Origin: Verrucomicrobiota bacterium
GTDB lineage: Bacteria > Verrucomicrobiota > Verrucomicrobiia > Limisphaerales > J093
Assembly (NCBI GenBank): GCA_022710935.1
Contig: JAKLFY010000006.1
Span: forward strand, 1 to 64,000
Direction of reading: 5' to 3'
DNA: 64,000 bases
Shown here: positions 1 to 64,000 of the stretch, in pieces
How positions within the stretch are numbered: position 1 is the first letter of the stretch
Layout of the letters: every line of letters begins with the position of its first letter
Position numbers and translations under genes: made by a program
Notes under the pieces: model-generated
What the model was told of the DNA's origin: nothing
The model's database searches: none
The model's input: the letters and a program-made list of their open reading frames with translations, nothing else

Positions 1-66
1 TTCTTTGTCATCCGGCCCAGCAAAACAGATGGGCCGAGGAATGTCCCGCAAATTCGTTAAGTCCCT

Positions 67-272
67 ATTCTCCAATCACCCCCTCCCAGCTCAGAACCGC
101 CCTGTCCCGAAGGTCTCGTCCGGTCTGGTCCACGTAAGGGCCGGTGACTTCGCGACCGTGCGCGAGCGCGGTCACGGGTGAATCAGGCGCGAGCCGAAGG
201 CCCGTGCCGGGATCGAGTTCAACGAGTTTGATTCCCGACCAGAACGATCCGAATGCGGACCAGAAAGCCCTG
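67..272 (-). pseudogene. GH43-family glycosidase remnant (internal deletion, truncated)
   Basis: Reading the minus strand from about 272 to the TAG at 67-69 gives an open stretch of roughly 65 codons. It opens with FWSAFGSFWSGIKLVELD, a segment typical of GH43 arabinanase/xylosidase five-blade propellers. It then passes to GREVTGPYVDQTGRDL, which resembles the later GRSREVTGPYVD strand of the same family. In family members these two blocks are separated by a stretch holding catalytic residues, so an internal deletion of about 30 residues is inferred. There is no start codon or N-terminus, and the upstream side runs directly into the stop of the FG-GAP gene at 273. It cannot encode an active enzyme. 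The family call rests on motif recognition only. Confidence 0.6.
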
Positions 273-1586
273 CTAATAAAGTGTGAAATTCACTTCCGTC
301 CCGAGCGGCGCGGGTGGATCGGGCTTTCGCCCCTGCTCGTTTCGATAGATGGACACGTGGCGCATGGCGCGGGTGGTCAACACCACATCGGGCACGCCGT
401 CGCCGGTGAAATCGCCCGTCAGGGCCAGACGCTCATCTCCGTCGAGGTCGTCCTGGGGGTCCATGCTGAGCGTGGCGACGCGTCGACCGAGGCCGTCGTA
501 GAGGCTGCGCGACTGGGCCACGACGATTTCGGACACTCCGTCGCCTGTCCAATCGAGCAGGGCGTGATGCCGCGCATAGTCGGTCCGAATCTTCGTCCGC
601 ACCTGACCCTGTTCATCGATCACCCAGACGGGGCCATCGCCCCAAGGCCTGTGGTCAATGTCAACGGCGAGCTGCACTCCGGGGAGGTCCGGGCAGATCC
701 GGCCCACATCGATGGACTCGAAGTGTTCGCCATCGATCTCCCAGATCGCCTGGCCGTTGCCATCGAGCAGCGCGATGCCGTTGGCTCCGCACAATGTCAT
801 CGCGAAACGGAACTCGGCGGGCGTTTTGCCCCGGCGCACCAGCCGGAAGCAGTCGCAGTGTCCCCGCTCCTGCCGGATCTTTCGCGAATGGAACAGCCAG
901 CGCACGCGTCCATCCGCCTCGAGCATGGCATAACCGGCGGCCACCTCGTCGCGTCCGTCGCCGTCGAGGTCGATGGGAACCGGCTGATGGGCGGTGAGGT
1001 AGCCGCCTGGTTTCTCGACTGTCCAGAGCTGGCGCCCGCGTTGGTCCAAGGCCCAAATCTGCGTGTAGCGGGTCTTGACCAACACGTCCGTCGCGCGCGG
1101 CCCGCCGCTCAGGTTGGCGAACACGAGGCAATCGGTCGCGTCCTTGGGCAACGGGAAACGCCGCCGTTCGCGCCCCGTCGCGCCGTCCAACTCGACGAGA
1201 AACCCCTCGGTGCACAGCACCACTTCGGAGCGACCGTCGCCGTCCCAGTCGTAGACCTGGCAGGCGACGTCGTGGTGCAATTCCCTGCGCCCGATGCCGG
1301 GATCGCCCCAGCGCCACAGCACGCTGCCGTCGAGTCGCTGCGCCACGGCGGCACTGGTGTAATGCACGTCATTCCTGTCGACGTTCCGCGCGCTGACAAT
1401 CTCGGGAACGCGGTCGTCATCGAGATCGCCTGCCACGACCCACGCTCCGGAATACTCCGGCTCGAGCGCGATTTCGCGCCAGGGCTGGACCATGGCGACG
1501 GGAGGCGGTTCAACCTCGGCGCAAGCCATCTCGAGGGGCGGCCCGATCGGCCCCGAGAGGGCCAACAGGAGCGTGCCCGCCCGCAT
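273..1586 (-). CDS. Secreted FG-GAP/VCBS-repeat protein
   Basis: A 437-residue protein starting at the ATG at 1586, chosen over the upstream in-frame ATG at 1679 because the peptide MRAGTLLLALSGPIGPPLEM resembles a signal sequence. The body holds repeated calcium-binding FG-GAP-type motifs, including DLDDDRVPEIVSA, DWDGDGRSEVVL, DLDGDGRDEVAAG, DWTGDGVSEIVVA and DFTGDGVPDVVLT. These are typical of a seven-bladed beta-propeller. Such proteins are exported and often sit beside glycan-degrading enzymes as binding or lyase-like modules; no catalytic domain is recognised. The stop codon directly abuts a GH43 scrap, so the 3' end may have been created by the same deletion event. Function unknown; the propeller fold is well supported. 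Confidence 0.75.
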   Translation of the reverse strand: MRAGTLLLALSGPIGPPLEMACAEVEPPPVAMVQPWREIALEPEYSGAWVVAGDLDDDRVPEIVSARNVDRNDVHYTSAAVAQRLDGSVLWRWGDPGIGRRELHHDVACQVYDWDGDGRSEVVLCTEGFLVELDGATGRERRRFPLPKDATDCLVFANLSGGPRATDVLVKTRYTQIWALDQRGRQLWTVEKPGGYLTAHQPVPIDLDGDGRDEVAAGYAMLEADGRVRWLFHSRKIRQERGHCDCFRLVRRGKTPAEFRFAMTLCGANGIALLDGNGQAIWEIDGEHFESIDVGRICPDLPGVQLAVDIDHRPWGDGPVWVIDEQGQVRTKIRTDYARHHALLDWTGDGVSEIVVAQSRSLYDGLGRRVATLSMDPQDDLDGDERLALTGDFTGDGVPDVVLTTRAMRHVSIYRNEQGRKPDPPAPLGTEVNFTLY

Positions 1587-1698
1587 CGGTCGAAGACTCG
1601 AAATCCAACGCTTGACCTCTGACAAAGCGTTTCGTCGAGAGGCGGACGCCGAACATCGAGGGCCGGACGTTCGGTTCATTCGGGACCTCCGGGCGGTC

Positions 1699-3963
1699 TC
1701 ACGCGCTGAGGATGCCGCCCTGGCTTGCGTTGGTGACCAGTTTGCGGTAGCGCGCCAGCCATCCGGCCAAGTCGCGCCGGACAGGCTGCCAGGTACGATT
1801 CCGCTCGGCGAGTTCGGCGTCGGACAGCAGGCTGTCGATCCGCCGGTTCGGGAAGTCGATTCGGATCCGGTCGCCCGGTTTCAGGAGGCCGATGGGGCCG
1901 CCCTCGGCGGCCTCGGGCGAGACGTGGCCGATGCAGGCGCCCGCGGTGCCGCCACTGAACCGCCCATCGGTGATGAGCGCGACCTTGTCGCCCAAACCCA
2001 TCCCAACAATGTAGCTGGTGGGTGAGAGCATCTCCTGCATTCCGGGGCCGCCGCGCGGCCCCTCGTTGCGGATGACGACGACGTCGCCGCCCTTGACCTT
2101 GCCATCGAGAATGCCGGCGCAGGCCTCGTCCTGGCTCTCGAAGATGACGCACGGCCCCTCGAACACAAAGCCCGGTCCGCAATTGGCGCGGAACGCGTCG
2201 CTGATCCCGGCGGTTTTGACGACGCTTCCTTCGGGGGCGAGCTGGCCGTAGAGAACCGCCAGACCGCCATCGGCGGAATACGCCGTTTCCGTGGTGCGAA
2301 TGCAATCGCGCGGGTCGAACATGAACACGGGGTCATGGGGCATCAGCCCCAGTGGCCGGGTCTCCGCCAAAGCGCCCGCCCCGTAGTCGTGCCAGGCCTT
2401 GCCGATCGTCCAGTTGCGGAGCCGCCCGGTACGGAGCAGACAACTTGCCTTCTTCTCGCCCGCCTCGTAGTGGGAGACCAGAAGGACCGGCGCGCCTTTC
2501 AAGCTGGCCAACTCGGCGCGGACGCGTCCTTTGAACTCATCGAGTTTGGCCTTCAGGCCGATCTCGATGGCTCCGGGGCCAACCCAGGTCAGGCCCTCGG
2601 TGACCTGCAACTGGCCGTCGGCGGCGAAGAGCGAGGCGGCGGCGGCCGCGTCGCCGGCGTTGAAGGCGGCGGCGAAGCGCCAGAGGGTGAGGGCGCGCGG
2701 GTCGGCGGGGAAATGGAACAGCGGTTTGGGGGCGAGGCTGCCGCTGGCGGTGCGCGCGACAGCACCCAACTTGTCATTCGGATCCAACGCGAGGGCCGAG
2801 GCGCCCGAGACCCGGACGGCTTTGGCCCAGGGGGTGCAGACCTCGGATCGGATGTCCCAGTCGTCGATGTTCTGGCCGAGCGTTCGTCCCGTGACCGTCA
2901 GGCAATCGAGGTTGAGCACTCCCATCCGTTTGAGTTCGCCCAGGATGGTGTGGATGCCGCCAGCCCGATGCACGTCCTGGAGGTGGTAGTTGGACGAGGG
3001 AGAGACCTTGCACAGACACGGAATGCGGCGGCTGATGCCGTCGATGCGCGCGATGTCATAGGGGATGCCCGCCTCGCGCGCGATGGCGAGGGTGTGGAGG
3101 ACGGTATTGGTCGAGCCGCCCATGGCGACATCGAGCATGAGGGCGTTGTCAAAGGCTTCGAGCGTCGCGATATCGCGCGGCTTGAGGTCGCGGCGGACGA
3201 GATCGAGGATGACACGGGCGGCGCGCTCGTAGAGGGCCTCGCGCTCCTTCGAGACGGCGAGGATCGACCCGTTGCCGGGCAGGGCCATGCCGAGCGCCTC
3301 GCAGAGGCAGTTCATCGAGTTGGCGGTGAACATGCCCGAACAGGAACCGCAGGTCGGACAGGCCGTCTGTTCGAGCCGCGCCAACTGTTCGGCGGTGATC
3401 TGGCCGGTCTTGAACTCCCCAACGCCCTTGAACACCGAAATCAGATCCGACTTGGCCGTGGCAGGCTGGAGGTGAGCCGCCAGGTCGTCGTGCGTCGCCT
3501 TCTGGTCGGCAATCCCGGCCGCCATCGGTCCGCCGCTGACAAAGACAGTGGGGATGTTGACGCGCATGGCCGCCATGAGCATGCCGGGGATGATCTTGTC
3601 GCAATTCGGGATGCACACCATGCCATCGAAGCAGTGCGCCCTGAGCATCGACTCGACGCAATCGGCGATCAGCTCGCGCGACGGCAGCGAGTAGAGCATG
3701 CCGGAGTGGCCCATCGCAACACCATCGTCCACGCCGATGGTGTTAAAAATGAACGGCACGCCGCCAGCCTCCCGCACGAGGCGTTTCACCAGTTGCCCGA
3801 CCTCGTTCAAATGCGCGTGGCCGGGAATGCAGTCGGTGTAGCTGTTCGCTATCGCAATGAACGGCTTGTCCCAGTCCGCTTCGGATTCAATCGACCCGGT
3901 CGCCCGGAGCAAGGACCGGTGCGGAGCCCGTTCAAAACCCCTCTTGATGATGTCAGATCGCAT
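1699..3963 (-). CDS. ilvD: Dihydroxy-acid dehydratase with inserted NTF2/SnoaL-like domain
   Basis: IlvD dehydrates 2,3-dihydroxy-acids to 2-keto acids in valine, leucine and isoleucine synthesis, using an Fe-S cluster and Mg2+. The start is set by GAGGAAG seven bases before the ATG. Family landmarks are intact: SYTDCIPGH (Cys45), [11 protein letters not shown] (Cys121), [17 protein letters not shown] (Cys208) and [10 protein letters not shown]. The C-terminal half resumes at [19 protein letters not shown] and runs through [13 protein letters not shown] and TDGRFSGG. The protein is 754 residues, whereas the family is usually about 560-620. The excess lies at about residues 376-552, where a segment including [20 protein letters not shown] looks like an NTF2/SnoaL-type fold. 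The reading frame is unbroken and codon use is like the flanks. The enzyme call is very secure; the role of the insert is unknown. Confidence 0.93.
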
Positions 3964-4194
3964 GATTCTTCCTCAGTTATGATCCGCCACTGCCCGGTCG
4001 ATCCCCGCTCGGGACAGGGCTGCCGGCAGTCTAAAGGGGACACGGAGCCTTTGTCACGCTTTCGCGTCAGGTCGCTTGAATCCCAACCGTTGGGCAAGGT
4101 GTCAGGCGCCGACGAATCCGGCCACAGCCCGCACATCAATCGCACGCAGCGCCGCGAACCTCTGATGAGCCCGCATTTCAGGTGAAATGTGACG

Positions 4195-4206
4195 GTGACC
4201 GGTCAC
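4195..4206. promoter_or_regulatory. 12-bp perfect palindrome, possible operator
   Basis: GTGACCGGTCAC is a perfect inverted repeat, inside a longer imperfect one (TGTGACG before it, ATGACA after it). It lies in the 272-bp gap between the FHA gene and ilvD, about 230 bp upstream of the ilvD start. Dyads of this kind are often repressor sites, but no bound protein can be named. The remainder of the gap (3964-4235) shows no other clear signal. Confidence 0.25.
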
Positions 4207-4235
4207 ATGACATCAAAAGTTGGTGAGAAATGCGG

Positions 4236-4832
4236 CTAACGCCTTGTCCGCCGGAACGGCCTCCGGATTCTCTCGATGAGGCGGCTGGCGATCGAAGCGG
4301 GGCGTGGAGGCGCCTGCATGGCGAGCGAAACGCAGGCTCCGCTGCAGACCGGGCAGAACAACCGCGGCTTTCCGCCGGCCAGATGCAGGTCGTGCACGCA
4401 AGACGCGCAGTAGGTCTTTCCGCACTGGCGGCACTGAAAAGAGGCCGGAACCTCCGCATGATACAGGCAGGCCGGAGTGCCGTCCGCCAGCACGCTCGCC
4501 TTTGGTTCTTCGTCCCTCGACAGGTGCGGGATGACGATATCGACCGGCCCATCCTCGAGGCGCAGTGCAGTGCTTCCAACCATGAGGATCTGCCCCGTGC
4601 GAATCGCGGCGCACTGAATCCGCCGGCCCTCGATGCAAGTGCCGTTGGACGAGTTCAGGTCCCTGACCTGCACGCTCATGTCGCCTACAACAATCTCGCA
4701 GTGGAGTTTCGAGATCGACGGATCGTCGAGGACGATATCGTTGCCTTCGGCGCGGCCCAAGCGATTCGAGCCGCGTTCGAGTTTGATTTCTTCGCCCTTG
4801 CGCGCCCCGCTATGGATCACGAGTCTGGCCAT
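4236..4832 (-). CDS. FHA domain protein with C-terminal B-box-like zinc domain
   Basis: A 198-residue soluble protein. Residues about 5-92 form an FHA phosphothreonine-binding domain, shown by SNRLGRAEGNDIVLDD, ISKLHCEI and LNSSNGTCIEG (the GR, SxxH and NG landmarks). The C-terminal third has a Cys/His array (CLYHAEVPASFQCRQCGKTYC, then CVHDLH and CPVC) like the B-box/zinc-binding modules paired with FHA or DUF domains in Verrucomicrobia and Planctomycetes. It ends in a basic tail (RRPFRRTRR). It probably reads phosphorylation by a Ser/Thr kinase, but no kinase gene is in the window. The domain calls are firm and the pathway is unknown. Confidence 0.85.
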   Translation of the reverse strand: MARLVIHSGARKGEEIKLERGSNRLGRAEGNDIVLDDPSISKLHCEIVVGDMSVQVRDLNSSNGTCIEGRRIQCAAIRTGQILMVGSTALRLEDGPVDIVIPHLSRDEEPKASVLADGTPACLYHAEVPASFQCRQCGKTYCASCVHDLHLAGGKPRLFCPVCSGACVSLAMQAPPRPASIASRLIERIRRPFRRTRR

Positions 4833-4920
4833 GGGTGCCCGGGCCAGGCGGCGGTTTCCGCCAGTTCGAGCTTGGCCGGACTATGTGATCGCCTGCCGGG
4901 TCTGTCGACACCAATCGGGC

Positions 4921-4950
4921 CGATCGGTCCGTTCCGTCCGTTCCGTCCGA
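4921..4950. repeat. Short 9-bp tandem repeat
   Basis: The gap between the FHA gene and metG contains about two and a half direct copies of the 9-mer TCCGTTCCG. The rest of the 260-bp gap has no coding signal and no clear promoter. Confidence 0.6.
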
Positions 4951-5092
4951 TGAATCCCCCGAGCTGCGCGCCTGGCCTGCATGTCTCACCACTTTTTGCC
5001 ACCGCGAAGCCGGAGTTCACAAGAGAAGTCGGCACGCAGGCTGGGAAAAGCCCGGATTTCGTTGTCATCTTCCTGGTCGTGAGCAATGCGGG

Positions 5093-6673
5093 CTACCGGG
5101 GCGGTCCCTGGACGTCGCGGCGCGGGAACAGAGGCGTCGGCTCGCCGATCTGATGGCCTTGAGTAAGCCTGCCCCATGCGGCGTCGGCGATTCGGTCGGG
5201 CGCCTGGGACAATCCAAGCTGACTGTAGAGGCGCGCCGCGGCATCGGGCAGGAATGGCCAGAGAAGCACAGCCAGGACGCGGCACACCTCAGCCAGGTTG
5301 TAGAGGACGGTGTCGAGCCGCTGCGATTGGGCAGGATCTTTGGCGAGCTTGAAGGGCGCCGTCTGATCGACGTACTGGTTGGCCCGTGTGACCAAATCCC
5401 ACGTCCGGATGAGCGCGCGCTGAAGGTTGTGGCGCCGCCATGCGTCCGCCGCGTCGGCGGCGACACTCTGGGCGTCCGGGGCGAGTTCGTCAGACCGGGC
5501 CGGGACCGCGCCGCCGCGATAACGGCGGAGCATCGACAGGGAACGATTGACGAGGTTGCCCAGGCCATTGGCCAGCTCGGCATGATAACGGGCCTGAAAG
5601 CCGGCATCGGTCCAGTTCGCATCCGGGCCGATATCCAGTTCGCGCACCACGTAGTAGCGGAACGCGTCGACACCCCAATCGCCGGCGACGGCGACCGGGT
5701 CGACGACGTTGCCGGTGCTTTTGCTCATCTTGGCGCCGTCCTTCTGCCACCAGCCGTGGACGAGCACCTGGCGCGGCACGGCGATTCCGCAGGCCTTGAG
5801 CATGATGGGCCAGTAAACCGCGTGGAACTTGAGGATGTCCTTGCCGATGAGGTGCACGTCGGCCGGCCAAAGCGAGGGCGGGGTCGAAGTCGCCGTGGGC
5901 GGTTCGTAATCGCCCGCAAGCGGTTCCGTGCCGGCCGGGTCGCTCAGGGCCGTCGGCACGCTGAAATAGTTCGAGAGGGCGTCGAACCAGACGTACGTGA
6001 CGTAGTCGGGATCGAACGGCAAAGGAATGCCCCAGCTCAACCGCGCCTTGGGCCTGGTGATGCAGAGGTCGTCGAGCGTTTCGGCGCGCAAGAATCCGAG
6101 CACTTCGTTGCGCCGATTGTCCGGCTGAACGAACGACGGATGGGCCTCGATGTGTTCGATCAGCCAGCCCTGGTATCGGCTCATCCGGAAATACCAGTTG
6201 TCCTCGATCAGCTCGAAGACCTCGCCGTAGATCGGGTCGAACGTCCCGTCCGGGCGCCGGTCCTTCTCCGTGAGGAACGTCTCCTGGCGGGGGGAATAGA
6301 GGCCGCGATAGGGCGCCTTGTAGAGTTCGCCGGCGCGGTGAAGTTTGGCGAGCATCGCCTGAACCACCTGCTTGTGACGCGCCTGCGTCGTGCGGATGAA
6401 ATCGTCGTTCGATATGTTCAGACGGGCGACGAACTCCTGCCAGACGGCCGCCAGTTCGTCGCAATAGACCTGGGGATCCTTGCCCTCGGCCTGCGCGGCC
6501 TGCTGCACCTTCTGGCCGTGTTCATCCAACCCGGTCAGGAAGAAGACCTCCTCCCCGAGGCTTCGATGCGCCCGCGCGATGACATCGGCAACCACCTTCT
6601 CGTACGCATGGCCCAAATGCGGCTGGCCGTTGACGTAATCGATGGCGGTGGTGATGTAAAACCGTTTGCTCAT
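5093..6673 (-). CDS. metG: Methionyl-tRNA synthetase
   Basis: Class I aminoacyl-tRNA synthetase that charges tRNA-Met in the cytoplasm. The HIGH signature appears as QPHLGHAYEK near residue 20, the KMSKS loop as DGAKMSKSTGNVVDP near residue 320, and the anticodon-binding helical bundle covers about 370-520. At 526 residues it lacks the C-terminal tRNA-binding dimerisation domain found in longer MetG. In the connective peptide the segment GLYSPRQETFLTEKD has no zinc-ligand cysteines, as in the zinc-free subtype. The gene precedes the FHA gene and follows a GlcNAc-1-P transferase on the same strand, with 96 bp to the latter. Confidence 0.95.
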   Translation of the reverse strand: MSKRFYITTAIDYVNGQPHLGHAYEKVVADVIARAHRSLGEEVFFLTGLDEHGQKVQQAAQAEGKDPQVYCDELAAVWQEFVARLNISNDDFIRTTQARHKQVVQAMLAKLHRAGELYKAPYRGLYSPRQETFLTEKDRRPDGTFDPIYGEVFELIEDNWYFRMSRYQGWLIEHIEAHPSFVQPDNRRNEVLGFLRAETLDDLCITRPKARLSWGIPLPFDPDYVTYVWFDALSNYFSVPTALSDPAGTEPLAGDYEPPTATSTPPSLWPADVHLIGKDILKFHAVYWPIMLKACGIAVPRQVLVHGWWQKDGAKMSKSTGNVVDPVAVAGDWGVDAFRYYVVRELDIGPDANWTDAGFQARYHAELANGLGNLVNRSLSMLRRYRGGAVPARSDELAPDAQSVAADAADAWRRHNLQRALIRTWDLVTRANQYVDQTAPFKLAKDPAQSQRLDTVLYNLAEVCRVLAVLLWPFLPDAAARLYSQLGLSQAPDRIADAAWGRLTQGHQIGEPTPLFPRRDVQGPPR

Positions 6674-6769
6674 GCGGACGGCAGTCTGGCTGATGGACGC
6701 GCCAAAGGCAAACCCGGAACAGCCGGCTCGGATCCGGTCTCCGAGCGCCCGCGCACTCGAGTGCGTTTG

Positions 6770-7744
6770 TCAGACAAACGTGAGCGCCCCGGCGATCGCC
6801 CCCGCCAGCCACAGCACCAGCACGGCCGTTGTCGGGCTGAGCCCCCGCCGGACAAGCCGATGCGAGAAATGGTTGGTGTCGCCCACGTAGACCGGACGCC
6901 CCAGGCGCCACCGGATGACGACGACCGACACCAGGTCGCTCAGCGGCACGGCGAGAATCAACAACGGATTCAACACCGCCCAACGCACGGGATGCGCGTC
7001 GGAGTAGAAGTGGGGCAGGATGGCCAGCACGCCGAGCAGGTAGCCCACCAGATGGCTGCCGGCGTCTCCCAGAAACACCGTGGCGCGCGGGAAATTGTAC
7101 GGGAGGAATCCCACCAATGCCCCGCAGGCGAGGAAAGCGATCGAGGCCACGAGGAACTGCCCGGCCGCGGCGGCCTTGAGGGCGAACCAGAAGGCGCTGA
7201 TGGCGCCGATGCCGGCGCAGAGGCCATTCATGTTGTCCATGAAATTGCAGGCATTCATCAGCGTGACCAGCCACAGGATGGTGATTGCATACCCGAACAG
7301 CGGGTTTGGGACAAACAACGTGATCCGGATGCCGCTGGCCGCCACCATCGCCGCGATCGCCGTCTGCCCGAGGAACTTCAGCGCCGGGCGCAGCTCCCGC
7401 CGATCGTCCCACCAACCCAGAACGACCGCGCCAATCGCCCCCAGCAGCAACGCCAGGACCTGCCCGCCGCGTCGTCCCCAGCCGTATTCGAGCGGGCGCA
7501 GAGAGGCGGGAGCCAGCCACTCGGAGGCGAGGAGGAACGCAGCGCCCCCCAGCGGAACCAGCAGACCGGTGAGCACCGCCAGACCGCCGGCCAGAGGGAC
7601 GGGCTCCCGATGGATCTTGCGGTGCCCGGGATCGTCCACCAAGCCGGAGCGTCGACACCAGGCCCGCCAGAGCGGGAGCGTTGCGGCGGTGGCCACGAAC
7701 CCGCCGCAGACCGCCAGCACATAGGCATCGGCAGGAAACTTCAT
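6770..7744 (-). CDS. Undecaprenyl-phosphate GlcNAc-1-phosphate transferase-like membrane protein (MraY/WecA family)
   Basis: A 324-residue polytopic membrane enzyme that would transfer a HexNAc-1-phosphate from a UDP-sugar to undecaprenyl phosphate, starting a cell-surface glycan. Visible motifs are the aspartate pair GLVDDPGHRKIH, the central NACNFMDNMNGL, the catalytic-loop FPRATVFLGDAGSH, and HFSHRLVRRG near the C-terminus, where MraY carries HHH and WecA HIHH. About ten hydrophobic segments are present. These features and the GT4 neighbour favour a WecA/TagO-type role in polysaccharide rather than peptidoglycan synthesis. Its ATG overlaps the stop of the GT4 gene by four bases, implying translational coupling. 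Confidence 0.88.
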   Translation of the reverse strand: MKFPADAYVLAVCGGFVATAATLPLWRAWCRRSGLVDDPGHRKIHREPVPLAGGLAVLTGLLVPLGGAAFLLASEWLAPASLRPLEYGWGRRGGQVLALLLGAIGAVVLGWWDDRRELRPALKFLGQTAIAAMVAASGIRITLFVPNPLFGYAITILWLVTLMNACNFMDNMNGLCAGIGAISAFWFALKAAAAGQFLVASIAFLACGALVGFLPYNFPRATVFLGDAGSHLVGYLLGVLAILPHFYSDAHPVRWAVLNPLLILAVPLSDLVSVVVIRWRLGRPVYVGDTNHFSHRLVRRGLSPTTAVLVLWLAGAIAGALTFV

Positions 7745-8952
7745 CGTCGACCTGGGTGGCGGCTTGCCGCCTGGTTTTCGCCGGCTCGATCGAATCCCGG
7801 AGCCCCGGCCAGACGGGTGTAGAGGTCGTGGAGTTGATCGACCATGCGATCGACGGAAAAGGCGTCCCGCACCAGCGCCTGGCCCCGCGCACCCAGACGT
7901 CCGCGCAAGGCGGCATCCCGGGCCAGGAGGAGCAGGCGATCGTGCAGACCGGCGCGATCGCCGGGGGCGAGCAGGAAGCCCGTTTCACCGTCGAGGCAGA
8001 CTTCGCGGGCTCCGTCGCAGTCGAACGCGATCACAGGTTTGCCGGCGGCGAGGGCCTGGGGCAACGCGCGCGGCAGACCTTCGCGTCTCGAGAGGTGCAC
8101 GAGCACGTCCATGATCCCGATGGAACGCGGGACCTCGCCGGGAGGAACCAGGCCCGCGAACACAAAGTGATCGGCCAAACCCAGCCGGCGCACACGGTCT
8201 TCGAATCTCTGACGCCAGAGGCCGTCTCCGACCAGGAGAAACTTGAAGCGCCGGCATGCGCGCACCAAATCCGGAGCGGCGGCAATCAGGTCGTCGTGTC
8301 CTTTCAGTTTGAACAGCCGCGCCACTTTCCCGACCACGATGTCGTCCGGGGCCAATCCCAGGCGGGCGCGCCACGCCGGATCCGATTTGGCGGCGAGGTA
8401 GGGATCGAGGTCGAACCCGCTCAGGATGCGGGTGTACTGGGAGGGCCGTCCGATCCCGGCGGCCAGGTACTGGTCGGCCATCGCGTTGGCCACGACGACG
8501 AAGTGGGTGGTGAATCTCCCCGCATAGCGCTCCGCAGCGCGGAATGTTCCGTTGGCCAGAGGGCCCTGGAAAGGGCCGAAGGACGGGCCATGGATGGTAT
8601 GGATGATTGTGGGCACACCGGCCCGCCGCGCGGCCAGGCGCCCAAGGATGCCGGCCTTGCCGCTGTGGGTGTGGACGATGTCCGGCCGGCGCTCTCGGAA
8701 CAGGGCCGTGAGTTCGCGAACGGCGCGCCAGTCGAGCCAGGGATGGACCGGGCGCACGAGCGCGGGAAGCCGGATCAGCAGGCCGGGTTCGGAAGCGACC
8801 AGCGATTCGAGCGAGCCTTCCGGGCCGGTCGTCAGGCCGGCGACCAGAGTGACCTCGAGGCCCGGTTTGCGCCGGAGTCCAAGCACTGAAGCCACCGTGT
8901 TCTCCTGCGCTCCGCCGACGATCAACCGTGTGATCAGGTGAATGACGCGCAT
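7741..8952 (-). CDS. Glycosyltransferase family 4 (GT-B)
   Basis: A 403-residue cytoplasmic or membrane-associated glycosyltransferase. The start at 8952 is preferred because MRVIHLITRLIVGGAQENT is the standard GT4 N-terminus with the glycine-rich acceptor loop; the in-frame ATG 84 bases upstream adds low-complexity sequence. The donor-binding C-terminal domain includes VVGKVARLFKLKGHDDLI, LLVGDGLW and the SRREGLPRALPQALAAGKPV motif with the EX7E-type glutamates. It probably adds a sugar to the lipid-linked intermediate made by the downstream transferase, with which its stop codon overlaps. Donor and acceptor cannot be read from sequence. Confidence 0.88.
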   Translation of the reverse strand: MRVIHLITRLIVGGAQENTVASVLGLRRKPGLEVTLVAGLTTGPEGSLESLVASEPGLLIRLPALVRPVHPWLDWRAVRELTALFRERRPDIVHTHSGKAGILGRLAARRAGVPTIIHTIHGPSFGPFQGPLANGTFRAAERYAGRFTTHFVVVANAMADQYLAAGIGRPSQYTRILSGFDLDPYLAAKSDPAWRARLGLAPDDIVVGKVARLFKLKGHDDLIAAAPDLVRACRRFKFLLVGDGLWRQRFEDRVRRLGLADHFVFAGLVPPGEVPRSIGIMDVLVHLSRREGLPRALPQALAAGKPVIAFDCDGAREVCLDGETGFLLAPGDRAGLHDRLLLLARDAALRGRLGARGQALVRDAFSVDRMVDQLHDLYTRLAGAPGFDRAGENQAASRHPGRR

Positions 8953-9082
8953 GCGCGATGCATCCGCCGGCGCGCGGGCGCGCCCGGGGCGAGCGTGGGG
9001 TGGGTCTGCCGACCTCGCCCCGTGCATGGGGCGCATCGGCCGAGCCCGCGCGCTTCGAACGCGGCCCGGGAAGCCGAACGCG

Positions 9083-9162
9083 GGCTAGCCCGCATGTTTC
9101 TCATTACTCCGTGTGTGCACGTGCAGATGAGACTTCGCAAGATCAAAGCCATGCGGGCTAGC
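9083..9162. repeat. Inverted-repeat element with 12-bp arms (GCTAGCCCGCAT/ATGCGGGCTAGC)
   Basis: Two perfect inverted 12-bp arms, starting at about 9086 and ending at about 9162, flank roughly 55 bp. The arm sequence, extended as AAACATGCGGGCTAGCG, appears again at 44436-44452. The element fills the gap between the GT4 and DUF2723 genes, and its right arm overlaps the stop codon of the DUF2723 gene. It is likely a small palindromic interspersed repeat; a terminator role is possible, but no U-tract follows. Confidence 0.55.
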
Positions 9163-11872
9163 GCCCTTTGACGCTTTGCCGGAGCTCCTGGACACGCTGT
9201 TGGACGGCCTTGTACTCGTCGGTTCCGGCGGGGGCGAATTTCAGGTACTTGTCGTAATGGGTGAGCGCCGCCGTGTAGTTGGTCTGCCGGTACCCGATTT
9301 CGGCCAAGCCGTAGTGGACCACGGGGGCTTCGGGAGCGGTCTTGAGGAGCAGGAGGTAGTCCTGTTGCGCCTTGTCGAGGCGGTTGTCCTGGAGCTGGGC
9401 GATGGCGCGGTTGAGCAAGGCGGCCTGGTTCTGGGGCTGGAGGACGAGCAGCGTGTCGAGGGTCGTAATCGCCTTTGGAAACTCCTGCAGTTGCATATGG
9501 AAAGCAGCCTTGTTTAGCATCGCGTTCGCGTTTGTCGAATTGAGAGCGAGCTGCCGCTCGACGTTTGCCAAGGCATTGGTCACCCGCCCGGTGGCCAGGT
9601 AGACCTGCGTGAGGGCCTCGAAGGCGATCTCCTCGCGCGGGAACTTCTCCTGCAAAGCGAGCGCCTCTTTCTCCGCGCCCGCGGTGTCTCCCAGCCGGAG
9701 CCGGGTCATGATCGCCATGTTGTCCCGCCAGAGTTGGACGACGGTGTTCGTGGGCGACAGCGTGCTGACCCGTTCGAACTCGATCAACGCCTGGCGATAG
9801 AATCCGGCCCGCGCGAAGGAGGCGCCGGTTTCCAGGCTCCAGCGGGGGTGATCGAACGGACCAAACGCGCGCAGAAAACGGTCCCACTGACCCACCGAGA
9901 CTTCGATCGTGTCGCTGGGCTTCTCCCCGGGTTCGAGCGCGTGACGCAATTCCGCGTTGTGCGCCCGGTTGACGCGGGCGGCCGTGTTGTCCGGACTCAG
10001 GCGCGTGGCGAGGTCGAACCAACGGGCGGCGCCGGCAAGATCTCCGTGGCGTTGGAGAGTCACGCCCCAGTGGTTGAGGGCGCGTCCGTAGAAGCCTTTC
10101 AGGAAGGCGCTGGCCAGGCTCGAATCGGTGCGGGCAACCAACGGTTCGATCGAGGGGGCGGTTGCTTCCCAAAACTGTCGCGCCGCGGCCAGATCGTCCT
10201 GAGTCAGCGGCGCAGGCATGATCTGATCGAGGGGAATCGTCCGGGCCCGGTAGATCGGCCCGCTGGGGACCAGGCGCAAGACCTCGAAGTAGGAGCCGAA
10301 ACTCGGGTTGATGAAATAGACCGCGTTGGTCAACGCGAGATTCCCAAGCATCGCGGTGAGCAGCCCGGGGTTGAGCGGTTCGGGCATCTGGGAGAGCTCG
10401 GGGATGACCGGCCATCGCCCCGGGTATTGCCTGGCGAGCCGCTCGTGGTACTTGGCGAACTCGAGCCAGTTCGCATAGACGAACAGATGGGGCGGAACAC
10501 CCCGCGTGTGGCGCCACCGCGCCTCGAGCAACAGCAAGTCCTCGATTCCGTCGCTCAGCACGCACGCCCCTTGAGCCGGCAACACCTCAACCATCTGATC
10601 GGCGACTTTGGCCAGGGCGGGCGTGTTCGCCGCCGCCAAAGGGCGCCAGTTGCGGCCGCCCAGAAGAACCAGTGTCGCCACCAGGACCAGCGCAGCGAAA
10701 GCGGGGCCTGCCTTGCCCAGCTTCTCCAAGAGGCTTGGAGCTTGAGGCCAGCCCCGGCCCTTGGCCGGAACGGTCAGGAGCAGGAAGTAGCCGGCGAAGT
10801 AGCCCAGGCTCAACGCGGACAGGTAATAGAGGGGCAGAAAGATCGCGCCGAACACCGCGCCGAGCTGACGGGGGCTCCAGCGCGTATCGAAAAACACGGA
10901 GAAACAGGCGACCACCAGGATGATCTGCAGGGCGCGCACCAGGAATCGGATGATCGAGGCCCCGGCCGCGCTGGTGCTTGGGTTGTCGGACGACCAAGGG
11001 ATGCTGAGCAGGAGCACGGGGAGAATCGAGGAGAACGAGAGCACCAGGATGACGTAGGGCGGCACCGAACGCAGTGCGGCGAGCTGGCTGCCCAGAACCG
11101 CACGCACGTGCTGCCCGAACGTGCCCATCTGATCGCCGCCCAGGACATTGACCAGGGGCAGGTAGAGGTAAAGCAGCAGACCCGCAACACCGGCGGCCAG
11201 CATCCGCAGCAAGAAGGTCGGGTTCAGGAATTCCCAGGACTTGATCCACGCCAGGGCGACCAGGAAACCGGGGAAGAAAGCGATCATCGCGTAGTTGTTG
11301 GCCACCGCGAGTCCGTACACGAACGCCATTTTGGTCAGCCAGACCTCGCGGCGATCGATGCGAAACTCGAGCAGGCAGCGCAAGACGTAGGCGAAGAGCA
11401 GCAGATCGAGCATCTCGCCCGTGAACACGGTGGCATGCTCCCAGAAGCTGAGCTGCAGACCCGCGAGCACGCAGGCCAGCACGGCCGGCAGCCAGGCCAT
11501 CCGAATGCTCAGCAGCGAATACTCGCTCCGCTCGCGAAGACGCGTCTCGCGGGTCCGGTCGAAGGGCAGCAAGGCGACCGATCGTGCCAGCAAGGCGAGG
11601 GCCAAGGCGGCCATGACGGCGGTGAGCAGGTTCAAGGCCGGGGCCTGCAAGCCGGAGGGGAGGATGCGGAACGGGACCGCGATCAAGTGGAGCAACGGGG
11701 CGCGCACGGTCACGTAGAGGCTCCATCCGCCCGCTGCGCTCAAGGAGAGGAGGCTGTCCAGGCGCGCCCAGGAATTGAGGGTGACGATGTAGAGCAGCAG
11801 CGCCGCGCCCGCCACAATCCAGGGCACCCGATTCTGCACGAATCCGAAAGCCGGTCTTTGATGGTTCTCCAT
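9158..11872 (-). CDS. DUF2723 membrane protein with C-terminal TPR repeats
   Basis: A 904-residue protein starting at the ATG at 11872 (MENHQRPAFGF); the longer in-frame start adds non-conserved sequence. The first half has about ten or more membrane helices in the pattern of DUF2723, a GT-C-like protein-O-mannosyltransferase-related family, including VTLNSWARLDSLLSLSAAGG and FWEHATVFTGEMLDLLLF. From about residue 640 onward it consists of tetratricopeptide repeats (for example HWGVTLQRHGDLAGAARWFD and PVVHYGLAEIGYRQTNYTAA). The combination suggests an inner-membrane glycosyl transferase or glycan-handling protein with a scaffold domain. It sits between an RNA methyltransferase gene and two cell-surface glycan genes. 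Catalytic function is not proven. Confidence 0.8.
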   Translation of the reverse strand: MENHQRPAFGFVQNRVPWIVAGAALLLYIVTLNSWARLDSLLSLSAAGGWSLYVTVRAPLLHLIAVPFRILPSGLQAPALNLLTAVMAALALALLARSVALLPFDRTRETRLRERSEYSLLSIRMAWLPAVLACVLAGLQLSFWEHATVFTGEMLDLLLFAYVLRCLLEFRIDRREVWLTKMAFVYGLAVANNYAMIAFFPGFLVALAWIKSWEFLNPTFLLRMLAAGVAGLLLYLYLPLVNVLGGDQMGTFGQHVRAVLGSQLAALRSVPPYVILVLSFSSILPVLLLSIPWSSDNPSTSAAGASIIRFLVRALQIILVVACFSVFFDTRWSPRQLGAVFGAIFLPLYYLSALSLGYFAGYFLLLTVPAKGRGWPQAPSLLEKLGKAGPAFAALVLVATLVLLGGRNWRPLAAANTPALAKVADQMVEVLPAQGACVLSDGIEDLLLLEARWRHTRGVPPHLFVYANWLEFAKYHERLARQYPGRWPVIPELSQMPEPLNPGLLTAMLGNLALTNAVYFINPSFGSYFEVLRLVPSGPIYRARTIPLDQIMPAPLTQDDLAAARQFWEATAPSIEPLVARTDSSLASAFLKGFYGRALNHWGVTLQRHGDLAGAARWFDLATRLSPDNTAARVNRAHNAELRHALEPGEKPSDTIEVSVGQWDRFLRAFGPFDHPRWSLETGASFARAGFYRQALIEFERVSTLSPTNTVVQLWRDNMAIMTRLRLGDTAGAEKEALALQEKFPREEIAFEALTQVYLATGRVTNALANVERQLALNSTNANAMLNKAAFHMQLQEFPKAITTLDTLLVLQPQNQAALLNRAIAQLQDNRLDKAQQDYLLLLKTAPEAPVVHYGLAEIGYRQTNYTAALTHYDKYLKFAPAGTDEYKAVQQRVQELRQSVKGR

Positions 11873-11919
11873 ACGCGTAGCGGGCAGAGGTTGGACCAAC
11901 TCAGTCTGACTTTGCAAGG

Positions 11920-13110
11920 TTATCCGCTTGTCGCGCGCTCCGCCGACGCCGCGGGATGGCGGCGGCGCAGGTCGGTGACGCACTCCACGTGCTGCGTCTG
12001 GGGAAACATGTCGAGCGGCGTGACCTGCACGAACTCATAGACCCCGCCGCCGCACAGAGCGTTCAAGTCGCGGGCAAGCGTCGCCGGGTGGCACGACACA
12101 TACAGAATCTGCGCCGGCCCCGAGGCGAGCAGACCGCGGATGGCTTCCGGTCGGCATCCCACCCGGGGCGGATCCACGATCACCGCCGTCTCCTCCGGCG
12201 GGAACCGGGCCGACAGGGCGCCGAGGCACGCGGTGGCGTCGCCGGCCACGAACTCGCCGTTGGCCGCGCCGCGGCGTGCTGCGTTGCGGCGCGCGGCCTC
12301 GACGGCCATGGCGTCATACTCGACGCCTACAAAACGCTCGACGACTCCGGCCAGCTCGATCGCAAAGAACCCGACACCACAGTAGGCGTCCACCAGCCAA
12401 CGGGCGCCGCTGTTGGCCAAGCGCTCGCGCACGACGTCCAGGAGCGCCGGCAGCAGGTGAAAGTTGTTTTGAAAAAAGGAGTCCGGCGGCACCTCCCAGT
12501 CGGCAGGCATCCGACGCAGCACCACCTTGAGCCCGCCGCGGGGCGGCGGGTGGGCCCGGACATGGCGGAGCTGGTCCTGCAGCAGGGGATCGGCGATGGC
12601 GCACGATTCGACATCCACGACCAGCCGGCTGTCGGCGCGCAGGAACCCGATGACCAACCGTTGCTCGGCCTTGTTCCATTGGCTGCGCACCATCAGGCGA
12701 TTGCGATAGCCGTAGGGCTGGGGACAGGGTATCACCGGGTCAACCAGGCCCGCCGGCCTCTTTCCAATTCGTTCGAGCAGGTCTGCCACGTGACGATGCT
12801 TGATGCGCACTTGTTCCGCATAATCGATGTGCTGGTACTGGCATCCGCCGCACGCGCCGAAGTAAGGGCATCGGGGCGCGACCCTTTGAGGCGCGGGGCG
12901 CAGAACGCGCAGCAAACGGGCGCGGGCGTACTGCTTCTTCACCTCGATCAGGTCGACTTCCACCTCCTCGCCCGGCAGGACGAACGGAACGAAGACCACG
13001 AATCCTCCGATGCGCCCCACGCCTGCGCCGCCGAAGGCGATGTCGGCGATCGAGAGGACATGGCGGGATCCGACAGTCAAGTCGGTACTGGGCCGTTCAA
13101 TGTCGGTCAT
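11920..13110 (-). CDS. TRAM-domain class I SAM-dependent tRNA/rRNA uracil-5-methyltransferase (RlmD/TrmA-like)
   Basis: A 396-residue enzyme that would methylate C5 of a uridine in 23S rRNA or tRNA. The start is at 13110 (MTDIERPSTDL). Order of domains: N-terminal TRAM beta-barrel (GGAGVGRIGGFVVFVPFVLPGE), a Cys cluster for a [4Fe-4S] centre (CPYFGACGGCQYQH), then the Rossmann methyltransferase domain with DAYCGVGFFAIELA, DPPRVGCRPEAI and the catalytic-cysteine strand LYVSCHPATLARDL. The next gene on the strand starts 47 bp downstream of its stop. Which position it modifies cannot be decided from sequence. Confidence 0.9.
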   Translation of the reverse strand: MTDIERPSTDLTVGSRHVLSIADIAFGGAGVGRIGGFVVFVPFVLPGEEVEVDLIEVKKQYARARLLRVLRPAPQRVAPRCPYFGACGGCQYQHIDYAEQVRIKHRHVADLLERIGKRPAGLVDPVIPCPQPYGYRNRLMVRSQWNKAEQRLVIGFLRADSRLVVDVESCAIADPLLQDQLRHVRAHPPPRGGLKVVLRRMPADWEVPPDSFFQNNFHLLPALLDVVRERLANSGARWLVDAYCGVGFFAIELAGVVERFVGVEYDAMAVEAARRNAARRGAANGEFVAGDATACLGALSARFPPEETAVIVDPPRVGCRPEAIRGLLASGPAQILYVSCHPATLARDLNALCGGGVYEFVQVTPLDMFPQTQHVECVTDLRRRHPAASAERATSG

Positions 13111-13275
13111 ACGTTCGAGGCGCGGGTGCCGCGGACCCGGTGTTGAGGCGCGTGCATGGCTCAAGGCTCGCCCGCCGACAGAGCCCCACGCAATCCGAAA
13201 ATCCGCCCTGTCGGCGGCTCGAAAAGGGAACTGCCGGCATGGATTGCAGAAGTTCTCGTTTTCACAACACTCAGA

Positions 13276-13348
13276 GCGCCGGGTCCGGGGACCCGGCCTA
13301 CGACCGCTGCATTCTCCGGTGCTGTAGGCCGGGTGCCCTCACCCGGCG
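13276..13348. repeat. Paired palindromic (REP-like) repeat, copy 1
   Basis: Two inverted units face each other: CCGGGTCCGGGGACCCGG followed by CCTAC, then about 21 bp, then GTAGG followed by CCGGGTGCCCTCACCCGG. Each unit is itself a hairpin, and the CCTAC/GTAGG edges point inward. The same architecture recurs at 36466-36537. It lies in the divergent gap between the RNA methyltransferase gene and parB. Confidence 0.65.
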
Positions 13349-13435
13349 TCAAGGCTCTGCATACAAAGTGCGAACTGCCGGCTCGATTGTCCTTCACGTT
13401 GACAAGGGGATGTCCGTTGGCAACACTCCGCGGTC

Positions 13436-14371
13436 ATGGCCAAGCCGGCTCTCGGTCGCGGCTTGGGCGCGCTGCTGGGCGGGGTTCCTGCCGCCCGGGA
13501 GTCGTCCGCCCCCGCTGCGCAAACGCCCGTCAATCCGGACGCTTCCGCCGCCGCTCCGGAGACGGAGCGCGTTCAGCGCGTGGCGTTGAACCGCATTCGC
13601 CCGTGCCCTTTTCAGCCGCGCAAGGATTTTCCAGAAGAGGCCCTGCGCGAGCTGACCGATTCGATTCGCGAGCAAGGCATCGTCCAGCCGTTGATTGTTC
13701 GGGCGCGCGGCGAGGGCTTCGAGCTGATTGCGGGCGAGCGGAGGTGGCGTGCCGCACAGCTCGCGGGGCTGGCGCATGTCCCGGTCCTGGTCCGCGAGGC
13801 GGACGACACCGCGGCGCTCGAACTGGCATTGATCGAGAACCTTCAGCGCGAGAACCTGAATCCGCTCGAAGAGGCGCAGGGATACAGGCAATTGCTCGAT
13901 CAGTTTCATCTTCGTCAGGAGGACATCGCATCCAAGGTCGGCAAGAGCCGCGTGGCAGTGGCCAACGCGCTTCGTCTCCTGAACCTGCCGAGCGAGGTGC
14001 AGGCGCATCTCCGGAGCGGACGCCTTTCGGTCGGCCACGCCAAGGTGATCCTGGGTCTGCGCCTGCCGGAGGAGCAGACGCTGGCGTCCGAACAGGTCAT
14101 CCGAAATGGCCTGAGCGTGCGCCAGACGGAGGACCTGGTGGCGCGGCTCGGACACGCCGGGATGCGACAGCCTGGAGCGGCATCGGCGCCGCGGGACGCC
14201 GCCGGACCGCGGGATGTTCACGTCGTAGCTCTGGAGAACCGGCTGCAGGAGCGCATGGGGACAAAGGTGAATCTCCGCTACAGGCAGGGCCGGGGCGCCA
14301 TCGAGATCCGCTTCCACAGCGAGGACGAACTGAGCCGATTGCTGGAGTTGCTCGGCGTGGAAACCGAGTGA
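13436..14371 (+). CDS. parB: Chromosome-partitioning protein ParB (ParB/Noc family)
   Basis: A 311-residue CTP-dependent DNA clamp that loads at parS sites and segregates the origin region. The N-terminal LGRGLGALLGG motif is the usual ParA-stimulating peptide. The nuclease-like/CTP-binding domain includes PCPFQPRKDF (with the Arg patch) and AGERRWRAAQLAG (GERRxRA box, residues 100-106). The ENLQRENLNPLEEAQGY stretch and a helix-turn-helix around residues 160-190 (SKVGKSRVAVANALRLLNL) follow. The C-terminal dimerisation segment is present. No parA is adjacent and no parS-like TGTTTCACGTGAAACA was noticed in the window. It heads a plus-strand run with the PfkB kinase and def. Confidence 0.95.
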   Translation: MAKPALGRGLGALLGGVPAARESSAPAAQTPVNPDASAAAPETERVQRVALNRIRPCPFQPRKDFPEEALRELTDSIREQGIVQPLIVRARGEGFELIAGERRWRAAQLAGLAHVPVLVREADDTAALELALIENLQRENLNPLEEAQGYRQLLDQFHLRQEDIASKVGKSRVAVANALRLLNLPSEVQAHLRSGRLSVGHAKVILGLRLPEEQTLASEQVIRNGLSVRQTEDLVARLGHAGMRQPGAASAPRDAAGPRDVHVVALENRLQERMGTKVNLRYRQGRGAIEIRFHSEDELSRLLELLGVETE

Positions 14372-14430
14372 CCGCGTGACGCCGGCCAGCCGCAGCCTGA
14401 ATTCCGACTTTCGACTTCGAGAGAGGATGC

Positions 14431-15570
14431 ATGAACCCGGGATACACACCAACGCCTGCCCAGCGCGAAGACTGCGCCCGACAACTGACTGCGGCCGCGA
14501 CGCGCGTCCGCGCCCTGACCGCGTTTGTCGGTCTGGATGGGTTCGTCGATGAGATTCTGCACGTGGTGGACAAACGGCGGAGCGCGGAGAAATACGTGCG
14601 CCTGGCCAGGATGGGGCAATGGGGGGAGCGCATCAGCGCCGCAGCCGGGCGGAGCACGAACATCGAGTTGGTCGGCCTGATGACCAAGCTGGGAGGGAAC
14701 GGCCCGATCATGGCCAACGCCCTCGCCAGCCTGGGGTTGCGCGTCACGTGCCTGGGCCTCCTCGGCTACCCGCATCTGCACCCCGTCTTCGACGAATTCT
14801 CCAGGCGCGCCAAGGTCCACTCGATCGCCGAGCCGGGTTACACGGATGCGGTCGAGTTCGAGGATGGCAAAGTGATGGTCGGCAAGCACCAGTCGCTCAA
14901 GCAAATGACCTGGGAGAACATCAAGACCCGCTTCGGGAAACGCGAGTTCGCCGGCCACTTCGGACGTGCCGACCTGGTGGGGTTCGTCAACTGGACCATG
15001 CTCCCTTACATGAGCGACGTCTGGGAGGCTTTGCTCGAAGAACTTTGCCCGAAGCTCCGCGGGCCGCGCCGCATCCTGTTCTTCGATCTGGCCGACCCGG
15101 AGAAGCGGCTGAAGAAGGATCTGGCGCGGGCCCTCAGGCTCGTTGTCCAGTTCGGCAGGCATTTCGACGTCATTCTCGGTCTGAATGAGAAAGAGGCCCA
15201 TGAGGTGGCCAAAGCGCTCGATATCGATGCGCCGGCGCCCACGCCCGAGGCCCTCTCGAGACTAGGCGCCGCGATCCATCGTCGCGTCCCGGTCCAAACA
15301 CTCGTCATCCACCCGGTCTCCTATGCCCTCGCCCTCGGAGCGGGCGGGGTGGCCATCACCTCGGGGCCGACCACGAAAAAACCCTTGATCACGACCGGGG
15401 CGGGAGATCATTTTAATTCCGGATTCTGCCTGGGCAGGCTCCTTGGCCTGAACAGCCGCGACAGCCTGCTGTGCGGGGTGACATGCAGCGGCTTCTATGT
15501 CCGCACGGCAAAGAGCCCCGGAGTGAACGATTTGGCCCGAATGCTGAAGGACAAGACAGTCAAGTACTAG
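14431..15570 (+). CDS. PfkB-family carbohydrate kinase
   Basis: A 379-residue ribokinase-fold sugar kinase. An RBS-like GAGAGAGG lies a few bases before the ATG. The N-terminal substrate lobe contains FVGLDGFVDEILHVVDKR and GGNGPIMANALASLG (the GG substrate-binding motif). The C-terminal ATP/anion-hole motif TTGAGDHFNSGF, with the catalytic Asp, is at residues 321-332. It is longer than typical fructokinases, and the substrate is not predictable. Def follows 11 bp after its stop, so the two are probably cotranscribed. Confidence 0.85.
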   Translation: MNPGYTPTPAQREDCARQLTAAATRVRALTAFVGLDGFVDEILHVVDKRRSAEKYVRLARMGQWGERISAAAGRSTNIELVGLMTKLGGNGPIMANALASLGLRVTCLGLLGYPHLHPVFDEFSRRAKVHSIAEPGYTDAVEFEDGKVMVGKHQSLKQMTWENIKTRFGKREFAGHFGRADLVGFVNWTMLPYMSDVWEALLEELCPKLRGPRRILFFDLADPEKRLKKDLARALRLVVQFGRHFDVILGLNEKEAHEVAKALDIDAPAPTPEALSRLGAAIHRRVPVQTLVIHPVSYALALGAGGVAITSGPTTKKPLITTGAGDHFNSGFCLGRLLGLNSRDSLLCGVTCSGFYVRTAKSPGVNDLARMLKDKTVKY

Positions 15571-15581
15571 AACGTGCCGCG

Positions 15582-16160
15582 ATGCGTTTGAACGTGGTCA
15601 ACTATGGGCATCCGGCGCTGCGCCAGCGCGGCGCCCGGATCGAAGCCGTGACGCCCGAGATCCAGTCCCTGGCGGCGAACATGATCGAGACCATGCACGC
15701 CGCACAGGGGATCGGGTTGGCCGGCCAGCAGGTGGCGCAGCCGCTCCAGATCTTCGTGCTCGATCTGCGCGAGGTCACCGACCGGCCCTCGACACTCGAG
15801 TGGGAGGGTGAATCCGCCGCGATCGCTGACCGCATGCCCCTGGTCCTCATCAATCCGGAAGTGACCCCGCTGGACGGGGTCACCGAGACCGGCCCCGAGG
15901 GGTGCCTGAGCTTTCCCGAGATCTTCGCCGAGAAGATCACGCGCCCGGCTTCCGTTCGCGTCACCGCCTGGAACGAGCGCGGCGAGACCATCCGTTTCGC
16001 CTGTGGCGGCTTGCTGGCTCGCGCCGTGCAACATGAGCACGACCATCTGCGCGGCATCCTGTTCATCGACCGCATGACGACCGTGGAAAGGCGCAAATGG
16101 CAGCCGGAACTCGACGCTCTGCAGGACGCCACCAAGGCCGCGCTGAAGAAGGCCGGATGA
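15582..16160 (+). CDS. def: Peptide deformylase
   Basis: Fe2+/Zn2+ hydrolase that removes the formyl group from nascent N-terminal methionine at the ribosome exit. The ATG at 15582 gives a normal 192-residue protein starting MRLNVVNYGHPALRQ. All three active-site motifs are visible: GIGLAGQQ at 43-50, EGCLS at 106-110 with the metal-binding Cys, and QHEHDHLRG at 150-158 with the two His ligands and the catalytic Glu. There is a loop insertion of about ten residues (TLEWEGESAA) relative to short forms. No fmt gene follows; the next gene belongs to a restriction-modification cassette. Confidence 0.95.
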   Translation: MRLNVVNYGHPALRQRGARIEAVTPEIQSLAANMIETMHAAQGIGLAGQQVAQPLQIFVLDLREVTDRPSTLEWEGESAAIADRMPLVLINPEVTPLDGVTETGPEGCLSFPEIFAEKITRPASVRVTAWNERGETIRFACGGLLARAVQHEHDHLRGILFIDRMTTVERRKWQPELDALQDATKAALKKAG

Positions 16161-16354
16161 GCCTTAATCGCCTTGGAACATGTCGAGGCAATGCTACAAC
16201 TGATTTTGGGGTGGCATCTGAGTGCACAGCTGTATAACACCGGGCTATGGTCAGAACCCCGGACAAGCTGACGCCTCCTGGGTTTTGGAGTGACTGGAGG
16301 CACTAGGGGTGCTGCTTACGTCTGATCGCGAGACGGGTGCAAGAGCCGACCGAT

Positions 16355-16759
16355 ATGGACCGCGTTACCAAAACGACACGAAGCCACATCATGGCTTGTG
16401 TCCGCACTCGGGATACCGGCCCGGAGAAGGCTCTTCGGTCTCTCGTGCATCGCCTCGGATATCGCTATTCACTCGCGAGGAAGGACTTACCGGGCAAACC
16501 CGACCTGGTGTTCGTCAGTCGACGAAAGACCATTTTTGTTCACGGCTGCTTCTGGCACGGGCATTCCTGCCGTTACGGCAGACTGCCCAAGAGTCGCCTG
16601 CATTACTGGGGACCGAAAATCGCGCAAAACACGGCTCGGGATCGCTGGCAAGCGAAGGCCTTGCGCTCGAGAGGTTGGCGTGTGATGGTTGTTTGGCAGT
16701 GCGAGCTCAAGAATCAGGACAAACTTGAGCAGCGACTTGTGACCTTTCTCGATGGATAG
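16355..16759 (+). CDS. vsr: Very-short-patch repair endonuclease
   Basis: Vsr nicks the T strand of T:G mismatches that arise when 5-methylcytosine deaminates, protecting the genome from the mutagenic cost of a C5 methyltransferase. The ATG at 16355 is preferred over 16337 because it matches the family start (MDRVTKTTRSHIMACVRTRDT). Active-site features are KPDLVFVSRRKTIFVHGCFWH, with the catalytic Asp and the zinc-site Cys/His, and a later zinc Cys in VVWQCELK. Its end overlaps the start of the methyltransferase gene by eight bases, so the two are coupled. Base composition is clearly lower in GC than the genes around the cassette. Confidence 0.93.
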   Translation: MDRVTKTTRSHIMACVRTRDTGPEKALRSLVHRLGYRYSLARKDLPGKPDLVFVSRRKTIFVHGCFWHGHSCRYGRLPKSRLHYWGPKIAQNTARDRWQAKALRSRGWRVMVVWQCELKNQDKLEQRLVTFLDG

Positions 16760-18089
16760 ACGACCCATTGCAATCGACCTATTTGCGGGCGCTGGCGGTA
16801 TGTCGCTGGGGTTCGAACAGGCAGGATTCGATATCGTTGCAGCGGTGGAAATAGACCCTATTCACGCCGCAGTTCACCACTTCAATTTTCCGCAAACCGC
16901 GTTGCTCGCGAGGTCGATTGTTGGACTAGGGGGCGACGAAGTGCGGGACGCCGCGGGGATAGGCAACAAGACAGTGGATGTCGTATTTGGAGGTCCGCCA
17001 TGCCAGGGCTTTTCCCTGATCGGCAAGCGGATGCTAGAGGATCCTCGAAACCAACTCGTCAAGGAGTTTGTTCGGTTGGTCGGCGAGCTTGGCGCTCGGG
17101 TCTTCGTGTTTGAGAATGTCAAGGGTCTGACCGTCGGTCGGCACCGCGCCTTCCTGGAATCCCTGATCGATGCATTCGACGACCTGGGATATCGCGTGCG
17201 CATCCCCTGGAGGGTGCTGAATGCAATAAACTACGGTGTTCCGCAAGATCGTCAGCGATTGTTCTTGCTGGGGGCAAGGAAAGCAGCCCTGCTTCCGGCC
17301 TATCCAGTCGAAACAACAACCACAGAGAATGACTTGTTTGATCGAAGTAGCAAACGACTGACCCCGACATGCTCTGAAGCGTTGTCTGACTTGCCCGATG
17401 CCGAGCGATGGGATGTCCTCATGGCATCCGACTCCGCTCCAAACGAGATCGCAGCACTGCCGTCCGACTACGCCCGCGAGATGCGGTGTTCGACAGACGA
17501 TGCCTGGCATTTCGGTTATGTGAGAAACTGGAATCCCGAAGTGCTCACGTCCAGCATGCGCACAGTGCACACCGAAATATCACGAAGACGCTTTGCGCAG
17601 ACGAACCAGGGCGATGTGGAACCGATTTCGCGTTTCTTTAAACTGGCACCCGGCGGTGTCAGCAATACGCTCCGCGCTGGAACGGACTCTGCGAGAGGTG
17701 CCTTCACGAGTCCAAGACCTATCCACTATGCGTTCCCCCGCTGCGTCACCGTGCGTGAGATGGCTAGATTACATGGCTATCCCGATTGGTTCCGCTTTCA
17801 CATAACCAAGTGGCACGGTGCGCGCCAAGTCGGCAACTCAGTACCCCCTCCCCTCGCCAGAGCGGTGGCTGGCGCGGTCATGCAAGCCCTCGGCGTCGTC
17901 CCCGTAACTCCTTCTCGCAAGCTTGATCTTGGGCGACCGGAACTGCTGTCAATGGACATGGGTGAAGCCGCCGATTACTGGAAAGTGTCCGTTCCCATAC
18001 ACAAACGGGACCGAAAGAATGGCCTTCATAAGCGAAAACAGTCGGAAATCGAAGCCACCGCGACGATGGCGACAAGGGAATGTCCATGA
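16752..18089 (+). CDS. DNA (cytosine-5-)-methyltransferase
   Basis: A 445-residue type II C5 methyltransferase. The conserved motifs occur in order: I DLFAGAGGMSLGFEQAG, IV FGGPPCQGFSLIGKR with catalytic Cys84, VI FENVKGLTVG, VIII PQDRQRLFLLGAR and X ARQVGNSVPPPLARAVAG. The variable target-recognition region lies at about residues 190-320. The recognition sequence cannot be read from the protein; presence of Vsr implies product sites prone to C-to-T change. The last codons overlap the ATG of the nuclease gene, so all three cassette genes are translationally linked. Confidence 0.95.
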   Translation: MDRRPIAIDLFAGAGGMSLGFEQAGFDIVAAVEIDPIHAAVHHFNFPQTALLARSIVGLGGDEVRDAAGIGNKTVDVVFGGPPCQGFSLIGKRMLEDPRNQLVKEFVRLVGELGARVFVFENVKGLTVGRHRAFLESLIDAFDDLGYRVRIPWRVLNAINYGVPQDRQRLFLLGARKAALLPAYPVETTTTENDLFDRSSKRLTPTCSEALSDLPDAERWDVLMASDSAPNEIAALPSDYAREMRCSTDDAWHFGYVRNWNPEVLTSSMRTVHTEISRRRFAQTNQGDVEPISRFFKLAPGGVSNTLRAGTDSARGAFTSPRPIHYAFPRCVTVREMARLHGYPDWFRFHITKWHGARQVGNSVPPPLARAVAGAVMQALGVVPVTPSRKLDLGRPELLSMDMGEAADYWKVSVPIHKRDRKNGLHKRKQSEIEATATMATRECP

Positions 18090-18883
18090 CCGAGAAGAAG
18101 CGCACAGAGAATAGATACACAAAGCTGATCGAAAGCATCTTTCTCGACGGATATCGCGAAGGAATCACTGAAGTCCCATTTCACCGGGATGCACTCGCGA
18201 AAACAGCTCGAAGACTGCGGGTCACCCTGCCCAAGAACCTCGGCGATGCCATATACTCCATTCGCTACAGAATGCATTTGCCCGATTCGATCGCACGAAC
18301 ACAGCCGCCAGGACAGGAATGGATCATCGAGGGCCGAGGGAAATCGCGGTATGCTTTTCGACTTGTGTCCATAAACCGGATTCTCCCGAACCCCCAGATT
18401 GCGGAAATCAAGATTCCTGATGCGACGCCAGAGATCGTCTCCGCCTACGCCCTTTCGGACGAACAGGCTCTGCTGGCAAAGGTCCGCTATAATCGCCTGC
18501 TCGACATCTTTCTAGGGGTCGCAGCCTATTCCCTGCAGAACCACTTGCGCACCACCGTCTCAGGCCTGGGACAAGTCGAGATCGACGAGATCTACGTGGC
18601 CGTCGACGCTCGAGGGCGGCAGTTCGTGATACCCGTTCAGGCGAAGGGCGGCAGTGACCGGCTGTCTACAGTCCAAACCCGGCAAGACATGGCATGTTGC
18701 TCTCAGAAATTCCCGCAGCTCATATGCCGCCCAATCTCGGCACAGTTCGTGGCTACCGATCTGATCGCGCTGTTTGCACTGAGGGAAGTCGACAAGGAGA
18801 TACGTATTGTGGAGGAAAAGCACTACAAGCTCGTTCCGTTCGAGCAAATCGCTCCGGAGGACCTTCGAATCTACGACTCCTGA
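18080..18883 (+). CDS. Putative type II restriction endonuclease of the PD-(D/E)XK type
   Basis: A 267-residue protein directly after the methyltransferase; ATGs at 18080 and 18086 both overlap the methyltransferase stop. The likely nuclease core is QVEIDEIYVAVDARG followed by FVIPVQAKGG (residues about 166-191), which fits the acidic residue-spacer-(Q/E)XK pattern of PD-(D/E)XK enzymes. The N-terminal third, with basic clusters, may bind DNA. The position in a vsr-methyltransferase cassette makes cognate restriction the natural role. No named restriction family was recognised, so specificity is unknown. Codon use and GC match the other two cassette genes, supporting joint transfer. Confidence 0.75.
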   Translation: MSMTEKKRTENRYTKLIESIFLDGYREGITEVPFHRDALAKTARRLRVTLPKNLGDAIYSIRYRMHLPDSIARTQPPGQEWIIEGRGKSRYAFRLVSINRILPNPQIAEIKIPDATPEIVSAYALSDEQALLAKVRYNRLLDIFLGVAAYSLQNHLRTTVSGLGQVEIDEIYVAVDARGRQFVIPVQAKGGSDRLSTVQTRQDMACCSQKFPQLICRPISAQFVATDLIALFALREVDKEIRIVEEKHYKLVPFEQIAPEDLRIYDS

Positions 18884-19065
18884 GAGGCGACACCGTGGCT
18901 CAACTCGGAAGAGAGGAATTCGACGGTGCATCGGGTGCGATCCCTTTGGGCCAATCGCGTGGGCAAGCCAATGCCATCCCGTCACTCGGTGCCAGCCTGT
19001 TCGAATCCGGTCAAGTCTTGTCAACCAAGGGCGACAGTGGCAGAGCGGACGGCGATCTGAACCCG

Positions 19066-20862
19066 GTGAAACAGGCCGTCATTTTGGCGGGGGGCAAGGG
19101 AACGCGGCTGCGCTCGGTGCTGGGCGATCTGCCCAAGCCGCTGATCCCGATTGGCGGCAAACCGCTCCTCGAACATCACTTCGAGCTGTGTCGCGCGCAC
19201 GGCTTCGAGCGGGTTCTGGTGCTCGCCGGGCATCGGGCCGAGCGCATCCAGGCCCATTGCGGCGACGGGAGCCGCTGGGGGCTGCGGATCGAGTGCGAGG
19301 TCGAGCGCGAACCGCTGGGCACGGCGGGGGCCGTCCTGGCCGCGTTTTCCCGGCTGCCCGAGCGGTTTCTTGTGCTCTATGGGGATGAGATGCTCAATGT
19401 GGACCTCGACAGGATGTGGCGCGCCCATCTCGAGGCCGGCGCGGCGGCCACCCTGCTGCTCCACCCCAACGATCACCCCCTCGATTCCGATCTGGTCGAC
19501 GTGGACGAGCACGACTGGATCCGCGCGTTTCACCATCGTCCGCATCCGCCGGAGGCCTTGTTCCAGAACCTGGTGAACGCGGCGTTGTACGTCGTCGAGC
19601 GGTCTGCCTTGACGCCATGGGCTGACTCGAACAAGGCGCTCGATTTCGGCCAGGACCTGTTCCCGGCCATGCTCGATCGAGGGAGCAGGCTGCGCGGCTA
19701 TCGAAGCCCCGAGTACATCAAGGACATCGGCACGCCGGACCGCTACGCGCGGGTCTGCCGGGAGCACGAGGCCGGCGTCGTGGCGGCCAGCAGCCTCGCC
19801 GTGCCGCAGAAGGCGGTTTTCCTCGATCGCGACGGCACTCTCAACCGGGAAGTGGGCGGCGTTTGCGCGCCCGATCGACTCGAGTTGTTGCCCGGCGTGC
19901 CCGCGGCCATTCGCGAGCTCAATCACCGCGGCTGGCGCGTGGTGGTTGTCACCAACCAACCGGTGGTGGCCAAGGGCTTCTGCACCGAGGCCGATGTCCA
20001 GCGCGTCCACAACAAGCTCGAAACGCTGCTCGGCGCCGCCCACGCCTTCGTCGACCGTATCTACTGGTGTCCGCACCATCCCGAGCGCGGTTTTCCCGGC
20101 GAACGCCCCGATCTGAAGCTCGACTGCGCGTGCCGCAAGCCCAAGCCGGGCCTGGTGCTGCGGGCCGCGCACGATCTGAACATCGACCTGCGCGCCTCCT
20201 GGTTCGTGGGCGACAGCACCACGGACCTCGCCACGGCCTCGAATGCGGGCGTTCGATCGATCCTGGTGCGGACCGGACACGCCGGACAGGACGGCAAGTT
20301 CGCCGCCCGGCCGGATCATGTGTTCGAGACTCTGGCCGAGGCCGTCGCGTGGATTGTGAGCGCAGGCAACGCGCACCGGATTTGCTCAGACACACGAGGG
20401 GCGACGCCTGAATTCAAAGCGAACACAATTCAGGATTCGACATCACAGCCAGAGCTTTCTACTTTTGCGGTGTTGTATGAGCGAACACGCACAGCCAAAC
20501 AGGATCCAAGTCCGTTGGCCGACTCTGGCATGGCGCTTGAATCAGCCGAAGCAAACACCCGAGGAGGTGGCTGCCCAGCGCCAGCGCATGATGAAAGCCG
20601 ATCAGAGCGCCTTGCGCGCATCCGCGACGAAGAAGGACGACTCCGCGCATGGGCCGAGCGGCAACGGATTCTAGTGTCCGACTTGCCTCCGGCTGAGGAC
20701 TTGCAGGGCGAACATGGGGTTCACGGCGATCGGACCTCGGACAAATCACCCGATCGGCCCCCGGAGCACGGAAAAGGCGGCATGCGCCCGCCTGCATTCG
20801 ACCGGGAACGGGGAACCCCGAACCCCGAACCCCGAACCCCGAACCCCAACGACCGGCCATGA
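19066..20862 (+). CDS. Fused sugar-1-phosphate nucleotidyltransferase and D,D-heptose bisphosphate phosphatase (HddC-GmhB)
   Basis: A bifunctional enzyme starting at a GTG (VKQAVILAGGKGTRL). Residues 1-240 form a nucleotidyltransferase (LAGGKGTRLRSVLGDLPKPL, LYGDEMLNVD, EYIKDIGTPDRY) of the heptose-1-phosphate guanylyltransferase type. Residues about 248-435 form a HAD phosphatase of the GmhB/HisB-N class (VFLDRDGTLN, VVTNQPVVAKG, zinc ligands in YWCPHHPE and CACRKPKPG, WFVGDSTTDLATA). Together with the next gene, this gives three steps towards GDP-D-glycero-D-manno-heptose for surface glycans. A 160-residue tail after residue 436 looks unlike protein and includes a GAACCCC tandem repeat, yet its TGA overlaps the ATG of the next gene. 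True translation may end earlier in function if not in sequence. Confidence 0.88.
   Translation: MKQAVILAGGKGTRLRSVLGDLPKPLIPIGGKPLLEHHFELCRAHGFERVLVLAGHRAERIQAHCGDGSRWGLRIECEVEREPLGTAGAVLAAFSRLPERFLVLYGDEMLNVDLDRMWRAHLEAGAAATLLLHPNDHPLDSDLVDVDEHDWIRAFHHRPHPPEALFQNLVNAALYVVERSALTPWADSNKALDFGQDLFPAMLDRGSRLRGYRSPEYIKDIGTPDRYARVCREHEAGVVAASSLAVPQKAVFLDRDGTLNREVGGVCAPDRLELLPGVPAAIRELNHRGWRVVVVTNQPVVAKGFCTEADVQRVHNKLETLLGAAHAFVDRIYWCPHHPERGFPGERPDLKLDCACRKPKPGLVLRAAHDLNIDLRASWFVGDSTTDLATASNAGVRSILVRTGHAGQDGKFAARPDHVFETLAEAVAWIVSAGNAHRICSDTRGATPEFKANTIQDSTSQPELSTFAVLYERTRTAKQDPSPLADSGMALESAEANTRGGGCPAPAHDESRSERLARIRDEEGRLRAWAERQRILVSDLPPAEDLQGEHGVHGDRTSDKSPDRPPEHGKGGMRPPAFDRERGTPNPEPRTPNPNDRP
20813..20849 (+). 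repeat. GAACCCC heptamer tandem repeat
   Basis: About five head-to-tail copies of CCGAACC/GAACCCC lie within the 3' tail of the HddC-GmhB reading frame, ending ten bases before the ATG of the heptose kinase. A seven-base unit changes frame whenever copy number changes by anything but a multiple of three. Confidence 0.85.
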
Positions 20863-21839
20863 TCATCAGTCGCACACCGCTCCGGATGAGTTTTGTCGGA
20901 GGCGGCAGTGACCTGCCGGCCTATTACCGTCTCCACGGCGGCGCGGTGGTGTCCACCGCCATCAACAAGTACGTGTATGTGACCGTCAACCCGAAGTTCG
21001 ACGACAACATCCGTGTCAGTTACTCGAGGACTGAGGAAGTGGACGAGGTGGCCAGGCTGCAGCATCCCCTGGTTCGCGAATCGCTTCGCCACCTGGACAT
21101 CGCCGGGGGTGTCGAAATCACATCCATCGCCGACATCCCGTCCCGCGGAACGGGGCTTGGATCCTCGAGCGCGTTCACGGTGGGCCTGCTTCACGCGCTC
21201 CACGCCTGGCGGGGGCGCTATCGGTCGGCCGAGCAGTTGGCCAGGGAAAGCTGCCTCATCGAGATCGAGCGTTGCGGCGAGCCGATCGGCAAGCAGGACC
21301 AATACGCGGCGGCCTTCGGCGGCTTCAACTTCATCGAGTTCTCCCCCGACGAGCGCGTTGTGGTCCAGCCGATCCTCTGTCGGCACGAGACGCTCGAGCG
21401 GCTTCAGGACAACCTCGTCGCCTTCTACACGGGCATCACCCGGCCCGCCGCCAAGGTCCTGCGCGAGAAACAGCGCCGCATCGCGGCCGAAGCGGACAAG
21501 CAGGCCGTGCTCGGGCGCATGGTTGACTTGGCGCGCACGCTGCGCGACGAACTCCAGAACAACAACCTCGACGCCTTCGGCGAGCTCATCCACCAGAACT
21601 GGGTGCTCAAAAAACAGCTCTCGGACGACGTCAGCACCGGCCAGATCGATGCCTGGTACGACGCAGCCCGGGGCGCGGGGGCGGTCGGCGGCAAGATCCT
21701 CGGGGCCGGTTCCGGCGGCTTCCTCCTGTTCTACGCCCCCCGACGGCGGCACCGGGCGATTCGCGACGCCCTGGGCGAGTTGCGCCCGATCCCGATGCGT
21801 TTCGAGCCGCAGGGGAGCCGGATCATCTTCGTGCATTGA
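20859..21839 (+). CDS. hddA: D-glycero-alpha-D-manno-heptose 7-phosphate kinase (GHMP family)
   Basis: A 326-residue GHMP kinase that phosphorylates heptose-7-phosphate at C1, the step before the phosphatase and guanylyltransferase encoded upstream. Features are the N-terminal IISRTPLRMSFVGGGSDLP, the phosphate-binding loop PSRGTGLGSSSAFTVG at 94-109, GEPIGKQDQYAAAFGG, and the C-terminal GGKILGAGSGGFLLFY. This pattern is that of HddA rather than galactokinase or mevalonate kinase. The start overlaps the stop of the upstream fusion (ATGA). The isomerase GmhA, needed to start the route, is not in the window. Confidence 0.9.
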   Translation: MIISRTPLRMSFVGGGSDLPAYYRLHGGAVVSTAINKYVYVTVNPKFDDNIRVSYSRTEEVDEVARLQHPLVRESLRHLDIAGGVEITSIADIPSRGTGLGSSSAFTVGLLHALHAWRGRYRSAEQLARESCLIEIERCGEPIGKQDQYAAAFGGFNFIEFSPDERVVVQPILCRHETLERLQDNLVAFYTGITRPAAKVLREKQRRIAAEADKQAVLGRMVDLARTLRDELQNNNLDAFGELIHQNWVLKKQLSDDVSTGQIDAWYDAARGAGAVGGKILGAGSGGFLLFYAPRRRHRAIRDALGELRPIPMRFEPQGSRIIFVH

Positions 21840-21935
21840 GCGCAAAAACCTGAAGTGCCGGGCGGTTCGGCCTTGATCCGCTTCGAGTGACGGGTTAGCG
21901 TCGCGACGTTGTCCAGAAGCCAATCCAAAAGGTTT

Positions 21936-22796
21936 ATGAACTCGACGCGCCATGGTCGCCTGACCCGCTCAGGCTTCACTCTGATTGAACTCCTGGTGGT
22001 CATCGCCATCATCGCAATCCTCGCCGGCATGTTGCTCCCCGCCCTCTCGAAGGCAAAGTCCAAGGGGCAGGGCATCGCATGCATGAACAACACCAAACAA
22101 CTGGCGTTGGGATTCCTGCTCTACGCGGACGACCATGACGAAACGTTGCTTGGGTGCCTGGACGGCCTGCCCGGGCGCGTGAACTGGATACAGGGTGATC
22201 TGCAAAACTGGGACGCCAACGCCGCCGACACCAGGTTTCTCACCAACAGCCCCCTCTTCAACTACGTCGGCCGCAGCCTCTCCATTTTCAAGTGCCCTGC
22301 CGACAAGGCCACGGTGCGGGTGGGCGGACGAACGGTGCCCCGCATCCGGAGCAACTCGATGAGCCAGGTGTTCGCCTGGGGCGATTGGCTGGACGGATCG
22401 GGCACCGGCCGCAACCAAACCCGGTGGCGCACCTACTCGAAGGCCTCCCACATCGTCACACCGACCAAGACCTTCGTCTTTGTCGATGAACATCCCAACA
22501 GCATTAACGACGCCGCATTCGCCACCCAGTGCACCGGCGCTGACAACATAAGCACCGCCCGCATCATTGATCTCCCCGCCAACTACCACAACGGCGCCTG
22601 CGGATTCTCCTTTGCCGACGGCCACGCCGAAATCAAGAGGTGGATCAGTGACCGCTCGGGCCACGACACCGGCCGCGGTCTCAGAAACATGCCGGTCTAT
22701 TTCACCGGCGCGCGCAACCTGACTCTCAACTTCGCCGCGCGCGAGGCCTGGATGGACGCGAAGTGGATGGCCGACAACACCACCGAGCCGCGTTAG
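21936..22796 (+). CDS. Prepilin-type leader protein (type II pseudopilin-like, H-X9-DG type)
   Basis: A 286-residue protein; the ATG at 21936 places a short basic leader before the prepilin peptidase site in [20 protein letters not shown] (cleavage before Phe, Glu at +5). After one hydrophobic helix comes [14 protein letters not shown] and [20 protein letters not shown], the standard verrucomicrobial/planctomycetal pseudopilin layout. The C-terminal [21 protein letters not shown] is the His-rich H-X9-DG signature. Such proteins are secreted pseudopilins present in many paralogues; function is uncertain, possibly substrate handling by a type II-like system. The secretion motor genes are 4 kb away. 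Its stop overlaps the stop of the convergent oxidoreductase gene. Confidence 0.88.
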
Positions 22797-24142
22797 GCAG
22801 CGGGATATTTCCAGCCTCGCCGGTATTCGCGGCGGAGCAGGCTGTTGGCTTCGGGATCGCCGATCGCCTCGGTCTTCTCGCCATCCCACTGGACGCTGCG
22901 TCCGAGTCTGAGACTCAACATGCCAAGCAGGCTCACGTTGGTCGAGCGCCCGACTTCATCGACGTCGCAGACGGGCCTCGCACCGGTCTTGATGGATTGG
23001 AGAAGATCGGCCCAAACCTCCTTGATATTCTGGTCGTCCGGAGCATGCAACTGCGGGCTCTCCCGAACGACCGGTTTGCGGGCGTCGACGGGGTAAAAGA
23101 CCCAGCCGTCCTTCCATCCCAGGTGGAGCGTCCCCTCGGTGCCGTAGAAGTAGCAGCCGACACTCTCGCCTTTCTCCGCATTGTTGCCGGCAAATTGGCG
23201 GTGCTCCCAGGAGAGCGTAAAACTCTCGAACTCGAAGATGGCCACCTGGTGATCGGGCGCATCGGTGGTCTGTTCCTCGACCGTCGAAACCGGAGGGCCT
23301 TTGATCGGGCGCCCGCCATAGGACGAAATCCTGCGAGGCCATTTCTCGCCGGTCATCCAGAGCACCTGGTCCATCCAGTGAATGCCCCAATCCCCCAGCG
23401 TGCCGTTGGCGTAGTCCAGGTAGTTGCGAAATCCCCGCGGGTGAATGCCTCCGCTCCATGGATTGTCCGGATCGCCGTTGAACGGACGCATCGGCGCCGG
23501 GCCGCACCACATCTCCCAATCCAGTTCAGGCGGCGGCTCGATGTTCCTGCGCGGGCGCTCGGGCCCCCCTCCGTAATGGACAAAGGCGCGGATCATGCCC
23601 ACCTTCCCCAGTTTGCCGGACCGGATGAAGGCGCGCGCGGAGACATTGTGCGGGGAGAGGCGCCTGTGGGTGCCGACCTGCACGGTCTTGCCGGCGTTGC
23701 GCGCGGCCTGAACCATCGCGCGTCCTTCCAGAATCGTATGGCAGATGGGCTTCTCGACGTACACGTGGGCGCCGGCCTGGACCGCGTCAATCGTCTGGAG
23801 TGCATGCCAGTGGTCGGGCGTGCCGACGATGCAGATCTCCGGCTTCTCCCGTTCGAGCAACTCCCGGTAATCGCCGTAGCCTTTGGCCGTGTCCCCCGCC
23901 TCCTTCAGCACCCGCTCGACCGTGCCGCGCAGGAACCGCTGATCGACATCGCAGAGGCCGACAATCCTGCATTGTCCGGAGGCCATGGCCTCTCCGAGGA
24001 TGTTGTTGCCCCACCAGCCGCACCCGATCAATGCGGTGCGGTATTTTCGCCCTGGCGTGTCCGCGCCCAAAAGCGGTATGGCCGAGCAGGCGAACCCGGC
24101 GGCTGCCGAGATCCGGAGGAAGTGGCGACGTGTGGTGTTCAT
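22793..24142 (-). CDS. Gfo/Idh/MocA family oxidoreductase with Tat signal
   Basis: A 449-residue NAD(P)-dependent sugar oxidoreductase-like protein. The N-terminus [20 protein letters not shown] is a Tat leader, so it acts outside the cytoplasm. The Rossmann fold follows ([17 protein letters not shown]), then [14 protein letters not shown] and the signature [16 protein letters not shown] with the catalytic Lys. The C-terminal alpha/beta domain carries [16 protein letters not shown]. It follows a parallel beta-helix glycosidase-like gene by 14 bp on the same strand, so the two are presumably one operon acting on the same glycan. Substrate unknown; periplasmic members often bind glucose-fructose-type or modified sugars. 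Confidence 0.9.
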
Positions 24143-24156
24143 GCGATGCCTCCTCT

Positions 24157-26367
24157 TTACCACACGCGTGTTCGCGGAGCCAAGCCCTGCTTTGATCCGC
24201 AACTCGATAGGCACTGCTCGTGCCGGGCTCGGCCCGCCCAGGCCGGGCCGCCGTACAGCCCGGCCTGGCTGGTATCGACCGGGCGAAAACCCGATTCGAG
24301 GGCCGGCGACCCGGGCTTGAGTCGAAAATCGCCTGACGACGTGTCGACGAAAAGGGGATCGACGATCCGTGAGTGCCGGTCCAGACCCAACGCCTGCCAC
24401 CCGGCAAACGTGTGCTGATAGAACCGCAAGGAGTCCGCGCCGCCGGTGTGCCAATAGATGTTGTGATCCCAATCGCCCGGGCATTCTCCGGCTTCGATCC
24501 GCTGCTCGAGCGAGCGATTCCCACTGTGGACGAGGAGCTGGCCCCGGGTGAGGTAGACGATATTCGTGCGGAATGCGTTGGGGCGCTTCTCGTGGAACGG
24601 CCAGACCGAGTAGTCCTCGCCCAGGGCAAAGATGTTGTTGCGGATCACATGGTCGTGACCGCCATTGTTGTACATCAACCCGCCGCTCCGAGTCCGATAA
24701 ACGAGATTGTTCTCGACCAGATAACCGCCGCAGGTGGCATCGAGGTAGATGCCCCATCCGAACGGCGGGGCCTCGTAAGGCGTGATGTCGTGAAAGACGT
24801 TGTCGCGAATCACGCTGCCGGGCGACACCCCCAGGCAGTAGATGAGCCCGGCGTCGCTGAGCACGCCACCGACCAGATGGTGGACGTGATTGAACTCGAT
24901 GGTGTTGTGGTGGGTGCGGTTCGGGGCGTCGTCCCAATTCCAGCCGATGCTCAGGCCCGAGTACCGAAGATCGTGAATGTCGTTGTGCGAGACCCGGTTG
25001 TAACTGCTCTGCGCCACCCAGATGCCCACACCGGCCGCATACACGTGCCCGCCATCGTGAATGTGATTGTTGTCGATGCTGTTGCGCGTCGACTCGGTCG
25101 CGTCGGTCACGGGCCGGTGGACTTCGCCCAGGCGGATGCCGCCGGCGCCCAGGTCCCACAGACGATTGCGCTCGATGCGGCTGTCGCAGCACCCGTGCCG
25201 GAACCAGATGCCGTAGGTCCCCACCCGCGCCACCTCGCAATCCTCGATGGCGCAGCGGCGGACGCCATTGGCGCTCACCGCGGCCGGCACCTCGACGGCG
25301 GCCTGAGTGCTGCTGTTGCCCTTGGGATCGAGCACCCAGTCGCTGTGCTGAAAGGAGAGGCCGCGGAGAATCACGTTCTCGACGTACTGCCCGGCATCGG
25401 GATCGCCGGCGAACCGAACCAACTCGGTCAGTTCGGGTGCCACAACCGCGGCGGTCTCGATCCGTTCGCCCGGCAAAGGCCAGTAGGTAAGCATTCCCGA
25501 GTGGCGGTTCAGGTACCACTCACCAGGCTGATCGAGCAGTTCGATCGCATTCTCGACATAGTAGCGCTGCGCCTCTTCCCAGTACCCCGGCGTCCACCAT
25601 TCATCGAGCGGCGCTGCCAGGTGCGCCAGATTCGAGACCGGATCCACGGCTCCAAGCGGGTGAATCGATGTCTCCCATGAATGCATCAACACGATGTTCA
25701 CATCCCCAAGCCGCGCCCACGGCTCGATGTCGCCGGGCCTGAATCCGAAACGATCCCGCGCCACCGCCGGGGTGTTCGGGCTCGATGGCCCCGGATAGAG
25801 TTTGGCAATGCGATAGTACCCGGTGTTAGGCGCGCGGGCGCGCGGGCGCCTCTCCCCGTTCACCCACATCTGGCGGAAATACCAGGCCCCCGACCGCACC
25901 TGCGGCACGACCGTCTCCCACACCGGCCCCTCCCGATGCCAGCCTCCGAGCAAACGCCCGCCGCTGAACACGGGCCGCGCTCGATGCGCTGCTTCGTAAA
26001 CCACGGGAGCGGCCGGTGCGCCCGAGTCGATCGGTTCGAGCACGAAGGGACTCCGCAACCAATACAGGCCCTGCTGAATGCGAACGCTCACCGGTCCCAT
26101 CGGCGCCTGCGCCGAGGCACGCAACGCGCGCACCTTGTCCCGCGCGCCGGTCAGCGAGGTCAGCGGCCCATCCGTCCGCGCGCGATTCGGCCTGGCCAGG
26201 CCTCCGGACCACGCATCGCTGCCGTTGGGCGCCACATGGAGAACGACCGGCTCACATGGAGACCCCGATTCAGCGTCCACGGATGCAACCATCCAGAGGG
26301 CCCACACCGCCGCGAGCAGAGACGGGATCACTCGACCAGGAGGCGGTTCATGGGAGAGCGTTGACAT
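24157..26367 (-). CDS. Secreted right-handed parallel beta-helix protein, GH141-like
   Basis: A 736-residue exported protein with an N-terminal hydrophobic signal (SLLAAVWALWMVASVDA). The first domain has the pattern of large secreted glycan-acting beta-helix enzymes: LHVAPNGSDAWSGGLARPN, SVRIQQGLYWLRSPFVL and APVVYEAAHRARPVFSGG. From residue about 330 onward there are parallel beta-helix rungs (NVILRGLSFQHSDWV, CAIEDCEVARVGTYGIW, NTIEFNHVHHLVGGVLSDAG, YLVENNLVYRTRSGGLMYN). The layout resembles the GH141 fucosidase/xylanase family, but catalytic residues were not verified. It is paired with the Tat oxidoreductase downstream. Family level is inference; the fold is secure. Confidence 0.75.
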   Translation of the reverse strand: MSTLSHEPPPGRVIPSLLAAVWALWMVASVDAESGSPCEPVVLHVAPNGSDAWSGGLARPNRARTDGPLTSLTGARDKVRALRASAQAPMGPVSVRIQQGLYWLRSPFVLEPIDSGAPAAPVVYEAAHRARPVFSGGRLLGGWHREGPVWETVVPQVRSGAWYFRQMWVNGERRPRARAPNTGYYRIAKLYPGPSSPNTPAVARDRFGFRPGDIEPWARLGDVNIVLMHSWETSIHPLGAVDPVSNLAHLAAPLDEWWTPGYWEEAQRYYVENAIELLDQPGEWYLNRHSGMLTYWPLPGERIETAAVVAPELTELVRFAGDPDAGQYVENVILRGLSFQHSDWVLDPKGNSSTQAAVEVPAAVSANGVRRCAIEDCEVARVGTYGIWFRHGCCDSRIERNRLWDLGAGGIRLGEVHRPVTDATESTRNSIDNNHIHDGGHVYAAGVGIWVAQSSYNRVSHNDIHDLRYSGLSIGWNWDDAPNRTHHNTIEFNHVHHLVGGVLSDAGLIYCLGVSPGSVIRDNVFHDITPYEAPPFGWGIYLDATCGGYLVENNLVYRTRSGGLMYNNGGHDHVIRNNIFALGEDYSVWPFHEKRPNAFRTNIVYLTRGQLLVHSGNRSLEQRIEAGECPGDWDHNIYWHTGGADSLRFYQHTFAGWQALGLDRHSRIVDPLFVDTSSGDFRLKPGSPALESGFRPVDTSQAGLYGGPAWAGRARHEQCLSSCGSKQGLAPRTRVW

Positions 26368-26504
26368 TCAACAGTTTAATGCGCACGGGACCATGAACCG
26401 ACTCCTAGCCGTCCCACATCGCGGGGTGAGTCGGAGCTGATTCCTGCCTTTGACGGAGCGAGATGGCGCGGACTCGGTACGCACCGCGGCTTATCAGGGC
26501 CGCC

Positions 26505-26531
26505 AGCGGCGCGCGCGCGGAGCGCGCCGCT
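26505..26531 (-). terminator. Strong GC hairpin downstream of the pilus motor operon
   Basis: AGCGGCGCGC and GCGCGCCGCT form a perfect 10-bp stem with a seven-base loop, 36 bp beyond the PilC stop codon. A U-tract is not evident, so it may be a factor-dependent terminator or a 3'-stabilising hairpin. Confidence 0.5.
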
Positions 26532-26566
26532 CTCCCTTTCATACATGTGGGAGGGCGCACAAGGCG

Positions 26567-27916
26567 CTACTCTGCCACATCGCCTTCGCCTTCGCCTTCG
26601 CCGCCGAGCGTATTGATGAGGTCGATGAGCGGCAGGAACAGGGCGATGACGATGCTGCCCACGATGACGGCCAGAAAGACAATCATGATGGGCTCGAGCA
26701 ACGAGGTCATGGCGGACACCGCGTTGTCGACTTCATCCTCGTAGGTGTCGGCGATCTTCATCAACATCTCGGGCAGAGCGCCGGTTTGCTCGCCGACGTC
26801 GACCATGCTGACGACCATGGGCGGGAACACGTTGGCTGAGTCGAGCGGCGCCGTGATGGTCTCGCCTTCCTTGACGCTTTCGTGGATCTTGCCGACGGCG
26901 TCGCCGACAACGACGTTGCCGGAGGTCTCCCGGACGATGGTGAGGGCCTGGAGGATCGGCACGCCGCTGCTGACCAGCGTGCCCAGGGTGCGGGTGAACC
27001 GCGAGATGGCCACCTTGCTGATCACGGGGCCGAGCACCGGCATGTTGAGCTTGAATTTGTCGAAGTACCAGCGCCCCTTCTTGGTCTTCAAGAGGAGTTT
27101 AAGAACGATGACAAAAGCCACCGTCGCCCAGATCACGGGCCCCGGATAGACGTAAGGGAAACCGTCGACAACGACGAACGACTTGTCTTTGATCAGGTTG
27201 GCCAGTTTCAACACGAACCGGGTGAATCCCGGCAGAGGCCGCCCTTCCAACATATCCGTAAAGATCGCCTCGAACCGGGGCACGACGAAGACCATCAGCA
27301 CGCCGAGGATCGTGATGGCGACGACCATGACCGCCACGGGATAGAACATGGCGGCAACGACCTTGCCCTTGATCTTCTGGGCCTTCTCCATGAACTCGGC
27401 CAAGCGGTTCAGCACGACTTCGAGAACGCCGCCAAGCTCGCCGGCTTTGACCATGTTGACGTAAAGGCGGTTGAAGATCTTCGGATGCTGCGCCAACGCC
27501 TCGGAAAACGTGCTGCCCCCCTCGATCGAGGTTCCGATTTCCCCCAGGACCTCCTTGAGAGTCGGATGCCGCTCCTGTTTCTCGAGCACGCGCATCCCCC
27601 GCAGCAAAGGCAACCCGGCGTCCACAAGCGTCGCCAACTGACGCGTGAACGCCGTCATGGTCTTTGTCTTCACCTTCCCGCCGAGGAAGGGAATCTTGAT
27701 GTTGAGCGGCTTCTTGGCCTTCTTCTCCCCCGGTGCCGGGGCGCTTTTCTTCTTCTTGTCGCCCTTCTCCTTCACCTTCTCGGCCTCGACGACCTTCGTC
27801 GGGAAGAAGCCCATCTCCCGGAGCCGGGCGATGGCTTCGTTCTGGTTGGAGACGTCGAGTGTCCCCTTTGTCTCTTTGCCACGGGAATCCATGGCGATGT
27901 AGCTGAACTTCGGCAT
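26567..27916 (-). CDS. pilC: Type IV pilus/type II secretion inner-membrane platform protein (PilC/GspF)
   Basis: A 449-residue inner-membrane platform that couples the cytoplasmic ATPases to pilin assembly. It starts MPKFSYIAMDSRGKETKGTL. Two T2SSF repeats are visible, each beginning with a FTRQLATLVDAGLPLLRGM- or FTRTLGTLVSSGVPILQAL-type segment, each containing a GE or GEQTGALPEML turn and followed by membrane helices. A lysine-rich linker (EKGDKKKKSAPAPGEKKAKK) precedes the first. The protein ends in a GEGEGEGD repeat encoded by a short GGCGAA-type DNA repeat. It is last of four tandem genes and lies 14 bp after a GspE/PilB gene. Confidence 0.95.
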   Translation of the reverse strand: MPKFSYIAMDSRGKETKGTLDVSNQNEAIARLREMGFFPTKVVEAEKVKEKGDKKKKSAPAPGEKKAKKPLNIKIPFLGGKVKTKTMTAFTRQLATLVDAGLPLLRGMRVLEKQERHPTLKEVLGEIGTSIEGGSTFSEALAQHPKIFNRLYVNMVKAGELGGVLEVVLNRLAEFMEKAQKIKGKVVAAMFYPVAVMVVAITILGVLMVFVVPRFEAIFTDMLEGRPLPGFTRFVLKLANLIKDKSFVVVDGFPYVYPGPVIWATVAFVIVLKLLLKTKKGRWYFDKFKLNMPVLGPVISKVAISRFTRTLGTLVSSGVPILQALTIVRETSGNVVVGDAVGKIHESVKEGETITAPLDSANVFPPMVVSMVDVGEQTGALPEMLMKIADTYEDEVDNAVSAMTSLLEPIMIVFLAVIVGSIVIALFLPLIDLINTLGGEGEGEGDVAE

Positions 27917-27930
27917 AAACCGCCCCCAGT

Positions 27931-29634
27931 TTAGGTGTACTTCAACACTTCCTCGATCGTCGTCTCTCCGTCAAAAATGCCGCGCAAGCCGTCCTCGCGC
28001 AGGGTGACCATGCCCAGTTCGACCGCCTTCTGGCGCACCACGACCGTCGGGGCGCGCTCGTTGATCAGGACGCGGATCGCATCGGCCACCGGCAACAACT
28101 CGAAGATGCCCTTGCGCCCGCGATAGCCGGTGTCGTTGCATTCCTTGCAGCCCCGTCCGTAATAAAAGACCTTCTCGCCGACATCGTGAGGGGAGAGGTT
28201 CAGCAGCGACAACTGCGACTCGGTCGGCTCGAACGGCGTCCGGCACCGTTTGCAGATCGTTCGCACCAGCCGTTGAGCCAACACCGCCAGGAGCGTCGAG
28301 GAGATCAGGAACGGCTCGACCCCCATGTCGACCAGGCGGGTCACGGCGCCGGGGGCGTCGTTCGTGTGCAGCGTGCTCAGCACAAGGTGGCCGGTGAGCG
28401 ACGCCTGAATGGCGACCTGCGAGGTCTCCAGATCGCGCATCTCCCCCAGCATGATGATGTCCGGATCCTGCCGCAGGAAGGAACGCAGCGCCTTGGCGAA
28501 GGTCATGCCCACCGCCTCGTTGACCGGCACCTGCATGATCCCCTCGATGTCGAACTCGACCGGGTCCTCGACGGTCAGGAGCTTCGAATCGATGCTGTTG
28601 ACCCGCCTCAGGCACGAATAGAGCGTCGTGGTCTTGCCGCAACCCGTCGGACCCGTCACCACGAAGATTCCGTTGGGCTGCTGGATCGCCTCGGTGACGT
28701 AATCGTAGATGAATTTCGGGAATCCGAGGTTCTCGATCTCGAGCTGCAACGCCGAGCGGTCCAACACACGCAGCACCACCGACTCCCCGAACTGCGTCGG
28801 CAGCGTCGAGACCCGCAGGTCCACCTGGCGCCCCCCAAGATTGATCGAGATGCGCCCGTCCTGCGGCAGTCGCCGCTCGGAGATATCGAGGTTGGCCATG
28901 ACCTTGATGCGCGAGGTCACGGGTATGGCCAGGTGCTTGGGCGGCGGCGACATCTCGTAAAGCGCCCCGTCCACACGATAGCGGATCTTGAACTCGTCCT
29001 CGAACGGTTCGAAATGGATGTCGCTGGCCCGGTCCTGCACCGCCTGGAGCAGGACGAGGTTGACGAACTTGATGATCGGCGCCTCGCCGGCCAGGCTCGA
29101 CACATCGATGGTCTGGCCCGAGGACACCTCCGCCATCTCCTTGGCAATGTCCTCGTCCGCTCCCAACTGCTTGAGCAAGTCACTGACACCTTCGCTCTCG
29201 GCCGCGTAGTGGCGCTGGATCATCTTGTCCACCTGCGCCGGATCGGCCACGACCAACCGGATCTCCTTGCCGATCGTGAAGCCGAGTTCGTCGATGACAG
29301 CCGGATTGAGCGGATCCGCCAGGGCCACCCGCACGACGCCTCCGTCGATTCCCACCGGCAGACACTGGTACATGCGCGCCGTGGCGGCCGGGACCGACTC
29401 GATCACGTCCGGCGTCAGATCCCCTTCGCTGATGGTGACGACCTCGGTGCCGAGATGCTCCGCCATGATCTGGAGCTGGGTGTCGGTGTCCATCACCCCG
29501 TAGTCGACGAGGATCTGGCTGAGCGGGCGCCCGCTGCGCGTGTGCTCGGCCACGATCTCCTCGAGCTGCATGTCGTCAATCAGACCGCGCTCGCGTATCA
29601 GCGCCAGCAAAGGATACGAAGAGAGATCAGCCAT
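27931..29634 (-). CDS. Type IV pilus assembly/type II secretion ATPase (GspE/PilB family), copy 1
   Basis: A 567-residue hexameric assembly ATPase. The N-terminal MshEN-like domain ([20 protein letters not shown]) covers about 1-140. The catalytic domain shows [19 protein letters not shown], Walker [16 protein letters not shown] at about 327, the Asp box [20 protein letters not shown], the His box [11 protein letters not shown] and the Walker B region. The tetracysteine zinc motif [10 protein letters not shown]...[14 protein letters not shown] marks it as GspE/PilB rather than PilT. The gene lies between pilT (3 bp away) and pilC. Confidence 0.95.
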
Positions 29635-29637
29635 AGA

Positions 29638-30747
29638 CTAGCGCTGTCCCCCATCGGCTTCCTGGATGCTGCGACCCGCCTCCAGCTCCTGAAGCTTCTG
29701 GAGGATTGTCGTGGGGTCTTGCGACTTTGTGATGACCTCCTCCTGGGAGATCATCCCCGCCTGGTATTTCTCGAGCAGAAAACTGTCGAGCGTGACCATG
29801 CCGTGCTTGGCGCCCGTCTGGATGTCGGACCCGATCCGGAACGTCTTGTTGTCGCGAATCAGCGCGGCAATCGAGGGGGTGTTGATCATGATCTCGAAGA
29901 TCGCCACCCGGCCCGGCTTGTCGCAGCGGGGCAGCAGCAGTTGCGAGATCACCGCCTGCAGCACCGTGGACATCTGGATGCGGATCTGTTCCTGCTGCGT
30001 CACGGGGAAGGCGTTCACCATACGGTCGATGGTCTTGGCGGCGCCGGTGGTGTGCAGCGTGCCGAACACCAAGTGCCCCGTTTCCGCCGCCGTGATCGCC
30101 GCGTCCATCGTCTCAAGATCGCGCAACTCGCCCACGAGAATCACGTCCGGATCCTGCCGCAGGGCGCGGCGCAGAGCCTCGGCGAAGTTCGGGACATCGA
30201 CGTTCACCTCGCGCTGGGTGACGACGCTCTTCTTGTGCTTGTGATAGTACTCGATCGGATCCTCGATCGTGATGATGTGCGCGTCATCACGCTCCTCGTT
30301 GATGACGTTGATCATCGAGGCCAGCGACGTCGTCTTGCCCGACCCCGTCGGCCCGGTCACCAGGACCAGGCCGCGCGGCTTGTAGAGCAGATCGCGCACC
30401 GACGCCGGAATGCCCAGCTCCTCGAGCGTCAGCAGCTTGGTCGGGATCTGCCGGGCCACGACACCGAAGTTGCCGCGCTCCTTGAACACGCTCACGCGAA
30501 AGCGGGCCAGCTCGCCAAACGCGAACCCGTAGTCGGCGCCCCCCCGTTCCCGGACATGCTGGACATTCTCCTCCGACGTAATCGTCCGCATCAATTCCTC
30601 GGTGTCCTCCGGACGCAGCGGGGGCCCTTCGACCTTGTGCAGAATGCCGTGCAGGCGGATGACTGGCGGCACCCCAACCCGAATGTGCAGGTCGGCAGCC
30701 CCTTCCTGGACCACCAACTGCAGCAAATCTGACATCGAATACGACAT
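29638..30747 (-). CDS. pilT: Twitching-motility/retraction ATPase PilT
   Basis: A 369-residue ATPase that depolymerises type IV pili. It lacks the long N-terminal domain and the cysteine zinc motif of GspE/PilB. Landmarks are [16 protein letters not shown], Walker [16 protein letters not shown] at 131-145, [39 protein letters not shown] and the C-terminal [16 protein letters not shown] region. Presence of PilT argues for retractile type IV pili rather than a pure type II secretion system. It is flanked by GspE/PilB paralogues with gaps of three bases on each side. Confidence 0.95.
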
Positions 30748-30750
30748 AAA

Positions 30751-32469
30751 TCAGTCCGTGTCCATCGCGGTGGCCTTGATCACCTCGTCCGGCGTGGTCA
30801 GGCCCGCCACCGCCTTGCGGGCGCCGTCTTCGCGCAACGTCCGCATCCCCACCTCCCGCGCGCGTGCCCGGAGCACGGACGAAGACACCTTATCGTAGAT
30901 CAGCTTCCGCACCTCGTCGTCAATGACGAAGATCTCGAAAATCCCCATGCGCCCGCGGTAGCCTGTCTTGTTGCATTCGCTGCAGCCCCGCCCTTTCTTG
31001 AACGTGGCGCTTGCCGCCTGCGTGGGGTCGATGTTCAGGGCGCGCAACTCCTGCTCGGTCGGCGTGTACGGGGCGCCGCAGCGCTTGCAGACCTTGCGCA
31101 CCAGGCGCTGGGCCATTAGGCACCGCGACGACGATGCGACCAGGAACGGCTTGACACCGATGTCGATCAATCGGGTGACCGCGCTCGGCGCGTCGTTGGT
31201 GTGGAGGGTCGAGAAGACCAGGTGCCCGGTCAGGGACGCGTTGATCGCGATGGTCGCCGTCTCCATGTCCCGGATCTCGCCCAGCATGATCACGTTGGGC
31301 GCCTGGCGGAGCATCGATCGCAGCGCCGCCGCGAATGTGAGTCCCACCGTCTCGTTCACATGCACCTGGTTGATGCCCGAAAGCACGTACTCGACCGGAT
31401 CCTCGACGGTGATGATCTTGCGGTCGGGGCGGTTGATGTAATTCAGAACCGCGTAGAGAGTGGTGGTCTTTCCCGAACCGGTCGGCCCCGTGATCAGCAG
31501 AATGCCGTCCGGCAGACCGATCAGTTGCTCGAACGTCTGCTGATCGTCGGTCAAAAACCCCAGCTCGGCCAAACCCAGCTTCAGCCCCTCCTTGTCCAGA
31601 ATCCGCATGACGATGCTCTCGCCGTGGGTGGTGGGGAGGCACGAAACGCGCAGGTCGATCAGCTTGCCCCCCACCTGGCTCTGGATGCGCCCGTCCTGGG
31701 GAATGCGGCGTTCCGCGATCGACATGTTGGACTGGATCTTGAGCCGGCTGATGATCGAGGGCTGGAGGCGCTTGGGAGGGCTCTTCATCTCGTGCATCAC
31801 ACCGTCGATCCGGTAGCGCACGCGAAACCGCTTCGCCAAGGGCTCGAGGTGGATGTCCGAAGCCCGCATCTTGAAGGCATCCACGATCATTTGATTCACC
31901 AGCTTGATGATCGGCGCGTCCGCGTCCACCGTCGATCCGTCATCCATCCCGGATCCGCCGCCCCCGCCCACCACCCCGACCTCGACCTCGCCCTCGGTGA
32001 TGTCCTGGATCATCCGGCTCACCGAGTCGTCCTTGGCGCCGCCGTAGTACTTCGAAAGAGCCGTCTCGATGTCCTCCGGGCTGGCGACAGCCGGCATGAT
32101 CGGGCTGTTGAGCGCGTGCTGCAGCCCATCGAGGGTGTCGAGATCGGACGGATCCACCATCGCCACGACGATCCCGCTCTCGTCCTTGCGCACCGGCACG
32201 ACGCTGTAACGCTTGGCCACATGACGCGGCACCGCCGCAATCACGTCGTCCGCCAGCCGCAAATCGCTGAGGTGGATGAACTCAGCCCCGAAGTGCGTCG
32301 CCTTTGCCTGAGCCACAACGGCTGGCGACAGGACCCCCTTGGTGACAAGGGTGTCCACCACCCCCTCGCCCGTCGAATCGGCCTCGGTTCGGATGGGAAC
32401 CAACTGCTCGTTGGTCACATAACCCATCTCGACCAAGCTGTCTAAAAGGTAATCGTCGCGCGCGGCCAC
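30751..32469 (-). CDS. Type IV pilus assembly/type II secretion ATPase (GspE/PilB family), copy 2
   Basis: A 572-residue paralogue of the ATPase two genes downstream, with the same order of domains: MshEN-like N-terminus (LLDSLVEMGYVTNEQLVPIR), a glycine-rich linker (VVGGGGGSGMDDGS), RASDIHLEPLAKRFRVRYR, Walker [18 protein letters not shown] at about 327, MLRQAPNVIMLGEIRDMET, and zinc cysteines CKRCGAPYTP...CSECNKTGYRGRMG. It is the first gene of the four-gene motor operon, and the 268-bp divergent gap to the GH127 gene should hold its promoter. Two PilB-type ATPases for one PilC could mean separate pilus and pseudopilus systems sharing a platform. Confidence 0.95.
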   Translation of the reverse strand: MAARDDYLLDSLVEMGYVTNEQLVPIRTEADSTGEGVVDTLVTKGVLSPAVVAQAKATHFGAEFIHLSDLRLADDVIAAVPRHVAKRYSVVPVRKDESGIVVAMVDPSDLDTLDGLQHALNSPIMPAVASPEDIETALSKYYGGAKDDSVSRMIQDITEGEVEVGVVGGGGGSGMDDGSTVDADAPIIKLVNQMIVDAFKMRASDIHLEPLAKRFRVRYRIDGVMHEMKSPPKRLQPSIISRLKIQSNMSIAERRIPQDGRIQSQVGGKLIDLRVSCLPTTHGESIVMRILDKEGLKLGLAELGFLTDDQQTFEQLIGLPDGILLITGPTGSGKTTTLYAVLNYINRPDRKIITVEDPVEYVLSGINQVHVNETVGLTFAAALRSMLRQAPNVIMLGEIRDMETATIAINASLTGHLVFSTLHTNDAPSAVTRLIDIGVKPFLVASSSRCLMAQRLVRKVCKRCGAPYTPTEQELRALNIDPTQAASATFKKGRGCSECNKTGYRGRMGIFEIFVIDDEVRKLIYDKVSSSVLRARAREVGMRTLREDGARKAVAGLTTPDEVIKATAMDTD

Positions 32470-32738
32470 AATATCGCTTTTCTCTGTTCCTGGACCTGTC
32501 TGGACCCTTTTTCAGTGGGACGCTCGCCATCTCGTATCGGGCAAATCCAGGCCATTGTCAAATCCATCTCGCGCTCTTCTCGGATTCACGCCTCGACCCC
32601 GTCGGTGATTCGGCTCCGTCCATTGGACCAAGCTGTCAAGGCGTCGTTTCGAGCAGACTCCGTGCCGGATTCGATCCCAATTGCGCGCAGAAGGGCTGGC
32701 GCAGGCGCCGCCTCTCTGTTACAACCCGCGCCAAGAAT
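32470..32738. other. Divergent intergenic region between the pilus operon and the GH127 gene
   Basis: This 269-bp stretch should contain back-to-back promoters for the minus-strand motor operon and the plus-strand arabinofuranosidase gene. No convincing -35/-10 pair, dyad or riboswitch-like structure was picked out by eye. Confidence 0.4.
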
Positions 32739-35210
32739 ATGAATCGCCTATGCACGCGGCCCCTCGGGCTCCTGATCCTCGCGACGCTGCCGCAGACCCT
32801 TGGCAGCACGACTGTTGTGACGCGCCCGGACACCGACAAGCCCAACGTCCACTACGCAGGCAACCGGGCCCCGCTTCTCCCGAGCCCGTTCATCAAACTG
32901 CCGCTCACGGCAATCCGGCCCGAGGGGTGGCTGCGCAAACAACTCGAATTGCAGGCCGCCGGATTCCACGGCCATCTCGAGGAGGTCAGCCGCTTCATGA
33001 ACAAGACCAACAACGCCTGGCTGCATCCGCAGGGACGCGGCGACCACGGCTGGGAGGAGGTCCCCTATTGGCTCAAGGGATTCGGCGATTGCGCTTATCT
33101 CATCGAAGACCAGAGCCAGATTCGCGAGGCGAAGATCTGGATCGAGGGCGCCATCGCGAGTCAGCAGCCCGACGGGTGGTTCGGCCCCGGCGAGGAGCGG
33201 ACGGGCTCCGCCACGGATCTCAAGGGCCGCGAGGACATGTGGCCCAACATGATCATGCTGATGTGTCTCCAGTCCTACTACGAATACAGCGGCGATCCCC
33301 GCGTGCTCGATACCATGCGCCGCTACTTCGAGTATCAAATGAAGGTGCCCGAAGACCGATTCCTCGTGGGTTACTGGGCCGCCAGCCGCGCCGCCGACAA
33401 CCTCTGGAGCGTCCACTGGCTCTTCAATCGGACGGGCGAACCGTGGCTCCTCGAACTCGCCGAAAAAATACAGCGGCGCGCCGCGAATTGGACCGACACC
33501 ATCCCCAACTGGCACAATGTCAATCTCGCCCAGGGCTTCGGCGGACCCACTTTCTTCTGGCCCCAGTCCAAAGACCCCAAACACCTCGCCGCGTCGGAAC
33601 GGAATTGGCGGACCATCCGCGATCAGTACGGGCACGTCCCCGGAGGGATGTTCGGCGGCGACGAGAACTGCCGCCCCGGCTACGACGACCCGCGCCAGGC
33701 TGTCGAGACCTGCGGCATGGTCGAGATGATGTTCTCGCACGAGCGGCTTTTCCTTGTCACCGGCAACCCGATCTGGGCCGATCGGTGCGAGGACGTGGCG
33801 TTCAATTCCCTCCCCGCCGGGCTCCTGGCCGATTTTAAAGCACTGCGCTATCTCACGGCCCCCAATCTCATCCTCTCGGACCGCCACAACAAGGCGCCGG
33901 GTTACCAGAACGGCGGTGCCATGCTGCTCTTTGACCCGTATTCCCACCGCTGCTGCCAGCACAACTTCGGCCACGGCTGGCCCTATTTCGCCGAACACCT
34001 CTGGACCGCCACGCCGGGCAACGGGTTGGCGGCCGCCCTTTACGCCCCAAGCCGCGTGCGCGCCAAGGTCGGCGATGGCGCCGAAATCACCATCTCCGAG
34101 ACTACGCATTACCCTTTCGAAGAGCGGATCGAGTTCACCCTGACCGCACCCCGCGCCGTGACCTTTCCGCTCTACCTGCGCGTGCCGGCCTGGTGCGCGA
34201 ACCCCGAGGTCCGGATCAACGGCGCCCTCGAACCGGTCGAGGCCCGCCCGCTGAGCTTCATCCGCCTCGAACGCCAGTGGAACGACGGAGATATCGTCCG
34301 GCTCGACCTGCCCATGGAAGTCGCCCTGCGCACCTGGACGCGCAATCACGGCAGCGTGTCGGTCGACCGCGGCCCGCTCACCTACGCGCTGAAGATCGGA
34401 GAGCGCTACGTCCGCCAGGGCGGCACCGGGAAGTGGCCCGCATGGGAAATCCACCCCACCACCCCGTGGAACTTCGGCCTGGTGCTCGCCCCGACCCGCC
34501 CGGCCAGTTCGTTTCGCCTGGTCAAGACAGCCTGGCCCGACTCCGACATGCCCTTCACCCACGCAGGAGTTCCGATCGCACTGACGGCCAAAGGGCGGCG
34601 CATTCCCGAATGGCAGGCGGACCACCTTGGTCTGGTCGGCCTGCTCCAGGACAGCCCGGTCCGATCCAGTCAACCCGAGGAGGAGATCACACTCATCCCC
34701 ATGGGCGCAGCCCGGCTCCGCATCGCCTCGTTCCCGGTGATCGGCGGCGGTCCGGAGGCCCATGCCTGGAAAAGCCCCCCCTCGTCCCGTCCCTACCAGG
34801 CAACAGCCTCACACGTCAACGAGAGCGACACCGTGTTCGCACTCAAGGACGACGTCGCCCCGAAACACTCGAACGATCAGGGAATCCCGCGCTTCACCTG
34901 GTGGGATCACAAAGGCACAACGGAATGGGTCCAGTACGACTTCGACGCCGAGCGACAGGTTTCCGGCGTTGAAGTGTACTGGTTCGACGACACACCCGGC
35001 GGCGGATGCGGCTTGCCCGCGTTCTGGCGCGCGCTCTACCAGGCCGGCAACGACTGGAAACCCGTCGGCAACCCGCAGGCCGGCCCCGTCGCCAAAGACC
35101 GCTTCAACGTGATGACCTTTGAGCCGGTCCGCACCGGCGCCCTGCGCCTCGAAGTGCAGCTCAAACCGGGCCTGTCCGGCGGCATCCTCGAATGGCGTGT
35201 GAAGCAATAA
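32739..35210 (+). CDS. Secreted GH127-family beta-L-arabinofuranosidase-like protein
   Basis: An 823-residue exported glycosidase of the former DUF1680 group, acting on beta-L-arabinofuranosyl or related linkages in plant glycans. The signal peptide is at 1-22. An (alpha/alpha)6 barrel follows (GWEEVPYWLKGFGDCAYL, ASQQPDGWFGP, VGYWAASRAADNLWSVHW). The unusual zinc-cysteine active site is intact: Glu323 and Cys325 in QAVETCGMVEM, and Cys405-Cys406 in YSHRCCQHNFGHGW. In the characterised enzyme these correspond to Glu338, Cys340, Cys417 (nucleophile) and Cys418. The last 150 residues look like a discoidin-type binding module (TEWVQYDFDAERQVSGVEVY). It faces the pilus operon divergently and converges on a secreted hypothetical gene. 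Confidence 0.88.
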   Translation: MNRLCTRPLGLLILATLPQTLGSTTVVTRPDTDKPNVHYAGNRAPLLPSPFIKLPLTAIRPEGWLRKQLELQAAGFHGHLEEVSRFMNKTNNAWLHPQGRGDHGWEEVPYWLKGFGDCAYLIEDQSQIREAKIWIEGAIASQQPDGWFGPGEERTGSATDLKGREDMWPNMIMLMCLQSYYEYSGDPRVLDTMRRYFEYQMKVPEDRFLVGYWAASRAADNLWSVHWLFNRTGEPWLLELAEKIQRRAANWTDTIPNWHNVNLAQGFGGPTFFWPQSKDPKHLAASERNWRTIRDQYGHVPGGMFGGDENCRPGYDDPRQAVETCGMVEMMFSHERLFLVTGNPIWADRCEDVAFNSLPAGLLADFKALRYLTAPNLILSDRHNKAPGYQNGGAMLLFDPYSHRCCQHNFGHGWPYFAEHLWTATPGNGLAAALYAPSRVRAKVGDGAEITISETTHYPFEERIEFTLTAPRAVTFPLYLRVPAWCANPEVRINGALEPVEARPLSFIRLERQWNDGDIVRLDLPMEVALRTWTRNHGSVSVDRGPLTYALKIGERYVRQGGTGKWPAWEIHPTTPWNFGLVLAPTRPASSFRLVKTAWPDSDMPFTHAGVPIALTAKGRRIPEWQADHLGLVGLLQDSPVRSSQPEEEITLIPMGAARLRIASFPVIGGGPEAHAWKSPPSSRPYQATASHVNESDTVFALKDDVAPKHSNDQGIPRFTWWDHKGTTEWVQYDFDAERQVSGVEVYWFDDTPGGGCGLPAFWRALYQAGNDWKPVGNPQAGPVAKDRFNVMTFEPVRTGALRLEVQLKPGLSGGILEWRVKQ

Positions 35211-35216
35211 CGCTGG

Positions 35217-36335
35217 TCACTCGATCCGCGCCCTCCAAAAGCGCGGGCCTGACGGCGTCTCGATCTCGAACGTGTGGGTGGCCCCGACAAGCACGACGGT
35301 CTCCACAATCGTCCAGGCCGACGGCGCGACCGCCGGCGTCGCTTCGAGCGTCACCTGCTGGCCCGGTCGGGCGCGGATTTCGATCTCGAGTTTGTTGTCC
35401 CAATAGCCAATCGAGAGGCGCGGCGGAGGCGGATCGTCGCTCAGATCCGGAATCCCGTCCCGGTCGCTGTCGTTGGCGTCGAACAGGTGCAGATTCCAAA
35501 CCTCGTATTCCGGAGCGTTGGGCGTGGCGGGCCAGCCGTCTTCAGTGTACAGAACCGTGTAGTAGTTGCCCGGCAACACCCCGCGCAGGAGCGAGGTGTC
35601 GAGAACCCAGGATCCGTAGAAGGGAATGCGCCGTCCGATCTCGTCTTCAAGGGCAAACGCGGGGAATGCCAGTTCGACATAGTCAAGGCGCTCGAACAGG
35701 AGCGGACCTTCCAGAATCCCGTCGGCGCCTTGCCGCGCCAGGCTGAGCGCGCCGAACACGTTGACCCCGTCCGTCTCGTACACATACACGCCGCGGTAAT
35801 CACAGATCTCGAATGTGTGCGGAAACGTCAGGTCCACTCCGTAGTCGAGGATGCGCAGCCGGAGTTGGCACGTTCCAGCCGTCTCCCCAGCCGCACGGTT
35901 CCACGTCATGTCGAGCAACCCCTGATACAGTTCCGTGCCGTCGTCGAAAATGAACTCGCCCACCGACGCCAGCTCCGTGACGGCACGGTCCACCTCGAAG
36001 AAATCCGACAGGCCGTTGAGATTCGCGTCGCCGGGATCGGGCACCTCGATCTGACACTCGAGCCGGAGCGGGACGGGGGACACGCCCTCTGTTAGCCAAA
36101 GCACCGTGCCGTGCATGTAGGGACCTTCGTCGCTCACCCCAATCTCGTCGTTGACGGTCCCGTCCGCGAGTGTGCTGGCCTCCAGACGCCACTCGACTCC
36201 AAACTGGTCCACGGCCGACGGGCGCAGGCGGACCGATTCGCTGTGGAGGACCACCTGGGCCACGTTCGCGCGTAGGGCGCTGACGGCGCTGACCAGGGCC
36301 AACCAGGCGACAACAAGCCTCACGATCGTGGTCAT
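35217..36335 (-). CDS. Secreted protein of unknown function with calcium-loop-like motifs
   Basis: A 372-residue protein; the ATG at 36335 gives a clear signal peptide (MTTIVRLVVAWLALVSAV). It contains acidic loops DANLNGLSDFFEVD and DANDSDRDGIPDLSDD, which resemble thrombospondin type 3/dockerin-like calcium motifs at domain junctions, and a C-terminal beta-rich segment (WTIVETVVLVGATHTFEIE) like those ending many verrucomicrobial secreted proteins. No enzyme family was recognised. It ends six bases from the stop of the convergent GH127 gene. Confidence 0.65.
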   Translation of the reverse strand: MTTIVRLVVAWLALVSAVSALRANVAQVVLHSESVRLRPSAVDQFGVEWRLEASTLADGTVNDEIGVSDEGPYMHGTVLWLTEGVSPVPLRLECQIEVPDPGDANLNGLSDFFEVDRAVTELASVGEFIFDDGTELYQGLLDMTWNRAAGETAGTCQLRLRILDYGVDLTFPHTFEICDYRGVYVYETDGVNVFGALSLARQGADGILEGPLLFERLDYVELAFPAFALEDEIGRRIPFYGSWVLDTSLLRGVLPGNYYTVLYTEDGWPATPNAPEYEVWNLHLFDANDSDRDGIPDLSDDPPPPRLSIGYWDNKLEIEIRARPGQQVTLEATPAVAPSAWTIVETVVLVGATHTFEIETPSGPRFWRARIE

Positions 36336-36465
36336 GGACAATACTCTAGAACGCCCGCGCCCCACTGCCAAGCGATCCCATTCTCAGAAGCCAGTCGCAA
36401 AAGCACCCGTGCCCCGACGGCCTTGCGGCCAGGGCATCTGGAGGTTGTCGGTGGGAATCGAGTTT

Positions 36466-36537
36466 GCGCCGCGTGGGGGCACGCGGCCTACACCGGCAAT
36501 CTCCATCCGTTGTAGACCCGGTGTCCTGACCGGGCGA
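36466..36537. repeat. Paired palindromic (REP-like) repeat, copy 2
   Basis: Within the 305-bp divergent gap between the secreted hypothetical gene and the GH2-like gene, CCGCGTGGGGGCACGCGG followed by CCTAC faces GTAGA followed by CCCGGTGTCCTGACCGGG, about 18 bp apart. The inward CCTAC/GTAG edges and hairpin arms match the architecture at 13276-13348, though the arm sequence has diverged with compensating changes. The rest of the gap shows no gene. Confidence 0.6.
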
Positions 36538-36640
36538 CGGAACACCAACAACAACCGGATGCACCGCCTTGCGGTGTCCCGCTTTTGTCGTTGTCCCGGC
36601 TCCGCGACTCGTCCTACTCTCCAAATAGATTCCAGCCGCT

Positions 36641-39600
36641 ATGAACCGCGTCGCACCGGCACTCGATCCCAATACCCGCAGCCGCAGACTCTGGCGCGCG
36701 GGCTGGTCCATGATGTCCAGCCTCCTCGCGCTCGCCGGCTCCGGCCACGCGGGCGCCCAACCCGCCGTGGCACTCCCCGAAGGTGTCCAGGCGATCTGGG
36801 ACCTGGACAAAGCGCACCGTGACGCCACCGCCACCCGCGAGCGGATCTGTCTCAATGGACTTTGGCAGTGGCAGCCTTCCGATTCGCAAGGGGACCAGGT
36901 CCCCGCCGGCAACTGGGGCTACTTCAAAGTCCCTGGATGCTGGCCGGGCATCACCGACTACATGCAGAAGGACTGTCAGACCGTCCACGCCCACCCCTCC
37001 TGGAAAGCGCGTCCGCTCGGAACAGTGTCCGCCGCGTGGCACCAGCGTGAAATGACCGTCCCTCGAGAGTGGACCGGACGCCGCATCGCCTTGCAGCTCG
37101 ATTACCTCAATTCGTATGCCGTGGTTCACATCGACGGCCAGCGCGCGGGCGAACTCCATTTCCCCGGCGGTGAATTGGAGATCACGGATTACTGCCGTCC
37201 TGGCGCCACCCACCATTTGGCCGTCTGGGTGCTGGCCCTGCCTCTCAAGGCGGTCCTCCTCTCCTACACCGACAGTGCCTCGGCGCGCGAAGCCAAAGGA
37301 ACAGTCGCCCGCCGGGGCCTCTGCGGGGACATATTCGTCGTCAGCACCCCGCCCAAAGCGCGTATCTGCGATGTCCGAGTCGACACGTCGGTGCGCCAAG
37401 AGGAATTGACCTGCACGGCAGCTCTGGATGGCCTGGATCGGGATCAGGCGTACCGCCTCAGAACGCGCATTGCCCCGGGCGCTCGCAACGCCGCGTCGTT
37501 CACCAGCCCGCCCTTCGGCGCGGGCGATCTTGCGGAAGGCCGCTTCGCCTTCACCGGGAAATGGATGCCCGATCGGCTCTGGGACATCCACACGCCACAC
37601 CACACGCTCGACCTCGAGTGCTCGCTTCTCGACGCCGACGGCAACACACTCGACACGGCCTGGCCGGTGCGGTTCGGCTTCCGCGAGTTCTGGATTGAGG
37701 GCCGGGACTTCTATCTCAACGGCACCCGACTCTTCCTTTCCGCCCTGCCGCTGGACAACGCCCAGATCGGCGCCGCCCTGGCCACTTACGGGGCCGCCCG
37801 CGAGAGCCTCGAACGACTCCAAAGCTTCGGGATCAACTGCGTCTACACGCACAACTACGGCTGCGAACCGGGCTCCCACCTGGGCTTCGACGAGATCCTC
37901 CGGGCGGCGGACGACGCCGGGATGCTGGTCGCGTTCTCTCAACCCCATTTCAGCCACTACGATTGGCAGGACGCAGGCGCCGACGCCACCAATGGGTACG
38001 CCCGTCACGCCGCCTATTACGTCGGCGCCGCGCAAAACCACCCGTCCGTGGTGATGTATTCCATGAGCCACAACGCCACCGGGTATCACGACGATATGAA
38101 CCCCGACTTCATCGATGGCGTGCGCGAGGCGCGCGACACCTGGGCTCGGCGCAACGCCGAAAAGGCCCTGCGCGCCGAAGCCATCGTGCGCCGGCTCGAT
38201 CCCAGCCGCATCGTCTATCACCACGCATCGGGCAACCTCGGGTCCATGCACCCCGTCAACTTCTACCCAAACTTCGCCCCGGCGCAGGAGCTCTCCGACT
38301 GGTTCGAACACTGGGCCACCGCCGGCGTCAAACCCGTCTTTACCTGCGAGTACGGTGCGCCCTTCACCTGGGACTGGACGATGTATCGCGGGTGGCACAA
38401 CGGGCAGCGGGAGTTCGGCAGCGCCGCCGTACCCTGGGAGTTCTGCCTGGCGGAGTGGAACGCTCAGTTCCTCGGAGACCGCGCCTTCGACATCAGCGAG
38501 CCGGAGAAGGCCAACCTGCGCTGGGAAGCGCGCCAACTGCGCGCCGGTCGAGTCTGGCATCGCTGGGATTACCCGCACCAGGTCGGCTCGACCCGCTTCG
38601 ACGAGCGATACCCCGTGTTCGCCCTCTATCTCACCGACAATTGGCGCGCTTTCCGAACCTGGGGTGTCTCGGCCATCTCTCCTTGGGAACATGGACATTT
38701 CTGGAAGTTGCGCGACGGCGTCGACAGGAGCCGCCGCGATTTGCCCGTGGACTGGGACACCCTCCAGCGCCCCGGCTTCAGCCCCGACTTCATCGACCAG
38801 CGCTACGAGCGGATGGATCTGGCGTTCGAACGCGCAGACTGGGTCGCGACGCCAGCCGCGGAGGCCCTCATCCGCAACAACCGTCCGCTGCTGGCGTACC
38901 TGGGGGGCAAACCAGCCCGCTTCACCAGCAAAGACCACAACTTCCTTCCCGGCGAGATGGTGGAAAAACAGATGATCGTCATCAACAACTCGCGCGAGAG
39001 CGTCACATGCCAGTGCCACTGGTCATGCAACCTCCCGCAAACCGTGTCGGCAAGCCGGCAGGTCACCGTCGCCGCAGGCCAGCAACAGCGGCTCGCCCTG
39101 CGCTGTCCCCTGCCCCTGGGCGTGCCGCCCGGCCAATACGATCTGCTCGCCCGATTCCAATTCGGCAACGGCGAGACGCAGGAAGACCGCTTCCTGCTGC
39201 ACGTGCTCCCGCCCGAGCCTCCGCGGATCGGTGCGGATTCGGGCGGCGGAGAGTCCCTGCCCGCAATCACACCTGATTCTGGCACTCCTGCCACCAATCG
39301 ACCGCCTGAAACCACGCCAGAATCCGAATCGGCGGAACCGCGCGCCGCCCTGTTCGACCCCAAAGGCCAAACTCAGGCTGTGCTGAGGCGATTGGGCTGG
39401 GACCCGCCGCCTGTCCAGGCTGAAACCGATCTGTCAGCCTTCGACATCCTCATCGTCGGCAAAGAGGCATTGAGCGTCGACGGCCCGGCGCCCGACATCC
39501 GCCGGGTCCGTGATGGTTTGAGAGTGATCGTGTTCGAGCAGACGAGCGAGGCCCTCGAACAGCGCCTCGGGTTTCGAGTCCAGGAATACGGGCTCCGACA

Positions 39601-40684
39601 GCTCTTCCCGCGGGTCCCGGACCATCCCGTGCTGAAGGGGCTCGCGACGGAGCACCTGCGCGATTGGCGCGGCGAAGCGACCATCCTGCCGCCACGGCTC
39701 GAGCCCGAGACGCGTCCCCGCCACGGCCCGACCGTCCAATGGTGCGGGCTGCCTGTCACTCGGCTGTGGCGGTGCGGGAACCAGGGGAACGCGGCCTCCG
39801 TGTTGATCGAGAAACCCGCGCGGGGCGATTTCCTGCCCATCCTCGATGGCGGCTACAGCCTCCAGTACAGCCCGCTGCTCGAGCATCATGACAACCAGGG
39901 TCTGGCGCTGTTTTGTCAGGTCGATGTCACCGGACGCACCGAGGTCGAACCGGCGGCTGAAATCCTGGTCGGGAATCTCCTCCGCTATGTGTCAGCCTGG
40001 CCCCCCCCCGGGCAACGATCCGTCGTCTACGCCGGCGATCCGCTCGGGAAAAACCACCTGGAATCTGTCGGCATCGCCTCACAGACCTTCGACGAACACT
40101 CGCTCGCGCCCGGCGCGCTGCTCGTCGTCGGTCGGGGCGGCGGAGCGGCGCTCGCGGCACACCAAACGGCAATCGCCGATTGGCTCCGGACGGGCGGGCA
40201 GGCGCTGGGGGTGGGGCTCGGACAGGACGATCTGGACGCCTGGTTGCCCTTTGCCGTCACCACCAGGAAGACCGAGCACATCGCCGCGTTCTTCGAACCC
40301 TTCGCTCATCGGTCGCCCTTCGCGGGGGTCGGACCGGCCGACGTGCACAACCGGGACCCGCGCGACGTGCCGCTTGTGACTGGCGGAGCCAGGCCAGTCG
40401 GCAACGGCGTGCTTGCCCTGCACGACCGTGCGCCGGTCGTTCTCTGCCAACTCGCGCCTTGGGAGTTCATTCCCGCCACCCAGCCCAACCTCAGACGCAC
40501 CCACCGCCGACTCTCGTGCCTTCTCTCACGCCTGCTGGGCAATCTCGGAGCGCGCGCTTCGACACCCGTGCTTGACCGCTTTCACCGCCCGGTCGATCAA
40601 GCCTCCGAAAAACGCTGGCTCGACGGCCTCTATCTCGATCGACCCGAGGAATGGGACGATCCTTACCGCTTCTTCCGCTGGTAA
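36641..40684 (+). CDS. Large secreted GH2-like glycoside hydrolase
   Basis: A 1347-residue protein with a likely N-terminal export signal. Residues about 65-240 form a galactose-binding-like sandwich (CLNGLWQWQPS, PREWTGRRIALQLDYLNSYA), about 240-350 an immunoglobulin-like domain, and about 350-620 a TIM barrel. In the barrel, ESLERLQSFGINCVYTHNYG, NHPSVVMYSMSHNATGYH and KPVFTCEYGAPFTWDW align with GH2 strands. The putative nucleophile Glu570 is present, but the position that is Glu in the GH2 acid/base motif (Asn-Glu) is Ala479. The C-terminal 400 residues resemble a glutamine-amidotransferase-like sandwich domain (FDILIVGKEALSV). It leads a run with an oxidoreductase and an SDR. Whether it is catalytic by the usual mechanism is doubtful. 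Confidence 0.75.
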   Translation: MNRVAPALDPNTRSRRLWRAGWSMMSSLLALAGSGHAGAQPAVALPEGVQAIWDLDKAHRDATATRERICLNGLWQWQPSDSQGDQVPAGNWGYFKVPGCWPGITDYMQKDCQTVHAHPSWKARPLGTVSAAWHQREMTVPREWTGRRIALQLDYLNSYAVVHIDGQRAGELHFPGGELEITDYCRPGATHHLAVWVLALPLKAVLLSYTDSASAREAKGTVARRGLCGDIFVVSTPPKARICDVRVDTSVRQEELTCTAALDGLDRDQAYRLRTRIAPGARNAASFTSPPFGAGDLAEGRFAFTGKWMPDRLWDIHTPHHTLDLECSLLDADGNTLDTAWPVRFGFREFWIEGRDFYLNGTRLFLSALPLDNAQIGAALATYGAARESLERLQSFGINCVYTHNYGCEPGSHLGFDEILRAADDAGMLVAFSQPHFSHYDWQDAGADATNGYARHAAYYVGAAQNHPSVVMYSMSHNATGYHDDMNPDFIDGVREARDTWARRNAEKALRAEAIVRRLDPSRIVYHHASGNLGSMHPVNFYPNFAPAQELSDWFEHWATAGVKPVFTCEYGAPFTWDWTMYRGWHNGQREFGSAAVPWEFCLAEWNAQFLGDRAFDISEPEKANLRWEARQLRAGRVWHRWDYPHQVGSTRFDERYPVFALYLTDNWRAFRTWGVSAISPWEHGHFWKLRDGVDRSRRDLPVDWDTLQRPGFSPDFIDQRYERMDLAFERADWVATPAAEALIRNNRPLLAYLGGKPARFTSKDHNFLPGEMVEKQMIVINNSRESVTCQCHWSCNLPQTVSASRQVTVAAGQQQRLALRCPLPLGVPPGQYDLLARFQFGNGETQEDRFLLHVLPPEPPRIGADSGGGESLPAITPDSGTPATNRPPETTPESESAEPRAALFDPKGQTQAVLRRLGWDPPPVQAETDLSAFDILIVGKEALSVDGPAPDIRRVRDGLRVIVFEQTSEALEQRLGFRVQEYGLRQLFPRVPDHPVLKGLATEHLRDWRGEATILPPRLEPETRPRHGPTVQWCGLPVTRLWRCGNQGNAASVLIEKPARGDFLPILDGGYSLQYSPLLEHHDNQGLALFCQVDVTGRTEVEPAAEILVGNLLRYVSAWPPPGQRSVVYAGDPLGKNHLESVGIASQTFDEHSLAPGALLVVGRGGGAALAAHQTAIADWLRTGGQALGVGLGQDDLDAWLPFAVTTRKTEHIAAFFEPFAHRSPFAGVGPADVHNRDPRDVPLVTGGARPVGNGVLALHDRAPVVLCQLAPWEFIPATQPNLRRTHRRLSCLLSRLLGNLGARASTPVLDRFHRPVDQASEKRWLDGLYLDRPEEWDDPYRFFRW

Positions 40685-40710
40685 AGCGGCACAATACTCC
40701 TTGCGGTCGG

Positions 40711-40751
40711 AGAGCCGGGAGGTGACGCGCCATTCCTGCCGGCTCTTTCTC
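40711..40751 (+). terminator. Possible terminator hairpin after the GH2-like gene
   Basis: AGAGCCGG and CCGGCTCT pair across a 20-base loop, followed by TTCTC, about 27 bp after the GH2-like stop and before the next ATG. The long loop makes this weak. Confidence 0.3.
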
Positions 40752-40794
40752 AGGCTGGCCAAGGGGACTGATGCCCGATAGACTCCGGGTCGAT

Positions 40795-42144
40795 ATGACA
40801 GCCTGTAATCGCCGTGAATTCGCAAAGACACTCGCTCTCGCCACCGCCGCTGCCGGTCTCTCACCCAGCGTCTCGAGCGCAAACGACCGGGTGCGCCTGG
40901 GCTTTATCGGACTGGGCAACCGCGGTGACCAGGTTCTCGATGCGTTTCTCGCCCAACCGGACGCCCAGATTGTCGCGGTCTGCGACATCAGCCAGCCGTA
41001 CCTCGATTTTGCCGCAAAGAAGATCGGCACTCAACCCCGACAGTACAAGGACTACCGAAACCTGATCGAGCAGAAGGACGTCGATGCCGTGGTCATCTCG
41101 ACTCCGGACCACTGGCACGCGCTGCAGACCATCCACGCGTGCGAGGCGGGCAAGGACGTGTACGTCGAGAAACCGCTTTCGCTGCGGGTGGCGGAGGGTC
41201 GGGCTATGGCCGCGGCAGTCCGACACTATGGTCGCGTGTGCCAGGTGGGCATCCACCGTCGATCGGTCGATTTCTGCCGCGAAGCCGCCGAATTCGTGCG
41301 CGCCGGCGGCATCGGCAAGGTCACCGTCGCACGCGCCTTCCACGTCCAGAACGAGTGGCCCAAGGGAATCGGCAATCCGCCGGATGGCGACCCGCCCGCT
41401 GACTTCGACTGGGACGCCTGGCTCGGCCCGGCGCCCAAGGTCCCCTACAACAAAAACCGCACGTTTTACCGGTTCCGCTGGTTCTACGATTACTCGGGGG
41501 GCCAGGTGACGAACTTTGGCGTCCATTATATCGACTTTATCCAGTGGGCGCTCGGTCAATCCGCCCCGATGCGCGTGACCGCGCTGGGCGGGCATTTCGC
41601 CGGCATGGATGACAACCGGGAGATCCCCGACACCCTCGAGGCGATCTGGCACTACCCGGGCGACACCCTGGTGACCTTCTCGCAGTTCAATGCCACCGCG
41701 GCTCCGGGAAGCCTGCCCGGATGCGAGGTCGAACTCCGTGGGACCAAAGGCACGCTCTACCTCTTTGGCAACCGCTTCGAGGTGGTGGCCGATGCCATCA
41801 CCCCGAACGAGTTCCCCGCGCGCACTCCAACCGACCGCGCTTACGAACGCCGCTGGCGCCAGGGCGAGCAGCGCATGATCGAAAACCGCAAAGTGGCCGG
41901 CAACGGGGACACGACCCACCACGCGCGCAACTTCCTCGATTGCGTCAAGAGCCGAAAGCCCTGTCACTGCGACATCGAGACGGGCCACCGCAGCACGTCG
42001 GCGACGCTCATCGCAAACATCGCCCTTCAGCGCGGCATGGTCCTCGAATGGGATGCGGATCGCGAACAGTTCCGGAACGACTCGAAGGCCAATCGCCTCT
42101 TGAACTGCAATTACCGCGCTCCCTATCGTCTGCCGAAGGTCTGA
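40795..42144 (+). CDS. Gfo/Idh/MocA family oxidoreductase with Tat-like signal
   Basis: A 449-residue protein; the ATG at 40795 ([20 protein letters not shown]) gives a twin-arginine leader. The Rossmann domain reads [19 protein letters not shown] and [17 protein letters not shown], followed by [18 protein letters not shown] and [18 protein letters not shown]. The C-terminal domain includes [20 protein letters not shown]. It is similar in design to the protein at 22793-24142, but the two differ throughout and are not a recent duplication. The placement between a GH2-like enzyme and an SDR suggests periplasmic oxidation of a released sugar. Confidence 0.9.
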
Positions 42145-42157
42145 ATCACCGTCGCCT

Positions 42158-42865
42158 ATGAAAACTGCCGTTGTAACAGGAGCGGGAAGCGGAGTGGGTC
42201 AGGCTGTGGCCCTGGCCCTGGCCGCCCAAGGTTGGCGGGTCGCCCTGGTGGGGCGTCGCGAAGAGAAGCTGTTCGAGACGATCGCTCGGGCCGGAGCGTC
42301 GGCTCCCGCCCTGCTCGCCTGTCCTTGCGACGTCGCCGATCCCGACGCCGTCAACGCGATGGCCGAACGCGTCCGGCGCGAATTCGGCGCGATCGAGGTC
42401 CTGGTCAACGCCGCCGGCACCAACGCCCCCAACCGCGCGCTCGCCGTCCTGTCCCCCGCGGATTATCACGCGATGATCAACACCAACCTCAACGGCGCCT
42501 ATTACTGCGTCCAGGCCTTCCTCCCGCAGATGCGCGCCCGACAGTCCGGCACGATCGTCAATGTGGTCTCCGACGCCGGCAAGGCGGCCAGTCCCAAAGC
42601 CGGCCCGGCGTACGTGGCGTCGAAGTTCGGCCTGGCGGGCCTCACGCAGAGCATCAATGCCGAGGAACGGGGTCATGGCGTTCGCGCCTGCGCCGTGTTT
42701 CCGGGCGACATCGACACCCCGCTGCTCGAAAAACGCCCGACGCCCCCCGACGCGGAGGCGCGCAGGCGCATGCTTCAGCCCGCCGACGTCGCGGCGTGCG
42801 TGCTCCACTGCATCGAGCAACCGCAGCACGTGATCATCGAGGAACTGCTCGTCCGCCCCAGGTAA
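42158..42865 (+). CDS. Short-chain dehydrogenase/reductase
   Basis: A 235-residue classical SDR. The cofactor loop is TGAGSGVGQAVALALAA, the structural motif is NAAGTNAPN, and the active site has Ser in VVSDAGKAAS and Tyr/Lys in YVASKFGLAG. The ATG lies 13 bp after the stop of the oxidoreductase gene, so the two are cotranscribed. The absence of a signal peptide means it acts in the cytoplasm, presumably on the sugar or keto product of the same pathway. Substrate unknown. Its last 30 bases overlap the antisense remnant of a response regulator. Confidence 0.9.
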   Translation: MKTAVVTGAGSGVGQAVALALAAQGWRVALVGRREEKLFETIARAGASAPALLACPCDVADPDAVNAMAERVRREFGAIEVLVNAAGTNAPNRALAVLSPADYHAMINTNLNGAYYCVQAFLPQMRARQSGTIVNVVSDAGKAASPKAGPAYVASKFGLAGLTQSINAEERGHGVRACAVFPGDIDTPLLEKRPTPPDAEARRRMLQPADVAACVLHCIEQPQHVIIEELLVRPR

Positions 42866-43136
42866 CCTGCATCAACCCCACACGGGCTTCGCGCCTCGCC
42901 AACTCCACCAGCTCGATTCCCGGAAAACGGTGTCGGCAGGTGGGAAGGAATTCGATGCCGCTCGCCCCTGCCAACTCGAGGTCAACCAGGATCACGTCGG
43001 GCCTCTGCACGTCGAGGACGCGTGCGGCCCCTTCGGCGGTGGCGCCACTTAGCGAGGCGTCGACTGCCAATGACGAACGCGAAGGTCCAGCCCAGACGAT
43101 CTGGCTATGTGCCGCGTCGGTCTGAGGTTGAACCTC
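42834..43136 (-). pseudogene. Response regulator receiver-domain remnant
   Basis: The minus strand encodes RPDVILVDLELAGASGIEFL, the receiver-domain strand with the phospho-acceptor Asp, followed by PTCRHRFPGIELVEL. The N-terminal acidic pair and the strand-1 segment are missing, the usual VLVLT strand is altered, and no DNA-binding HTH follows before the TGA at 42834. The preceding residues (IVWAGPSRSSLAVDAS) do not fit a receiver domain. It follows the broken histidine kinase on the same strand, so this is the decayed partner of a two-component pair. Confidence 0.65.
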
Positions 43137-43137
43137 G

Positions 43138-44441
43138 CTAAGCGGACGGCAGGGGAGCGCGGAAGATCACCTTCGTCCCTGCTCCGGGCCGGCTCTGCAC
43201 TTCGCACAGGCCACCCAGCGACACCATCCGCTCGCGCATGCTGGCCAGACCCAAACCGTTGACGCTGGTGAGGACGGCGATGCGGTCTCCGAGCAGCACG
43301 TTGAGACCGCGATCGGTGCCGATCCACAGCGCGCCGTCCGCGTCGTCGTACAAGGCATAGACCCGGGAGCTCGAAAGCCCTTTCGATTCATCGAACCGTT
43401 CGAAGCCCGTGTCGGTGCACCGCGCCAAACCACCCCCGTCGGTGCCGATCCAGACCCGGCCGCGGCGGTCCTGATGGACGACGCAAGCGTTCATGTGCGG
43501 CAAGCCGTCGGCCACCAACCAGCCATTGGTCTGGTCCGAACCCAGCCGGTAGAGTCCCTGGGCCGTGCCAATCCATAGGGCGCCTTTGTGTCCCGGAACC
43601 TGCCCTTCTCCGAGGGCCGAACTCTGCAAGGCCCTGTTCGGCGACTGGAGCCGATTCGAGTCGGGGACTCGCGGATCTCGTCCTTCGGAATCCGCCTCGG
43701 TGCTGCCGAGCACGGACGGAAAGTCGTTATCTCGAAGCAGCGCGCGAATCTTGGTCCGGTAGTCCGCGCCCGGATAAACCATACGTTCCAAGGTCTGGCC
43801 GTCCCAAACGCTCAGGCCGGACACGGTTTCGATGCAGACACGCCCCTGTGCATCCTCGGCCAATGCACGGACAAGGTCGGAAGCCAGGCCCGAGGACGTG
43901 TTCAGAACGCGGGGTTGGTTCCCGCCCATTTGGACCGCGCCCCCATCGGTGCCGACCCACAACGTGCCGTCCGAGGCTTCCACCAACGCGCGGGTTTTGG
44001 GATCGGGCAGACCATCCTCGGCGGCCAGGGTGCGAATCCGACGCGGCAGCAGGCAAACCAGCCCGTCTTGGACCGTGCCGGCCAGACGACGCCCTCCCGG
44101 TCTTCGGCCAAGGCATTGCATTCCTCGCTGCTGAAGATGTCGTGGGTCGATCGGGACCAGGTTTTGAAGTGACGGCCATCGAATCGGCTCACCCCTTTGC
44201 GGGTGCCGATCCAGAGAAAGCCGTTGCGGTCCCGGAGGAGCGACAGGACGCGGTCGTCCGGCAGGCCGTGCTCCTTGCGCCAGACTCGCACCGTGAAATC
44301 GCGCTCGAACGGGACGATCTCGGAACTCGCCGCGCAGAGTGGGAGCAGGAGCACCACGGACAGCGCAGCCCCGCACCAGGCCCGCAGCGGTCCGCATTCT
44401 GGGGTTTTCTGCTTCGCCGTGCTCGCAGGTCCATGAAACAT
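43138..44441 (-). pseudogene. Two-component propeller histidine kinase, frameshifted and internally deleted
   Basis: The gene opens at about 44441 with a signal-like segment and propeller blades in one frame (RVWRKEHGLPDDRVLSLL, NGFLWIGTRKGVSRFDG). At about 44081 the frame changes: one base appears to be missing after a TGG codon, and the sequence GTVQDGLVCLLPRRI continues in another frame through further blades (DGTLWVGTDGGAVQM, GRVWIGTDGGGLARC, GALWIGTDRGLNVLL). At about 43255 the last blade passes straight into GLGLASMRERMVSLGG and SRPGAGTKVIF, which is the end of a HATPase_c domain. The Y_Y_Y, membrane, HisKA_3 and most ATPase sequences are absent. It cannot be a working kinase. Confidence 0.8.
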
Positions 44442-44452
44442 GCGGGCTAGCG
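44436..44452. repeat. Copy of the AAACATGCGGGCTAGCG repeat arm
   Basis: AAACATGCGGGCTAGCG here matches the arms of the element at 9083-9162 (ATGCGGGCTAGCG on one side, GCTAGCCCGCATGTTTC on the other). Only one arm is evident, and it spans the start region of the broken kinase gene. Confidence 0.5.
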
Positions 44453-44690
44453 TCCAAACCATGCCAGTCCCCATGGAGTGCGAGTTCACGGAGACCATTT
44501 TGGCGTTGCCCCTTTGGTCTCGCCAGAACGATCCCATCTGTGGAAGACGGTTCCAGTGTGCGCCGATCGCAGCATTCTCTTTGCCTGGGTGCGCAACGTG
44601 AAACCGCGCGCAGAAAGGGAACCGAGAGCCTCGTGTCGGGTCACGGCGGAGCTTGCGCGGCAGCGCGATGTCGTGTTTGGTGGACCGCGC

Positions 44691-46817
44691 ATGGCCTCAA
44701 CTCCGACCGCCGCCTGGGTTTTCCTGACCGCCCTTCTGGTTGCCACGCTGACCGCGCAGCCGGCTGTCTCAGCGTTCGCTGCCCTCCCGGACGCCACCGC
44801 GTCGGTGGCGACGTCCATCCCGAACCTCATTGAACGGGCGGGCACGACCGAGGACGAGATGGAGAGGCTCCATCTGCTGCGTCAGTTGGAGGCGAGGAGC
44901 GATCTCGATGCCATCCTGCGTGCCGATCTCCGACGACTGCTGCCGGTGGTGGACGACTGGGCCAACGGCAAGTCGCGCATCGTCGTCGACACGAGCCGTG
45001 CCGCGGAAAACGGCTACCTCTGCCGCTTCATCACGAGCCGGGTGCGCCCTGCCTCCGAAGGCCCGGTCCACCCGCCCGAGTTGTCTTCAGGCTCGCCGCT
45101 TCGACCGATCTGGTGTTTCTACCGCGGGCGCATGTTGATCTGGCAAGTGATCCAGAGCGGACCGCTGCTGAGGGTTAAGGAGAGTCGCGACCGGTATTGC
45201 GGGGAAGGCCGGCTTTTGCTGGAGGAAGCGCGGCGGGCCTTTCCGAGCAACCGCGTAGTCCGGATGTACCTGGGCGAACCCATCCCGTGGCCCAAGCCAC
45301 ACCCGGATGATCCCGCGGCGCCTGCTTGGGCCAACTTGCAGCGCGAGGGCCTCGAGAGACTGGCCGAGGTGATCCACTGGTGGATCGCCGAGCGTCAGCT
45401 CGAAGACGGCCAGTTCGGGGGCGGGTGGGGCGACGACGTCGAGATGTGGCGGTGGTGGATCCCGGTGATGATCGCTTTCGACGATCCGATGGCGAGCGCC
45501 GCGCAGGAACGACTGTCCAGTGGCATGTTCGAGCAACCGCACATGCGCAAGGGATTTACATCCCGCGTGACCGACGTCGAGCACTCGAACGAGGACACCA
45601 CCGACACGATCCTGCCCATGATGCACCTGCAGCCCGACGATCCCGTCTGGAAACAGCGCGCCCTGCGTCTGGCCGAACTCATGCGGGACCGTTGGACCGA
45701 TCGGAACGAGCGCGGCTTTCTCCAGTTCAAATCCATCTACTTCAGCGTGGACACGGTGGACACGAGCAAGGCCCGCGCCTTCGACACCGTCTATCATCCC
45801 TCGGTCATCCAACCGGCGCTGCTCTACTGGCAGCGCACCGGCGATCCGGCGCTGACAGCGCTGTTTGGCGAATGGCTCGAAGTCTGGATCGACGCCGCGG
45901 CCCGGGCGGACAACGGCAAGCCCCACGGCGTGTTGCCCTCAGCCATCCGGTGGCCGGACGGTGGAATCGCCAATCCCGATCGGCCCTGGTGGGAACCGTT
46001 CTCTCCGGGACACAACGATGCGCTCTACAACTGGCCGGGCGCCACGCGGCTGATGACCTCGACCCTGCTTCTCGCGCACCACCTGACACGCGAGGAGACG
46101 TACCTCGAACCGATCCGATCGATGGCCGCACTGCGCGCCAAACACCGCAACTCGCCTCCGGGCGACACCGGATCCGAATCCTGGTGCGCGCAGAAAATGT
46201 CCGGTTTCCTTTCTGACGCGTTGGGAAAGTACCGCCTGTTGACCGGCGACACCCGGTACGACGCGGATCTTCGGTCGGATGCTTCAGGTTATGTCCGCTT
46301 TCGCCTGACCGGAGAGCGCGCCTCGATCGAGTCCGCCCTGCGCCACAACGCCGAGGCGTTCCGCTCGAACTGGGAAGCCTACACGAGCGAAATGCGATGG
46401 ACTGATCGCATCATGTCATTCACGGGGAACTTCCTCAAATACCTGCCCGAAGCCGCCCCGCCGACGCCGTCCCCCAACATCCTCTACTCGACCGCAACCG
46501 GAGATCCCGGAAACCCGCTGGTGTTCCCGTTGAACGCGGTACGGTGGCGAACGCCCCCGCGCGACATCGCGGCGCTCGTGACCGAATCGAGTCGGGCAAC
46601 GTTCGCCGCGGAACTGTTCCATTTTGGCGATCAACCGCGCGACCTGGACGCCGAGCTCTTCCTGCTGGCTCCGGGTGAGTACGAAATGACCTTGACTCCG
46701 GCCGACCCTATCCACTCACCGCCGCTCCTGCGCCGCACCGTTCGTGTGGAAGGCCCGCGTGTCCGGGTCTCTCTCGAACTGCCGGCCCGCCGGTTGTGCG
46801 TGCTTCGAGTGGGTTAA
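44691..46817 (+). CDS. Secreted protein, probable (alpha/alpha) toroid glycan-active enzyme
   Basis: A 708-residue protein; the ATG at 44691 starts a signal peptide (MASTPTAAWVFLTALLVATL). The middle has aromatic-rich helical repeats such as VIHWWIAERQLEDGQFGGGW, DVEMWRWWIPVMIAFDD and YHPSVIQPALLYWQRTGD, suggestive of an alpha/alpha barrel like those of polysaccharide lyases or GH-type enzymes. The C-terminal 150 residues are beta-rich. No catalytic signature was recognised and no family can be named. It is bounded by the broken kinase and by the sigma-factor unit, both on the other strand. Confidence 0.6.
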   Translation: MASTPTAAWVFLTALLVATLTAQPAVSAFAALPDATASVATSIPNLIERAGTTEDEMERLHLLRQLEARSDLDAILRADLRRLLPVVDDWANGKSRIVVDTSRAAENGYLCRFITSRVRPASEGPVHPPELSSGSPLRPIWCFYRGRMLIWQVIQSGPLLRVKESRDRYCGEGRLLLEEARRAFPSNRVVRMYLGEPIPWPKPHPDDPAAPAWANLQREGLERLAEVIHWWIAERQLEDGQFGGGWGDDVEMWRWWIPVMIAFDDPMASAAQERLSSGMFEQPHMRKGFTSRVTDVEHSNEDTTDTILPMMHLQPDDPVWKQRALRLAELMRDRWTDRNERGFLQFKSIYFSVDTVDTSKARAFDTVYHPSVIQPALLYWQRTGDPALTALFGEWLEVWIDAAARADNGKPHGVLPSAIRWPDGGIANPDRPWWEPFSPGHNDALYNWPGATRLMTSTLLLAHHLTREETYLEPIRSMAALRAKHRNSPPGDTGSESWCAQKMSGFLSDALGKYRLLTGDTRYDADLRSDASGYVRFRLTGERASIESALRHNAEAFRSNWEAYTSEMRWTDRIMSFTGNFLKYLPEAAPPTPSPNILYSTATGDPGNPLVFPLNAVRWRTPPRDIAALVTESSRATFAAELFHFGDQPRDLDAELFLLAPGEYEMTLTPADPIHSPPLLRRTVRVEGPRVRVSLELPARRLCVLRVG

Positions 46818-46819
46818 GG

Positions 46820-47407
46820 CTAGTCGGGCGCGAACGTTCCCCAGGCTGACCGAATCTGTCTCGGCGCGTCGAGCACCAGCAACTGCTCGTGTCCCGGAGG
46901 CCCGATGAGGGCCACGGTGCGTCCGGCAAGAAGGGCCAGCAGTTCCTGGTCATCGATGGTCTCGATGGCAATCTGCCTGTGGGGGTCTCCCCCAGGCGAG
47001 TCCGGCACCTCAGCCGCCGGTGCACTTTCTGAATCAGAGGTCGCCCCTTCGCGTGTTTCGGTCTTGGATTCCTCCCGACCCGGTGGGCTCAGGGGCCCAG
47101 GGAAAAGCAGGCTTGCCTGGGCCAGGTCGGTGGATCCGCGGAGGATCGGGGCAGTCGATTCCGTCGCGTGATCCGCGCCTGGAACATCGGGGGCGACACG
47201 CCCTGGCGTGCGGACAAACAAGGCCAGCAGCAGGAAGCCCAGAACGGTTGTCGCGCAGACCTGCGAAACGCACCGTACCGCGCGGCGTCGCCGAGCCTCG
47301 AGTCGCACTGCGCCAACCGCCCACGCCAGCGATTCCTCACGAACCCGCGCGGGGTCCCGGCAGGACAGCAGGCCGACGATCAACTGCCTCTCATGTTCGC
47401 GGTTCAT
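46820..47407 (-). CDS. Small membrane protein, probable partner (anti-sigma-like) of the ECF sigma factor
   Basis: A 195-residue protein with one transmembrane helix (VCATTVLGFLLLALFV) after a 50-residue basic cytoplasmic N-terminus, then a Pro/Ser/Glu-rich stretch and a small C-terminal domain. The start codon lies inside the end of the sigma-factor gene (17 bp overlap), the usual arrangement for sigma/anti-sigma pairs. No zinc-binding HxxxCxxC motif is present, so it is not a ZAS-type anti-sigma factor. The role is inferred from position and topology. Confidence 0.55.
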   Translation of the reverse strand: MNREHERQLIVGLLSCRDPARVREESLAWAVGAVRLEARRRRAVRCVSQVCATTVLGFLLLALFVRTPGRVAPDVPGADHATESTAPILRGSTDLAQASLLFPGPLSPPGREESKTETREGATSDSESAPAAEVPDSPGGDPHRQIAIETIDDQELLALLAGRTVALIGPPGHEQLLVLDAPRQIRSAWGTFAPD

Positions 47408-47975
47408 GGGCATTGAGGCGGTTCAGGAAGCGTTCGCGCAGGCGTTGGCGCAACCGGGTCAGTCGGGCCTCGACAGCTTTCTCGGTCAAACCCGTCTGCG
47501 CGGCGAGCTCCTTCACGGACTCGCCAGCCAGGTACTTGCCTTCGATGAGCCGGCGCTCGAAGGCATCGAGATCGGCAAGCAAGGCCTCGATCTGGCCGGT
47601 CAACGGATCCGCCTCCGCGACCTCACACTCCTGCCGAAGCCTCAGCCAGGAGGCGAAGCGCTCGAGCAAAGCGGCGTAACGTCGCTGCTTGCGCCCGGTG
47701 TCGAGGGCTGCGCTGCGGGCCACCGCCTTCAGCCAACACCAGAACGTCTCCTCCGATCGGAAGATCCGGGCGTGGCGGACGATCCGAAGCAGCGCCACCT
47801 GCAACGCTTCCTGCGCCTGGTCGTCCGACCCCCGACACACCACCAACAGGAAATGATAGAGCCGCTCGAAATAAAGCGCGTGAAACTCGCGGAATGCCTC
47901 CTCGCTCGAAGCCGCGAGACCGGCGGTCAACCGGGCAATCCCCGCGTCCGGCTCAGCCGTGTGGCTGGTTCCCAT
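47391..47975 (-). CDS. ECF-type RNA polymerase sigma factor
   Basis: About 194 residues if started at MGTSHTAEPDAG (ATG 47975); an upstream ATG at 48005 gives ten more. Region 2 is FREFHALYFERLYHFLLVVC followed by SEETFWCWLKAVARSAALD. Region 4 has the helix-turn-helix ESVKELAAQTGLTEKAVEARL. These are the two conserved regions of extracytoplasmic-function sigma factors. It overlaps the membrane protein gene and lies 68 bp after an STN/LysM gene, all on one strand, which suggests envelope-stress or surface-signal control. Confidence 0.85.
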   Translation of the reverse strand: MGTSHTAEPDAGIARLTAGLAASSEEAFREFHALYFERLYHFLLVVCRGSDDQAQEALQVALLRIVRHARIFRSEETFWCWLKAVARSAALDTGRKQRRYAALLERFASWLRLRQECEVAEADPLTGQIEALLADLDAFERRLIEGKYLAGESVKELAAQTGLTEKAVEARLTRLRQRLRERFLNRLNAHEPRT

Positions 47976-48042
47976 CACCGCCTTCCCGATCAGGGGTGGC
48001 GACATCACGCCGTTGGACGCAGGAAAGGACACTGAGGAGAGG

Positions 48043-49245
48043 CTACTTGGCGGGCGGGGGGGGCGCAAGCGCCGGGGGCAGGGATGAACTCGAACTGGGT
48101 GGGGGCTGCGAGGTCCCTCCCATGCCAACCCCCGGAGGTTTGGGAACATTTGCAGGCGTCTGCAGGACTCTTGCAGGGATGCGCAGGGCCTGACCCACCC
48201 GCAGCCCTTGCGGATCCAGCCCGGGATTCGCCGCCTGCAGCACCTCGGTCCGCGTTCCATGGAGGCGGGCAATGCCATCCAGTGTCTCGCCGGGCTGAAC
48301 GGTGTGCAGCGTTCGAGCCTCATCGGCCGGCAATCGCTCGGGGATCAGGCCATACCGGCGCATCATTCGCTCATCCATTCCACCGCCGAATCCTCCTCCG
48401 CCGTACCGGCCGCCCTGCACGCTTGTTCCCATACCGCCACCCACCATGCCTCCGCCGATGGGGTAGTTGCCTCCTCCTCCCATGCCTCCGAAGCCGGACC
48501 CCATCCCTGCACCCGCCTGCGATGGACTGGTGCCGGGGAGGGCGAGGATGATCTTGCGGGCGATCTCGATCTGCGGCGGCGTTCCGACCACGACCAGCAG
48601 GCTGGCGCTCGAGTGGAACCGGACGCTGGGAACCGGTTCCGCCTGGGCCGGGCGAGTGCCCGCCCAGACCTGGTGCAGCGATTCGCCCAGGATGAGCTTC
48701 AGTTCGTCCAGGGTTTCGGTGATCTGGTTCCCTTCTTTCCCGGCGAGATACCCGGACAGGTTGAACACCTCGACCGCTCGTTCGTTGAGGGCACGAGGTC
48801 CTCCCGGAGCAGGTTCCAACACGTACAGGCTCGCCTCGCCAGGCGATGTCGGTCGCATCGGCATCCCTGTGGCCGGGTCGATCGTCTCCGCAGGCGGCTG
48901 GGAGCTCCAGATGAACGCGTTGCCCGAGGCGATGCGCAGGGCCTCGAGTGCGCCTTCCCACCTCAGCCCGGCCAGCTTGAGATCCACGATCTCGACCTCG
49001 CCCAGCGAGGGCGCCAGCACCACGTTGGCCGGCTGAAGTTCAACGAGGTAGTCAACCACGTTGCGAAGGGTGGCCGGTAAGGCCCCACCCTCCTTCCGCA
49101 CAAGCTGGCCACCCGCGACTCGGAGGTCCCATTGGTGTGGCGTTGGCTCCGGGGTTGGCACCGGCGTGGCCTCTCCGGCGGCGACCCCAGCCGTGTTCGA
49201 GAGGAAGACCGCAGCAGACACGAGCAGCACGAGCGACGATTTCAT
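48043..49245 (-). CDS. Secreted secretin-N-like protein with glycine-rich linker and LysM domain
   Basis: A 400-residue protein; the ATG at 49245 gives a signal peptide ([20 protein letters not shown]). Residues about 50-140 look like an STN/secretin N-domain ([38 protein letters not shown]). A second NolW-like segment ([20 protein letters not shown]) follows. Next comes a Gly/Met-rich linker ([20 protein letters not shown]) and a LysM peptidoglycan-binding motif ([20 protein letters not shown]). No secretin channel domain is present. It is the first gene of the unit with the ECF sigma factor and the membrane protein, and may sense or bridge outer membrane and cell wall. Confidence 0.75.
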
Positions 49246-49301
49246 GGCAGCAGGCAACAGTGTGTTCACACCCTCGACACGTTTCTCGAAGGCAAAATCC
49301 T

Positions 49302-49451
49302 TCACCTGGCCGACGGCGTTGCGAGCTTCCGCAGTTCCGCGTGGAATTCCAGGTCGCCCCCCGCACCCTCGAACCGGAACGTAAAGAACTGGTTGCGTTC
49401 CTTGAGCATCAGGCCGCAGCTCGCGCCGTTTCTGAATTCCTTCCGCGGTTC
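49302..49451 (-). pseudogene. Possible orphan C-terminal protein fragment
   Basis: Between stop codons the minus strand reads a protein-like stretch including [20 protein letters not shown] and [13 protein letters not shown] before a TGA. There is no start codon and no upstream coding sequence in the same frame, so it would be the tail of a truncated gene. The rest of the 351-bp gap 49246-49596 shows no feature. The parent family is not recognised. Confidence 0.3.
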
Positions 49452-49596
49452 TCACAATACGGCGGCGCACAGTAGCAGGCTGAGGCGCGGGGAAAAGCCG
49501 GGTTTGGCGTCGAATGCGGTCTCAAATGTGAACTACGGCCGCACTTCTCCTGTTGAGCCCATTGCCAAAGTCGGGATGTGGGGGCTAAATGGCCGC

Positions 49597-51093
49597 ATGT
49601 CACGATGGGTTCTTCTCCTCCTTCTTCTGCCCCTCCCGGCAGTCGGCGCGCCCGGCTTCGGGCCGCCCCTCAACCTGACAACGGGGACTGTGCACCGGGC
49701 CAGCAGTGTCGCGGAACTCAAGATGGCTTTGACGGCTGCCAACGGCGCGGGCGTCCCCGCCACGTTGCTGATCGCCGACGGCACGTACGTGTTGGACATT
49801 CCCGCCCTCCATGTGACGTGTCCCGGCTTGATCGTCCGCGGCGAGAGCGGCAACCGCGATCAGGTGACGCTGCGCGGGCCGGACGAAGGCCCGCAGGCAA
49901 CGCTCCATCACGTCTTTCTCGTCTCGGCGTCGAACGTGACCATCGCGGATGTGACCTTTGGCTATTGCCGCTACCATGGGATCCAGGTCCGGGGCGAAGG
50001 ACCCTACGATGTTGCCGGGCTGCGGGTCCACAACTGCCGGATCGTCAACTGCAACGAGCAGTTCATCAAGGGCTCATCGGCTCCCGACGATCCGGTGGGC
50101 GCCACAGACGGCGTCATCGAGCATTGTCTGTTCGAGTTCACTCGAGGCTGGGCCTACCAGTACTACACCGGCGGCATCGACATTCACAAAGGCGTCAACT
50201 GGGTCGTCCGCGACAACCTCTTCCGCAATCTGCGGGTTCCCAACGATCAGGCCAACATCGCCGAGCACGCCGTCCACTTCTGGTACCGCTGTCCCACCCG
50301 CCCTCAAAACGTCCTGGTCGAGCGCAACTGGATCATCAACTGCGATCGCGGCATCGGCTTCGGGCTGGGCAGTCTTGTGGGCGGCCACAACGGCGGCTCG
50401 AGCGCGATCCGCAACAACTTCGTCTGCAACAACGGCGAAGGCGCGCATACGGACGTCGGCATCGGTCTTGAGCATGCCGACCGGGTGCGCGTCGAGAACA
50501 ACACGGTGCACATCGCGAACTACTGGGCACCGATCGAGTACCGGTTCGCGGGCAGTTCGAACCTGGTCTTCCGCAACAACCTGGTCAACGCGCCGATCCG
50601 GCGGCGCGATGGCGCGCCCGAGGCCAGCCTCGAAATCAACCTGGAAGCCGCCGAGGCCGGGTGGTTCCGCGATCTGCCGCAGGGCGACCTGCATCTCTCC
50701 GCAAACGCAACCCAAGCGATCGACGGCGGTCTGCCGGCTGTGGGTTTTGACACGGACATCGACGCCGAGAAGCGGCCTCAGGGTGCGGGATGGGAGATTG
50801 GCGCCGACGAGTATGGGCCGGGACTGTCGGCTGCCTCCGGGCCACAGGCGACAGCCCGCCCCTGGAACCTCCTGTTCGCCATTGCCGATGACTGGGGTTA
50901 CGGCCATGCGGGGGCGTATGGGTGCCGCTGGATGAAGACCCCGGCTTTCGATCGCGTGGCGAAGGAAGGGCTCCTCTTCACGCGCGCCTACACGCCCAAC
51001 GCCAAGTGCGCCCCGTCGCGCGCCTGCATTCTCACCGGGCGCAACTCCTGGCAGTTGGGGGCCGCGGCCAACCATGTCCCGTTCTTCCCGTAA
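49597..51093 (+). CDS. Secreted parallel beta-helix protein fused to a truncated sulfatase N-terminus
   Basis: 498 residues starting [20 protein letters not shown] (signal peptide). Residues about 20-400 are a right-handed parallel beta-helix ([60 protein letters not shown]), as in pectate-lyase-like or chondroitinase-B-like proteins. From about residue 425 the chain becomes a sulfatase: [20 protein letters not shown] and [19 protein letters not shown], which contains the CxPSR formylglycine site. It stops after NHVPFFP, so only the first 75 residues of the sulfatase remain; the rest lies in another frame just downstream. The beta-helix half could be functional on its own. Confidence 0.75.
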
Positions 51094-51610
51094 GAAGACG
51101 TCCGACGTCGACCGGGTGCCCGCGTATTGGCCTGACAACGACGTGGTGCGCAACGATCTCCTCGACTACGCCTTCGAGGTGGAGCATTTCGACCGGCACC
51201 TGGCCCGGATGCTCGACGAACTCGAAAGACGCGGTCTGCTGGACCATACGCTGGTGGTGGTGACCTCGGACCACGGGTTGCCCTTCCCGCGTGCGAAAGG
51301 CCAGGCCTATGACGCGTCCAATCACGTTCCACTGGCCCTGATGTGGCGGAACAGGTTCTCGGAACCCGGCCGAGTCGTGGACGCCTGCGTCAGCTTCATC
51401 GACCTCGCCCCCACGTTCATCGCGTTGGCCGGCCTGCAATGGGAACAGACCGGGATGGCATCCACACCGGGACGCAGTCTGACGGGTATTCTCTTCTCCG
51501 AACATGGGGGACGGATCGAGCCGCAACGCGACTGGGTGCTCGTCGGCAAGGAACGAATCAAGGCAGGTTGGGTCAACGACTCGGACTTCGAGCCACGGCC
51601 TTTGGACTGA
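51094..51610 (+). pseudogene. Sulfatase C-terminal remnant (out of frame with its N-terminus)
   Basis: After the TAA at 51091-51093 the sulfatase sequence continues in a different frame: [57 protein letters not shown], then [13 protein letters not shown] and [12 protein letters not shown]. In the family, over 100 residues normally lie between the CxPSR part and this point, so a large internal deletion is inferred. The 3' end is also early: the sequence after VLVGKER is not conserved before the TGA. The metal-binding and formylglycine halves cannot be joined into one protein. Confidence 0.8.
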
Positions 51611-51654
51611 CCGCAAAGGCTTGGGGATCCTTGAGGGCTGATCGCTCGGCTTGA

Positions 51655-52986
51655 TCAGGGCATTGCGGCGACTCGCATATAGACCGGGCCGGGCGCGCCG
51701 GAAATGTCCAGTGTGCGGCTGATAGTGTCGGTGGTGCCGCCGACAATATTGTCCGCCACCGGCTGCCAGGTCTGGAAGTCGAGCGTGCCGTCGATGCGGA
51801 AGTTCTTGTCGATCAGCCCAGTCCACGCCAGCTTGATCTGCGAGGGGCCGACGAGGGAGACGTCGATGATGCCCAGGCCCTGATACGGTTCGAGTTCTTC
51901 GCCCATGGCCCATTTGCAGGCTCGCACGAAGATGATGCGGCCCCAGGCCGTGAGCGCGTTGAAGTAGCGCCGTGAGTTGTTGGAGCCACCCTCATTCACG
52001 TAGAAATGAACCAACCGCGAAGGAGCGGCACTCAGATTGTACCAGGCGCTGAACTCGTCGGTCGAGGTGTCGGCGAGCAGTGCCCCTTTCTCCATCACGG
52101 CGAAAACGACTTGATTCGTGTTGATGTTGGTCACGGGTTCCTCGGCTGTTCCAGTGATGGTTGTGGCCAGCGTGCCGAGGATCGTCAGCCCGGGCGCCGG
52201 CACCGATTTGCCCTCCGCGCAATCGACGGCGGTCCAACTGATGCCGTAGTTCGAGTTCCCGCGAAAGCCCTCGACCGTTGGGATATGTGCATTCTCTTCA
52301 GGATAGGGGTCACGGAAGATGCGCACCCGGCCCTGGGAATCGAGAGGAATGCCCTTCATGATCGGGTGGTTGGGGTCAACCACCTGCATGTAGAAGCCTT
52401 GGACATTCGTGTCGCTGAGGTTGCCGCTGGACTTGTTGCTGTAGAGGTAGATCTGCGAGTGGTCACGCTGCGCGTTGTTCCCGAGGCACGAGTGTTCTCC
52501 CATCATGATCGGAATGCCCAGATCGTTCACCGGCGGGATGTCGCCGGAACTGCCGCTGCCCGACACAATCACCAGCACGGGCTTGCAGGCGTCGTTCTGG
52601 GTCATCTGGGTGGCTCCCCCGCCGCCGTTGTAGTAGACGAAGGGGTCGTTTTGCGCCCCCATCCAATCGTAGAGTGGTTCGACGGGCGGGTTGGACGCAG
52701 TGTTTGTGTAACTGAGGGCTTTCTCCGGCAAGAGGCGTACGCTGTAACCGTAATCCTGAAGCAAGGCTCCCATCGCGGCGTCTCCCGGCGAGAAGACGCC
52801 GGGTCCCTTCAAGTCATCCCCATCCCAGAGTCGGCTCGAGCTGAACTGGCGCCAGTAAGCGTCCTGAGCACTGCGGGTGGTGATGAAGATTACCCCGTTG
52901 GTTTCTTGCTGCGCCCGGCCTTCGAGTTGTGAGGCAATGATGGCGGCCAGCGCCACGGCGCCGAGCCATGCGAATCGTGATTTCAC
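51655..52986 (-). CDS. Secreted protein of unknown function
   Basis: A 443-residue protein. An excellent ribosome binding site (AAAGGAG, 52993-52999) lies six bases before a GTG at 52986, so GTG is preferred over the ATG at 53001, which would overlap that site. The N-terminus VKSRFAWLGAVALAAIIASQ is a signal peptide. The body contains GVIFITTRSAQDAYWRQF, VLVIVSGSGSSGDIPPVND and HSQIYLYSNKSSGN, and looks like an alpha/beta sandwich followed by a C-terminal discoidin-like tail ending GAPGPVYMRVAAMP. No known family was identified. Confidence 0.65.
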   Translation of the reverse strand: MKSRFAWLGAVALAAIIASQLEGRAQQETNGVIFITTRSAQDAYWRQFSSSRLWDGDDLKGPGVFSPGDAAMGALLQDYGYSVRLLPEKALSYTNTASNPPVEPLYDWMGAQNDPFVYYNGGGGATQMTQNDACKPVLVIVSGSGSSGDIPPVNDLGIPIMMGEHSCLGNNAQRDHSQIYLYSNKSSGNLSDTNVQGFYMQVVDPNHPIMKGIPLDSQGRVRIFRDPYPEENAHIPTVEGFRGNSNYGISWTAVDCAEGKSVPAPGLTILGTLATTITGTAEEPVTNINTNQVVFAVMEKGALLADTSTDEFSAWYNLSAAPSRLVHFYVNEGGSNNSRRYFNALTAWGRIIFVRACKWAMGEELEPYQGLGIIDVSLVGPSQIKLAWTGLIDKNFRIDGTLDFQTWQPVADNIVGGTTDTISRTLDISGAPGPVYMRVAAMP

Positions 52987-53457
52987 GTCTTCTCCTTTCA
53001 TTGAGCCGCGCCAAGCGGCCATATCGATCTGAGTGCTTGAGCAGGCAGCGCCAGCGCTGATCCCAGCGTCGAGCCGCCGTCAGCCAGACTGGGAATCCGA
53101 ACCGAGCTGCATCGATGCCCACGGGCACCATCCCGCGGAGACCTGGCGTGCTGCATACAAGCTAACCTATCAGTACCGGCTTGCGGGTCAACGAAATAGC
53201 TCTCCGGTGAGGTGTGAGGAGGGCAGGCCCATTCACGCGTGGTTTCTGGGAGCACGGCTGAGCTCGCAGCGCCAGCCGCAGTACATGGACTGCTCAGGCG
53301 CGCTGCGGCGGGTCTTCGACTCAGCCGGCCGATGGAACGCGAACTCGATTCTGACCGACAGCCTTCGGATAGACGGCAGCACCCACACGGGTCAACACCG
53401 TCCTTGACGACGGAGCGGCCAGTGCCATGATGCGTCAACTCATCCCAGATCGCCATT
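52987..53457. other. Gene-free 470-bp intergenic region
   Basis: Between the divergent secreted protein and DUF3300 genes there is no convincing ORF in either direction; the open frames here are short or lack starts and conserved motifs. The stretch at about 53230-53360 has the look of an interspersed non-coding repeat, but no second copy was seen in the window. Promoters for both genes should lie here. Confidence 0.35.
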
Positions 53458-54759
53458 ATGAAGACACCGTGTCTTTTGCTCCTGACAGTCTGGGTGTGCG
53501 CCGCGTTCGCCGCGGACACGCCTGTCCCAACAACCTCTGGGGCCACACCGGCACCGCCACCCTCGGCCACGCCTCGTCGAGGCGCGGCGGAGCTGGAGAA
53601 ACTCGTCGAGCCGATCGCGCTCTATCCCGATCCGCTCATTGCGACCATCCTGCCTGCGTCCGTCTATCCGCTTGAGATCGTCCAGGCGGCGCGCTTTGTG
53701 GCGGACACGAACAACATCGCCAAGCTCGATGCGCAGCCGTGGGACACAAACGTGAGGGCGGTGGCGCGCGTGCCTGCCGTGATCCAGAAGATGAACGAGG
53801 ACCTCGCCTGGACGATGGATCTGGGCGAGGCATTCCTGGCGCAGGACAAAGATCTGCTCGACGCCATTCAGACCCTGCGCGGCAAAGCCCAGAAGCTGGG
53901 GACGCTCAAGACAACACCGCAGCAGGTCGTCGTCGTCACGAACATGGTGGTGGAAACCAGAGTCGAGCAGCGGGTCGTCGTTGTGACCAACACGGTCGTC
54001 CAAATCCAGCCTGCCAATCCGCAGGTGGTGTATGTGCCGACGTACAATCCGGCCGTCGTGTATTACCCGCTTCCTCCGGCCTATGTCGGCCCGCCGCCCG
54101 TGCTGACCTTCGCCGCCGGCGTGGCCGTGGGCGCCATCATCGCCAACAACTGCGACTGGCACGGCGGCGGTGTCTACATCGGAGGAGGCGGCATGGTGGT
54201 CTGGGGCGGCGGCAGCTTTCATGGCGACGTCGACATCGATGTCAACCGCAACATCAACGTGAATCAGAATCTCAACGTCAACCGGAACGCGAACGTCACC
54301 GCCAACCGGTCCGCCAGCGTCGGGCAAACCGGCACGCAACAGAAGTGGCAACCCGACCAGAACCGGCTGAGCAGGAGCGGCACGCCCACCGCCACGACCT
54401 CGGCCACCCGCCCGGAAGCGCGCGGCTGGAGCTCTGGCGCGAGCCGCCCTTCAACCCAGCCGGGCACGGCATCTCGCCCCAGCGCTTCGACAGGTGGGGC
54501 TGCGGCGAGGCCTTCGACAGGCGCGCCTGCATCGAGCCGGCCCGTCGCTTCGCCTGGCGCGACTCGTCCGAGCCCATCGCCCGGTGCCGCCCCAATCCGG
54601 TCCGGTCCTTCCGCCAGCGGTTCTTCCTTTTCGAGCAGCGCCTTTGCCGGCGCGCACAGCGGCGCAAACGAGCGCGATTTCAGCCGGCGTGGCGCTTCGA
54701 GCCGCAGCCTGGGCGGCGGGGCTGCGTTCAGTGGCGGACGTGGCGGGGGCCGTCGATAG
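53458..54759 (+). CDS. DUF3300 family secreted protein
   Basis: A 433-residue protein with signal peptide MKTPCLLLLTVWVCAAFA. Residues about 45-140 hold the DUF3300 core (LEKLVEPIALYPDPLIATIL, PASVYPLEIVQAARFVAD). A hydrophobic region (VLTFAAGVAVGAIIANNCDW) and a glycine-rich stretch follow, then a long Ser/Ala/Pro/Arg-rich disordered tail and Asn-rich NVNRNINVNQNLNVNRNANV. It is the first gene of the DUF3300-DUF2950 pair seen in many bacteria. Function of the family is unknown; it is probably periplasmic or surface-located. Confidence 0.85.
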   Translation: MKTPCLLLLTVWVCAAFAADTPVPTTSGATPAPPPSATPRRGAAELEKLVEPIALYPDPLIATILPASVYPLEIVQAARFVADTNNIAKLDAQPWDTNVRAVARVPAVIQKMNEDLAWTMDLGEAFLAQDKDLLDAIQTLRGKAQKLGTLKTTPQQVVVVTNMVVETRVEQRVVVVTNTVVQIQPANPQVVYVPTYNPAVVYYPLPPAYVGPPPVLTFAAGVAVGAIIANNCDWHGGGVYIGGGGMVVWGGGSFHGDVDIDVNRNINVNQNLNVNRNANVTANRSASVGQTGTQQKWQPDQNRLSRSGTPTATTSATRPEARGWSSGASRPSTQPGTASRPSASTGGAAARPSTGAPASSRPVASPGATRPSPSPGAAPIRSGPSASGSSFSSSAFAGAHSGANERDFSRRGASSRSLGGGAAFSGGRGGGRR

Positions 54760-54795
54760 ATTCTGATCCAAACCACTCATCTGTTCTTGTTTGCC

Positions 54796-55767
54796 ATGAA
54801 GACACCATCGCAGAGCTCTCCCCTGCCCTTTCCCAAAGGCCTCTTCTCCCGCTTCTTCAGGCGCCCTCTGGCCCTGGCGTTAACCTGCGGCGCATCTCTC
54901 GCTCTCGGCGCCGCTGAGATCGGCCAGACCTTCGACACGCCTGAGGCGGCCGTGTCGGCCCTGGCAACCGCCGCCGGCACGCAGGACGCGAACGCGCTCC
55001 GGCTCATCTTTGGCCCGAGAACGGCGGAGATCGAGAACCCGGATCGTGTCCAGGCCACCAATGATCTTCGAGCGTTTGCAGCCGCGTTTGGCCAAACCAA
55101 CCGGATCGTCCGCGAGTCGGACTCGAACTGCGTGCTTGAAGTCGGACGCGACTTCTGGCCTTTCCCGGTCCCGCTCGCGAACCGGGACGGACGCTGGTTC
55201 TTCGACACCGCGGCGGGCAAGGACGAGTTGCTCAACCGCCGCATCGGCAGAAACGAACTCGCCACGCTCGAGTCGGTGCGCGCCTACGTCCAGGCCCAGC
55301 GCGAATACGCCATGAAGGACCGTGACGGCGACGACGTGCTCGAGTTCGCGCAGAAGTTTGGCAGCGCGCCCGGTCAGAAGGACGGGCTCTATTGGCCGCC
55401 TGAACTCGATGGTGAGATGAGTCCGCTGGGTCCGCTCGCCGCGCAGGCCCACGCCGAAGGCTACCACCAACTCCGCCAAGGGGGCGCATCGCGCGAGCCG
55501 TTTCATGGATACTTCTTCAAGGTCCTGATCCGGCAGGCCAAATCCGCCCCCGGCGGCAAGTACGACTACCGCATCAACGGCAACATGATCGGCGGCTTTG
55601 CCCTCGTGGCGTGGCCCGCCGAATATGGCGAGAGCGGGATCATGACTTTCATCGTCAACCAACAGGGTCGGGTCTACCAGAAGGATCTGGGGCCAGCCAC
55701 CGCCAAACTCTCAGCGGCGATGACCACCTACGACCCCGACCACACCTGGACCGCCTCGCGTGAATGA
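54796..55767 (+). CDS. DUF2950 family protein
   Basis: A 323-residue exported protein; the ATG at 54796 starts MKTPSQSSPLPFPKGLFSRF with a hydrophobic signal (ALALTCGASLALG). Recognisable family features are TFDTPEAAVSALATAA, FPVPLANRDGRWFFDTAAGK, GKYDYRINGNMIGGFALVAW and ESGIMTFIVNQQGRVYQKDL. It lies 36 bp after the DUF3300 gene; the pair is conserved across phyla, so the products probably work together. No enzymatic role is known. Confidence 0.88.
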   Translation: MKTPSQSSPLPFPKGLFSRFFRRPLALALTCGASLALGAAEIGQTFDTPEAAVSALATAAGTQDANALRLIFGPRTAEIENPDRVQATNDLRAFAAAFGQTNRIVRESDSNCVLEVGRDFWPFPVPLANRDGRWFFDTAAGKDELLNRRIGRNELATLESVRAYVQAQREYAMKDRDGDDVLEFAQKFGSAPGQKDGLYWPPELDGEMSPLGPLAAQAHAEGYHQLRQGGASREPFHGYFFKVLIRQAKSAPGGKYDYRINGNMIGGFALVAWPAEYGESGIMTFIVNQQGRVYQKDLGPATAKLSAAMTTYDPDHTWTASRE

Positions 55768-55838
55768 GGGCGGCCTTCCGACACGAGCAAACGGTGCGCT
55801 TTCCGGGTCCCATGGGTGAATCGACCGCATGGCCCTCC

Positions 55839-56245
55839 TCAGGACTCTGGTCCCGCCGCCGGGGCAGGCGCGGGCGGCGCAATCTCGCGTTTCTCTTCGT
55901 CGAGCACAAGGAACCAGCCACGTTGGGGCTCGACTGGAATCGGCTCATCGAGCTTCCAGATTCGCTCTGACTGCATCCCTGTGATGGGCGGGGCGTAGAG
56001 ACTGGCGCGTGCCGAGTCGAGGCCCAGCGCCTGCCAGTCGATCTTCAAACGCACTGGCGTCTGCGTTTTGGCCCAACTCCCCAGGGCCACGAGAGTGCGA
56101 CCTGGCCTGCGATACGCCGTGGCCAGGACATCGGCATGATCGGTCTTCACCGGGCAATCCGGCAGGAAGAACGGCAGGCGAGTGTGATCTTCCCGGGACT
56201 TGCCGAGGTGACGATCCGCCGCTATACTGACGCGCGAGTTTTGTT
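55839..56245 (-). pseudogene. C-terminal fragment of a secreted glycosidase-like protein (DUF6067-like)
   Basis: The minus strand between a TAA near 56243 and a TGA at 55839 encodes a protein-like sequence: LPFFLPDCPVKTDHADVLAT, AYRRPGRTLVALGSWAK, VRLKIDWQALGLD, LYAPPITGMQSERIW, VEPQRGWFLVLDEE. This resembles the C-terminal beta domain of large glycosidase-like proteins of the DUF6067 type. There is no start codon, catalytic domain or signal peptide, so only the tail of a gene survives. Family name is tentative. Confidence 0.5.
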
Positions 56246-56605
56246 AATGATGAGGATGAGCAACGCACTGGGACTGCATTGGACCAGGCGCACTGGCCAG
56301 ATGGCTGGAAGTGCGTTGCGGATCTGCGTCCCACTGTGACGAGGGTTGAGATCAGGCGCAGCTTGTCCGTTTTTTTGGGTTTGTCCCCCCAGGTTTGTCC
56401 TGTCCGTGGCAGTTCATCCTCCGCGCAGCGCTTCCTGTCCGCGCGCCTTCCCTTCTTTCCTGACGGTCCTTCCCGGACTGCATTGGGCGGGGGCGGGGCC
56501 CGTTTTGGCTCGCGCTGCGTACGCACTTTCTTCACCGCCGCGTTGTGCGCTTCGGCGGCAAACCTGTTGGGCAACTCATTGGGGCGCCGAGAGAGCTTCT
56601 GGGTT
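56246..56605. other. 360-bp leader region upstream of the metal efflux operon
   Basis: No gene was found. It includes a T-run (CCGTTTTTTTGGG) near 56370 and GC-rich segments. The promoter and any metal-responsive operator for the efflux operon should be here, but no CueR/ZntR- or CopY-like dyad could be identified by eye. Confidence 0.35.
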
Positions 56606-58228
56606 ATGACGATGCACTGGATAAAGCGAGGGGCCGGCCTGGTGGCGGCAGGCGCCATCCTGGGCGTCGTGATCGGGTGTTCGCGGCATGATCACGCGAT
56701 CGAGGCGGGAGACCATGCCGGTCATGCCCATAACGAGGCTGAGGAGGGTCGATTCTTACAAATCCACGTCTTCGGTGAGCGGCATGAGGTTTTTGCGGAA
56801 CACCGGCCGGTGGTGGCTGGCACGCCGACGCAGTTCGTGACGCATGTCACCGACTTGCAGACGCTCGAACCACGGCGCGAAGGACCGGCCCGGTTCCGAC
56901 TGCGGCTGGGACAGGACGCACCCATCGAGCGGGTGGAGAGAGCTCCGGCGCGGCCGGGGATCTACGAGGCCATGCTCACGTTTTCCCAGGCAGGGGATTG
57001 GGACGTGGCGCTGGTCGTTGCGGGCGACGAGGGCGAGGAGACGATCGCATTTCCGCCGGTGAGAGTTTTTGCCGATGCCCACGCGACCGAGCATGCCGAA
57101 GTGCCCGAACCGCCGGAAGGCATCAACTTCCTCAAAGAGCAACAGTGGCGCGGGCGGGTGGGAACGGAGGCCGTCAGCAAGCGCAAGCTGGTGGAGCGAT
57201 TGCGGCTGCCCGCGAATGTGACGGCGCGCCCAGGTGCGCTGGCGCACGTGATGCCGCCAGTCGCCGGCCGCCTGTTCCTGCCGCCTGGACACCCGATGCC
57301 GATGGTCGGCGACAGGGTCGAGGCCGGGCAGGTATTGGCGCTCATTGAACCCTCCCTTTCGGAAGCGGCGGCACGGTTCGTGGAAGCGGAGGGTGAAGTG
57401 GTGCGGGCCAGGCTCGCGCTCGAACAGGCGAACACGGCATTCAAGCGGATCGAGATACTGGCCAAGGTCGAGGCCAAATCGGGGCGCGAGCTGCAGCAGG
57501 CCGAGTTCGAGCTCAAGACGGCGCAAGCCAGGTACGACGCGGCGTTGGCGCTGCAAAGCACGTATCGTCAGGTCAGCACCCACCTCGGGGCCGGGAGCGG
57601 CGCAACGGGCCAGCCGGCGGTCGAACTCCGGTCTCCGATCGCAGGCATCATCACAACCCAGTCCGGCGCGGCGGTCGCGGAATACATCAGCGCCGAGAAA
57701 GCGGTATTCACGGTGCTCGATGCCACCACGGTGTTTATCGAGGCCAGGGTGCCTGAGATGAGCATCGGGCGATTGGCCGAGACCAGGGCGGCCTCCTATG
57801 AACAACCCGGCAAGGAAGGCCAGTTCGCCGCCATCACCGGGGACGGCCAGGGCCGTTTGGTGTTTCTGGGGATTCAAGTGGACACGGTGTCGCGGACGGT
57901 GCCGTTGGTCTACGAGGCGGGCAACGCGGACCAACGCCTGCGGGTGGGCCAGTCGGTGAACCTCTACGTGGAGACTGACTGCGTGGAAAGCGCAGTGGCG
58001 ATTCCGAACGAGGCCGTTGTCGAGGAAGGAGGCCGTCCGATCGCGTTCGTGCAGGTGGGCGGAGAGACATTCCAGAAGCGCGACCTGACGCTGGGCATTC
58101 GGGATGGTCACTGGGTCCAGGTCGTTTCAGGCGTTCACGCAGGCGAACGGGTGGTTGCCAAGGGAGCCTATGTGGTCCGGTTGGCGTCGGTATCGAGCGC
58201 GATTCCTTCGCACGGCCATGCGCATTGA
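56606..58228 (+). CDS. RND efflux periplasmic adaptor (membrane fusion lipoprotein, CusB/CzcB-like)
   Basis: A 540-residue adaptor linking the RND pump to the outer membrane channel. The ATG at 56606 begins MTMHWIKRGAGLVAAG; GVVIGCSRHDH is a lipobox with the lipidated Cys. A His-rich patch (HDHAIEAGDHAGHAHNEAEE) after it suggests metal binding. It is longer than usual owing to an extra N-terminal beta domain (residues about 50-170). The lipoyl/hairpin/beta-barrel parts follow (GRLFLPPGHPMPMVGDRVEA, ELRSPIAGIITTQSGAAVAE, VDTVSRTVPLVYEAGN). The downstream pump gene starts within eight bases. Confidence 0.9.
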   Translation: MTMHWIKRGAGLVAAGAILGVVIGCSRHDHAIEAGDHAGHAHNEAEEGRFLQIHVFGERHEVFAEHRPVVAGTPTQFVTHVTDLQTLEPRREGPARFRLRLGQDAPIERVERAPARPGIYEAMLTFSQAGDWDVALVVAGDEGEETIAFPPVRVFADAHATEHAEVPEPPEGINFLKEQQWRGRVGTEAVSKRKLVERLRLPANVTARPGALAHVMPPVAGRLFLPPGHPMPMVGDRVEAGQVLALIEPSLSEAAARFVEAEGEVVRARLALEQANTAFKRIEILAKVEAKSGRELQQAEFELKTAQARYDAALALQSTYRQVSTHLGAGSGATGQPAVELRSPIAGIITTQSGAAVAEYISAEKAVFTVLDATTVFIEARVPEMSIGRLAETRAASYEQPGKEGQFAAITGDGQGRLVFLGIQVDTVSRTVPLVYEAGNADQRLRVGQSVNLYVETDCVESAVAIPNEAVVEEGGRPIAFVQVGGETFQKRDLTLGIRDGHWVQVVSGVHAGERVVAKGAYVVRLASVSSAIPSHGHAH

Positions 58229-58235
58229 GGAGCGT

Positions 58236-61200
58236 ATGACGGACAGACTCATCCAGTTCTCCCTCCGCAATCGCGCGCTCGTGATCGCGGCGGCATTCTT
58301 GCTCCTGGTGCTGGGGACGCACACGGCGCTGCGAATGCAGGTGGACGTTTTTCCGGACCTGACCGCTCCTACGGTTGCGGTGATTACCGAGGCGCACGGC
58401 ATGGCGCCGTTGGAGGTTGAAAGTCAGGTCACGTTGCCCCTGGAATCGGCCGTCAACGGCGCGCCCGGGGTGCGACGGGTGCGCTCCTCGACATCGGTCG
58501 GTGTGTCGGTCATTTGGGCGGAGTTCGATTGGGGCACCGACCCGTATCGGGCGCGGCAGATCATCGGGGAAAAGATTCAGACGGTGGCGGCCATGCTGCC
58601 GTCCGAGGTCGAGGCGCCCATGCTGATGCCGGACACCTCAATCATGGGAGAAGTCATGTTCCTCGCGCTGACCTCCGATCGACAGACGCCGACCCAGATG
58701 CACACCTGGGCCGACACGGTGCTGCGGCGGCGGTTGCTGGCGGTGCCCGGCATCGCCCAAGTGACGCCCACCGGCGGCGGCGAGAAACAGTTTCAGGTGG
58801 TGCTTTCACCTGCGCGGATGAGCGCGCACGCGGTGGCCATGAACGATGTGGTGGGGGCGCTGCGCGACTCGAACGAGAACATCTCCGCGGGGTTCATCAA
58901 CGAGCGGGGCTCGGAATACCTGGTGACGGGCGTGGGGCGCTTCCGGTCGCTGGCAGATCTTGGAGAGACCGTGGTGACACTCCGCAACGGGGCGCCGGTG
59001 CGGATCGCGGACTTGGGCGAGGTGCGTGTGGGAGAGTCGCCGCAGCGGGGCGAAGCTTGCGCCAACGGAAAGCCGGCCGTGCTGCTCGGGCTTTCCAAAC
59101 AACCGGGAGCGAACACGCTGACGCTGACGCGCGAATTGGACAAGGCCCTGGACGACCTGGAAAAGAAGATGCCCGCCGGCATGGAACTCAACCGGCACGT
59201 GTTCCGGCAGGCGACGTTTATCGAGGTGGCCATCCGCAACGTCAAGAAGGCCCTGCTCGAAGGCATCGTCCTGGTCATCGTCGTGGTGGCGCTGTTCCTG
59301 GCCAACTTCCGCGCGTCGGTCATCACCGTGCTGGCGATACCGCTGTCGCTGGTCGCGGCGGTCCTCGCGTTGCAGGCGCTGGGGCAGACGGTGAACACCA
59401 TGACCCTGGGCGGCATGGCCATTGCCATCGGAGCACTGGTGGATGATGCGGTGATTGACGTGGAAAACGTGTTTCGACGCCTCCGCGACAATGCCCTGTT
59501 GCCCGAAGGCCAGCGAAGGCCATCGCTCGACATAGTGCTTTCCGCCAGCGTCGAAATCCGGCGCTCGATCGTGTTCGCCACGCTGATCATTGCGCTGGTG
59601 TTCACGCCCATCTTCTTCCTGTCCGGCGTCGAGGGCCGACTGTTGACGCCGCTCGGCGAGGCCTACCTGGTGGCGTTGCTGGCCTCGCTGGTCGTGGCTG
59701 TGACGGTGACGCCCGCACTCTGCTCCCTGCTGCTTCCGGGCACCAGGGCCGTGCTGCGTGGCACGGAACCGCGCCTGGCTCATGGGCTCAAGCAACGCTA
59801 CGGACGCATGTTGAGGCCGGTCCTGAACCATCCCTGGCGGGTGACGGTTCCCGCAATCGGTCTGCTGCTGCTCGCGCTGGGGTCGACCCCGTTCATGGGA
59901 CGGTCGTTCTTGCCGGAATTCAACGAGGGATCACTGACCCTGACAGCCAGCACCCTGCCCGGGACGGCGCTGCCTGAATCCGCTCGACTGGCGCACCTGG
60001 TGGACAAGGCCCTCCTGATGCACCCCGAGGTCGTCAACGTGGGCCGGCGCACCGGTCGCGCTGAACTGGATGAACACTCTTTGGGGGTGGAGGCCTCGGA
60101 AATTGAGGTCTCCCTGCAAATGGCGAATCGCACCAAGGACGAGTTCCTCTCGGCGCTGCGACAGGACCTGGCGGGCATTCCCGGACTGACCATCAACATC
60201 GGCCAGCCGATTTCGCACCGTATTGACCATATGCTGTCGGGCACCCGGTCCAGCATTGCCGTGAAACTCTTCGGTTCCGACCTCGACAAGCTGCGCTCCC
60301 TGGGCGAACAGGCGCGTCAACTCATGAGCACAGTGCCGGGGGTGGTGGACCTGAACCTGGAACCGCAGGTGGATGTGCCGGTGCTGCGCGTGCGGTTCGA
60401 CCGCCAGGCCCTCGCGCGCCACGGGTTGCATGTGCGCCAGGTCGACAGCGCGCTCCAAGCTGCCATCCAGGGGTTGCGAGTGAGCAGCATTCTCGAAGGC
60501 CAGAACGCATTCGATCTCGTGGTGCGGTTGGCTGATCCGCCGCTGCCCGCGTCCGGGCCGATTCCACCGCCGTGGAGCACCGAGACCCTGGGCGAACTGC
60601 TGATTGACACACCGACCGGCGCGAAGGTCCCGCTGGCCTCGCTGGCGCAGGTCATCAAAGACACCGGGCCAAACACCATCAGCCGCGAGCAGGTGGAACG
60701 GAAGATTGTGGTGTCAGCCAACGTTGCGGAGCGGGATGTCACTTCGGTGGTGAAGGACATTCAGAAACTGATCGATCCGTTGGTCGAGACAGAGCCGGGG
60801 TACCGCGTGGACTACGGCGGACAATTCGAAAGCGCGGCGGAAGCCAGCCGCGTGCTGCTCCTGCTGGGGATCGCTGTTGTGATTGGCATCGCCTTCCTCC
60901 TGCACCTGGCGTTCGGCTCCGGTCGCGACGCCGCCCTGGTGATGTTGAACCTGCCCCTGGCGCTGATCGGAGGCGTGGCCGGCGTGTTCGTCGGAGGCGG
61001 TGTGTTGAGCGTGGCCTCGCTCATCGGGTTCATCACGGTGTTCGGCATTGCCACCCGCAACGGCATCATGCTCGTGTCCCACATCCGGCACTTGCAGGAG
61101 CAGGAAGGCATCACCGACCTGCGGGAGGCGGTGTATCGGGGGGCGATGGAACGGCTGGCGCCGATTCTGATGACGGCGCTGGCCGCCGGGCTGGCGCTGA

Positions 61201-61355
61201 TCCCGCTGGCGCTGTCCGGCGGCAAGCCCGGGAACGAGATTCAAACGCCGATGGCCATCGTCATCCTGTTTGGTCTCCTGACCTCGATGCTGTTGAACAT
61301 GATCGTCGTCCCCGCGCTTTACCTGCGATTCGGACGGCGCGTGCGTGCGCGGTGA
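58236..61355 (+). CDS. RND heavy-metal efflux pump (CusA/CzcA family)
   Basis: A 1039-residue inner-membrane proton-driven exporter. The start at 58236 follows a GAGGAG site; an in-frame ATG lies 18 bp upstream. Twelve membrane helices and two large periplasmic loops are present. RND signatures are FPDLTAPTVAVITEAHGMAP, GGMAIAIGALVDDAVIDVEN (helix 4 aspartates), RRSIVFATLIIALVFTPIFF and, near the end, GIATRNGIMLVSHIRHLQEQ. These match the HME-RND branch rather than drug pumps. Substrate metal cannot be assigned; the flanking CDF transporter and His-rich adaptor favour divalent cations. Next gene overlaps by a few bases at most. Confidence 0.93.
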   Translation: MTDRLIQFSLRNRALVIAAAFLLLVLGTHTALRMQVDVFPDLTAPTVAVITEAHGMAPLEVESQVTLPLESAVNGAPGVRRVRSSTSVGVSVIWAEFDWGTDPYRARQIIGEKIQTVAAMLPSEVEAPMLMPDTSIMGEVMFLALTSDRQTPTQMHTWADTVLRRRLLAVPGIAQVTPTGGGEKQFQVVLSPARMSAHAVAMNDVVGALRDSNENISAGFINERGSEYLVTGVGRFRSLADLGETVVTLRNGAPVRIADLGEVRVGESPQRGEACANGKPAVLLGLSKQPGANTLTLTRELDKALDDLEKKMPAGMELNRHVFRQATFIEVAIRNVKKALLEGIVLVIVVVALFLANFRASVITVLAIPLSLVAAVLALQALGQTVNTMTLGGMAIAIGALVDDAVIDVENVFRRLRDNALLPEGQRRPSLDIVLSASVEIRRSIVFATLIIALVFTPIFFLSGVEGRLLTPLGEAYLVALLASLVVAVTVTPALCSLLLPGTRAVLRGTEPRLAHGLKQRYGRMLRPVLNHPWRVTVPAIGLLLLALGSTPFMGRSFLPEFNEGSLTLTASTLPGTALPESARLAHLVDKALLMHPEVVNVGRRTGRAELDEHSLGVEASEIEVSLQMANRTKDEFLSALRQDLAGIPGLTINIGQPISHRIDHMLSGTRSSIAVKLFGSDLDKLRSLGEQARQLMSTVPGVVDLNLEPQVDVPVLRVRFDRQALARHGLHVRQVDSALQAAIQGLRVSSILEGQNAFDLVVRLADPPLPASGPIPPPWSTETLGELLIDTPTGAKVPLASLAQVIKDTGPNTISREQVERKIVVSANVAERDVTSVVKDIQKLIDPLVETEPGYRVDYGGQFESAAEASRVLLLLGIAVVIGIAFLLHLAFGSGRDAALVMLNLPLALIGGVAGVFVGGGVLSVASLIGFITVFGIATRNGIMLVSHIRHLQEQEGITDLREAVYRGAMERLAPILMTALAAGLALIPLALSGGKPGNEIQTPMAIVILFGLLTSMLLNMIVVPALYLRFGRRVRAR

Positions 61356-61360
61356 ATGAG

Positions 61361-62623
61361 ATGCGTATGAAGACCCAATTCGCGATTGTGTTTCTGGCGG
61401 CTGCCTTGGGAAGTCTCGCCTCCGTGCCGGAGAACAAGCCGACCGCGCCAGCGGTCACAGCGGTCGAAAACCTCACCCTCGAACAGGCCTTCGAGATGGC
61501 CGACAGCCTGCAACCGCAGATCGCCGAGGCGAAGGCGCTGGTCCAGGCCGCCGATGGTCGGGCACGGCAGGCGGGCGCGTTTCCGAATCCCGAGGCGATT
61601 CTGGGCGCGCAGCAGCTCCCCCTCAGCGGCAATCAAGGCAACGAAAGGGAGTATGTGGCCGGCCTGGGGCAGACGCTCCCGCTTGGCCGCCGACTCTCCA
61701 GGGCGCGCGAGGCGGAGATGCTGGATCGCGAGGTCCGAGCGCGTGGCTCGGAAGTGAAACGGCGGGAGATCCACAGGCGGGTCCACAGTGCCTTTGCCAC
61801 GGCGCTCTACCAGGAGAGGGCGTGGCAGGCCCAGAGTGAGATCGTGCAGAACGCCACGAAGGCCGTGACCGTGACGCATGCCCGTGTCGAGGCCGGGGAC
61901 ACCCCAAAGGAAGACCTTGCCCGTGTGGAAATGGAACTGGCCCGGGCCAAGGTCGAGGCGCAGCGGGCGGAGTCCTTATGTGAGCAGGCGCGGGTGGGGT
62001 TGGCCGCGGCCATCGGTGATGCCTCGCTGAGAGTGACGTCGCTGGCCGGAACGATGGACGCGACATTCGAGATCCCGACAGTCGAAAGCCTTGTGGCGAA
62101 CCTCTGGGCACAGCCGGAGACGGCGATGGCCGAGGCGGATCTTCGCGCACGTGCGGCGCGAGTGGATGTCGCGAAAGCCGAGCGAATTCCGGATTTGAAG
62201 GTCGAATTGCTCTACCACCGCCTGGAAGCCAGCGGCGCCAATACCCTGGACGTGGGTTTGAGCATTCCACTGCCGCTGTTTGATCGGAGCCAGGGCAGAC
62301 TCAAGGAGGCCGCGGCCGAGGAGGCCGCAGCCGAGGCACGGGCGCGCATGACCCGGAATGACCTGAGCACGCGGTTGCGCGAGTCCTGCCTGCAACTCAC
62401 CGCGGCACTCGCCAGCAGCCGGACGGTGAAGACGGAAATCCTTGCAAGGGCAGACACCGTGCTCGAGACGGCGGAGGCCCGCTATGCGGCGGGCGACATC
62501 AGCCTGATGGAGATCCTGCCGGTGCGCAGGGACTGGGCGGCGGTGCAGTTGAGCTACCTCGAGTCTTTGCGGGACGTGATGCGGGCGTGGGCTGAGCTGT
62601 CGGGTTCCCTGGGATTGCCGTAA
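61361..62623 (+). CDS. Outer membrane efflux factor (TolC/CusC-like)
   Basis: A 420-residue outer membrane channel component. ATGs at 61361 and 61367 both give a signal peptide (MKTQFAIVFLAAALGSLA). The two long coiled-coil repeats typical of TolC-family proteins are seen, with LTLEQAFEMADSLQPQIAEA and AVTVTHARVEAGDTPKEDLA in the first and LDVGLSIPLPLFDRSQGRLK and ARADTVLETAEARYAAGDIS in the second. It begins six bases after the pump gene, so the three genes form one operon encoding a complete tripartite exporter. Confidence 0.92.
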   Translation: MRMKTQFAIVFLAAALGSLASVPENKPTAPAVTAVENLTLEQAFEMADSLQPQIAEAKALVQAADGRARQAGAFPNPEAILGAQQLPLSGNQGNEREYVAGLGQTLPLGRRLSRAREAEMLDREVRARGSEVKRREIHRRVHSAFATALYQERAWQAQSEIVQNATKAVTVTHARVEAGDTPKEDLARVEMELARAKVEAQRAESLCEQARVGLAAAIGDASLRVTSLAGTMDATFEIPTVESLVANLWAQPETAMAEADLRARAARVDVAKAERIPDLKVELLYHRLEASGANTLDVGLSIPLPLFDRSQGRLKEAAAEEAAAEARARMTRNDLSTRLRESCLQLTAALASSRTVKTEILARADTVLETAEARYAAGDISLMEILPVRRDWAAVQLSYLESLRDVMRAWAELSGSLGLP

Positions 62624-62649
62624 CTCCTTGGCTTTGGTATCCGGTCTCC

Positions 62650-63585
62650 ATGGACCGGACTGAGGCATCGGGCTGGCAGCACTCGCACGATTACACCGTT
62701 GACACCTCGGTGGCCGAGCGGCGCACCCGCATCGTGATTGCCATCACCGCGACCATGATGGTGGTCGAGATCGGCGCCGGGATCGTCTTCGGCTCGATGG
62801 CGCTGCTGGCCGACGGCTGGCACATGAGCACGCATGTCGCGGCGTTCCTCATCACCGCCCTGGCCTACCACTACAGCCGACGCCACCGGGCCGACGCGCG
62901 CTACAGCTTCGGCACCGGCAAGGTGGGAGTGTTGGGAGGCTTCGCCAGCGCGATCGTGCTGGCTGTGATCGCCCTGTTGATGGCGGGAGAGTCGGTCCAT
63001 CGTTTCTTCGCTCCCCAGGCGATCCAGTTCAATCAGGCGATCGGGGTGGCGATCGTCGGTTTGCTGGTCAACCTGGTGTGCGCCTGGCTGCTGCACGGCG
63101 AGCATCATCACGCGCGAGGCCACGGACATGACCACGGGCACAGGCATCACCATCGCCATCACGACCTCAATCTGCGTGCCGCTTATGTGCACGTGCTGGC
63201 GGACGCCATCACGTCCCTGACCGCGATCGCGGCTCTGACGGCCGGCAAGTTCCTTGGCTGGTCCTGGCTCGATCCGATGATGGGGATTGTCGGCAGTGCA
63301 GTGGTGTCCGCCTGGGCCTACGGACTGATCCGGGACAGCAGCGGCATCCTGCTGGATCGAACGCCGGAGTCATCCGATCTCCCTGACGAAATCCGGCGGG
63401 CGGTGGGCAGCGACGGTGACTCGGTGATCGGCGATCTGCACGTGTGGCAGGTAGCCTCGGGGAAGTTTGCCGCCATCGTGTGCATTGCGGGACCCAATCC
63501 AAAGCCGCCGGAGGCATACCGGGCCATGCTCCGCGAGCACGAGGAACTGGTGCACGTCACGGTTGAAGTGCGCCGCGGCGCTTGA
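62650..63585 (+). CDS. Cation diffusion facilitator (CDF; DmeF/CzcD-like)
   Basis: A 311-residue inner-membrane H+/divalent-cation antiporter. Six helices are expected; the metal-site motifs are GSMALLADGWHMSTHVAAF (helix 2) and YVHVLADAITSLTAIAAL (helix 5). Between helices 4 and 5 there is a His-rich loop (HGEHHHARGHGHDHGHRHHH), as in DmeF-type Co/Ni/Zn exporters. It lies 26 bp after the outer membrane factor and would move metal from the cytoplasm to the periplasm for export by the RND complex. Metal specificity is inferred only. Confidence 0.93.
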   Translation: MDRTEASGWQHSHDYTVDTSVAERRTRIVIAITATMMVVEIGAGIVFGSMALLADGWHMSTHVAAFLITALAYHYSRRHRADARYSFGTGKVGVLGGFASAIVLAVIALLMAGESVHRFFAPQAIQFNQAIGVAIVGLLVNLVCAWLLHGEHHHARGHGHDHGHRHHHRHHDLNLRAAYVHVLADAITSLTAIAALTAGKFLGWSWLDPMMGIVGSAVVSAWAYGLIRDSSGILLDRTPESSDLPDEIRRAVGSDGDSVIGDLHVWQVASGKFAAIVCIAGPNPKPPEAYRAMLREHEELVHVTVEVRRGA

Positions 63586-63646
63586 ACCGCGCCGAGGTCG
63601 ACCGGCGTTTGGGGGTGGACCGACCGAACGATTGTCTGGCGCTGGC

Positions 63647-64000
63647 TCAAGCGCCACGGGCTGACTCAAAAGAAAGAGCCGGGTCCTGGCTGACGAAGCC
63701 GATGCCCTGCCGCGGACCATCAACAAGGTCGCCGCCGACATAGACGGAGCCGCGTGTTGGGCGGTCCAGGCCGGCCGCGAGTCGGAGCAGCGTCGTCTTT
63801 CCGCAGCCCGATGGCGACGGTGTCAATCGCGATCGAACCAGGCCCTCCTGTCCCATGTGACGGATCAGCCGGTAGACACCCGTTGGGTCCGGCTTTCGCC
63901 CATGGAACATCCGCAGCCTGGCCAGGCGGTTGACCAATTCACAGCCATGCGTGGATTCCCGGGCCAGCAGCGTGAGAATCGCGGCGTGCATGAACTTGTC
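63647..64000 (-). pseudogene. Chimeric fragment: PadR-type regulator joined to an ABC ATPase, at window edge
   Basis: The minus strand from the window end encodes FMHAAILTLLARESTHGCEL and RKPDPTGVYRLIRHMGQEGL, the winged-helix core of a PadR regulator. At about 63825 it passes directly into SPSGCGKTTLLRLAAGLDRP (Walker A) and GIGFVSQDPAL (Q-loop) of an ABC importer ATPase. It stops within a few residues of the Q-loop, without signature or Walker B. Both parts are incomplete, as expected from a deletion joining two neighbouring genes. The 5' part may continue beyond the window. Confidence 0.6.

Follow-up and report, generated by a model that had tools for sequence, protein, structure and literature searches.

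The HddC-GmhB frame and its C-terminal tail

The window, a stretch of 64,000 nucleotides at the start of contig JAKLFY010000006.1 of a Verrucomicrobiota bacterium (assembly GCA_022710935.1), contains on its forward strand an open reading frame of 722 codons (18694-20862). This frame fuses an HddC-like nucleotidyltransferase to a GmhB-like phosphatase and is followed by the gene for an HddA-like GHMP kinase (hddA). The names HddC, GmhB and HddA are taken from best hits and gene order alone, and all three proteins score below the NCBI equivalog cut-offs (97.3 vs 300 bits for HddC, 157.5 vs 178 for GmhB and 167 vs 600 for HddA). The best stretch of the phosphatase model ends at residue 556 (20361), which leaves a tail of about 166 residues up to the TGA at 20860-20862. 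The initial annotation had put the tail at about 160 residues, close to the measured length; it had also described an overlap of this TGA with the hddA ATG (20859-20861) and a GAACCCC tandem repeat in the tail. Both can be read directly in the sequence, the repeat as 5.0 copies that are 100% identical. The features of the locus are as follows:

19033-20361 (+): fused HddC-like nucleotidyltransferase and GmhB-like phosphatase, from best-hit names, profile matches and matches of query residues 3-443 or 10-443 inside single open frames of 450 codons in two relatives (G011 and G009)
20362-20459 (+): tail stretch common to the same-genus relative G001, from alignment (88% over 99 bp, 20361-20459)
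20446-20448 (+): CAG in the window, aligned to TAG, the gene end, in G001
20460-20856 (+): lineage-specific insert of 397 bp, its limits set by breaks in the G001 alignment at 20459 and 20857
20460-20465 (+): TACTTT, a weak candidate -10 box picked by eye where the insert begins on its left side
20470-20731 (+): remnant (N-terminal part) of a Kinase-PolyVal gene, read in the HddC frame and with DNA homology up to 20731
20477-20674 (+): small ORF of 65 amino acids in another frame than the kinase remnant, from the ORF list and counterparts in relatives
20732-20812 (+): stretch between the kinase remnant and the array, from sequence comparison
20813-20847 (+): perfect tandem array of five GAACCCC units, from a repeat search
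20859-20862 (+): ATGA, in which the start of hddA overlaps the fused frame's stop, read in the sequence
20859-21839 (+): HddA-like GHMP kinase gene hddA, from best-hit name and profile match

Directly upstream of hddC lies a type II restriction-modification pair (MTase 16752-18089, REase 18080-18883), whose REase gene is overlapped in another frame by the N-terminal stretch of the long frame (18694-19032). HddC itself probably starts at GTG 18895, TTG 19018 or a nearby candidate. In place of window positions 16153-18821, G001 has 666 bases without blastn similarity, while the flanks (16001-16152 and 18822-19100) match; this part of the window is apparently a swapped cassette.

The composition of the tail differs from that of the enzyme. 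Read in the HddC frame, GC3 is 0.84 in GmhB vs 0.53 in 20362-20459, stays at 0.51 over the small ORF (up to 20676) and returns to 0.67-0.71 in 20677-20859.

Most of the tail lies in a lineage-specific insert

Protein relatives were searched for in 40 genomes, the genome of the window included, and were present in all 40. Junctions with hddA were examined in the six relatives with long fused matches (G001, G004, G005, G006, G009 and G011), weaker matches being left out. In the alignment of G001 with the window, identity is 91.3% on the left side, as far as 20459, and 92.6% on the right, beginning at 20857. In the five other relatives the gene stops earlier than in G001, which shares the tail stretch 20362-20459. 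The distance between the shared CTTTC and the hddA ATG is 399 nt in the window vs 3 nt in G001, a net difference of 396 bp (3 x 132, or 132 codons) that keeps the frame. None of the six junctions contains the insert; in each of them the gene stops either at the hddA start or no more than 15 nt away from it.

An overlap of the same kind between stop and start occurs as ATGA in G004, G005, G009 and G011 and as GTGA in G006. The overlap with hddA is therefore probably old, since in these five relatives the phosphatase stop overlaps the hddA start directly. Judged from the alignments, what is peculiar to the window is the 397 bp ahead of this overlap together with the missing TAG. A deletion in G001 was rejected as the main reading, as the five further relatives also lack the insert; its loss in the relatives rather than gain in the window would be the less parsimonious history. 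We saw no target-site duplication, the longest word common to both insert ends being 6 nt. The insert was also rejected as a dispersed repeat: the 493-bp region has a single match (E <= 0.001) in its own genome, and exact GAACCCC x2 is found there at one place.

The insert contains the remnant of a kinase gene

A second place in the G001 genome (contig C66) matches positions 20498-20731 with 76% identity and no gaps. The match there sits inside a frame related to one in genome G023 (locus L041, 663-1337), which matches the Kinase-PolyVal family PF18762 (Pfam, E 1.3e-12, 48.5 bits vs a cut-off of 27); in the same scan the G001 frame itself (L039, 1389-2702) had no Pfam match. Kinase matches were found in 7 of 58 genomes, including the query source G023 and the genome of the window, down to a weakest E of 4.4e-4. 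In the latter genome the fragment in the tail is the sole kinase match at E <= 0.001.

The remnant begins with GTG 20470, where contig C66 of G001 has ATG. Its homology stops after the residues GEHGVH, ahead of the invariant lysine of the family alignment, and the catalytic core is absent: the window copy has neither K96, which is invariant, nor any of D207, N212 and D224, which are nearly so (A5 numbering). The G001 copy is itself decayed, covering query residues 1-161 of 224 with its 3' end missing. It lies at another site than the window copy, between nadA-like and ACT-domain-like genes (named by eye). A complete unit of small ORF and kinase was not found at the gmhB/hddA site in any genome examined. 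For 20732-20812 there was no convincing relative among the loci compared, the matches falling on the adjoining array, which itself matches only similar arrays.

The kinase domain of polyvalent proteins, PF18762, has been described as being without the C-terminal subdomain and as occurring mainly in prophage polyvalent proteins of the Verrucomicrobia-Chlamydia group and Bacteroidetes (Iyer et al. 2017, PMC5512222). The same account notes cassette-like smaller ORFs near Kinase-PolyVal in Verrucomicrobium spinosum and mentions stand-alone versions for Bacteroidetes. A structural model of the kinase at one related locus (L085, mean pLDDT 76) gave its best alignments with small kinases, OspG among them (Z 6.7, rmsd 3.9, 139 residues aligned), a Z score below the clear level of the tool that may come from common arrangement alone. 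A Foldseek search with this model returned no match at E <= 0.001.

A small ORF overlaps the kinase gene out of phase

The small ORF in the insert is uninterrupted, keeps its ATG and is 64% identical to its counterpart in G001 (contig C66); in its own frame GC3 is 0.76. No family in Pfam, NCBIfam, PHROGs or PADLOC matched it above threshold (best sub-threshold E 0.038). The protein is predicted to form two helices and two strands (pLDDT 81, pTM 0.36).

Counterparts of the small ORF occur at the same place in related loci. A contig scan yielded 52 such loci, of which 48 carry a verrucomicrobial title, two just 'bacterium' and two 'Proteobacteria'. For the frame analysis 48 of the 52 were used; L056 was left out because of a contig edge, L066 and L086 because no small ORF could be placed, and L105 because it had no start in range. 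Starts of the small ORF were picked by rule, ATG being preferred and the length nearest 63 codons taken.

In pairwise substitutions within groups of nine and seventeen loci, the third position of the small frame varies most until about 45 nt before its stop; for most of the small ORF's length no such constraint is seen on the kinase frame. Constraint on the kinase frame is clear in those final 45 nt among the nine loci, and the picture is mixed among the seventeen. No stop interrupts the kinase frame across the small ORF in 46 of the 48 loci vs 21.5 expected when small-ORF codons are resampled synonymously, an excess weakened by the relatedness of the loci. We therefore give the counts also for clusters open in all members. 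At 60% identity 12 of 14 clusters were open (6.3 expected, P 0.001 under the most lenient null) and at 45% identity 10 of 11 (4.7 expected, P 0.0005, likewise most lenient). The coarsest clusters, at 35% identity, gave a non-significant five of six (3.4 expected, P 0.08-0.18, the upper value under the most lenient null). When a single locus stood for each cluster, the frame was open in 13/14, 11/11 and 6/6 cases at 60, 45 and 35%, a choice that hid L102 and/or L104, the two loci in which the kinase frame is closed.

The starts of the two frames tend to lie close together. A kinase-frame ATG precedes the small-ORF start by 10 nt in 15 of the 48 loci and by 7 nt in nine, so that two ATGs 7 or 10 nt apart occur in 24/48; at any other offset up to 30 nt an ATG is present in at most two loci. 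Nine loci have a start codon at +32 instead, and 15 of the 48 follow none of the three start patterns. Our reading is that kinase and small protein would be translated from neighbouring starts in two frames. We also considered a programmed -1 frameshift from the small ORF into the kinase, a less likely route, which would leave the open kinase frame upstream unexplained and for which no shared slippery site was seen by eye. Leaderless transcription from a TANNNT box such as the TACTTT at the edge of the insert is a guess, as the positions of possible -10 boxes in the relatives cluster only loosely.

Neighbours of 46 of the 52 loci were scanned (85 ORFs, those exceeding 800 codons left out), and no single genomic context was seen among these diverse ORFs. 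The commonest neighbour family accounted for 4/85 ORFs in Pfam (best 25 of 66 families) and 2/85 in PADLOC (best 25 of 103 families). Some of the units adjoin restriction genes: a type III Res gene by L041 and L054, and an HsdR-like sequence by L050 (by eye).

Long out-of-phase overlaps are rare in bacteria, and the remnant points to one that is conserved across related loci. We tentatively propose, with slightly more doubt than confidence, that the fragment is the fossil of an undescribed dual-coded verrucomicrobial pair, in which a protein of about 60 amino acids and a kinase lacking the C-lobe are encoded at varied sites, their ATGs separated by 7 or 10 nt in half of the loci. If so, the first ~50 residues of the kinase would be a shifted reading of the small gene, and the geometry would tie the expression of both products as in a toxin/antitoxin or effector/regulator pair. 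Since the overlap is conserved across related loci, dual coding can be tested by ribosome profiling in a Verrucomicrobium with an intact unit. A literature search, limited in scope, returned no title or abstract on the overlapping pair or on a repeat switch of the kind considered below.

The small ORF in the window might alternatively still be a working gene, for example an orphan antitoxin-like protein that outlived the decayed kinase. Its uninterrupted frame, retained ATG, similarity to the G001 counterpart and own-frame GC3 agree with this. The G001 copy, however, likewise sits in a decayed unit with the kinase end missing, and a single pairwise comparison fails to separate old from present constraint; we consider a working gene unlikely.

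The GAACCCC array is poorly placed as a switch

The array is the only perfect period-7 array of at least 2.5 copies in the window, and exact tandem GAACCCC (two units) occurs at one place only in the 7.5-Mb genome. It lies near the right end of the insert, in the last 16 codons of the frame and after all catalytic domains, where it is read as TPNPEPRTPNP. We modelled copy numbers from 2 to 8. With 2, 5 or 8 copies the frame ends at the TGA at 20860 that overlaps the hddA ATG; with 3 or 6 it runs in frame into hddA, so that HddC, GmhB and HddA would form one polypeptide; 4 or 7 copies lead to a stop that begins at base 51 of hddA. The HddC and GmhB domains and the hddA ATG remain intact in every case.

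Three tandem units of GAACCCC were found in 3 of 293 genomes of the order, that of the window included, vs 1/293 for the reversed control; for GAACCCN the counts were 8/117, again with the window's genome, and 4/117. The excess is small, because the reversed pattern was also matched. The 12 array contexts listed lie in or beside frames of varied length, and such arrays are therefore sporadic in the order and unconnected to heptose genes. Loci L107 and L131 (contig C484 of G108) carry several GAACCCT and GAACCCC arrays on one contig, one of them beside a short GTAGTCA-like repeat.

The initial annotation had suggested a phase-variation switch, in which GAACCCC copy number sets whether ribosomes reach the overlap with hddA, as a switch for a heptose-containing surface glycan; such a switch would act through the level of HddA. 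This reading is invited by a unit whose length is no multiple of three, present in five perfect copies immediately ahead of a stop/start overlap, and the idea that a change in copy number alters the end point of translation stands insofar as the modelled end point does shift. No enzyme domain and no hddA ATG is lost by it, however, and no product is removed. The array is also absent from the junction in G001 and the five other relatives, and similar arrays occur elsewhere in the order. The array is poorly placed as an on/off switch, and we regard phase variation here as very improbable; an action of copy number on HddA level through coupling is a predicted possibility of low probability. The other option raised in the initial annotation, a fortuitous tail with the real gene ending earlier, is essentially right in its first part, as the insert-free junctions of all six relatives indicate. 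Its second part fails for this genome, where no earlier stop is left in frame.

Origin of the tail

Taken together, we consider it highly probable that the tail arises by in-frame read-through into a gene remnant located between gmhB and hddA. A unit consisting of an ORF of about 60 amino acids that overlaps the start of a Kinase-PolyVal gene out of phase would have arrived between the two genes. Most of the kinase would then have been lost, leaving its first third, the unmatched stretch and the GAACCCC array; the order of events would thus be insertion, 3' loss and growth of the repeat by slippage. As the gmhB TAG of G001 is replaced by CAG, ribosomes leaving gmhB would continue in the frame of the kinase as far as the old TGA/ATG overlap with hddA. 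That frame is free of stops across the small ORF in nearly all relatives, which would account for the open tail; over the small ORF the tail would be open yet not protein-like because it reads the codons of another protein in a shifted frame. Translation of the tail is probable, since no earlier stop is left in frame, and translational coupling to hddA may well continue. It would then be the read-through of a gene remnant rather than an annotation error.

Two further explanations have little to recommend them. A genuine ancestral C-terminal domain of HddC-GmhB, lost in the relatives, would fit the uninterrupted frame and the stretch 20362-20459 shared with G001, but a gene at another place in G001 matches part of the insert, the HddC-frame GC3 is unlike that of the enzyme part and all six junctions are without the tail insert, so we give it almost no credence. 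An assembly artefact joining two loci might be suspected in a genome of 259 contigs with 4.29% estimated contamination, but is hardly believable with flanks collinear with G001 on both sides and an insert (397 bp) and array (35 bp) short enough that reads or read pairs would be expected to span them.

The finding is an ordinary evolutionary accident, the in-frame fusion of a remnant where a stop is missing. An automatic pipeline would report an enzyme of 722 residues whose C-terminus is spurious, and the repeat risks being mistaken for a glycan switch. The main interest lies in the family from which the remnant derives: the conserved out-of-phase gene overlap in Verrucomicrobiota is more interesting than the tail itself.

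Comparison with known systems

The array resembles simple-sequence phase variation, as in Haemophilus, in being a tandem unit not divisible by three (7 bp, five copies) within a sugar-pathway frame. It differs in its position at the 3' end after all domains and in that no modelled copy number silences a gene.

In toxin-antitoxin operons a small protein gene can overlap the start of a larger enzyme gene by a few bases. The unit described here shares this arrangement; unlike those operons, most of its small ORF is overlapped, and neither the small ORF of the window nor the L041 kinase has a PADLOC match.

In profile terms there is a likeness to Kinase-PolyVal itself, through the intact relative at L041. 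The window copy differs from that family in being a fragment without the catalytic core. Compared with the versions set out in the account of polyvalent proteins (PMC5512222), the gene here is a stand-alone one of about 220-275 amino acids whose 5' end is overlapped by a small ORF.
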